Origin: Vulcanimicrobiota bacterium
GTDB taxonomy: Bacteria; Vulcanimicrobiota; Vulcanimicrobiia; Eremiobacterales; Eremiobacteraceae
Assembly: GCA_019235715.1 (NCBI GenBank)
Contig: JAFAKE010000104.1
Location: 1 to 32,730, forward strand
Direction: 5' to 3'
Length of the DNA: 32,730 nt
Positions 1 through 32,730 of the stretch are shown piece by piece. Every line of letters starts with the position of its first letter. Position 1 is the stretch's first letter. A program made the position numbers and the translations under genes. The notes beneath the pieces are model-generated. The model did no database searches. It saw only the letters and a list, made by a program, of their open reading frames with translations, and was not told the origin of the DNA.

Positions 1-76
<76 letters not shown>

Positions 77-81
77 GAGCG

Positions 82-106
82 AACGCCGGTCTTCCAGAAC
101 GGCGTT
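82..106 (-). terminator. Hairpin between the lipoprotein gene and tRNA-Ala(GGC)
   Basis: A perfect inverted repeat of 7-bp arms (AACGCCG at 82-88, CGGCGTT at 100-106) with an 11-nt spacer lies just after the stop of the minus-strand lipoprotein gene and just before the tRNA. No T-tract follows, so it may be a weak terminator or an RNA-processing stem rather than a classical intrinsic terminator. Confidence 0.4.
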
Positions 107-114
107 GCGCGGTC

Positions 115-576
115 CTATTTGACCTGCGTCGTGCCCTTGCCGACCACTGCGTCGTTCACGGTCATCGACAAGGTTACGTCGCCCGTGTAGCCTGACGCGA
201 GGTCGAAGAAGGCGATCGCATTTCCAGTCGCGCCCGGATCGATCGAATCGGGATCGCATTTGTTATCCGCCGACTGATCGGCCTGCACGGTGGAACCATT
301 TGACAGTGTGATCGAGAATTCGGACGGGTCGCATTGGATCGGGTCCTTCGATACATTATGGATCGAAAAGCCCAGCCGGAGCAGTGGAGCGGCCGACGTC
401 GTGACGGCCACGTCGCTAAAGTTGAAATCGACGTCGTGCCTGACCGGCAGCACTGCTTGGCTTGCGGTCGGCGAGGCTGCCGCGGGCGGAGCGGTCGTTT
501 CCTTCTTCGCGCAAGCGGACATTGCGAACAACAGAGCGATTGCACACGTGGCTGCGATGGAACGTGTCATCTGCAT
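115..576 (-). CDS. Small secreted lipoprotein of unknown function
   Basis: This 153-aa protein has a short hydrophobic signal (residues about 5-19) ending in a lipobox-like M-S-A-C, which makes Cys22 the probable lipidated residue. A Lys/Glu then Ala/Pro/Thr-rich linker follows. From about residue 45 there is a compact beta-rich domain with two conserved-looking cysteines, in the segments IQCDPSEF and DNKCDPDS. That pattern resembles DUF4352-type immunoglobulin-like extracellular domains, but the match is by eye only. The ATG at 576 was chosen because GGGAG sits 8 nt upstream; a second ATG is two codons further in. A longer upstream reading frame exists but would bury the signal peptide. The gene is divergent from the permease at 660. 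Confidence 0.72.
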   Translation of the reverse strand: MQMTRSIAATCAIALLFAMSACAKKETTAPPAAASPTASQAVLPVRHDVDFNFSDVAVTTSAAPLLRLGFSIHNVSKDPIQCDPSEFSITLSNGSTVQADQSADNKCDPDSIDPGATGNAIAFFDLASGYTGDVTLSMTVNDAVVGKGTTQVK

Positions 577-659
577 ATCCCCCACTCCCGGCGCGTTCGT
601 GTCCGACGCGGGAAAACCCCCGAAGCGGACGAAGCGGGCGCGGCGCAAGGAGCGGTTGA

Positions 660-2201
660 TTGTCGAGGACCGGAAGCGAACTGCGGCGGGCAGTCACGAC
701 GTGGGGTTCGTACGCCTGGGGTTACGCCGACGTCGGCGCTGACATCTACGTCGCGCTCGGCGCAGTCGTCGGCATCGCAGCGGGCGCCTCAAATCTTGCA
801 TTCGGCTTTGCGGGCCTCGTCTACGTGTGCATCGGCCTGGCGTACACGGAGCTTGCCGCAACCTACCCGATCGCCGGCGGCGGCCAATTCTTTGTCACGC
901 GCGCGCTCGGCGACTTTATGGGTTTCATCGCCGGCTGGGCGGTGTTGCTCGACTTCACGATCGACATCAGTCTTTTCGCGTGGTTCACCGTCGGCTATGT
1001 CAGCTCGCCGCGCCTGATCCCATGGCTGGCCGCGCCCGAACATCATTTATACTATTTCATCTGCGTGCTTGCCGTCGCCGGATTTTTGACGTACATCAAC
1101 GTGCTGGGCGTACGGCAATCCTCGCGCGTGAATGAGATCGTCGCAGCGGTGGACGTCTGCACCGAGACGTTCATCCTCGGTTGCGGATTCTTGCTCGCCT
1201 GGCATCCGGATCTGCTGATCAGCACGATGCAGCATCACTGGCCCTCGGCGGACGACCTGCTCAAGGGCGTGTCGTTCGCGATCGTATCCTTTGTCGGTCT
1301 CGAGAGCATCTCACAAGCTGCGGAAGAGACGCAGCGGCCATCGCAGGTGATGCCGAGGACCTCAATCGCCCTGATCCTGACGATTTTGATCTTCGCCTTG
1401 TCATATTCGAACCTCGTGCTCGGGATGCACGGTCCGATCGGCGACAATGGCCAGGAAACGCCGCTTTTCGCGTTCCTCGGCAACAGCCAAAACAATGACA
1501 AGGCGATCGCATTGCTTGCTGCGCTGTTGCCCCTTGTCGGCGGGGCGCTGGCGTACGTCGTGCCTGTCATCGGCGCGTTTCTGTTGTTGATCTCCAGCAA
1601 CTCAGGCGTGTATGGCGCATCGCGTATCGCGTATTCGATGGGCAAGTATCAGCTGCTGCCGTCGCTTTTCCAACGGACGAACCGCAAGACGAAGACGCCG
1701 GTCATCACGATTCTCATCTTTTCCGGCGTCGCATTAGTCGAACTCTTGGCGGCCTATCGCCAAGGGGACGACGCGATCAATTTCCTGTTGGACCTGTATG
1801 CGTTCGGCGCAGCCTTATCGTACACGCTCGTGTTCGTCGCGCTCATCACGTTGCGGTTCACGGACCAGGCCGCGCCGCGGCCGTTCCACATGCCGCTGAA
1901 TTTCCCGGTGACGGTGAACGGCAAGACCGCTCCGGTCTCATTGCTGTCGCTGCTGGGGCTCGCCGGCATCTTCGCGATCCTGATCTTCACGATCATCACT
2001 CATCCGATCGGACGCATCGCCGGGCCCTCATGGGTGCTATTGGGCATCGTGTTCTTCGCGATCTACAGGACGCGAATGCGCAGGCCCGTTTTCGGCAGCG
2101 TGCCGCGCGACTGGGTGAAATTGCACGAGGATACATTAGCGAACGCGGGCGAGCTTGAGATGCTCGACCAATACCGGGCGGCGCTCGCCAAACCTAAATA
2201 G
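660..2201 (+). CDS. APC-superfamily amino acid permease
   Basis: A 513-aa, strongly hydrophobic protein with roughly 12 transmembrane segments. The first membrane segment (about residues 22-45, VGADIYVALG) and the TM2-TM3 region (AYTELAATYPIAGGGQFFVTRALGD split by a loop, about residues 60-85) match the amino acid/polyamine/organocation permease fold, where TM1 and TM6 line the substrate site. It probably imports or exchanges an amino acid or polyamine across the inner membrane; the substrate cannot be read from the sequence. The start is a TTG at 660 because AAGGAG lies at 647-652, a 7-nt spacing. It is monocistronic, ending at a perfect palindrome shared with the convergent neighbour. The C-terminal 50 residues are polar and cytoplasmic. 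Confidence 0.88.
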   Translation: MSRTGSELRRAVTTWGSYAWGYADVGADIYVALGAVVGIAAGASNLAFGFAGLVYVCIGLAYTELAATYPIAGGGQFFVTRALGDFMGFIAGWAVLLDFTIDISLFAWFTVGYVSSPRLIPWLAAPEHHLYYFICVLAVAGFLTYINVLGVRQSSRVNEIVAAVDVCTETFILGCGFLLAWHPDLLISTMQHHWPSADDLLKGVSFAIVSFVGLESISQAAEETQRPSQVMPRTSIALILTILIFALSYSNLVLGMHGPIGDNGQETPLFAFLGNSQNNDKAIALLAALLPLVGGALAYVVPVIGAFLLLISSNSGVYGASRIAYSMGKYQLLPSLFQRTNRKTKTPVITILIFSGVALVELLAAYRQGDDAINFLLDLYAFGAALSYTLVFVALITLRFTDQAAPRPFHMPLNFPVTVNGKTAPVSLLSLLGLAGIFAILIFTIITHPIGRIAGPSWVLLGIVFFAIYRTRMRRPVFGSVPRDWVKLHEDTLANAGELEMLDQYRAALAKPK

Positions 2202-2219
2202 AAGGAAGCGCGATAAAGA

Positions 2220-2249
2220 AGAAGAGAGCGGCCGCGGCCGCTCTCTTCT
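2220..2249. terminator. Bidirectional terminator palindrome
   Basis: A 30-base perfect palindrome (14-bp arms AGAAGAGAGCGGCC / GGCCGCTCTCTTCT around a central GC) lies in the 67-base gap between the convergent permease and the 2269-2913 gene. Position and symmetry fit a terminator for both strands. Poly-T is only partial (mixed CT/TC tracts), so termination strength is uncertain. Confidence 0.65.
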
Positions 2250-2268
2250 CTCATCGCTGCGCCGGTGG

Positions 2269-2913
2269 TTAGTGAACGGGAGCCAGCTTGACGCTGGTCA
2301 TGCCGAGCGCTTGCGCGACATCGTAGAACGCTTGGTTCGAGATCTCGTGGTACTGAAGATCGGCCTTCTTGCCGAAGCCGGGCGCCGCATCGATATCGTT
2401 CATGACCTGAACGTGGATCTTGTGCGACACGGCCTTGTCGAGCAGAAGCTCGATCTGGAAATAGCCCTGGCTGTCGGTGCCGGCCTTGACGAGCGCTTCG
2501 GCCAATGCCTTGCCTTCGAGCGGCGCGGGCGCCGGCAGCTTGACGCCTGCGGCTGTGGCGATCTTGAGCGAATCGTTGACGGCGAAGTCGAACGTCTTGA
2601 GCCACTGCGTCACGGCGTCGGCGCCGTACTGCTTGCTCAGCTTGGCCACTTCCGCGTCGACGGTCGGCTTGCCGACCATGCTGACAAGCGCGGTTGCGGT
2701 CGAATAATTGGCGGCGCCGCCACCGGCTTTGACTAACGCGGCCGTGACGTCGAGTGCCGGCGCGCCATTGTACACTGGCCCGCCGAAGCGTCCATGCATC
2801 TCGCCGTTGACCATCGTGTCCTGACCCGTATCCGTTCCGGCCGCGAATGCGCCGGATCCGGTGACCAAAATGGCGACGGCGCCGAGCGCGGCGGCAAATC
2901 GAGAGATCATCAT
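2269..2913 (-). CDS. Secreted protein of unknown function, about 214 aa
   Basis: I do not recognise this family. The protein begins with a clear signal peptide (residues about 3-24, hydrophobic, ending ...GAFAAGTD). The mature part is Ala-rich and mostly helical, with several repeated-looking segments of the form ALVKAG (one near residue 60, one near residue 140). It is divided by the phrase APAPLEGKALAEAL. A C-terminal section YHEISNQAFYDVAQALG suggests an amphipathic helix bundle. It has almost no Cys. The ATG at 2913 was chosen because AAGGAG lies 11 nt upstream; an adjacent ATG at 2910 is possible. It is probably periplasmic or extracellular. A hairpin at 2965-2998 separates it from the next minus-strand gene, so it likely has its own promoter. 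Confidence 0.7.
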   Translation of the reverse strand: MMISRFAAALGAVAILVTGSGAFAAGTDTGQDTMVNGEMHGRFGGPVYNGAPALDVTAALVKAGGGAANYSTATALVSMVGKPTVDAEVAKLSKQYGADAVTQWLKTFDFAVNDSLKIATAAGVKLPAPAPLEGKALAEALVKAGTDSQGYFQIELLLDKAVSHKIHVQVMNDIDAAPGFGKKADLQYHEISNQAFYDVAQALGMTSVKLAPVH

Positions 2914-2964
2914 TGCTATCAATGCTCCTTTGCGACGATGAGGGATCATCCAGTCATTACAACG

Positions 2965-2998
2965 AGCGAAGCGCCCCGTTGGATTAGGACGCTTCGCT
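2965..2998 (-). terminator. Intergenic hairpin, likely terminator
   Basis: Nine-base perfect arms (AGCGAAGCG at 2965-2973; CGCTTCGCT at 2990-2998) with a 16-nt loop follow the stop of the 3030-3317 minus-strand gene and precede the next gene on the same strand. The downstream minus-strand sequence is only mildly T-rich. Confidence 0.5.
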
Positions 2999-3029
2999 GA
3001 TGATGACCCGTTGCTTGCTGGGACAGCCG

Positions 3030-3317
3030 CTAGCCGGACGAATGCATGGGCGGCGTCGGTGACGGTGAGCCGCTGGCAGGCGCGGAACCGCTTGGCAAAG
3101 GGACAGGTGTAATCGTCGGCAGCGGACTGAACGACGGCAGCGGGGTTATCGTCGGCTGCGGTGAGAGAGCGGGGTTAGCCGCAGGAGAGCTCGGGTTACC
3201 TTCCGCGGGCGTTTCTGCTCGGAACGCAAATCCGACGACGAGGACTGCTGCGACAAGCATAGCCAGCAGGCTCGTCGCCGGCGCGCCCCCGGTTCCGGGC
3301 GGGTCGCTGTCGTTCAT
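3030..3317 (-). CDS. Small single-pass membrane protein with Pro/Ser/Thr-rich tail
   Basis: A 95-aa protein with one hydrophobic helix (about residues 16-33, SLLAMLVAAVLVVGFAF). The remaining 60 residues are low-complexity Pro/Ser/Thr, including near repeats of the form P-T-I-T-P-L-P. Such tails usually span or probe the cell wall or periplasm. No catalytic or binding motif is visible and I assign no function. The start ATG at 3317 has only a distant GAGGA, partly inside a hairpin at 3330-3356, so the start and even the reality of the gene are moderately uncertain. It lies downstream of the 3394-4686 lipoprotein gene on the same strand, 76 bases apart, so the two may be co-transcribed. Confidence 0.5.
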   Translation of the reverse strand: MNDSDPPGTGGAPATSLLAMLVAAVLVVGFAFRAETPAEGNPSSPAANPALSPQPTITPLPSFSPLPTITPVPLPSGSAPASGSPSPTPPMHSSG

Positions 3318-3329
3318 GGGTGCTCATGT

Positions 3330-3356
3330 CCTCGGGAGAAAACGCCCTTCCCGAGG
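3330..3356 (-). promoter_or_regulatory. Hairpin overlapping the likely ribosome binding site of the 3030-3317 gene
   Basis: Inverted repeat with 8-bp arms (CCTCGGGA at 3330-3337, TCCCGAGG at 3349-3356) and an 11-nt spacer. On the minus strand the second arm carries the GAGG that would serve as the Shine-Dalgarno sequence for the downstream small gene. It could be a read-through-limiting hairpin after the lipoprotein gene or could mask translation. No T-tract is present. Confidence 0.3.
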
Positions 3357-3393
3357 ATACTACCCGCAGCTTGCAGTCGCTAACCGCGCCGGT

Positions 3394-4686
3394 CTACTGA
3401 AAAAGAATGACCGCGGTTCCGGGTGCGAGCGATGTGGGCACCGTCGAACTCAACGACGCGGTGCCGCCTTCGTACAGGTTGTTCGCGTCAAGGGCGAGCG
3501 AATGATGGTAGACGACCGGCAGCTGCGGGATGTTCGCGCTGTTCGTCGATGAGGGATTGACGATCGCCGCGCACGCCCCCCACAAGACTTGCTTGTAATA
3601 GCAGGCCTCAAAGCGGCGGACGTAAGCGCCCGTATACCACTTGATCGAGCTGATATCGCTCTCGACCTGGTCGGGTCGCGTCGGTACGAGCGCCTGTTCC
3701 GGGAAGACGTACACATTTGCATACGATGAGAACTCCGCGAGCGAAACTGAATACGTCGGATCGTACGAAAGCCACCAAGAGGCAAGGTAGTAGATCCGCT
3801 CCGGCCGCGTATCCGCTAACGAACCGCGACCGCCGCAAATCGCATACAATCCATGCGCGGTCGTGTCGAGCAGCGCGTTTTCTTGGTCGATCCAGTACTG
3901 GTCGCTTTGCACTCGCGTGGCTTCCGTGAAGCACTCTTCGCCGTAGATCGCTTTGATGTTGGCGGCGCCGATGTACTCTTCTTCGGTGACCGGATTGCCG
4001 TTGTTGTAGCCGTTGATGATCGTCGGCAGCGGAGACAGGGCCATCAGCTGCTCCATGCCGGTGACATATTGCGCATCGGTCGTGATCTCGACGGGTTTGG
4101 GCTGCCGCGGTCCCCACAGCGAGGTCTTCAGAGTATCGCTGACGCCATCGGCGTAGACGAAATCATAGCCACCGTTCACGGTTTCCATCGCGATGACGCC
4201 GGCATAACCTGCCTGCGAGGTCGCGCTGTTCGGGAGCAAATAGTATTCCGTGCCGCCATACAGACCATCCCATTGCGTGCGCACGCCGTTGCTGCCATGG
4301 CCGAATGCGCTCTCGGGGTACTTGCCCGGTGACGTATAACTCGGCAGCACGTAATAGTAGTTTGGATTCGTGTAGACGACGGTGTACTTGCCGCCGGCTG
4401 CATGAAACTGGGCGGCGTATTGCGACGTGCCGATCTCGGCCCACGTGGCCCACGTCCCCATCCACGAAGCTGGCACGTTCTCCGCGAGCGATCCCTGATG
4501 CCAGTAGGTGAAGTTCTGCACGTGAAGCGGGATCGATGGATTTACCGACGCCGGCTGGATGTCGCGCGAGGCGGCAGGCGGCGCGGGAATCGCACCAAGC
4601 GAGTGGCCGCTGCAGCCCGCGATGGCGAGCGGAAAAGTAATACAGAGGACAAGCGCTGCGCCAAGAACGCGCAAAGAACGGGGCAT
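3394..4686 (-). CDS. Lipoprotein with a glycoside-hydrolase-like (TIM-barrel type) domain
   Basis: A 430-aa protein with a signal peptide ending in the lipobox A-I-A-G-C (Cys25), so probably anchored to a membrane and facing outward. After a linker, the body from about residue 55 is rich in Trp, Tyr and Asp. Segments such as YDFVYADGVSD and ERIYYLASWWLSYDP alternate strand- and helix-like stretches in the manner of hypothetical glycosyl hydrolase (GHL15-like) barrels. The resemblance is from memory of pattern, not alignment; catalytic acids cannot be assigned with confidence. The ATG at 4686 was preferred over an upstream in-frame TTG (4728) because it gives a clean signal peptide; no good Shine-Dalgarno sequence is visible. 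It is divergent from the DUF1801 gene. Confidence 0.62.
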   Translation of the reverse strand: MPRSLRVLGAALVLCITFPLAIAGCSGHSLGAIPAPPAASRDIQPASVNPSIPLHVQNFTYWHQGSLAENVPASWMGTWATWAEIGTSQYAAQFHAAGGKYTVVYTNPNYYYVLPSYTSPGKYPESAFGHGSNGVRTQWDGLYGGTEYYLLPNSATSQAGYAGVIAMETVNGGYDFVYADGVSDTLKTSLWGPRQPKPVEITTDAQYVTGMEQLMALSPLPTIINGYNNGNPVTEEEYIGAANIKAIYGEECFTEATRVQSDQYWIDQENALLDTTAHGLYAICGGRGSLADTRPERIYYLASWWLSYDPTYSVSLAEFSSYANVYVFPEQALVPTRPDQVESDISSIKWYTGAYVRRFEACYYKQVLWGACAAIVNPSSTNSANIPQLPVVYHHSLALDANNLYEGGTASLSSTVPTSLAPGTAVILFQ

Positions 4687-4800
4687 GATGGAATGCTCAG
4701 AGGGGAGGACGCGCAAGAGTCGCGCCAAGTGTAAATCCGGCCGGGCTCGTCCGGCTTCGGCGCCCCCAGGCCTCTACAGAAGCGACCGTGTAGCCTCCTC

Positions 4801-4816
4801 TCACCGCAAGCGGTGA
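4801..4816. promoter_or_regulatory. Palindromic operator-like site in the 4687-4884 divergent region
   Basis: Seven-base perfect arms (TCACCGC / GCGGTGA) with a 2-nt spacer lie in the 198-base divergent intergenic region between the lipoprotein gene and the DUF1801 gene. The compact symmetry looks more like a dimeric repressor site than a terminator, which would need a larger loop and a T-tract. Nothing else convincing was found in this gap; possible promoter elements near TTGCCG (4818) are weak. Confidence 0.35.
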
Positions 4817-4884
4817 ATTGCCGATTCGCACGTACTCGGTGCTACCAGGAATTCATAATGCGACGACTATACCGTTAGGGCGCT

Positions 4885-5352
4885 ATGGCGAAAAAGAAGG
4901 CGCGGTCCAGGTCGAGCAGCGCGAAGCCGAGGACCGCAAAGAAGAGTGCGAAGAAGGCTGCACCGAGGAGTCAGCGCGCACGCAAGTCGCCGTCGGGGCT
5001 GATCGACAGACGGATCAAAGAGTTGGGCGATTGGCGCGGTGAAACGTTATCCCGCATCCGCGACGCGATCAAACAGGCCGATCCGGGCGTCACCGAAGAG
5101 TGGAAGTGGCGAGGGGTTCCCGTGTGGTATGATGGCGGCATGATCTGCACGGGCGAAACCTACAAAGATCACGTGAAGGTGACGTTCGCCAAAGGCGCTA
5201 CGCTCGATGACCCTGACCACCTCTTCAATTCTAGTCTCGATGGGAACGTGCGGCGTGCCATCGACTTTCATGAAGGCGACAAAGTCGACTGGGCAGCGCT
5301 GAAGGCGCTTGTTCGCGCGGCTGTGGCGCTGAACCACCGCTCAAAGCGATAG
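4885..5352 (+). CDS. DUF1801-family protein with basic N-terminal tail
   Basis: A 155-aa protein. Residues 1-36 are almost entirely Lys, Arg, Ser, Ala and Pro (AKKSAKKAAPR-type repeats), like histone H1 or AlgP tails, and would bind nucleic acid or other polyanions. Residues about 38-150 form a DUF1801 (YdhG-like) domain: helix-rich start, then EEWKWRGVPVWYDGGMICTGE, HVKVTFAKGA, and a closing segment around RRAIDFHEGDKVDW, typical of that family. DUF1801 proteins are small cytoplasmic proteins of poorly known function related in fold to the CyaY/YjbR group. The start ATG at 4885 has no strong Shine-Dalgarno sequence. It stands alone between a divergent lipoprotein gene and a tRNA. Confidence 0.8.
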   Translation: MAKKKARSRSSSAKPRTAKKSAKKAAPRSQRARKSPSGLIDRRIKELGDWRGETLSRIRDAIKQADPGVTEEWKWRGVPVWYDGGMICTGETYKDHVKVTFAKGATLDDPDHLFNSSLDGNVRRAIDFHEGDKVDWAALKALVRAAVALNHRSKR

Positions 5353-5371
5353 CGAGTACGGAGTTTCGATG

Positions 5372-5444
5372 TGGAGGATAGCGGATTCGAACCGCTGACC
5401 TCATGCTTGCAAAGCACGCGCTCTACCAGCTGAGCTAATCCCCC
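5372..5444 (-). tRNA. tRNA-Ala(TGC)
   Basis: On the minus strand a full cloverleaf is seen: acceptor GGGGGAT/ATCCTCC, a D arm identical to tRNA-Ala(GGC) at 1-76, anticodon stem CGTGC/GCATG with loop TTTGCAA (anticodon UGC), and T loop GGTTCGAATCC. The 3' CCA is not encoded; CAT follows the discriminator A. The 27 bases at the 5' end are identical to those of the other alanine tRNA. Confidence 0.95.
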
Positions 5445-5565
5445 ACGCGCCTAAGTGGGTTCGGTACAGCGGTGCAATCGCCTCGCTTGCGCAATATCGC
5501 CGCTGTTGCGGGAATAGGGCCCCGCGCTCGCAGAAAGAACATCGGCTTGCGATCCTTCTCGGCGC

Positions 5566-5642
5566 GGGCGATTAGCTCAGGTGGTTAGAGCGCATCCCTG
5601 ATAAGGATGAGGTCCGAGGTTCGAGTCCTCGATCGCCCACCA
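5566..5642 (+). tRNA. tRNA-Ile(GAT)
   Basis: Cloverleaf with acceptor GGGCGAT/ATCGCCC, D arm TAGCTCAGGTGGTTAGAGC, anticodon stem CATCC/GGATG and loop CTGATAA (anticodon GAU), T loop GGTTCGAGTCC, and an encoded CCA. It is divergent from tRNA-Ala(UGC), with 121 bases between. In many bacteria these two tRNAs sit in the 16S-23S spacer; here there is no rRNA next to them. No clear promoter could be picked in the spacer. Confidence 0.95.
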
Positions 5643-5669
5643 CTAAAAGTCTTTCTGCAGGAGTTTCGA

Positions 5670-6158
5670 ATGCGAGTCTTTCGCGGTTCGAGTTTGCGTT
5701 TTGGTCTTGCGATGGCGGTCGTGGTTATTTCAGCGCTCGGCGCGATAGCGAAGCCGGTCCCGCAGGATCCGTGCACTTTGCTCCCGGCGAGCGAGCTGCA
5801 AAGCATCTTAGGTCAAGCGTTCGGAAAACCGGCGAGCACTGTGGCTCCCGCGGCGTATGCAAATTTACCGACCGGCACTGACTGTACGTACACGAGCGAT
5901 CAGAACGGCGGCGGCACGGTGCTCTTCCGGATCTATTCCGATCCAAGCCCGGCCGTCGCGAAGGACGCCTTTGCAAAGCTCTCGCTTTTCTACCCCGCGA
6001 AATCGAAGCCGCCGAATCTTGGCGACTCCGCGTACATCGATGTGAGTGAAGCGATTCACGTCCTCAAAGGGAACGTCCGGTTCTACATCAGCGTGAAACC
6101 GGCCACGAAGGACCGGCAATTGATCGACTTGGCGGGTTGGGTGGTCAAGCAGCTCTGA
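5670..6158 (+). CDS. Secreted DUF3558-like protein
   Basis: A 162-aa protein with a signal peptide (residues about 8-27, FGLAMAVVVISALGAIAKP). The mature domain opens with DPCTLLPASELQSILG, the same opening pattern (PCTLL-x3-E-x3-LG) seen in DUF3558 and related sporadic lipoproteins. A second Cys follows in GTDCTYTSD; the two probably form a disulfide. The C-terminal half alternates strands and helices around PSPAVAKDAFAKL. No lipobox Cys is present. Function is unknown. The ATG at 5670 was chosen because AGGAG lies 6 nt upstream; a longer frame runs back into the tRNA. The next gene starts 7 bases after its stop, so they form a two-gene unit. Confidence 0.72.
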   Translation: MRVFRGSSLRFGLAMAVVVISALGAIAKPVPQDPCTLLPASELQSILGQAFGKPASTVAPAAYANLPTGTDCTYTSDQNGGGTVLFRIYSDPSPAVAKDAFAKLSLFYPAKSKPPNLGDSAYIDVSEAIHVLKGNVRFYISVKPATKDRQLIDLAGWVVKQL

Positions 6159-6165
6159 TATCCCC

Positions 6166-6762
6166 ATGAGCCTTGAGCTGCTGAACACGCTCGCGACGTT
6201 CGGCACGTTCCTTGTCATCACGGCGACAGCGATCGCTGCGCTTGTGCAATTGCGTCATGCTCGCGGCAGCAATCAGATCGCCGCACTGAAAGAGCTCAAC
6301 GACGAGTCGTCATCTCCGAAGTTCACTGACGCGGAGGTTCTCGTCAGGAGCGAACTTGCTGCCAGAATCAAAGATCCGGAATTTCGCTATCAGGTGGCGC
6401 ACCCAACCGCGACCAGTCGGGAGAACCAGGCGCTGCGCATGGCGGCGCGCGATATCGGCAATTATTACGAAACCATGGGCTTGCTGGTGCGGACGGAGCT
6501 GATCGACCGCGAGCTTGCTCTGAACCTGTGGTCCAGAACAGCCGTCGCGGCATGGGAATGGTTAGCCACGTACGCCGCGATCATCCGCGAAGAGCGCAGC
6601 GATGCCGTATGGGAGAACTTCGAGTACTTCGTGGTGTTGTCCGAGAACTGGATCGCGTCTCATCCGCGAGGCGCGTATCCGCCTCATCTTCGTCGCATCC
6701 TGCTGCAGAACGAGTATCGAGACGAGGACAAGCGTTATGCCGCGTCGCGAAGCGTCGGCTAA
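6166..6762 (+). CDS. DUF4760-like single-pass membrane protein
   Basis: A 198-aa protein with one N-terminal membrane helix (about residues 8-27, LATFGTFLVITATAIAALVQL) followed by a helical cytoplasmic domain. The order - a membrane helix, then RHARGSNQIAALKELND, a central block around ARDIGNYYETMGLLVRTELID, and a C-terminal NFEYFVVLSENW - matches the DUF4760 layout, whose role is not established. No catalytic motif is visible. It follows the DUF3558-like gene by 7 bases and ends at an inverted repeat shared with a convergent gene. Confidence 0.68.
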   Translation: MSLELLNTLATFGTFLVITATAIAALVQLRHARGSNQIAALKELNDESSSPKFTDAEVLVRSELAARIKDPEFRYQVAHPTATSRENQALRMAARDIGNYYETMGLLVRTELIDRELALNLWSRTAVAAWEWLATYAAIIREERSDAVWENFEYFVVLSENWIASHPRGAYPPHLRRILLQNEYRDEDKRYAASRSVG

Positions 6763-6772
6763 GCAGAACTGA

Positions 6773-6818
6773 CCGGCGCGTCAGCCATCACAGGGAAGCG
6801 ATTCACTCGACGCGCCGG
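6773..6818. terminator. Bidirectional terminator-like inverted repeat
   Basis: Ten-base perfect arms (CCGGCGCGTC at 6773-6782; GACGCGCCGG at 6809-6818) with a 26-nt loop occupy the 73-base gap between two convergent genes. Location and symmetry fit transcription termination for both; no T-run follows. Confidence 0.5.
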
Positions 6819-6835
6819 GCTTCGCGCGCGAATTA

Positions 6836-7312
6836 TTAGCCGGGCGAAGGAGCCATCCCAGGCGGGCTGGCGGGCGCCGGCGAGGTCGGAGCCGTCACGG
6901 ACACGATGTTGCCGCATGCGACGTACGTGCCGATGTTGGCGGCAGACTGATGCAAGTTGATGGCCATCGGCGTCGTTTCGAGTTGTGAGATCGGTAAGTC
7001 TAATACCGTCGACGATTTTCCGTTGACGACGGGGTTCAGCGGATATTTGGGCGCGACATTGAGTTTGTTGCATGTGCCCAGATGGACGTGCGCAGGTTCA
7101 CTCGCACCGCTCGGCTCGCCGCTGACAGAGACATCAACCTTCGTCTTGTTGTCCGTCATAGGCGTGAGAACAGCTACTCCAGTCTGACCCGAGCTGTTCT
7201 GGGCTTGGATCGGCACGGTGAGCGATGTTGGAGCGGGCGATTGGTCGGCGAGCGCAGGAGCAAGCACGAGCGCAAAGGCGATAGCCGCAAGTGCGAGGAG
7301 CGTTCGGTGCAT
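6836..7312 (-). CDS. Secreted CHRD/SOD-like beta-sandwich protein
   Basis: A 158-aa protein with a signal peptide (residues 1-22, LLALAAIAFALVLAPALA). The mature domain, QAQNSSGQTGVAVLTP...VDVSVSG...HVHLGTC, has the arrangement of CHRD and Cu/Zn-SOD-like beta-sandwiches, with a paired H-V-H and a Cys just after it. A second Cys (YVACGNI) could close a disulfide as in SOD-type folds. The full set of copper ligands is not present, so enzymatic dismutation is unlikely; a structural or binding role in the periplasm is more plausible. The C-terminus is a Pro/Ala/Ser tail. The ATG at 7312 has GGAGG 7 nt upstream. Confidence 0.65.
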   Translation of the reverse strand: MHRTLLALAAIAFALVLAPALADQSPAPTSLTVPIQAQNSSGQTGVAVLTPMTDNKTKVDVSVSGEPSGASEPAHVHLGTCNKLNVAPKYPLNPVVNGKSSTVLDLPISQLETTPMAINLHQSAANIGTYVACGNIVSVTAPTSPAPASPPGMAPSPG

Positions 7313-7329
7313 AGAGAAGCCTCCGTAGA

Positions 7330-7357
7330 CGCGGGAAGTGCCTAGGTAGTACCCGCG
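7330..7357 (-). terminator. GC hairpin between two minus-strand genes
   Basis: Six-base arms CGCGGG (7330-7335) and CCCGCG (7352-7357) with a 16-nt spacer lie in the 96-base gap after the stop of the 7409-7702 gene and before the start of the CHRD-like gene. It could terminate the former; support is weak. Confidence 0.28.
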
Positions 7358-7408
7358 CCGACCCGAGCGCAAACGTCCGTCCGCGACCTACAGACGTGCA
7401 AGTATGAA

Positions 7409-7702
7409 CTATTGACCGCGGATGAGCCCGATCCACTCCTTGGTGATGCGATCGTCGATCTTACGCTCGGACATATCGAGGTCTTCGAGCAATCCGCGTT
7501 CGCGCATGCTTTCGGAGCGGTCGGCGATCGCTTCGTTGAAAACCTCGCTGCGGTTGTCGAGCGCTTCCTGATGTTGCATCTCGCGCGCTTGCAGCAAGAG
7601 CTGATTGGTCTCATCCATTTGGATCATCGCTTGCTGCGCAGCATCGATGCCCTTTGAGGTCACCAACGACATCACGGTGCCGACAAGTGGTAGCCAAGCC
7701 AT
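7409..7702 (-). CDS. Small helical protein of unknown function, 97 aa
   Basis: I do not recognise this family. Residues 1-15 (MAWLPLVGTVMSLVT) are hydrophobic. From about residue 20 on, the protein is one long charged, Gln/Glu/Arg-rich helix (QQAMIQMDETNQLLLQ, then EALDNRSEVFNEAIADR) that could form a coiled coil or pack on a partner. It ends in a basic/hydrophobic WIGLIRGQ. It has no Cys, no His-rich site and no enzyme motif. The ATG at 7702 has a strong GGGAGGA 5 nt upstream, which supports it as a real gene. It is divergent from rpmE, with 166 bases between the two starts. Confidence 0.65.
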   Translation of the reverse strand: MAWLPLVGTVMSLVTSKGIDAAQQAMIQMDETNQLLLQAREMQHQEALDNRSEVFNEAIADRSESMRERGLLEDLDMSERKIDDRITKEWIGLIRGQ

Positions 7703-7759
7703 GGCGGTCCTCCCGGGGCGGCGGCGCCCCTTAAAACCATCGCCGCACTAGTCACGCGC

Positions 7760-7788
7760 TTGGGTGGACTGTCTAGGCCTCGTATGAT
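7760..7788 (+). promoter_or_regulatory. Sigma-70-type promoter for rpmE
   Basis: TTGGGT at 7760-7765 and TATGAT at 7783-7788 are separated by 17 bases, a standard spacing; the -10 matches 5 of 6 consensus bases, the -35 only the TTG. Transcription would begin near 7795, giving a leader of about 74 nt before rpmE. Confidence 0.5.
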
Positions 7789-7809
7789 ATAGTAGCGTGT
7801 GGCGCACGT

Positions 7810-7846
7810 GGCGGAATGCGGGACAATGGTCGCCGAAAGTTCCGCC
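7810..7846 (+). promoter_or_regulatory. Inverted repeat in the rpmE leader
   Basis: GGCGGAA (7810-7816) and TTCCGCC (7840-7846) can pair across a 23-nt loop inside the predicted rpmE 5' leader, ending about 11 bases before the Shine-Dalgarno sequence GAGAGGA. bL31 leaders in several phyla are autoregulatory; this one is only a candidate. Confidence 0.3.
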
Positions 7847-7868
7847 GGGCAGCGCTGAGAGGACCCTC

Positions 7869-8600
7869 GTGAAAGAAAAGATCCATCCCAAATGGTTCAC
7901 CGCCACCGTGGTGTGCGCGTGCGGGAACACATTCCAAACCGGCTCGACCCTCGAGAAACTGCACGTCGAGATCTGCTCGAACTGCCATCCGTTTTTCACG
8001 GGCAAGCAGAAGTTCGTCGACACTGAAGGTCGCGTCGAGAAATTCGTCACCAAGTACGGCACCGTCGAGAGCCAGAAGACGAAGAAAGCGCGCGCGGCAG
8101 AAGAAGCCAAGCGTGCAAAGGAAGCGGCCGATGCGGCACAAGCCGAGGCCGCAAAAGCAGCAGCTGTCGCTGTGGCCGAACAAGCCGCACGCGAAGCTGC
8201 CGAACAAGCGCGGCGAGAGGCCGCAAAGCACGCGGCGGAATCGGCAAAGCGTGAGGCCGAGGAGTCGGCGAAGCGCGATGCGGAGCAGAAGGCCGCTGGC
8301 GAAGCGGCGCAGGCTGCAAGCCGCGAGGCGGCAGTATCCTCACACGTATCGGAGTCTGAGGCCCCGGCCGAGCACCCGGTGAGCGAACCTGCATCAGCTC
8401 AACTCATCACGCCGGAACAGTTGGAAGAGGCCAAACCCAAGCGCGCACGTCGCGCGACCTCCAAGTCGAAGACTGAATCGCCGAAAGCGGCTGGCGACGA
8501 GCCTAAGAAAGCGAAGACGACGCGCGCTGCGGCCAAGAAGAGCGCTGAGCCAAAAGCGAAAAAGGCCGGCGCCAAGGGCAAGACCAGCAAGTCGAAGTAG
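7869..8600 (+). CDS. rpmE: Ribosomal protein bL31 with long C-terminal extension
   Basis: Residues 1-66 are a zinc-type bL31: MKEKIHPKW start, Cys16/Cys18 (CACGN) and Cys36/Cys39 (CSNC) as the metal ligands, then [20 protein letters not shown]. bL31 sits on the 50S subunit and bridges to the 30S head. Typical bL31 is 66-90 aa; this protein is 243 aa. Residues about 70-156 are an Ala/Glu/Arg/Lys helix with heptad-like [16 protein letters not shown] repeats. About 157-185 is a Ser/Glu/Pro linker, and 190-243 is a Lys/Ala tail ([25 protein letters not shown]). The start is GTG at 7869 because GAGAGGA lies 5-6 nt upstream. The frame is open with no stop, so the extension is genuinely fused. It heads the rpmE-prfA-prmC order common in Firmicutes-like genomes. 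Confidence 0.93.
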
Positions 8601-8620
8601 GCGCGCGCAAAAGGCGCGCC
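8600..8620 (+). terminator. GC-rich stem-loop after rpmE
   Basis: GGCGCGC (8600-8606) pairs with GCGCGCC (8614-8620) around a 7-nt loop GCAAAAG, directly at the rpmE stop. It lacks a T-tract and the next gene starts 26 bases later, so it more likely tunes expression or stabilises the mRNA than ends transcription. Confidence 0.35.
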
Positions 8621-8645
8621 TGCAGCGGGCGGCATACGCAGCGGT

Positions 8646-9734
8646 ATGGACAACCCAACTAGCCTCAAAGCACGGCTTGGCGCGATCGAGTCGCGTTTTG
8701 AGGAGATCAACGCGCGCCTTGCTGCGTTGACGTCCGCGTTTGACCCGCAAGAGAATAAGCGGCTCTCCAAGGAGCGCGCGCAGCTCGAGCCGATCATCTT
8801 GGCCTATCGCGAGTTCACGCATTCGTCCAACGAGCTCGAGGACGCGGAATCGATGACGCGCGATCCGGACCAGGCGATCGCGGACATGGCGCGTACCGAG
8901 GTCGCGCGCTTGCGCGAGCGCGTCGCGGCGCAAGAGAAGACGCTGCGTACGCTGCTCGTGCCAAAGGATCCCAATGACGATAAGGACATCTTCATCGAGG
9001 TGCGTGCCGGCACGGGCGGTGACGAAGCCGGGCTTTTCGCCGGCGACCTCTTACGAATGTATGTTAAGTACGCCGAGCGGCATGGCCTCAAGAGCGAGAT
9101 TTTGAGCGCCAGCGAAAGCGAAGCGGGCGGATATCGCGAGGCGATTCTCGGCGTGCGCGGCCAGGGCGCGTATCGCCTGTTCAAACACGAAAGCGGCGTG
9201 CATCGCGTGCAGCGCGTGCCGGCGACTGAAGCAAGCGGCCGCATCCATACCTCGACGGCTACCGTCGCCGTGCTGCCGGAAGCGGACGACGTTGAAATCG
9301 AGATCAATCCCGCGGATCTTGAGATCGACACCTTCCGCTCCTCAGGCGCGGGCGGACAGCACGTCAACAAGACCGAGTCAGCGGTGCGCATCACGCATAA
9401 ACCGACGGGCGTCGTCGTCGCGTGTCAGGAGGAGCGTTCGCAGCTCCAAAATCGCGAGCGCGCGATGCAGTTGCTGCGCGCGCATCTCTACGAGGCGAAG
9501 CTGCGCGAACAAGAAGCGGCTACCGCCTCTGCGCGCCGCCTGCAGGTCGGCACCGGCGACCGCAGCGAGAAGATCCGCACGTATAACTTTCCACAAGACC
9601 GCTTGACGGATCATCGCATCGGCTTCTCGACCGGAAACCTGCGCGCGATCCTCGGCGGCGATCTGGACGGCGTCGTCGAGGCGCTCTTAGCGGACGAAGA
9701 GCAACGGAGGTTGCGCGGCGATGCGGTCGCCTGA
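8646..9734 (+). CDS. prfA: Peptide chain release factor 1
   Basis: A 362-aa protein of normal length for RF1. It ends translation at UAA and UAG by recognising the stop codon in the ribosomal A site and triggering peptidyl-tRNA hydrolysis. The codon-recognition tripeptide P-A-T is at residues 192-194 (in [13 protein letters not shown]), which marks RF1 rather than RF2 (SPF). The catalytic GGQ is at 236-238 within [16 protein letters not shown]; its Gln is the methylation target of PrmC, encoded next. The N-terminal 100 residues are the helical domain 1. The ATG at 8646 gives the usual N-terminus. Its last 14 bases overlap the prmC start, implying translational coupling of the factor and its modifying enzyme. 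Confidence 0.97.
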
Positions 9735-10593
9735 GCGCCTCGGTGCTGACGCGGGCGGTGAGACGATCGCCACGGCGGTTGAGTCGAGCCGGCGGACGTT
9801 GGCCGGCCGTTCTTCGACGCCAGGGCTCGACGCACGCATGCTTGCCAGCCACGTTACCGGACTCGACGCATCGGCGCTCATCGCATACGGCGACCACCGG
9901 CTGCCGCCGCGGCGCTTGGGACAACTGCAGACGCTGACGGCGCGCCGGGCTGCGGGTGAGCCAATCGCCTATCTCATCGGCTTCAAGGAGTTCTGCGGCC
10001 TGCGCATCGCAGTCGATCCGCGCGTTCTTATCCCGCGGCCGGAAACCGAAGAGCTCGTGCAGCGCGTCATCGCGGACTGGCGTGGACGCCGCGCGCGGGT
10101 GCTCGACCTTGGCACCGGCAGCGGCGCAATCGCTTGCGCGCTTGCCGAAGGCTTACACGAGGCGTCGGTGACAGCGCTTGACGCCAACGTTGACGCGCTT
10201 GCCGTCGCGCGACAGAACGTCGAAGCGCTCGGTTTTCTCGACCGCATCACGTTGGTGGAAAGCGACCTCTTCGCGGCCCTCGGCCAACGCCGGTTCGATG
10301 CGATCGTGGCGAACCTGCCGTATGTCGCTGATGGCGATCCTGAGCTCGATGCTGCCGTCGCGCGCTACGAACCGCCGCTGGCATTGCGGGCAGGCGAAGA
10401 CGGCCTTGCAGTCTACCGCCGCATGTTCGCCGATGCACCCGCACATCTGAGCGATGGGGGCCGCGTCTACTGCGAATGCAGCCCCTTCACGGCAGCCGGC
10501 GTGGCGCGGCTTGCACGGGAAGCGTTTCCCGAGGCGGACGTGCTCGTGCAGGCCGACATGAGCAAACGCGACCGCATCGTCGTCGTCGCGTGA
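9721..10593 (+). CDS. prmC: Release factor glutamine N5-methyltransferase
   Basis: A 290-aa SAM-dependent enzyme that methylates the GGQ glutamine of release factors. The N-terminal helical domain (about 1-100) contains the family signature [30 protein letters not shown], seen in two parts around residues 80-115. The Rossmann fold follows with motif [13 protein letters not shown] (about residue 125) and acidic ALDAN in motif II. The substrate-glutamine loop, canonically N-P-P-Y, reads N-L-P-Y at residues 198-201. The start ATG at 9721 overlaps prfA by 14 bases, and the stop overlaps the hemF GTG by 4 bases, so the three genes are translationally linked. Confidence 0.94.
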
Positions 10594-11501
10594 GCGAACG
10601 GTCGCACAGCGAACACGCCATCCGCGCGCACGACGCGTTTCGCGGACTCCAAACTCATCTGTGCGAAGAATTGAGCAGACTTGATGGCGCCGCGACGTTC
10701 CATCACGATCTATGGGAGCGTCCGGGGGGCGGGGGCGGCGACACGGCCGTTATCGCAGACGGCGACCTGTTCGAAAAGGGCGGGGTCAATTGGTCGGCGG
10801 TGTGGGGAACCTTCGACGACGAGGCGCTGCGCCGGCTGGGCGGCACCGAGCGCGAGTTCTACGCAACCGGCACGTCGCTGGTGCTCCATCCGCGCAACCC
10901 GTACGTGCCTGCAGTACACGCGAACTTCCGCTATCTCGAGCGGGGGAACGACGCGTGGTTTGGAGGCGGCTCAGACCTCACGCCGGTCTATCCCGAGATC
11001 GAAGATGCTGTCGCATTTCATCGCGCGTGGAAGAACGCGTGCGACCGGCACGACCCCGCGTATTATGCGCGCTTCAAGCAGTGGTGCGACGAATATTTCT
11101 ATCTGCCGCACCGTGGCGAAACGCGCGGAGTCGGTGGGATTTTCTTCGACGATTTGCACGGTGACTTCGAACCGCTCTTCTCGTTCGTACGCGATTGCGG
11201 CGATACGTTCGTGACCGCCTACGCGCCGATTGCCGATCGCCGCAGGCATCAGCCGTACGGCGACACCGAACGCTACTTCCAACAGCTGCGCCGCGGGCGC
11301 TATGTCGAGTTCAACCTCGTGTATGACCGCGGCACGGCGTTCGGCCTCGCGACCAACGGCCGCACGGAGTCGATCTTGATGTCGCTGCCGCCGCTGGCGC
11401 GTTGGGAATACGGGTGGCAGCCGGCGTCCGGCAGCCGAGAGGAGAAGGCGCTCGCATTCTTCCAACCGCGCGATTGGCTCGCGGAGCACCCCGGCGTGTG
11501 A
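10590..11501 (+). CDS. hemF: Oxygen-dependent coproporphyrinogen III oxidase
   Basis: A 303-aa protein, matching the usual HemF length of about 300. It carries out the oxidative decarboxylation of coproporphyrinogen III to protoporphyrinogen IX with O2, in the cytoplasm. Hallmarks: AWFGGGSDLTPVYPE (residues about 128-142), the HPRNPYVPAVHANFRY segment before it, and near the C-terminus EFNLVYDRGTAFGLAT plus GRTESILMSLPP. The GTG at 10590 was chosen because it gives a 4-base GTGA overlap with the prmC stop and the expected N-terminus; upstream codons in this frame are low-quality Arg-rich sequence. The presence of HemF rather than HemN in this cluster points to an aerobic organism. No other heme gene is adjacent. 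Confidence 0.96.
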   Translation: MSERSHSEHAIRAHDAFRGLQTHLCEELSRLDGAATFHHDLWERPGGGGGDTAVIADGDLFEKGGVNWSAVWGTFDDEALRRLGGTEREFYATGTSLVLHPRNPYVPAVHANFRYLERGNDAWFGGGSDLTPVYPEIEDAVAFHRAWKNACDRHDPAYYARFKQWCDEYFYLPHRGETRGVGGIFFDDLHGDFEPLFSFVRDCGDTFVTAYAPIADRRRHQPYGDTERYFQQLRRGRYVEFNLVYDRGTAFGLATNGRTESILMSLPPLARWEYGWQPASGSREEKALAFFQPRDWLAEHPGV

Positions 11502-11516
11502 GGGCAGGAATCGTTC

Positions 11517-13321
<1,805 letters not shown>

Positions 13322-13326
13322 GCGCC

Positions 13327-14094
13327 TTGGATCTTGCCGGCATCACCGTCGTCGTCCTGACCAAGGACGAGGCGGCGCGCATCGGCGATTGCTTAGCGTC
13401 GATCCCTGCTGGCGCTAGCACGCTCGTCTACGATTCGGCTTCACAGGATGCGACCGCGCAGATCGCCGCGGAGGCCGGGGCTCGAGTCGTGGACGCACCG
13501 TGGCGCGGATTCGCGCAGACGCGGATCGAGGCTGCCGCCCTGGTCAAAACGCCGTGGACCTTCATGCTCGACGCGGATGAGCGCATCACGCCCGAGCTCG
13601 CGCTGGAGCTCTCATCGCTCGACCCGCCCGCGGACGTCGTCGCATATTCGGTGCCGCGGCGCAATCATTTTTGCGGCGCGTGGGTGCGGGGCGCAGGATG
13701 GTGGCCTGACCGCCTCGTGCGCCTGTTCCGCACTGGCCAAGTACGAATCCAGGCACGCAACGAGGGCGACGCTTCGCTGCACGAGACGTGGGTCGCTTTG
13801 GGCGCGCACGGCGACCTGCAAAATCCGATCGATCATTTCTCATATCCGGATCTGCGTTCGTACAGCATGAAGTTCGCGCGCTACACCGACATCGAGGCGT
13901 CCGGAGCGAAGCCGGATCCGCTCGCGCTCGTCGCCGCTTCGACGATCATGCCCTTGCGCGCGCTCTGGCTGTATTTCGCACGCGGCGCGATCGCGGACGG
14001 TTGGCGCGGCGCGTATATCGCCTGGTGCAGCGCGCTGTACCCGGTCGCCGTAGCAGCAAAAGCGTTTCGCGCCGGCTCTGGGCGGCAGCAGTAA
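13327..14094 (+). CDS. Family 2 glycosyltransferase (WaaE/KdtX-like)
   Basis: A 255-aa protein with a GT-A fold. The opening GITVVVLTKDEAARIGDCLASI is the nucleotide-sugar-binding strand and helix, seen at residues about 5-26. VYDSASQDAT follows, and the metal-binding DxD is in FMLDADERI at about residue 82. Its layout, including the C-terminal amphipathic region with PLRALWLYFARGAIADGWRGAY, resembles beta-1,4-glucosyltransferases acting on LPS core (WaaE/KdtX). It would transfer a sugar from an activated donor to a cell-envelope acceptor at the inner membrane. The start is unclear: TTG at 13327 sits 6 bases after the pyrG stop without a good Shine-Dalgarno sequence, and a GTG at 13255 inside pyrG is an alternative. 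A GT4 gene follows by 5 bases. Confidence 0.85.
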   Translation: MDLAGITVVVLTKDEAARIGDCLASIPAGASTLVYDSASQDATAQIAAEAGARVVDAPWRGFAQTRIEAAALVKTPWTFMLDADERITPELALELSSLDPPADVVAYSVPRRNHFCGAWVRGAGWWPDRLVRLFRTGQVRIQARNEGDASLHETWVALGAHGDLQNPIDHFSYPDLRSYSMKFARYTDIEASGAKPDPLALVAASTIMPLRALWLYFARGAIADGWRGAYIAWCSALYPVAVAAKAFRAGSGRQQ

Positions 14095-14099
14095 CAGCC

Positions 14100-15197
14100 A
14101 TGGCCCGCGTTGTGCTCGACGCGCGTATCACGCGCCAGATGTCGGTGGGTATGATCGCGTACGTGAGAGAGCTCGTCGCGCGGCTGCCGGTCGTCGCGCC
14201 CGATCTGTCTTTTGTCGTCATCTCGAACGCCGAGCTACCGCTGCCTGCCACGGCGATGCGAGTGGATCTGCCGGAGCGATTGGCGACGAACGGCTCGCTT
14301 GCCGAACAGGCCGGTTTGGCGCGAATTTTGCGCGCGCGTGCCGGCAAGGTCTCGCTCACGCACTTGATGTCCGTGTACGCTCCGCTGATGGCGCCGCGTC
14401 CGTACGTGTACACGATACACGACCTCATCCATCGCCGTTTTCCGCAGTACTTCAAATGGAAGGTGCGCCCATACTATTCACTGGTGGTGGGACCGGTCGC
14501 GAGGCACGCAGCCGCCGTCATCACCGACGCGCGGGCGACGGTGCCCGACTTGCAGCACTACCTCGGGGTGAAGCCCGCGTGCGCCCGGGTCGTGCCGCTC
14601 GGTGTGGACGAGCGCTACGCGCTCGACGACGCTGCGCGTGCGCGACGAGGCGAGCAAGCGCGCGAGCGCTTCGCACTGCGCGCGCCGTTTCTGCTGTACG
14701 CAGGCAATCATCGCGAGCACAAGAACCTTGAGACATTGGCGGCAGCATGGCACGCGCTTTCGAGCCCATGCGATCTCGTCGTGACTGAATCGATGCCGTT
14801 CGCATTCGACATCGATAGGTACGCCAAAAGCGGCAGCAGAATTGTGCGGACCGGCCACGTCTCGGATGACGAGCTGATCGCACTTTACGCGGGCTGTGCG
14901 GCGACGGTGCAGCCCTCTTTATATGAAGGTTTTGGTCTTTCGGTGCTTGAGGGAATGGCGGCGGGTGCTCCGGTCATCGTCGCACAAACGCCCGCGCTTG
15001 TTGAAACTGCAGGCGACTGCGCCTTGACGTTCCCGCCGTTCGACGTCACCGCGCTGCAACGAGCCATCGAGCGCGTCCTTGCTGCGGGCCCTGACATCGA
15101 AAGATTGCGCGCCCGCGGCCGCGAGCGAGCTCGGTCGTTTTCGTGGGATGAAACCGCGCGGCGCACCGCAGACCTCTATCGGGAGTGCCTGCCCTGA
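14100..15197 (+). CDS. Family 4 (GT-B) glycosyltransferase
   Basis: A 365-aa protein with two Rossmann-like halves. The N-terminal half includes YTIHDLIHRRFPQYFK (about residue 105); the C-terminal half begins LLYAGNHREHKNLETL (about 200) and carries the donor-binding E-x7-E motif, Glu276 and Glu284, in SLYEGFGLSVLEGMAAGAPVI. Retaining GT4 enzymes of this type add mannose, glucose or similar sugars to lipopolysaccharide, exopolysaccharide or glycolipids. With the GT2 gene 5 bases upstream it probably forms part of an envelope glycan pathway; acceptor and donor are unknown. The ATG at 14100 gives a natural start. The stop overlaps the next gene's putative GTG by 13 bases. Confidence 0.92.
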   Translation: MARVVLDARITRQMSVGMIAYVRELVARLPVVAPDLSFVVISNAELPLPATAMRVDLPERLATNGSLAEQAGLARILRARAGKVSLTHLMSVYAPLMAPRPYVYTIHDLIHRRFPQYFKWKVRPYYSLVVGPVARHAAAVITDARATVPDLQHYLGVKPACARVVPLGVDERYALDDAARARRGEQARERFALRAPFLLYAGNHREHKNLETLAAAWHALSSPCDLVVTESMPFAFDIDRYAKSGSRIVRTGHVSDDELIALYAGCAATVQPSLYEGFGLSVLEGMAAGAPVIVAQTPALVETAGDCALTFPPFDVTALQRAIERVLAAGPDIERLRARGRERARSFSWDETARRTADLYRECLP

Positions 15198-16747
15198 ACC
15201 AAAGTACGCGCATCCGTGTTTTGCTTGCGGCTGCGGCGATCGCCGCAGCGCTCGTTCTGCCGCCGCCGGCGTTGGCAGCGGGCGACACCGTTCTTGTCAA
15301 CGGCTCGAAGCTGTCGGCCGATGCGATCGCACAGCTCGACGAACGCACGTACGTCGCGCTGCAGCCGGTTGCGCGCGCGCTCGGCGCGACCGTCGCCTAC
15401 GACGGCAAGAGCAAGCAGGCGACGCTCACCACGGTTCTTGCGCAGATCGTCTTCCGGGTCGATGACAACACGGTCACGGTCAACGGCGTCGCAAAGACGC
15501 TTGAGGCGCCGGCACGCGAGGTCGGCGGCCGCGTGATGTTGCCCCTGCGCGGATTGGCGACGGCGCTCGATGCGAATTTGAAGCTCGACTCGACGAAACA
15601 CCAGATCGATCTTGTGATGAATGCGAGTGCGGCGCCGCAGAACGCCCCGACGCCGCCGCCGATTCAATCCGCAAACACGCTGGAGGGGACCGTCGTCTCC
15701 GTCGACGCGGGTGCCGACGTGCCGCAGGTCGACATCGATGTCAAAGGCATGGAATACACGGTCACGGTGCCGCCCAACACGAAGATCCAGTTTCGCGATA
15801 CGCACGGCGGCGTCGCGAGCGAGGGCACGCTCGCCCAAGTAAAACCTGGTGACACGCTGATCGCGACGCTCGATTCGCAGGGGCGCGTCCTCTCGATCGG
15901 CGACGTGTTTTCCGGTACGAGCGGCACTATCACGAGCGTCGCAGGCATGAACATGGTTCTCAGCAACGGCCGTGTCATCACTGCTGACGAACACGCGACG
16001 TCGGTGATCGTCGACGGCGGCGCTGCGACGATGGCGGATCTTCGTCCGGGCGACATCGTCACCGTGCGCTCCGATCCGCGGACCGGCAAAGTGCGCGAAG
16101 TCGTCGCGTTTTCGCCATCGCACACCGCAGCGACCGCATCGCCCTCGCCCAGTGCGACGACGGCGAGCGGCGTCGAGATCAGCGGCGTGAACGCGAACGC
16201 TGAACATCCGCTGCACGTCGGGCAGACGTTGACGGTTTCGTTCGAGGGTACGCCCGGCGGCGCCGCATCGTTCGACTTGAGCAACGTCGTCCTCGGCACG
16301 CCGATGCGCGAAGTGCGTCCTGGTTATTATGAAGGCAGCTACGTCGTCCAGGTCGGCACGAATGTCGTGGACGCGCCGTTGTTGGTCACGTTGAGCAAAG
16401 GCGGGCAGAGTGCGCATGCGGTGGGCCCGGTGCCCCTCAACATCATCACCGAAGCACCGCAGGTGAAGACGACCGCGCCCGGAGACGGTGCGCGGATCAA
16501 TACGTTGCGGCCGAGCATCTACGTGACGTTCGAGACGATCGGCGGCAAAGGCATGGATCCGGCGACGATGCAGCTTCTGGTCGACGGTAAAGACGTCACC
16601 TCGCAAGCGACCAAGACCGGCGCGTTCATCTCGTATTTCCCAGGATCCGATCTGCACGACGGCCGCATCGACGTGCGCGTGCGCGGATCCGACGTGGCCG
16701 GCAACCAGCTCGACTACTCCTGGTCGTTCGTCATCTCGACCAAGTGA
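15185..16747 (+). CDS. Secreted stalk-domain protein (copper amine oxidase N-terminal-like)
   Basis: A 520-aa secreted protein. A signal peptide (residues about 10-32, VLLAAAAIAAALVLPPPALA) is followed by a copper-amine-oxidase-N1-type stalk domain (about 33-145: VLVNGSKL, RTYVALQPVARALGATV, RVMLPLRGLATAL). These domains occur in many Firmicutes and related secreted proteins and bind cell wall or act as spacers; no amine oxidase catalytic domain is present. A Pro/Ala linker leads to a repeated beta-barrel region (about 160-310; LEGTVVSVDAGADV, then SGTITSVAGMNMVLSNG) resembling DUF5666. The C-terminus (about 430-520) is an Ig-like fold, RPSIYVTFETIGGKGMDP. The start is uncertain: GTG 15185 or a non-standard CTG 15194 with GGGAG 8 nt upstream. 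The stop overlaps the next gene by 4 bases. Confidence 0.82.
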   Translation: MPALNQSTRIRVLLAAAAIAAALVLPPPALAAGDTVLVNGSKLSADAIAQLDERTYVALQPVARALGATVAYDGKSKQATLTTVLAQIVFRVDDNTVTVNGVAKTLEAPAREVGGRVMLPLRGLATALDANLKLDSTKHQIDLVMNASAAPQNAPTPPPIQSANTLEGTVVSVDAGADVPQVDIDVKGMEYTVTVPPNTKIQFRDTHGGVASEGTLAQVKPGDTLIATLDSQGRVLSIGDVFSGTSGTITSVAGMNMVLSNGRVITADEHATSVIVDGGAATMADLRPGDIVTVRSDPRTGKVREVVAFSPSHTAATASPSPSATTASGVEISGVNANAEHPLHVGQTLTVSFEGTPGGAASFDLSNVVLGTPMREVRPGYYEGSYVVQVGTNVVDAPLLVTLSKGGQSAHAVGPVPLNIITEAPQVKTTAPGDGARINTLRPSIYVTFETIGGKGMDPATMQLLVDGKDVTSQATKTGAFISYFPGSDLHDGRIDVRVRGSDVAGNQLDYSWSFVISTK

Positions 16748-18336
16748 TCCGCAACCTCCGCAGTCGCGTCGCGTGCGCCATCGCCGCCGTGTGCGTGCTC
16801 GCTTTTTCCGCGTGCTCCTCGCAGCCCGCCGGCAATAGCACGCTCGTCTTCGGCCGCAACAAGGATGCGGTGCGGCTGGATCCAGCGGTCGTGACCGACG
16901 GCATGTCGCTCAACGTCGCACGGCTTACGATGGAGGGCCTGACAGCCTACGGGTCGGGCTCATTCGCCATCCGTCCGGCGCTTGCGACGTCGTGGACGGC
17001 GTCTCCCGACGGTAAGACATGGATCTTCACGCTGCGCCACGGCGTCAAATTCCAAGATGGAACCGCGTTCGACGCGCAAGCCGTGAAGGTCAACTTCGAT
17101 CGCTGGCGCTTGCCGAACGACCCGTTGCACCAGACGCTCAAGGGCGATTACTCGTACTACGAAAGCCAATTCGGCGGTTTCCCGGGTGTGATCGCCGGCG
17201 TGCGTGTGCTCGCGCCGGACAAAGTGCAGCTGCGGCTGACCAAACCGCTCGCGCCGCTGCTCGCGAATCTCGCGATGCCCTCGTTTGCGATGTCGTCGCC
17301 GGCGGCGATGAGGAGCAAGGGAGAGGACTATTTCCGCGAGCCGGTTGGCACGGGGCCGTACCAGGTGGTCGAGTGGGTCAAAGATGATCACATCACGCTG
17401 CGCGCGTTCGATGGATATTGGGGCCCGAAACCGCGCATCGCAACGGTCGTGCTGCGCGACTTGCCGGACGCCGCATCGTCGCTTATCGCGCTGCAAAAGG
17501 GCGAAATAGACGGCTGGGAGTACCCACAGCCTAACGATTTGCCGCGCATCGCGCAGGAGCGCGACCTGCACATCTACCACATGCCGCCCAATAACGTGAT
17601 GTATCTCGCCATGAACAATATGCGGCGTCCGTTCGACAATCTGCTCGTGCGCCGTGCGATCAATGAAGCGATCGACGCCAAGGCGATCGTCAAGAATTTC
17701 TACGACCCAACCGCGGTCGTCGCTGATGAATTCCTGCCCGCCGCCGTCTGGCCGCATGGCGTCCGCGTGTCGTATCCATACGATCCAGCGGACGCGCGAA
17801 GGCTGTTGGCCAAGGCCGGGTATCCGAACGGTTTTGCGACGACGTTGTGGTACATGACGTTGCCGCGCCCATATCTTTTGCAACCGCAGCGCGTCGCCGA
17901 GGCGATTCAGGCGAACTTGAGAGCGGTCGGCATTCAGACGACGCTGCAAGGATTTGAGTGGGGCACGTATCTGGACCGGGTCATGAACGGTGAGGCCGAC
18001 ATGGCGCTTTATGGCTGGAGCGGCGACAATGGCGATCCCGACAATTATCTCTACGTGCTCATGGACAAGGATTCGGCTGCGACTCCAGGCGCGCAAAACG
18101 TCTGCTTTTGGAAAGACCAGCGCTTTCACGACCTCATGATGCAAGCACAGGTGACGACCGGACGCGCCGCGCGCTCCGCCTTGTACGACCGTGCGCTCGA
18201 CATCATGCACGACCAGGCTCCCTGCGTGCCGCTCGTGCATACGAGTCCGCCGATCGCGTTCAACGTGAAGGTGAAGGGCTACGTGCCTCACCCCGACAGC
18301 GCAGAGCTCTTCCAAGACATGTGGATCGGCAAGTAG
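16744..18336 (+). CDS. ABC transporter substrate-binding lipoprotein, peptide/nickel family 5
   Basis: A 530-aa protein with a lipoprotein signal (AFSAC, Cys24) and a full family-5 solute-binding fold. Markers: the early TLVFGRNKDAVRLDPA, then the family signature region ALATSWTASPDGKTWIFTLRHGVKFQDG (residues about 79-106, split here), GTGPYQVVEW, the hinge segment RRAINEAIDAKAIV, and a late GWSGDNGDPDNYL close to the ligand pocket. Such proteins deliver di-/oligopeptides, nickel or sugars to an ABC importer. No permease or ATPase gene lies nearby, so the partner must be elsewhere. The GTG at 16744 overlaps the previous stop in a GTGA, showing coupling with the stalk protein. Confidence 0.92.
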   Translation: MIRNLRSRVACAIAAVCVLAFSACSSQPAGNSTLVFGRNKDAVRLDPAVVTDGMSLNVARLTMEGLTAYGSGSFAIRPALATSWTASPDGKTWIFTLRHGVKFQDGTAFDAQAVKVNFDRWRLPNDPLHQTLKGDYSYYESQFGGFPGVIAGVRVLAPDKVQLRLTKPLAPLLANLAMPSFAMSSPAAMRSKGEDYFREPVGTGPYQVVEWVKDDHITLRAFDGYWGPKPRIATVVLRDLPDAASSLIALQKGEIDGWEYPQPNDLPRIAQERDLHIYHMPPNNVMYLAMNNMRRPFDNLLVRRAINEAIDAKAIVKNFYDPTAVVADEFLPAAVWPHGVRVSYPYDPADARRLLAKAGYPNGFATTLWYMTLPRPYLLQPQRVAEAIQANLRAVGIQTTLQGFEWGTYLDRVMNGEADMALYGWSGDNGDPDNYLYVLMDKDSAATPGAQNVCFWKDQRFHDLMMQAQVTTGRAARSALYDRALDIMHDQAPCVPLVHTSPPIAFNVKVKGYVPHPDSAELFQDMWIGK

Positions 18337-18338
18337 CT

Positions 18339-18686
18339 GTGGCGCAAGCGTGCATCTTCTGCGACATCATCGGCGGCAAGATCAAGACGGACTTTCTCTA
18401 TGAAGACGGCGACGTTGTGGCCTTTGCCGACATCCGGCCAATCGCGCCCGACCACGTCCTGGTGGTGCCGCGCGCACACCACGCGACGCTCACCGACGCG
18501 GCGGGCGACGGCGGCCCAGCGCTGCTTGGGAAGCTGCTCAAGGTGGCCGGAGACCTCGGGGCCGCGCGCGGGCCAGAGGGAGGGTACCGCGTGGTCATCA
18601 ACAACGGCGCTGCGGCAGGACAGACCGTCTACCATCTTCACGTACACGTGATCTCGGGCCGGCATTTCGCGTGGCCGCCGGGCTGA
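18339..18686 (+). CDS. HIT-family nucleotide hydrolase/transferase
   Basis: A 115-aa protein with the histidine-triad motif H-L-H-V-H-V at residues 99-104, where His101 is expected to be the nucleophile. The N-terminal Cys5/Cys8 pair (ACIFCDIIGG) is typical of zinc-binding HINT/HIT proteins. FADIRPIAPDHVLVVPRAHH is the conserved middle strand-loop. HINT-type enzymes hydrolyse AMP-lysine or AMP-amine phosphoramidates and are cytoplasmic. The GTG at 18339 begins 2 bases after the stop of the substrate-binding protein gene. The short length is normal for the family. Confidence 0.92.
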   Translation: MAQACIFCDIIGGKIKTDFLYEDGDVVAFADIRPIAPDHVLVVPRAHHATLTDAAGDGGPALLGKLLKVAGDLGAARGPEGGYRVVINNGAAAGQTVYHLHVHVISGRHFAWPPG

Positions 18687-18704
18687 TCGGAGTCGAATAC
18701 GTTC

Positions 18705-19295
18705 ATGAGCCAAGGACCGACGCAGCTGCATAGCATTCCCGCGGATCTTCCCGTGCCGACGGATGATGGCGCCGCCGATCATCTCAGCGGAATGCGGCTG
18801 CCGGATATCGAGCTGGAGGCGACGAGCGGCGGAGCGCTGTCGCTTGCGCGCGTACGCTCGGAGATCGTCGTCGTATACTGCTACCCGCGCACCGGCCAGC
18901 CCGACGTCCCGATACCCGCTGGTTGGGATGCGATCCCTGGGGCGCGCGGGTGCACGCCGCATAACGTCGCATTTCGCGATCAGCACGCGCAGCTGACGTT
19001 GCTGGGCGCCGCCGTCTTCGGGTTGTCGACGCAGACCACTGACTATCAGCAAGAGATGGCCCAGCGCCTTGCGCTGCCATACCCCGTATTGAGCGATGCG
19101 CAATTCCGCCTCACCGACGCGCTGCGTTTGCCGACCTTTGATTTTCAGGGCGTGCGCCTGCTCAAGCGCTTGAGCTTTGTCGCCGTTGACGGCGCGATCG
19201 TGCACGTCGAGTATCCGGTTTTTCCGCCCGGCGCTGATGCCGGCCGGATCGTGAACTGGCTGCGCGACCCGCGCGGCGCGAAGAGGGACGCATGA
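18705..19295 (+). CDS. Peroxiredoxin (AhpC/TSA family)
   Basis: A 196-aa thioredoxin-fold protein. After an N-terminal arm it reads EIVVVYCYPRTGQPDVP, then GWDAIPGARGCTPHNVAFRD. The Cys in GARGCTP takes the position of the peroxidatic cysteine of a peroxiredoxin subgroup that carries a long insertion before the active site; the other Cys is in VVYCYPRTG. A resolving Cys is not obvious (the frequent Gln-Ser-Cys after GCTP is His-Asn here), so it may work as a 1-Cys enzyme. It would reduce H2O2 or organic peroxides in the cytoplasm. The ATG at 18705 has GGAG 12 nt upstream, somewhat distant. The stop overlaps the next gene's ATG. Confidence 0.87.
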   Translation: MSQGPTQLHSIPADLPVPTDDGAADHLSGMRLPDIELEATSGGALSLARVRSEIVVVYCYPRTGQPDVPIPAGWDAIPGARGCTPHNVAFRDQHAQLTLLGAAVFGLSTQTTDYQQEMAQRLALPYPVLSDAQFRLTDALRLPTFDFQGVRLLKRLSFVAVDGAIVHVEYPVFPPGADAGRIVNWLRDPRGAKRDA

Positions 19296-20185
19296 ACGCG
19301 CGCGACCGCATCGGCATCGTCGGCGCCGGACGCATGGGCGCCAACATCGGCAGGCGGCTTAAGGACGTAGGCTACCCGATCGCTGCGGTGTTCGACGCGC
19401 GCCCGCAAGTCGCTGAGGAAGTGGCACATGAGCTCGGCGCCAAGGCGGCGCACTCCCTCGCCGACGTCACGGGCGCGAGCGACATCGTCATCACCGTCGT
19501 GACCGATGACGCTGCGATGAGCGAGATCTTCGCGCGCTCGGATGACAGTCTGCTGGCGGGCTCGCGCGGCAAGATCTTCGTCAACTGCGCGACGATTTCG
19601 CCGGCGGTGCACGTCGAGGTCGAACGCGCAGCGCAGGACGCGGGCGCGCAGGCGATCGAGGCGTGCATGGCCAGTTCGATCCCCCAAGCGCGCAACGGCA
19701 CGCTGTATCTGATGGTGGGCGGCTCGCGCGAGGCGTTCGAGCGCGTGCGGCCGCTGCTCGAGCAGATGAGCGCCTCGTTGCGCTACATCGGGCCTGCTGG
19801 ATCGGCGGCGAAGGTCAAGGCGCTCGTCAACATGGTCATGAACATCAACACCGCGGGGCTCGCCGAGGGCCTCGGACTGGCCGACGCGCTGGGGCTGGAT
19901 CTCGACACCGTCCGCGAAGTGTTCGCGCAGACCGGAGCGAACTCGCGCGTGCTCGAGACGGACGGCGCCGACATGCAAAACCGCGAGCATGAGGTCTACT
20001 TCTCGGCCGCGCATGCCGCGAAGGACTCCGGAATCGCGCTGGCTTTGGCGCGCGCAGCCGGACTGGACCTGCCGCTCGCCGAAGCGACGGAGACACAATA
20101 CAAAAGGATGATCGAGCGCGGACTAGGCGAGCTTGATAAATCAGGCATCGCCGAGCTGACGTTTCGGTCGCGAGCAACCAAGTGA
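19292..20185 (+). CDS. NAD(P)-binding beta-hydroxyacid dehydrogenase-like protein
   Basis: A 297-aa protein with the 6-phosphogluconate/3-hydroxyisobutyrate dehydrogenase layout. The N-terminal Rossmann nucleotide fold has GIVGAGRMGANIG (residues 8-20), and the C-terminal all-helical domain contains GSAAKVKALVNM, whose Lys176 is the expected catalytic lysine. The substrate-binding loop, usually D-A-P-V-S-G-G, is instead E-A-C-M-A-S-S (residues 123-129), followed by the normal GTLYLMVGG. Late segments HAAKDSGIALALA and GLGELDKSGIAELTF look strongly conserved. The change suggests a non-canonical substrate. The ATG at 19292 overlaps the peroxiredoxin stop (ATGA). A DUF5069 gene follows 10 bases later. 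Confidence 0.9.
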   Translation: MNARDRIGIVGAGRMGANIGRRLKDVGYPIAAVFDARPQVAEEVAHELGAKAAHSLADVTGASDIVITVVTDDAAMSEIFARSDDSLLAGSRGKIFVNCATISPAVHVEVERAAQDAGAQAIEACMASSIPQARNGTLYLMVGGSREAFERVRPLLEQMSASLRYIGPAGSAAKVKALVNMVMNINTAGLAEGLGLADALGLDLDTVREVFAQTGANSRVLETDGADMQNREHEVYFSAAHAAKDSGIALALARAAGLDLPLAEATETQYKRMIERGLGELDKSGIAELTFRSRATK

Positions 20186-20195
20186 GGAGATCGTG

Positions 20196-20642
20196 ATGAG
20201 CACCCAGATGACCACGCAAGTCGTACCGATCATCAGCTCCGGCACGGCCGGCCCGCTCGGAGCGATCCATTTGCCACGCATGTGGGCCAAACTGACGTTA
20301 GACGCCGCCGGAAAGCTGCCCGCCGATTATGATGCCTGCGGCAGCGGCTTCGATCAGCTCACGATCGATGATCTCGGGCTGAAGCGCGAGGCGGTGATCG
20401 AGTACATCAAGACCAAGCGTCCGACGTACGTCGAGTTTGAGGAATGGGTCGTCGCCAATGGCAAGACGGATCCGGAGACGATTCGCCAGCATAACGAAAA
20501 AGTGCGCAACTACAAGCACGGTGACGACACGGTCAAAGAGATCCGCGGCGCCACCGGATTGAAGCGCGACGACATCCGCGACGCGGTCACGTTGAACACG
20601 CTCGAAGATCTGCACACGCTGCACTCGTCGGCGCGCAACTAG
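20196..20642 (+). CDS. DUF5069-family protein
   Basis: A 148-aa soluble protein. The opening GAIHLPRMWAKLTLDAAGKLPADY is the DUF5069 signature (Leu-Pro-Arg-Met followed by a helix), and the middle ends FDQLTIDDLGLKREAVIEYI, as in that family. It lacks catalytic motifs, and the role of DUF5069 is not established. The ATG at 20196 sits 5 nt after GAGGAGA, a good Shine-Dalgarno sequence; an adjacent upstream GTG at 20193 is less well spaced. It is the last gene of the overlapping string and is followed by a terminator-like hairpin. Confidence 0.8.
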   Translation: MSTQMTTQVVPIISSGTAGPLGAIHLPRMWAKLTLDAAGKLPADYDACGSGFDQLTIDDLGLKREAVIEYIKTKRPTYVEFEEWVVANGKTDPETIRQHNEKVRNYKHGDDTVKEIRGATGLKRDDIRDAVTLNTLEDLHTLHSSARN

Positions 20643-20669
20643 ACCGCTAATCGGGACACAAGAAACAGG

Positions 20670-20708
20670 CCTGCGGCGTGCTCCGTGCGCGCCGCAAGGT
20701 CGCTTTTT
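20670..20708 (+). terminator. Intrinsic terminator or attenuator ahead of rpsU
   Basis: CCTGCGGCG (20670-20678) pairs with CGCCGCA-A-GG (20690-20699, one bulged A) around an 11-nt loop. TCGC and a run of five T (20704-20708) follow. This is the best intrinsic-terminator shape in the window. Because the second arm can also pair with 20712-20719, it may act as an attenuator. Confidence 0.6.
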
Positions 20709-20760
20709 GCGTTGCGGCGAACCTGTCGTCAGTCGAGACGGTGCGGGCTCATGGCCCGCA
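20690..20760 (+). promoter_or_regulatory. Structured rpsU leader with competing hairpins
   Basis: CGCCGCAA (20690-20697) can pair with TTGCGGCG (20712-20719, 8 bp), which would break the terminator hairpin formed with 20670-20678. A further perfect stem TGCGGGC/GCCCGCA (20742-20748 with 20754-20760, loop TCATG) lies just before the Shine-Dalgarno region AAGGGGGTG. The arrangement of three mutually related stems resembles a ribosomal-protein leader. No promoter was convincingly located. Confidence 0.45.
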
Positions 20761-20797
20761 TTCGGCGTCTAAGAGAGCGAAAAGGGGGTGTCCCGAA

Positions 20798-20968
20798 ATG
20801 GAAACGAGAGTCGGTCCGAACGAGTCGATCGACAGCGCCCTCAAACGCTTTAAGAAGATGTGCCAAAAGTCAGGTGTGCTCGCCGAAGCGCGCCGTCACG
20901 AGCACTACGAGAAGCCGAGCGTGCGCCGCAAGAAGAAATCGGCCGCCGCGCGCAAGCGTCGTTCCTAA
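20798..20968 (+). CDS. rpsU: Ribosomal protein bS21
   Basis: A 56-aa basic protein of the 30S subunit, located near the anti-Shine-Dalgarno helix of 16S r[23 protein letters not shown] and the following [20 protein letters not shown] match bS21, ending in the usual Lys/Arg-rich [14 protein letters not shown]. The ATG at 20798 is about 9 nt after AGGGGGTG; a longer upstream frame is not credible. rpsU followed by yqeY is a conserved pair in Firmicutes and relatives, as here (57-base gap). Confidence 0.96.
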
Positions 20969-21025
20969 CAATCCACTGCGCAAAGGGGGCGGCCGCCGGT
21001 CGCCCCAAATGATTCAATCCGGACA

Positions 21026-21478
21026 ATGGAAGACAACGATATCGTCGGCCGTTTGAGCGAGGACCTCAAAACGGCGATGAAGGCGCGCGACGCTGACCGC
21101 GTCGCCACACTGCGCATGGCGATTTCCGCCATGAACTATCGGCGCATCGAACGCAATGCGGCGCTTACTCCCGAAGAGCAAGAAGACGTGCTGCGCAAGC
21201 AGGTCAAGCAGCGCGACGATTCGATCGAAGAGTTCACCAAGGCTGGCCGCAGCGAGCTCGCCGACAAGGAGCGACGCGAGCGCGAGATCATCAAGGAGTA
21301 TCTGCCGGCCGAGCTTTCGACGTCGCAGCTGCAGTCCGAAGTCGCGGCGATCGTCGCCGGGCTTGCTCCGGATGCACGTTTCGGCGACGCGATGAAAGCC
21401 GTGCTGCCAGTGTTGGGCAAGCGCGCGAATGGCAAAGCTATTCAGGAAGCGGTCAAGACCGCTATGGCGCAGCGATGA
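21026..21478 (+). CDS. GatB/YqeY domain protein
   Basis: A 150-aa YqeY-like protein, all helical. Its VGRLSEDLKTAMKARDADRVATLRM start, the middle YLPAELSTSQL and the closing GKRANGKAIQEAVK follow the family, which resembles the C-terminal domain of GatB and is thought to interact with tRNA or the aminoacyl-tRNA amidation machinery. Its exact role is unproven. It follows rpsU and its stop overlaps the nfeD ATG in an ATGA, so the two are coupled. Confidence 0.93.
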   Translation: MEDNDIVGRLSEDLKTAMKARDADRVATLRMAISAMNYRRIERNAALTPEEQEDVLRKQVKQRDDSIEEFTKAGRSELADKERREREIIKEYLPAELSTSQLQSEVAAIVAGLAPDARFGDAMKAVLPVLGKRANGKAIQEAVKTAMAQR

Positions 21479-22830
21479 GGCGCCACATCCGCACGATGAG
21501 TTTCTTGCGGCGCGCGTGGGGCGTGGCGGCGCTGCTTTCGGTGTTGCTCGGCGCCGTCGGACTCGCTGCCGGCGCAGCGACGCCGCCGGGCGCGAAGGTG
21601 CAGGTCGTCCAGGTCGACGGCGTCATCAATGCAGGCATGGCGCATCGCGTGCAGCGCGCGGTCGACGACGCGCGCGCAAACGGCGCGAGCGCGCTGCTGC
21701 TTGAGATCAAGACGAACGGCGGCGTCATCGACGATGCCAACGACATCAAGGACGCGCTGCGCACGTCGGGCTTGCGCACGATCGCGTACATCGATCGCGC
21801 GTGGTCGGCCGGCGCGCTGATCGCGCTGGCGTGCGACAAGATCTATATGGCTCCGGAGTCGAGCATGGGCGCCGCGGAACCGGTGCTCATCGGCGCGGGC
21901 GGTTCGACGCAGCCCGCCGGCGAGAAAGCGATATCGGCCGTGAAGGCGGAGTTCCAATCGCTTGCCGAGGCGCACCATCGCGACCCGACGATCGCCGCGG
22001 CGATGGTCGATCCGTCGCTGGTCGTGCCCAACATCAAGAATAAGGGCCAGCTGTTGACGCTGTCGGCGCAGCAAGCGATGAAGCTCAAGTTCATCGACGG
22101 CGTGGCCGAGACGCCGGTCGCAGCGCTCGATGCGGCCGGTTTTCCGCAGGCAGTTCTGGCGACAACCGAGCCGACGCTGGGCGAACGCATCGCGCAGTTC
22201 GTCACCGATCCGATCGTCTCGGGCATCTTGCTCACGATCGGCTTTTTGGGATTGTTCATCGAGATGCAGACGCTGCATCTGGTCGCGGGCGTCATCGGCA
22301 TCGCCGCGCTCGCCTTGTTCTTCGGCGGGCACATCATCGCGGGCGCATCGAACTGGGTGATCATCGCGTTGTTCGCGCTCGGCGTCGTTGCGCTGCTCTT
22401 CGAATTGCACGTGCTGCCCGGACACGGCATTTCAGGACTGATCGGGGCGCTGCTCATCTTAGCCAGCATCGTCATGGCCTTTGGCGCGGCGTTCTGGCTG
22501 ATCGGCATCATCTATACGTCGATCGCGCTGACTGCGGCTATCCTCATATTCTTCCTGTTGCTGCGCTGGCTTCCGGACAGCGCGTTCTTGCGGCGCATCG
22601 CGTTTGCCGGCGCGCAGTCGGTCGAGGCCGGATACGTCACGTCGCGGCCGCTCGACCATCTCGTCGGCAAACAAGGCGTCGCCGAAACGTACCTGCGCCC
22701 CGCCGGCGTCGCGAACATCGACGGCGCACGCTATCAGGTCCAGTCGGCAGGCGATTTCATTCCGAGCCAGACGCGCATCGTCGTCATGCGCGTTGAAGGC
22801 GCGACCGTTTTCGTCGCGCGCGCTACCTAA
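21475..22830 (+). CDS. NfeD-family membrane-bound serine protease (long form)
   Basis: A 451-aa protein with a signal/anchor (residues about 14-34), then a ClpP-class serine protease domain (about 40-210). KTNGGVIDDANDI and RAWSAGALIAL place the nucleophile at Ser111; Lys151 or Lys157 (in GEKAISAVKAE) is the likely partner base. Four to five transmembrane helices (about 240-370) follow, and a C-terminal OB-fold NfeD domain (about 380-450, LVGKQGVAETYLRPAG). The long form acts with the flotillin encoded next, in membrane microdomain organisation. ATG 21475 overlaps yqeY; floA starts 9 bases after its stop. Confidence 0.93.
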   Translation: MRRHIRTMSFLRRAWGVAALLSVLLGAVGLAAGAATPPGAKVQVVQVDGVINAGMAHRVQRAVDDARANGASALLLEIKTNGGVIDDANDIKDALRTSGLRTIAYIDRAWSAGALIALACDKIYMAPESSMGAAEPVLIGAGGSTQPAGEKAISAVKAEFQSLAEAHHRDPTIAAAMVDPSLVVPNIKNKGQLLTLSAQQAMKLKFIDGVAETPVAALDAAGFPQAVLATTEPTLGERIAQFVTDPIVSGILLTIGFLGLFIEMQTLHLVAGVIGIAALALFFGGHIIAGASNWVIIALFALGVVALLFELHVLPGHGISGLIGALLILASIVMAFGAAFWLIGIIYTSIALTAAILIFFLLLRWLPDSAFLRRIAFAGAQSVEAGYVTSRPLDHLVGKQGVAETYLRPAGVANIDGARYQVQSAGDFIPSQTRIVVMRVEGATVFVARAT

Positions 22831-22839
22831 GGAGAACAG

Positions 22840-23880
22840 ATGGCCGGACTCGGCATATTCGGTTTGGTCCTTATCGTCTTCGTCCTCATCATCGCGTTCC
22901 TGGTGTTCTTGTATTACTTCCCGTTCGGGTTGTGGATCAGGGCGCAGGCGGCGGGAGTGCCGATCGGCATCTTCACGCTCGTGCGGTTGCGCATCATGGG
23001 CATTCCGCCGTCGGTGATCGTGGACTCGCTGATCATGGCGCGCAAAGCCGGCATCGCCGTCAACGACGCGCAGCTGCAAGCGCAGTATCTGTCCGGTGGC
23101 CATCTCGATCGCGTCGTGCTCTCGCTTATCGCAGCTCAGCGCGCGCAGATACCGCTCGAATGGACGCGCGCGTGCGCGATCGATCTGGCTGGACGCAACC
23201 CGCTCGACGCGGTCCAGACTTCGGTGAATCCGAAGGTCATCGAGACGCCCATTTTTCAAGGCGTCGCCAAAGACGGCATTCAGCTCAACGTCAAGGCGCG
23301 CATCACGGTGCGCACCAACATGGACCGGTACGTCGGCGGCGCCAGCGAGCCGACCGTCATCGCGCGCGTCGGCGAAGGCGTTGTCGCCGCGATCGGCGGC
23401 AGCGAGAATTATAAAGAAGTCCTCGAGAATCCGGATCACATCAGCAAGACCGTGCTCGCGAAGGGCCTTGACGCGGGTACCGCGTTTGAGATCGTGTCCA
23501 TCGACATCGCGGACGTCGACGTCGGGCGCAACGTCGGCGCCGACTTGCAGACGGCGCAAGCCGAGGCCGATCGCCGCGTCGCGCAGGCCAAAGCGGCGGA
23601 GCGCCAATATGCGGCGCTCGCGCAAGAGCAGGAGATGAAGGCGCAAACGCAGGCGATGCGCGCGAAAGTCGTCGAAGCCGAGGCGCTCGTTCCGGCCGCG
23701 ATCGCCGACGCATTTCGCGGCGGCAATCTCGGCGTCATGGACTACTACCGCATGCGCAACGTGCTTGCCGACACCGACATGCGTCAGTCGATTTCAGGTG
23801 CCGGCGGCGGCCAGACGCAGCCCGGAGGCTCCGGCGGTTCGGTACCGCCGCCCACGACGCCGCCGACGCAAGGGTCGTAG
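22840..23880 (+). CDS. floA: Flotillin-like protein FloA (SPFH family)
   Basis: A 346-aa protein with an N-terminal membrane hairpin (about residues 5-28) followed by the SPFH-like domain ([57 protein letters not shown], then the coiled-coil region [21 protein letters not shown]). The C-terminal tail is Gly/Pro-rich, [10 protein letters not shown]. FloA organises fluid membrane microdomains in bacteria and pairs with NfeD. The ATG at 22840 follows AAGGAG at 22830 by about 5 bases. The stop is shared by one base with the start codon of the next gene. Confidence 0.95.
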
Positions 23881-24479
23881 TGGACGCAGCTGTGACCATC
23901 GCCGGCCTTGGAGTCCCTATCGTCTTCGGGGATGTGGGCGCGTGGTTTTGGGTACTCGTCGTCGCGATCTACGTCATCGCGAGCATCGCGATGTCGCTGA
24001 GACGAGCCGCCAAACAGCTTTCGCAGCGCGCACCCGAAATCGTGTCGACTGAGGTGAAACAGGCCGAACAATCACCGCAAGGCCAACGCCTCGCCCACGC
24101 GGTTCAGACCATCAAGGCGCAAGCGCAGGCAGCTGCCGCGGCGCAAGCGGCTCAGTTGCAAGCTCGAGCTGCCGCTGCCACGACCGCCGACGCGGGCTCG
24201 ACATCCGCGCGCCAAGCGCTGCTCGGCGAACTCGGCGGCGCGTTGCAGCGCATCGCGTCTCCGGCCTTGCAAGCGCCGTCACTGCCGCCGGTGCATTCGG
24301 GCGGGGCCTTGATGCAGCTGGCCCCCGATGCGGTGGCCGCGCCGGTGGCCACGACACCGAGTTCTCGTTTCGCGCAGCTGGCGACGCCGGACGGATTTTT
24401 GTACGGTATCGTGGCGGCGACGGTGATCGGGCCGCCGCAAGGACTGCGCGCAGAACCGATGCAGCCTGGCGGATGGTGA
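23880..24479 (+). CDS. Unknown membrane protein between floA and phoH
   Basis: I do not recognise this 199-aa protein. A single hydrophobic helix lies at about residues 18-39 (VGAWFWVLVVAIYVIASIAM). A basic stretch RRAAKQLSQRAPE follows, then a Gln/Ala-rich helix (about 65-105, KAQAQAAAAAQAAQLQARAAA) that could form a coiled coil. The C-terminus has a Pro-rich linker (SPALQAPSLPPVH) and a compact end with LYGIVAATVIGPPQGL. The GTG at 23880 shares one base with the floA stop. Its position corresponds to the small yqfB/yqfC region between floA and phoH in Firmicutes. It might assist NfeD/FloA at the membrane; that is inference only. Confidence 0.7.
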   Translation: MDAAVTIAGLGVPIVFGDVGAWFWVLVVAIYVIASIAMSLRRAAKQLSQRAPEIVSTEVKQAEQSPQGQRLAHAVQTIKAQAQAAAAAQAAQLQARAAAATTADAGSTSARQALLGELGGALQRIASPALQAPSLPPVHSGGALMQLAPDAVAAPVATTPSSRFAQLATPDGFLYGIVAATVIGPPQGLRAEPMQPGGW

Positions 24480-24496
24480 GCGTTTGACGCGGGCGA

Positions 24497-25456
24497 GTGC
24501 CCTTGGCGCGCGCTGAATCAGAAACGCGGATGAGCATGCGCGGTCTCGATGACCGCGTGCGCTTATTCGGCGAGCTCGACGGCAACCTGACGCATCTGGA
24601 ACGCGGCGCCGGCGTCGCCCTGCACGTCGATGGCGATGAGGTCGTCATCACGGGCGACGCGAAACGCGTCGCGATCGCATCGGCGGCGCTCGAAGGGCTT
24701 ATCAAGGCGGCGCGGTCCGGCTCCGACGTCACCGCGCTTGACGTGGAGCTCGCGCTACGCGCCGCGCGCGACGGCCTGGAGGTCGAGGCCCCCGAAGGAT
24801 CCCTGGCGACGACGCGCCGTGGCCGTCCGATCCGTCCGCGGACGCCGGGTCAGCGCGCGCTGGTCGACGCCGTGGCGGCGAACACTCTCGTCTTCGCGAT
24901 CGGTCCGGCCGGAACGGGAAAGACGTTCCTCGCCGTGACGATGGCGCTCGCGGCACTGCGCGCGGGGCGCGTCCAACGCATCATCCTCTCGCGCCCAGCA
25001 GTCGAGGCGGGCGAAAAGCTCGGGTTCTTGCCCGGCGATCTGCAAGAGAAAGTCGATCCGTATCTGCGGCCGCTATTCGATGCGCTCGGCGAGATCCTCG
25101 AGCCGCTGGCGGTGACGCGTGCCGTCGAGCGCGGCCAGATCGAACTGGCGCCGCTCGCATACATGCGTGGACGCACGCTCTCGGATTCGTTCATCGTGCT
25201 CGACGAGGCGCAGAACACGACGAACGAGCAGATGAAGATGTTTCTGACCCGCATCGGCGCCGGCTCGCGCATGCTCGTATGCGGCGATGTCACGCAGATC
25301 GACCTGCCTTCGCAAATCGAGTCGGGGCTGGTCGCGGCGGCGCGGATGTTCGAAGGCGTCGCGGACACCGCGATCGTGCAACTGGGCGATGCCGACATCG
25401 TCCGCCATCCGTTGATCCGGCGCATCATCGATGCGTATCAGCGTGGGCGCCGTTAA
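24497..25456 (+). CDS. PhoH-family ATPase (YbeZ type)
   Basis: A 319-aa cytoplasmic P-loop ATPase. An N-terminal domain of about 105 residues contains RLFGELDGNLTHLERG. The ATPase core has Walker A GPAGTGKT (136-143), the sensor-like GEKLGFLPGDLQEKVDPYLRP region, Walker B FIVLDEAQN (232-240), and a later MLVCGDVTQIDLP. The YbeZ group is linked to the RNase YbeY, whose gene follows and overlaps, suggesting a shared role in rRNA processing and quality control. GTG 24497 is the longest start; ATG 24530 or 24536 are equally possible. It begins 17 bases after the unknown gene. No pgpH homologue lies between phoH and ybeY as in Bacillus. Confidence 0.95.
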   Translation: MPLARAESETRMSMRGLDDRVRLFGELDGNLTHLERGAGVALHVDGDEVVITGDAKRVAIASAALEGLIKAARSGSDVTALDVELALRAARDGLEVEAPEGSLATTRRGRPIRPRTPGQRALVDAVAANTLVFAIGPAGTGKTFLAVTMALAALRAGRVQRIILSRPAVEAGEKLGFLPGDLQEKVDPYLRPLFDALGEILEPLAVTRAVERGQIELAPLAYMRGRTLSDSFIVLDEAQNTTNEQMKMFLTRIGAGSRMLVCGDVTQIDLPSQIESGLVAAARMFEGVADTAIVQLGDADIVRHPLIRRIIDAYQRGRR

Positions 25457-25943
25457 AACGGAGCGTGCACGCCCCACGGGTGTGGACCGCAATGCGTCGC
25501 GCCGCGACGGACCACGCGTGTTCGTGCGCCGCGCGGCACGTGCGCCGCGCCAAACCGCGCCGTACAAGAACGCGGTGCTACGCACGCTCACGGCGGTAGC
25601 GCCGCACGTGCGCGGGGATGTCACGCTTGTGCTCACCGGCGATTCCACGGTGCGCGCGCTGAACAAACGCTATCGCGCGCGCGACGCGGCGACGGACGTG
25701 CTCGCTTTCGGGTTTTCGGAAGGTATCAACGCGGGCGAACCGTTCGGCGACGTCATCATCTCGGTGGACACCGCCCGCCGCCAAGCGCGCGAGTACGGCG
25801 CGTCAGAACGCGAGGAACTGCAGCGTCTCATCGTCCACGGCACGCTGCACTTGTGCGGATACGATCATCACGAGCGCCGCGCGGCCGCGCGCATGCACGC
25901 GCTGACGCGGCGCATGCTCAAGGACCTCGAACGCGGTGGCTGA
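25431..25943 (+). CDS. ybeY: Endoribonuclease / rRNA maturation factor YbeY
   Basis: A protein of up to 170 aa with the zinc-binding motif HGTLHLCGYDHH (three His ligands) near residue 140. Family landmarks also include LNKRYRARDAATDVLAFGF and GDVIISVDTA. YbeY processes the 3' end of 16S rRNA and helps clear defective 70S ribosomes. The start is uncertain: ATG 25431 overlaps phoH by 26 bases, but the first 29 residues are Arg-rich and unlike the family, so GTG 25482 or GTG 25518 (just before the first expected beta-strand VFVRRA) may be right. It overlaps dgkA by 8 bases. Confidence 0.93.
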   Translation: MRISVGAVKTERARPTGVDRNASRRDGPRVFVRRAARAPRQTAPYKNAVLRTLTAVAPHVRGDVTLVLTGDSTVRALNKRYRARDAATDVLAFGFSEGINAGEPFGDVIISVDTARRQAREYGASEREELQRLIVHGTLHLCGYDHHERRAAARMHALTRRMLKDLERGG

Positions 25944-26310
25944 GCGGTCTTTCGCGCGCGCTTTTGCAGACGCGATCGACGGCATTGCGACGACGCTGCG
26001 CGAGCAGCGCAACTTCCGAGTGCAACTGGCGATCGGCATTGCGGTTGCCATCGCCGCAGCGCTGCTGCGTTTTGATGCCGTCCGCTGGGCGGTGCTCGTG
26101 CTGGCGATCGGCGCGGTGCTCGCCGCCGAGCTGTTCAACACGTCGCTCGAGCGCGCGGTGGATTGCGCATCGCCGGGCACCTCACAGGCGGCGCGCGCGG
26201 CCAAGCACGCGGGCGCAGGCGCGGTGCTCGCGACAAGCGTTGCAGCTGCGCTTGCCGGTGCGATTTTGTTCGGCACGGCGCTATGGTCGCGCGTGCACGG
26301 TGCGCCGTGA
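25936..26310 (+). CDS. dgkA: Diacylglycerol / undecaprenol kinase-family membrane protein
   Basis: A 124-aa small integral membrane kinase of the DgkA family with three transmembrane helices (about 30-45, 50-65 and 95-115). E-L-F-N-T at 65-69 and Glu72, Asp76 match the catalytic core; Glu23 in REQRNF is also conserved. The family's late K-D pair reads Lys90-His91 (AKHAGAGAVL), replacing an Asp important for catalysis in E. coli. The enzyme phosphorylates diacylglycerol or undecaprenol for lipid recycling at the inner membrane. GTG 25936 overlaps ybeY by 8 bases, matching the Firmicutes order ybeY-dgkA. Confidence 0.9.
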   Translation: MAERSFARAFADAIDGIATTLREQRNFRVQLAIGIAVAIAAALLRFDAVRWAVLVLAIGAVLAAELFNTSLERAVDCASPGTSQAARAAKHAGAGAVLATSVAAALAGAILFGTALWSRVHGAP

Positions 26311-26379
26311 GCGTGCAGGCACGGACGCCCTACGCACGGGTGGAAAAAGCGGGCTGTGCGGCGAACGGCGGAGGGGTCA

Positions 26380-27708
26380 ATGTCGGATCCTAGGCTGCTC
26401 AGCCTGCTGGCCATCGCCGTCCTCGTCATCCTTTCCGCGTTCTTCAGCGCCGCCGAGGCGGCACTGTTGGCGATTTCGCGCCTGCGCGTGCTGCAGCGCA
26501 CGCAGGACGATGTCGGCAAGTCGCTCAGCAAACTGCTCGACGATCGTAACCGCTATCTGACCACAGTGCTCGTCGGCAACACCATCGTGCTGCTGTCCGC
26601 CGACTCGATCGCGACGTGGCTGGCGATCCAAGAAGGCATCGTGAGCCCCGTCCTCATCGCGACGGTCGTGATGGCGCTGCTCGTGCTGATCTTCGCCGAG
26701 ATTTTGCCCAAAATGATCGCGGTGCAAGACCCGATGCGCTGGGCACCGCGCCTGGCATGGTTCTTGCACGCAATGGCCGTGGTGCTGTCGCCGGTGACAA
26801 CCGTGTTGGTCGCGATCGCCTCGTTCATCATCAGGCTGTTCGGCGGCGATCCGAAAGCGCAGGGCCCATATGTCACCGAGGAAGACATCCGCGCGTTGGT
26901 CAGCGCCGGCGAAGAACACGGCGCCATCGAAGAGGAGGAGAAGGAGATGATTCACTCCATCTTCGAGCTGTCGGACACCGCCGTGAGCGAAGTCATGACG
27001 CCGCGCATCGACATCGTCTGCGCCGATGCCGATGCGGCCGTTTCCGCCGGCGTCGATCTTGCGATCAAAGAGGGCTATTCGAAGCTGCCCGTCTACGAAG
27101 GCAACATCGATCATATCCTCGGCGTCGTGCACGTGCGCGAGCTGCTGATCGCGCTGAGCCGGGGCGACATCGGTAAACGGCTGCGCGAGCTCATGCGCTC
27201 CATCAAGGCAATTCCTGAGACGAAGAAGGTCGACGAGCTCCTGCGCGAGATGCAGGCCGAAAAAGTTTCCGTCGCGATCGTCGTCGACGAATACGGCGGG
27301 ACGGCCGGGCTCGTCACCATGGAAGATGTCCTCGAAGAGATCGTGGGCGAGATCATGGACGAATACGACGTCGCCGAGCATGACCGCCCTGCAGAAATCA
27401 AACACCTGGCCGATGGGGAGGCGGTCGTCGACGCGCGCATGCGCATCGCCGACGTCAACGAGGAACTGGGCCTGCACCTTCCCACCGAGGACTATGAGAG
27501 CATAGGCGGATACGCGTTCGGTCAGTTCGGTCGTGTCCCGTTGCCAGGCGATGCGATTTCTCTCGGAAACGGTGATTCGCTGATCGTCGAGGAGACCGCC
27601 GGAAGAAGGTTGCGTTCCGTCCGCATCAAGAAGGCCCAGTCGACCAACGGGGCGGCCGCGACAGCGCAATCTGAGCGTGGTTCGAAGCCGTTGAACGGAT
27701 TTTTTTGA
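26380..27708 (+). CDS. CorC/HlyC-family transporter with CNNM and CBS domains
   Basis: A 442-aa protein. Residues about 1-170 are the CNNM/DUF21 membrane domain (LSAFFSAAEAALLAISRLR, then VLVGNTIVLL and FAEILPKMIAV), with three to four transmembrane helices. A pair of CBS domains follows (about 195-315, VMTPRIDIVCAD and VVDEYGGTAGLVTMEDVLEEI), then the CorC_HlyC domain (about 340-430, ADGEAVVDARMRIADVNE). The family has been linked to magnesium/cobalt efflux. The ATG at 26380 was chosen because GGAGGGG lies 6 nt upstream. It is inserted between dgkA and cdd, a position often held by other genes; the last codons include a T-run. Confidence 0.95.
   Translation: MSDPRLLSLLAIAVLVILSAFFSAAEAALLAISRLRVLQRTQDDVGKSLSKLLDDRNRYLTTVLVGNTIVLLSADSIATWLAIQEGIVSPVLIATVVMALLVLIFAEILPKMIAVQDPMRWAPRLAWFLHAMAVVLSPVTTVLVAIASFIIRLFGGDPKAQGPYVTEEDIRALVSAGEEHGAIEEEEKEMIHSIFELSDTAVSEVMTPRIDIVCADADAAVSAGVDLAIKEGYSKLPVYEGNIDHILGVVHVRELLIALSRGDIGKRLRELMRSIKAIPETKKVDELLREMQAEKVSVAIVVDEYGGTAGLVTMEDVLEEIVGEIMDEYDVAEHDRPAEIKHLADGEAVVDARMRIADVNEELGLHLPTEDYESIGGYAFGQFGRVPLPGDAISLGNGDSLIVEETAGRRLRSVRIKKAQSTNGAAATAQSERGSKPLNGFF
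27688..27706 (+). terminator. Short hairpin and T-run at the corC-like gene end
   Basis: CCGTT/AACGG (27688-27692 and 27694-27698) followed by A and seven T (27700-27706) overlaps the final codons and stop. The stem is very short with a tiny loop, so it may only reduce read-through into cdd, which begins 21 bases later. Confidence 0.3.
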
Positions 27709-27729
27709 CGCCGGACAGGGAGACACCCA

Positions 27730-28176
27730 GTGCCCAAACTCACCGAGACACGTATCGGCAACCTCGCGCAGAAGGCATGGGAGACCTGGCTGTTCGCGTA
27801 CGCGCCCTACTCGCAATTCCGTGTCGGCGCTGCACTGTTGGCCGCCGACGGTCGCATCTTCAGCGGCGCGAGCGTAGAGAATCCCTCGTTCGGTCTATCG
27901 ATGTGCGCGGAGCGCGTTGCGGTCGGCGCGGCCGCCGCTGCGGGTGCGCGCTCGTTCATCGCAGTCGCAGTCGCCGGGGACAATCCCGCGGGACTTATCC
28001 CTTGTGGCGCGTGCCGCCAAGTGCTCGCCGAATTCTCACCGGATCTGCTCGTGATACGCTGCCGTCCGGACGGTTCGTACGAGAAGATGAAGCTGCGCGA
28101 TCTTATGCCTTCGCCCATGACTGGCCACACCATCGAAACGCCGGATCGCGGCGGCATCGAACTCGCCGTCGGGTAG
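27730..28176 (+). CDS. cdd: Cytidine deaminase
   Basis: A 148-aa zinc enzyme that deaminates cytidine and deoxycytidine to (deoxy)uridine in pyrimidine salvage. The active-site motifs are C-A-E (Cys59, Glu61) and P-C-x-x-C (PCGACRQV, Cys92 and Cys95); the N-terminal YAPYSQFRVGAAL strand and SGASVENPSFGL match Cdd. Having Cys rather than His at position 59 fits the homotetrameric class. GTG 27730 has AGGGAG about 7 nt upstream. In Bacillus, cdd is followed by era and recO; here recO follows directly and era is absent. Confidence 0.96.
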   Translation: MPKLTETRIGNLAQKAWETWLFAYAPYSQFRVGAALLAADGRIFSGASVENPSFGLSMCAERVAVGAAAAAGARSFIAVAVAGDNPAGLIPCGACRQVLAEFSPDLLVIRCRPDGSYEKMKLRDLMPSPMTGHTIETPDRGGIELAVG

Positions 28177-28228
28177 TCCTTCAGCAGTATTTCTTTCGAG
28201 TCGCGCGCCGTCGCGCCGCGTCGATCCT

Positions 28229-29095
28229 ATGAGATCGTACGCGGTGGAGGCGGTCGTGTTGCGCCTGCGCCCTCTCGGCGAAGCGGATCGCATCGTCACA
28301 CTGTTCTCACGCGAGCGCGGCAAGCTGCACGCGGTCGCAAAAGGTTCGCGCCGGCCGGGCAGCCGCTTCGGCGCACGGCTTGATTTTTTCAGCCTTGTCG
28401 CTCTCGAACTGCATAAGGGCAGAAGTCTCGACGTCGTAACCGGAGCGCGCGCGGTCGTGCGCGCGCATGATGCCGGCACCGTATCGACGACCGCTTTTTG
28501 GGCGCGGCTCGTCGAGCCGCAGACGTTTGCGCTCGCATCGTATGCGGCCGAAGTCATCGATGCGCTTTCCGAGCCGGACATGGCGGTGCCTGATCTGTTC
28601 GATCTGTTATGCGAACTGCGTGACGCGATCGCCGTCGGTGTCGCCGCGGCGGTGTTGGCGCCGGCGCTCGATCTGCGTTTGCTTGCCGCGTTTGGGCTTG
28701 CGCCTGAGCTCGATGCGTGCGCCCGCTGCGGAAGCCCGCTCGGCAATCGCCCGCTGGCAGGCGGGCGAGCGCGGCTTGCGCCGGGCTCCGGCGGGTTGGT
28801 GTGCAGACGGTGCGCGATCGAAGAGACCCAGTCGCTCGGCGGCGAGCGGCGCGGCGCGACGTACTCGGTCAGCGCGACGGAGTTGACGCTGTTGCGCCGC
28901 CTTCGCACCGTGCCGCTTACGTCGTTGCTCGATCTCTTCGACGGCGACACGGCAGCGGCCGATGCGGCTCTCGCGCGGCTGCGCCGTCTTACGCGGCCGT
29001 TTGTCGAGCACCAGCTTGGGCGCCGCTCGAAAGCGCTGTCACTCGATGACGCACATCCGGGGCACGGCCCCGGCACACGCGCGGCGGCGCGATGA
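28229..29095 (+). CDS. recO: DNA repair protein RecO
   Basis: A 288-aa protein of the RecFOR pathway, which loads RecA at gapped DNA. The N-terminal OB-fold reads EAVVLRLRPLGEADRIVTLFSRERGKLHAVAKGSR (seen in parts, residues 8-42). A C-terminal zinc finger carries CARC (about 166-169) and CRRC near 191. Length and order fit RecO. The ATG at 28229 follows a 52-base gap from cdd without an obvious Shine-Dalgarno sequence. The stop overlaps the ruvX ATG in an ATGA, so the two repair/processing genes are translationally coupled. Confidence 0.94.
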   Translation: MRSYAVEAVVLRLRPLGEADRIVTLFSRERGKLHAVAKGSRRPGSRFGARLDFFSLVALELHKGRSLDVVTGARAVVRAHDAGTVSTTAFWARLVEPQTFALASYAAEVIDALSEPDMAVPDLFDLLCELRDAIAVGVAAAVLAPALDLRLLAAFGLAPELDACARCGSPLGNRPLAGGRARLAPGSGGLVCRRCAIEETQSLGGERRGATYSVSATELTLLRRLRTVPLTSLLDLFDGDTAAADAALARLRRLTRPFVEHQLGRRSKALSLDDAHPGHGPGTRAAAR

Positions 29096-29517
29096 GCGCG
29101 GCGATCCTAGCGGTCGACGTGGGAACCGTGCGCATCGGCGTCGCGTGCTGCGCGGGGCTAGGCTTGCCTGCGCTGGCGCTCACAACGCTGCAGCATCGTT
29201 CGCGCGAAAAGGACATTTACGCGATCGTCGACCTCGCGCGCGAACGCGGTGCGCAGACGATCGTCGTGGGTTATCCGCTGCGCCTCGATAGCCGGCGCGG
29301 CCCTGCAGCGTTGAAGATGGATCGATTCATCGCGGCGCTGCGCGCCGCGTTCGACGGAGACGTCGTCGCGGTCGACGAGCGTATGACGAGCGCGCTCGCC
29401 GCGCGCAAGCTTCGCGAAACCGGTGCGCGCGGTGCGGCGCGTCGCGAATTAGTCGATCGGTTTGCCGCGGTGGAGATCCTCGAGTCGTATTTGGCGCGCA
29501 AGGCGCGCGAGGCGTAG
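29092..29517 (+). CDS. ruvX: RuvX/YqgF RNase H-like nuclease
   Basis: A 141-aa RNase H-fold protein. ILAVDVGTVRIGVA supplies the first acidic residue, IVVGYPLRLD the second strand and DERMTSALAARKLRE the catalytic Asp-Glu region; VDRFAAVEILESYL near the C-terminus carries the final Asp. The family acts as a putative Holliday-junction resolvase and in pre-16S rRNA 5' processing. The length is typical. It overlaps recO by 4 bases and shares one base with the mltG start, in line with Firmicutes gene order. Confidence 0.95.
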   Translation: MSAAILAVDVGTVRIGVACCAGLGLPALALTTLQHRSREKDIYAIVDLARERGAQTIVVGYPLRLDSRRGPAALKMDRFIAALRAAFDGDVVAVDERMTSALAARKLRETGARGAARRELVDRFAAVEILESYLARKAREA

Positions 29518-30506
29518 TGGTGCGGCGCGTTGGCGCGGTCATCGCCGTGCTCGTCGGAGTGTGCGCGCTGGCCGGCGCGGCGCTCGCAGCATCGATCGTG
29601 TACGATACGCGGCTTCCTGCTGCGCCCGTATCGATCGACGTTCCGCAGGGCTATGGCATCGGGCAGATCGCTCAACAATTGCAGGAAGCCGGCGTCGTCC
29701 GGTCGGCGCTGCTTCTCAAGTATTATGCGACTGCGCGCGGCATCGCGCGCTCGGTGGACGCGGCGGAATACGATTTTCCGGCGCACGTCGCGATGTCGCG
29801 CGTCGTCGATATCCTGGCATCGGGCGGCAAGCCGCCGGTCTCGTGGGTGACTATCCCGGAGGGGTTCACGGCGCACCAGATCGCGCACCGGCTTGACGCG
29901 ATGCAGATCGTCTCCGCCAGCGCGTTCGACGACGTGGCCGCGCACACGAGCTTACTGCTGGGCGGCACGCTCACGGCCGGCCTTGAGGGTTACCTCTATC
30001 CCGACACCTATCAGGTACGGCGCGGGGCGAGCGCACAAGACATCGCGGCGCTGATGACCGATCAGTTCAAACGCAAACTGCCCGCGAATTACGAGCGTAA
30101 AGCGCGCCATCTCGGCTACGACGTGCCGCAGGTCATCACGATCGCGTCTCTGATCGAGCGCGAGGCGAAGGTCGACTCGGAGAGGCGACTGATGGCCGGC
30201 GTCTATTACAACCGTCTCAAGCGCGGCATGCCGCTCGAGGTGGATGCGACGATCGAATACGCGCTTCCCGAGCACAAGACGGTTCTGCATCAGGGCGACC
30301 TCGAGATCGACAGCCCGTACAACACGTACACGCACACCGGGCTGCCGCCAACGCCGATCGCGAATCCGGGGGCGCGTTCGATCGCGGCCGCGTTCGATCC
30401 CCAGAAGACCGACTATCTTTATTATGTCTACGCCGGACACGGGCACCATCATTTCTCGAAGACGTTGGAGGAGCAAAACGCGGCGGTGCGCCGCTACCTG
30501 CACTAA
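29517..30506 (+). CDS. mltG: Endolytic murein transglycosylase MltG
   Basis: A 329-aa protein with an N-terminal transmembrane anchor (residues about 5-27) and a periplasmic domain. The catalytic Glu is in ITIASLIEREAK at residue 214 or 216 (214 aligns with E. coli Glu218). EGYLYPDTYQVRRG (about 157-170) and the conserved end PYNTYTHTGLPPTPIANPG are family signatures. MltG cleaves nascent glycan strands and sets their length. The GTG at 29517 shares its first base with the ruvX stop; GTG 29520 is also possible. The next gene starts 38 bases after its stop. Confidence 0.96.
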   Translation: MVRRVGAVIAVLVGVCALAGAALAASIVYDTRLPAAPVSIDVPQGYGIGQIAQQLQEAGVVRSALLLKYYATARGIARSVDAAEYDFPAHVAMSRVVDILASGGKPPVSWVTIPEGFTAHQIAHRLDAMQIVSASAFDDVAAHTSLLLGGTLTAGLEGYLYPDTYQVRRGASAQDIAALMTDQFKRKLPANYERKARHLGYDVPQVITIASLIEREAKVDSERRLMAGVYYNRLKRGMPLEVDATIEYALPEHKTVLHQGDLEIDSPYNTYTHTGLPPTPIANPGARSIAAAFDPQKTDYLYYVYAGHGHHHFSKTLEEQNAAVRRYLH

Positions 30507-30544
30507 AGGTCCCCCCTGCGGACGCCCGGAACCGCTTCGGCATC

Positions 30545-30844
30545 GTGGACAATGGCAGCCCGCACACCGCAACGCGCGTTGAGCTAGAAGACACGATCGT
30601 CGTCGCATCGCGGCTCGAACAACCGCCGGATGCGCCGCTGCACGAGCTCGAATTCGAAGTCGTCGCGCTCATCGGCGAGGATGAAGCGGACGCGAAGTAT
30701 GCCGTGTGCTACTGCGAATCGGCCGACGAATTCTTAGTCGCCGATATCTTCGGGCGCATCATCGAGGACGACGCGCTCGCGCAGGAAGTCCTCAACGGTT
30801 TTCTCGAGCACGCCGACGACGCGCAAGCGGGAGACGTCTCATAA
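30545..30844 (+). CDS. Small acidic DUF1292-like protein
   Basis: A 99-aa acidic protein. The middle reads FEVVALIGEDEADAKYAVCYCESADEFLVADIFG and ends IIEDDALAQEVLNGFL (about residues 39-85). This matches the layout of DUF1292 (YrzB) or the related DUF3727 group, which are found next to ruvX and mltG in Firmicutes and cyanobacteria respectively. Function is unknown. The GTG at 30545 has no strong Shine-Dalgarno sequence. The stop is 2 bases before the next gene's start, so it may be translated with the glycosyltransferase. Confidence 0.7.
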   Translation: MDNGSPHTATRVELEDTIVVASRLEQPPDAPLHELEFEVVALIGEDEADAKYAVCYCESADEFLVADIFGRIIEDDALAQEVLNGFLEHADDAQAGDVS

Positions 30845-30846
30845 CG

Positions 30847-32004
30847 GTGCAACTCAAGACGAAAATGCGCGAGCGAGCCGTGCGCACGCCGCGCGTGTTG
30901 TTCTTATCCGCCAGCGTCGGCGAAGGCCACACGGCTGCGGCACAGGCCGTGTGCCAAGCGCTCGAAGCGGCTGAGCCGGCGTGCGCGTGCGAGATCGTCG
31001 ACTCATACCGCTATGCGTCGGAAGTCTTTCATCGCGTGGCCAGCAACGGCTATATCGGCATGGTCAAAGTGCTGCCGCAGCTGTACGGCGTGCTCTACGA
31101 GCAGGCCGAGCGCGCGACCAAGGTAGGCGGTTTCAAGAAGTGGCTGCACCGCTACACAGCGCTGAATCTCAGACAGTTCGTCGCCCGGTTCGCGCCCGAC
31201 GTCGTCGTGTGCACGCATGCATTTCCGTGCGGCGTGATGGCCGAATACCTACGCGAGTTCGCCGACGCGCCCCACATCGTCGGCGTGGTGACCGATTTCG
31301 TCGTGCATCCGTTTTGGATCCATCGCAACATCGACGAATACGCCGTCGCGACGACGACGATGCGCCAGACGCTGATCGCGCGCGGCGTCCGTCCCGACCG
31401 CATCGCCGTGACCGGCATTCCGATCGACGAGCGTTTCGGTCTGCGCCCCGAGCGGCGGGCGCTGCGTCGCGAGCTCGGCCTGATCCCGGACCGGACGACA
31501 TTGCTGGTCATGGGAGGCGGCGTCGGCATCGGGCCGCTGGAAAAAGCGATCGTCGGCATCGACCGGCTCGCGCGCGACGTGCAGACGATCGTCGTGGTGG
31601 GCAAGAACCCATCGCTCGAGCGGCGCGTCGCCGAGGCCGCGACCAAGCTGGCGCACCCGGTGAAGGTCGTCGGCTTTGTGCCCAATGTCTTCGACTACAT
31701 GCTCGCTGCGGATGTACTGGTGAGCAAGCCGGGCGGCCTGACGAGTTCGGAGGCGCTCGCCGCCGAATTGCCGCTCGTGATGCTGCGTCCGCTGCCCGGT
31801 CAGGAAGAGCGTAACACGCGCTATCTGTCTGACGCGGGAGCAGGCGTGCGCGTCGAAACCACGCGCGATCTCGTGCATGCGCTGGAACGGTTGCTGTCGA
31901 ATCCGAAGGAATTGGATGCGATGCGCGCGCGCGCACGAGAACTCGCCAAGCCGCACGCCGCGAAAGACGTCGCGGCGATCATTCGACGGTTGATCGGCGC
32001 TTGA
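30847..32004 (+). CDS. Diacylglycerol glycosyltransferase-like protein (MGDG synthase/UgtP type)
   Basis: A 385-aa GT-B enzyme of the GT28 group. The N-terminal half has VLFLSASVGEGHTAAAQAV (Gly25-x-Gly-His28), the glycine-rich loop of MGDG synthase and UgtP. VVCTHAFPCGVMAEYL and VGVVTDFVVHPFW follow. The C-terminal half has LLVMGGGVGIGPLEKAI and the donor-binding SKPGGLTSSEALAAELPLV from Ser293. These enzymes transfer glucose or galactose from a UDP-sugar to diacylglycerol on the cytoplasmic membrane, giving glycolipid. GTG 30847, two bases after the previous stop, was preferred to ATG 30865; neither has a strong ribosome binding site. The stop codon lies within the -35 of the downstream tRNA promoter. 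Confidence 0.9.
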   Translation: MQLKTKMRERAVRTPRVLFLSASVGEGHTAAAQAVCQALEAAEPACACEIVDSYRYASEVFHRVASNGYIGMVKVLPQLYGVLYEQAERATKVGGFKKWLHRYTALNLRQFVARFAPDVVVCTHAFPCGVMAEYLREFADAPHIVGVVTDFVVHPFWIHRNIDEYAVATTTMRQTLIARGVRPDRIAVTGIPIDERFGLRPERRALRRELGLIPDRTTLLVMGGGVGIGPLEKAIVGIDRLARDVQTIVVVGKNPSLERRVAEAATKLAHPVKVVGFVPNVFDYMLAADVLVSKPGGLTSSEALAAELPLVMLRPLPGQEERNTRYLSDAGAGVRVETTRDLVHALERLLSNPKELDAMRARARELAKPHAAKDVAAIIRRLIGA

Positions 32005-32030
32005 ACGCAGCGCGCAAGCTATGGTACACT
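32001..32030 (+). promoter_or_regulatory. Promoter for the tRNA-Ser/tRNA-Arg pair
   Basis: TTGAAC (32001-32006) and TACACT (32025-32030) with an 18-base spacer form a good sigma-70-type promoter that ends 14 bases before tRNA-Ser. The -35 overlaps the stop codon of the preceding glycosyltransferase gene. Confidence 0.65.
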
Positions 32031-32044
32031 GACTGACGTCCCGA

Positions 32045-32140
32045 GGAGAGATGGCCGAGCTGGCTGAAGGCGGCGGTTTGCTAAACCGTTATAGTGCTGT
32101 AAAGGCGCTATCGAGGGTTCGAATCCCTCTCTCTCCGCCA
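32045..32140 (+). tRNA. tRNA-Ser(GCT)
   Basis: A 96-nt class II tRNA with a long variable arm. The acceptor GGAGAGA pairs with TCTCTCC; anticodon stem GCGGT/ACCGT encloses loop TTGCTAA, giving anticodon GCU (Ser AGC/AGU codons). The variable arm is built on GTGCTGTAAAGGCGC; the T loop is GGTTCGAATCC. CCA is encoded at 32138-32140. Confidence 0.95.
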
Positions 32141-32152
32141 GGTCCACGGTAC

Positions 32153-32227
32153 GCGCTCGTAGTTCAGCTGGATTAGAATGCCAGACTACGAATCTGGAGG
32201 TCGGGGGTTCGAGTCCCTCCGAGCGCG
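32153..32227 (+). tRNA. tRNA-Arg(ACG)
   Basis: Acceptor GCGCTCG/CGAGCGC; anticodon stem CCAGA/TCTGG around loop CTACGAA, giving anticodon ACG (ICG after editing, for CGU/CGC/CGA). T loop GGTTCGAGTCC. No CCA is encoded. Twelve bases separate it from tRNA-Ser, so both are likely made from one transcript. A T-rich stretch (32229-32238) follows and may help end transcription. Confidence 0.95.
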
Positions 32228-32242
32228 ATTTTCTTTTTGAAC

Positions 32243-32730
32243 GTGGGCGATTTTCGCATTCGTGCGGCGGCGCTGACGCTCGTCGCGTGTGCGCTGCTGC
32301 CGAAAGCTGCTGCAGCGGAGGAAATCGTGCCGCGCAGCTACGCGGCGGCTCCCATCAACGGCAATCTTCTCGTTCTCGGATATTCCACCTCATGGGGCGC
32401 GGTGCTTACCGACGAGTCGCTCCCGGTGATCAACGTCAACGCGTCGATCGAGCGGACCCTTCTAGGCTATGCGCATACGTTCGCGCTCGGGAAGAAGACA
32501 GCCAACATCCAGGCCATCTTGCCCTACAACGCCGGCAACTTCAGCGGCGACGTGGGCGGCAGCGCGCGGACCACGTCGCGGTGGGGATACGGCGACTTGG
32601 TCGTGCGCCTGGGCTGGAATCTGATCGGCGATCCCGCGCTGACTCCCGCGCAGTTCGCGCACCGTCATGCGACAACCACCTTTGGAACAAGTCTGACCGT
32701 GCTTGCGCCCACGGGCGCGTACAATCCGCA
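32243..32730 (+). CDS. Outer-membrane 'phenol MetA degradation'/transporter family protein (partial)
   Basis: The frame from GTG 32243 runs open to the window edge (162 codons visible, no stop), so the gene is truncated at its 3' end. A signal peptide (residues about 6-25, AALTLVACALLPKAAAA) is followed by PINGNLLVLGYSTSWGAVL, ERTLLGYAHTFALGKKTAN, AILPYNAGNFSGDVGG, and NLIGDPALTPAQFAHRHATT leading to LTVLAPTGAYNP. These blocks, in this order, match the 'Phenol_MetA_deg' beta-barrel family (PF13557), often annotated only as 'transporter'. The substrate is unknown. It begins 16 bases after tRNA-Arg without a clear Shine-Dalgarno sequence. If correct it indicates a diderm envelope. Confidence 0.75.
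   Translation, partial: MGDFRIRAAALTLVACALLPKAAAAEEIVPRSYAAAPINGNLLVLGYSTSWGAVLTDESLPVINVNASIERTLLGYAHTFALGKKTANIQAILPYNAGNFSGDVGGSARTTSRWGYGDLVVRLGWNLIGDPALTPAQFAHRHATTTFGTSLTVLAPTGAYNP

Follow-up and report, generated by a model that had tools for sequence, protein, structure and literature searches.

DgkA of Escherichia coli, called the "tiniest of kinases" by the authors who described its active site, is among the closest described systems to the protein considered here. Proteins of the DgkA/UdpK family are homotrimers whose active sites lie between subunits. In E. coli each active site is completed by the surface helix of a neighbouring subunit, and Ser17 of this helix contacts the lipid, the base of the acyl pocket being formed by Trp112 (PMC4703834). 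Glu69 is the proposed base, the metals are held by Glu28 and Glu76, Asn72 bridges Glu69 and Glu76, and Lys94, tethered by Asp80, touches the α-phosphate and N7, while adenine is read by the main chain at residues 85 and 87 (PMC4703834). Asp95, which is among the residues termed essential, forms hydrogen bonds with the two hydroxyls on the ribose of the ATP analogue and with the carbonyl of Gly91, and ribose recognition, along with the poor use of 2'-deoxy-ATP, is ascribed to it (PMC4703834). Mutants at this position behave unequally: activity is essentially abolished in Asp95Ala and reduced by 76% in Asp95Glu, whereas Asp95Asn has a minor effect (PMC4703834). An uncharged hydrogen-bonding side chain can therefore serve at position 95. 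By analogy, His, which is also able to form hydrogen bonds, might fit there too.

The window, a stretch of 32,730 nucleotides, contains a dgkA-family gene placed between ybeY and a gene of the CNNM/CorC type (Table 1). Its product covers positions 3-102 of the 102-position PF01219 profile, at 93.8 bits against a curated cut-off of 22.3, and is the single PF01219 match in the 2.5-Mb assembly; a search of NCBIfam with the protein gave no match at 0.001. The AlphaFold2 monomer model (mean pLDDT 95.1) has four helices arranged in the DgkA fold, that is, a surface helix and three transmembrane helices. With this model, Foldseek returned DgkA structures at all of ranks 1-36, five of them at E <= 0.001, the top match being chain 3ze5_C of E. 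coli DgkA (rmsd 1.5, TM-score by target 0.91).

Table 1. Features of the window, with positions counted from its first nucleotide; residue numbers are those of the window protein unless marked E. coli.
Feature	Position	Strand	Remarks
phoH	24497-25456	+	
ybeY	25431-25943	+	PF02130; upstream of the dgkA-family gene, 3' end overlapping its start
dgkA-family gene	25936-26310	+	GTG start, 124 aa; PF01219 DAGK_prokar 6.7e-27, 93.8 bits
Asp12 codon	25969-25971	+	E. coli position 16; Asp peculiar to this family among aligned sequences
Gln24 codon	26005-26007	+	E. coli Glu28
Glu65, Asn68, Glu72, Asp76	26128-26163	+	E. coli Glu69, Asn72, Glu76, Asp80; retained active-site residues
Ser83 codon	26182-26184		E. 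coli position 87, adenine loop
Lys90 codon	26203-26205	+	E. coli Lys94
His91 codon CAC	26206-26208	+	E. coli Asp95, ribose-binding residue
CNNM/CorC-type gene	26356-27708	+	PF01595, CBS, CorC_HlyC; downstream of the dgkA-family gene
Cytidine deaminase gene	27730-28176	+	
recO	28229-29095	+	

Adding four to a window residue gives the E. coli number: in the phmmer alignment, window residue 24 stands opposite residue 28 of E. coli DgkA, and the profile of 45 relatives aligns with E. coli DgkA (2kdc) without a gap over 8-118. Both alignments bear out an earlier, sequence-only reading of this DNA, which had placed His91 at the position of Asp95; the local sequence is AAKHAGAGAV. That reading had also listed five kept residues, and Glu65, Asn68, Glu72 and Lys90 indeed are; its Glu23 has to be withdrawn, since E. 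coli Glu28 aligns with Gln24. Two usual features of DgkA/UdpK proteins are thus absent from the window protein, namely Glu at position 28 and, outside the Pfam cut-off, Asp at position 95 (E. coli numbering, used for positions from here on). Scored against the Pfam profile, the variant H91D gains 4.8 bits, H91N and H91E gain 1.3, and H91A loses 1.8.

The two substitutions have different distributions. Gln is found at position 28 in 12/13 members of the window's taxonomic family (a family of uncultured bacteria, hereafter the family) and in 84 of the 88 sequences with a residue there from the other families of the class (f2 and f3), as well as in 2/12 sequences from outside the phylum, and all 19 from the rest of the phylum have Glu. 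Since those 84 f2 and f3 sequences combine Gln28 with Asp95, Gln at position 28 is not linked to His at 95. The adenine loop also varies: at position 87 the usual His is replaced by Ser in all three members of the window's genus and by Asn in one further family member, so that 4/13 members, the window protein among them, are without it.

The distribution of His95 was drawn from a PF01219 search of 149 genomes of the phylum (Eremiobacterota), 134 of which gave a match, and 122 of these were aligned. The 12 matching genomes left out of the alignment (G049, G066, G071, G074, G079, G080, G083, G085, G092, G093, G115, and G143) include none from the family, and G049, G066, G074, and G143 represent partial or weak matches. 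Position 95 is His in all 13 DgkAs of the family, which come from 13 of its 14 examined genomes and span 8 genus groups, and Asp in 109/109 aligned DgkAs from other families of the phylum. It is also Asp in 12/12 sequences taken from elsewhere, which comprise seven of Pseudomonadota, two of Bacillota, and one each of Bacteroidota, Actinomycetota, and a phage record; seven came from the 284 plasmid records that gave an E. coli-type match, four were the whole of a second match set, and one was drawn from three phage records. The clade-wide divergence that the sequence-only reading proposed to look for in an alignment is therefore present, with His in 13/13 within the family and in 0/121 elsewhere.

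His at 95 is fixed among the examined family members, a natural replacement at a position of the nucleotide site where every other aligned sequence has Asp. A sequencing or assembly error is ruled out by its occurrence in 13 genomes and 8 genus groups with both His codons. The motif AKHAGAGAV, or a near-identical one, surrounds the His in all 13 members, which rules out a neighbouring Asp in the same helix as a stand-in for Asp95; the search for a substitute Asp nearby, suggested earlier as a check, found none, and the Asp peculiar to the family lies at position 16, far away in sequence. The remaining family genome, G003, listed as 96% complete, gave neither a DgkA nor a YbeY match; the dgkA-ybeY locus is probably missing from this assembly, and the empty answer weighs little.

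We also looked for the His beyond these genomes. Scanning an 84,980-species collection with the patterns [PQ][LAI]AR[AS]AKHA and [EDG]Q[PRS]NFR[IR]Q[LIV][AVG], which pass over a Lys-His in another sequence context, returned seven loci, all of them known family members, so that 7 of the 13 were recovered. Two scans of viral contigs gave no relative, and tblastn of plasmids with the window protein gave no match at 1e-5. Among the DgkA papers listed by literature searches, which cover few subscription papers, no title or abstract opening mentions His at position 95, and a search for Eremiobacterota together with diacylglycerol kinase returned no paper.

The 13 His-bearing sequences form one branch, with support of 100/96 in a 79-row tree (every second f2 row taken) and 100/98 in a 63-row tree (f2 thinned to every fifth row, f3 to two of its four, f14 left out). 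One Asp-to-His event therefore suffices, and a single G-to-C change is enough for it, because the codons at position 95 are CAC (10) or CAT (3) in the family and GAC or GAT in the rest of the phylum. The rows nearest to the family are short Asp95 DgkAs of sister genera. Its exact placing is unsure because inner support is weak there and long branches adjoin it (a long f14 row in the 79-row tree, a Paenibacillus row at 96/65 in the 63-row tree). Horizontal gain of another DgkA type is unsupported, given the single branch and the shared neighbours: ybeY lies 5' of dgkA at 13/13 family loci, and the CNNM gene lies 3' at 12/13, the sequence of the thirteenth locus stopping 74 bases past the DgkA domain.

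Among the 78 family pairs, the two closest have dN/dS ratios of 0.069 (G012/G005) and 0.072 (G013/G004) and the next four have ratios of 0.15-0.23, values that are rough where dS exceeds 1, as in five of these six pairs. Over all 78 pairs, pN/pS has a median of 0.49 and a maximum of 0.70. The two closest pairs are under strong purifying selection and, together with the conserved gene order, this is unlike a decaying gene.

We consider it probable, at roughly 0.6, that the window gene encodes a working small membrane lipid kinase of the DgkA/UdpK family in which a single exchange on the family's stem put His in place of the ribose-holding Asp, and in which His fills the role of Asp95. The His is confined to one clade in which all 13 members have it, against Asp in 121/121 elsewhere; dN/dS is about 0.07 in the two closest pairs; the equivalents of Glu69, Asn72, Glu76, Asp80, and Lys94 are invariant in 13/13 members; the model matches the fold of E. 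coli DgkA; in that enzyme Asp95 touches the ribose and Asp95Asn has a minor effect (PMC4703834); ybeY is the 5' neighbour at every locus; and seven proteobacterial DgkAs lie across a 100/100 branch from the family. All of these observations argue for this reading. A single G-to-C change on the stem would have turned the Asp into His and then been fixed. The side chain of window residue His91 would hydrogen-bond the ribose hydroxyls, the carbonyl of the residue at E. coli position 91, or both, as Asn can in E. coli, and catalysis would be unchanged, with Glu65 as the base together with Asn68, Glu72, and Lys90. We infer an altered ribose site in an enzyme that is active as an undecaprenol/diacylglycerol-type kinase and that presumably forms a trimer.

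Several points count against this reading. No assay of any DgkA His variant appears in the examined passages of PMC4703834, PMC7935881, and PMC6408475. His takes up more room than Asn, and Asp95Glu, with its longer side chain, costs E. coli DgkA 76% of its activity (PMC4703834). Four of the 13 members are without His87, whose backbone meets the adenine in E. coli (PMC4703834), and dN/dS is higher in the more distant family pairs. Further changes mark the clade (Asp16, Gln34, His/Arg77, Pro84, and Arg91, among others), so the site may differ from one with a simple substitution. Residues that nearly all family members have, but few DgkAs of the other families in the phylum, include Ala13, Asp16, Phe31, Gln34, Ala45, Phe50, Trp55, Gly63, Leu75, Pro84, Arg91, His95, and Gly97, of which Ala13 and Gly97 are found in 6/12 and 7/12 sequences outside the phylum, respectively. 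Position 77 is His in ten members and Arg in three, and Arg is found there once among the 109 others in the phylum.

These changes bear on what the active site might otherwise be. In an enzyme that is still active, loss of the Asp clamp could have relaxed the preference for ATP relative to dATP or other NTPs. In favour of this, Asp95 of E. coli accounts for how the ribose is recognized and why 2'-deoxy-ATP is used poorly (PMC4703834), and Arg91, Pro84, and Gly97, all near the nucleotide loop, have changed too, along with the loss of His87 in four members. We nevertheless regard such a shift as unlikely: the sequence points to no particular nucleotide, the equivalents of Lys94 and Asp80 are retained, and in E. 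coli residues 85 and 87 recognize adenine through their backbone (PMC4703834).

Asp16 is the most suggestive of the accompanying changes, being present in 13/13 family members and in none of the 119 other sequences with a residue there; it could be compensatory, and an Asp/His trade between positions 16 and 95 is possible. Less probable than a shifted preference is a rebuilt ATP-ribose pocket, in which Asp16 of the neighbouring subunit and His95 would together replace Asp95, possibly loosening the discrimination between ATP and other nucleotides. We give still less weight to a rewired subunit interface, in which the carboxylate would come from the neighbouring subunit, from Asp12 (position 16) in its surface helix, and His91 would pair with Asp12 or with the ribose. 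The completion of the active site by the neighbour's surface helix in E. coli (PMC4703834) is consistent with such an interface, as are NMR data in which a spin label at residue 24 attenuates the K94 and D95 signals, more so in undiluted samples, a pattern as for inter-subunit contacts (PMC7935881). Against it, position 16 may instead face the lipid headgroup, since the adjacent Ser17 contacts lipid in E. coli (PMC4703834), and no statistical tie between Asp16 and His95 can be drawn because both arose on the same stem branch and so amount to a single co-occurrence.

A weak or dead kinase retained for another role, for example as a structural or regulatory membrane protein, is the least probable reading: the loss of activity in Asp95Ala (PMC4703834) and the invariance of Asp in 121 other sequences would fit it, but the five active-site residues persist in 13/13 members, dN/dS is low in close pairs, the 13 family genomes that have the gene carry one copy each, Asn is tolerated at 95 in E. 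coli (PMC4703834), and loss of the base Glu69 somewhere among 13 species would be expected. Of the two outcomes offered by the sequence-only reading, weak or absent activity is accordingly disfavoured, by purifying selection, retained residues, and gene order, and so is a shift in chemistry or metal use, as in E. coli the proposed base and the metal ligands are residues other than Asp95 (PMC4703834). Its statement that this Asp is critical stands for the exchange to Ala, but the exchange to Asn has a minor effect and that to Glu costs 76% of the activity (PMC4703834).

The family then has to be placed among the known kinases. In the 63-row tree, the 100/100 branch sets the seven proteobacterial DgkAs apart from the family, the rest of the phylum, and the sequences from Bacillota, Actinomycetota, Bacteroidota, and phage. 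At residues 17 and 98 the family shares Ala with 5/5 non-proteobacterial outside sequences, against Ser in 7/7 proteobacterial ones; residue 112 is Gly in 11/13 family members and 4/5 non-proteobacterial outside sequences and Trp in 5/7 proteobacterial ones. Residue 73 is no marker of the non-proteobacterial type, Thr being found also in 3/7 proteobacterial sequences. Compared with E. coli DgkA (3ze5, 4uxx, 2kdc), the window protein has the same fold and the same Gly20, Glu69, Asn72, Glu76, Asp80, Lys94, and Ala100, but differs in Asp95 (His), Glu28 and Glu34 (both Gln), Trp112 (Gly), and Ser17, Ser73, and Ser98 (Ala, Thr, and Ala), with the 100/100 branch between them.

The DgkAs of Paenibacillus and Acetoanaerobium (L141, L142), of the undecaprenol-kinase kind, resemble the window protein in their side of the tree and in Ala17 and Ala98, whereas the window protein has His for Asp at 95, Asp16, and Gln34. 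Non-proteobacterial DgkAs of this kind share the ybeY-dgkA gene order with the family, and this order is annotated in one Bacillota and one Actinomycetota record. We take DgkA/UdpK of Bacillus subtilis to be of the same kind. Undecaprenol kinases of the DgkA family occur in Gram-positive bacteria (PMC6408475). Short DgkAs of sister genera of the same class (g10 and g29; for example L024 and L048) are, like those of the family, without a long C-terminal extension and group beside it in the trees, with weak inner support, but they retain Asp95 and have His or Tyr at position 16.

From these comparisons, the likeliest identity of the window protein is that of a non-proteobacterial undecaprenol kinase. 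Undecaprenol is favoured as its substrate because of the non-proteobacterial side of the tree, residues 17, 98, and 112, the occurrence of UppP/BacA in 13/14 family genomes, and the PAP2-like extensions of DgkAs outside the family described below. The window's own assembly gave no BacA/UppP match and no PAP2 match at 0.001, so that either the assembly has a gap or the genome truly lacks these undecaprenyl-pyrophosphate phosphatase families.

The finding is of moderate interest, mainly for specialists on DgkA-type kinases. A lineage that does without Asp95 tests the need for individual contacts in the DgkA ATP site, and ribose recognition in the DgkA family thereby becomes accessible to study with natural enzymes. 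It also advises caution in annotation, as a missing Asp95 alone is no ground to call a DgkA homologue dead.

The length of the C-terminus varies in the phylum. Short DgkAs are the rule in the family (13/13) and number 11 in f2. Seven sequences of genus g27 in f2 (L021, L039, L040, and L126-L129) have an extension of about 70-115 residues without an SGH motif, and L040, tested alone in Pfam, gave the DgkA match only. An in-frame extension with an SGH motif follows the DgkA domain in 82/109 sequences outside the family (64/85 in f2, 4/4 in f3). The extensions of three tested loci match only part of the Pfam PAP2 profile (about 48-126 of 130), suggesting that the SGH-extended DgkAs, such as L002, L006, and L013, are fusions of a kinase with half a phosphatase.
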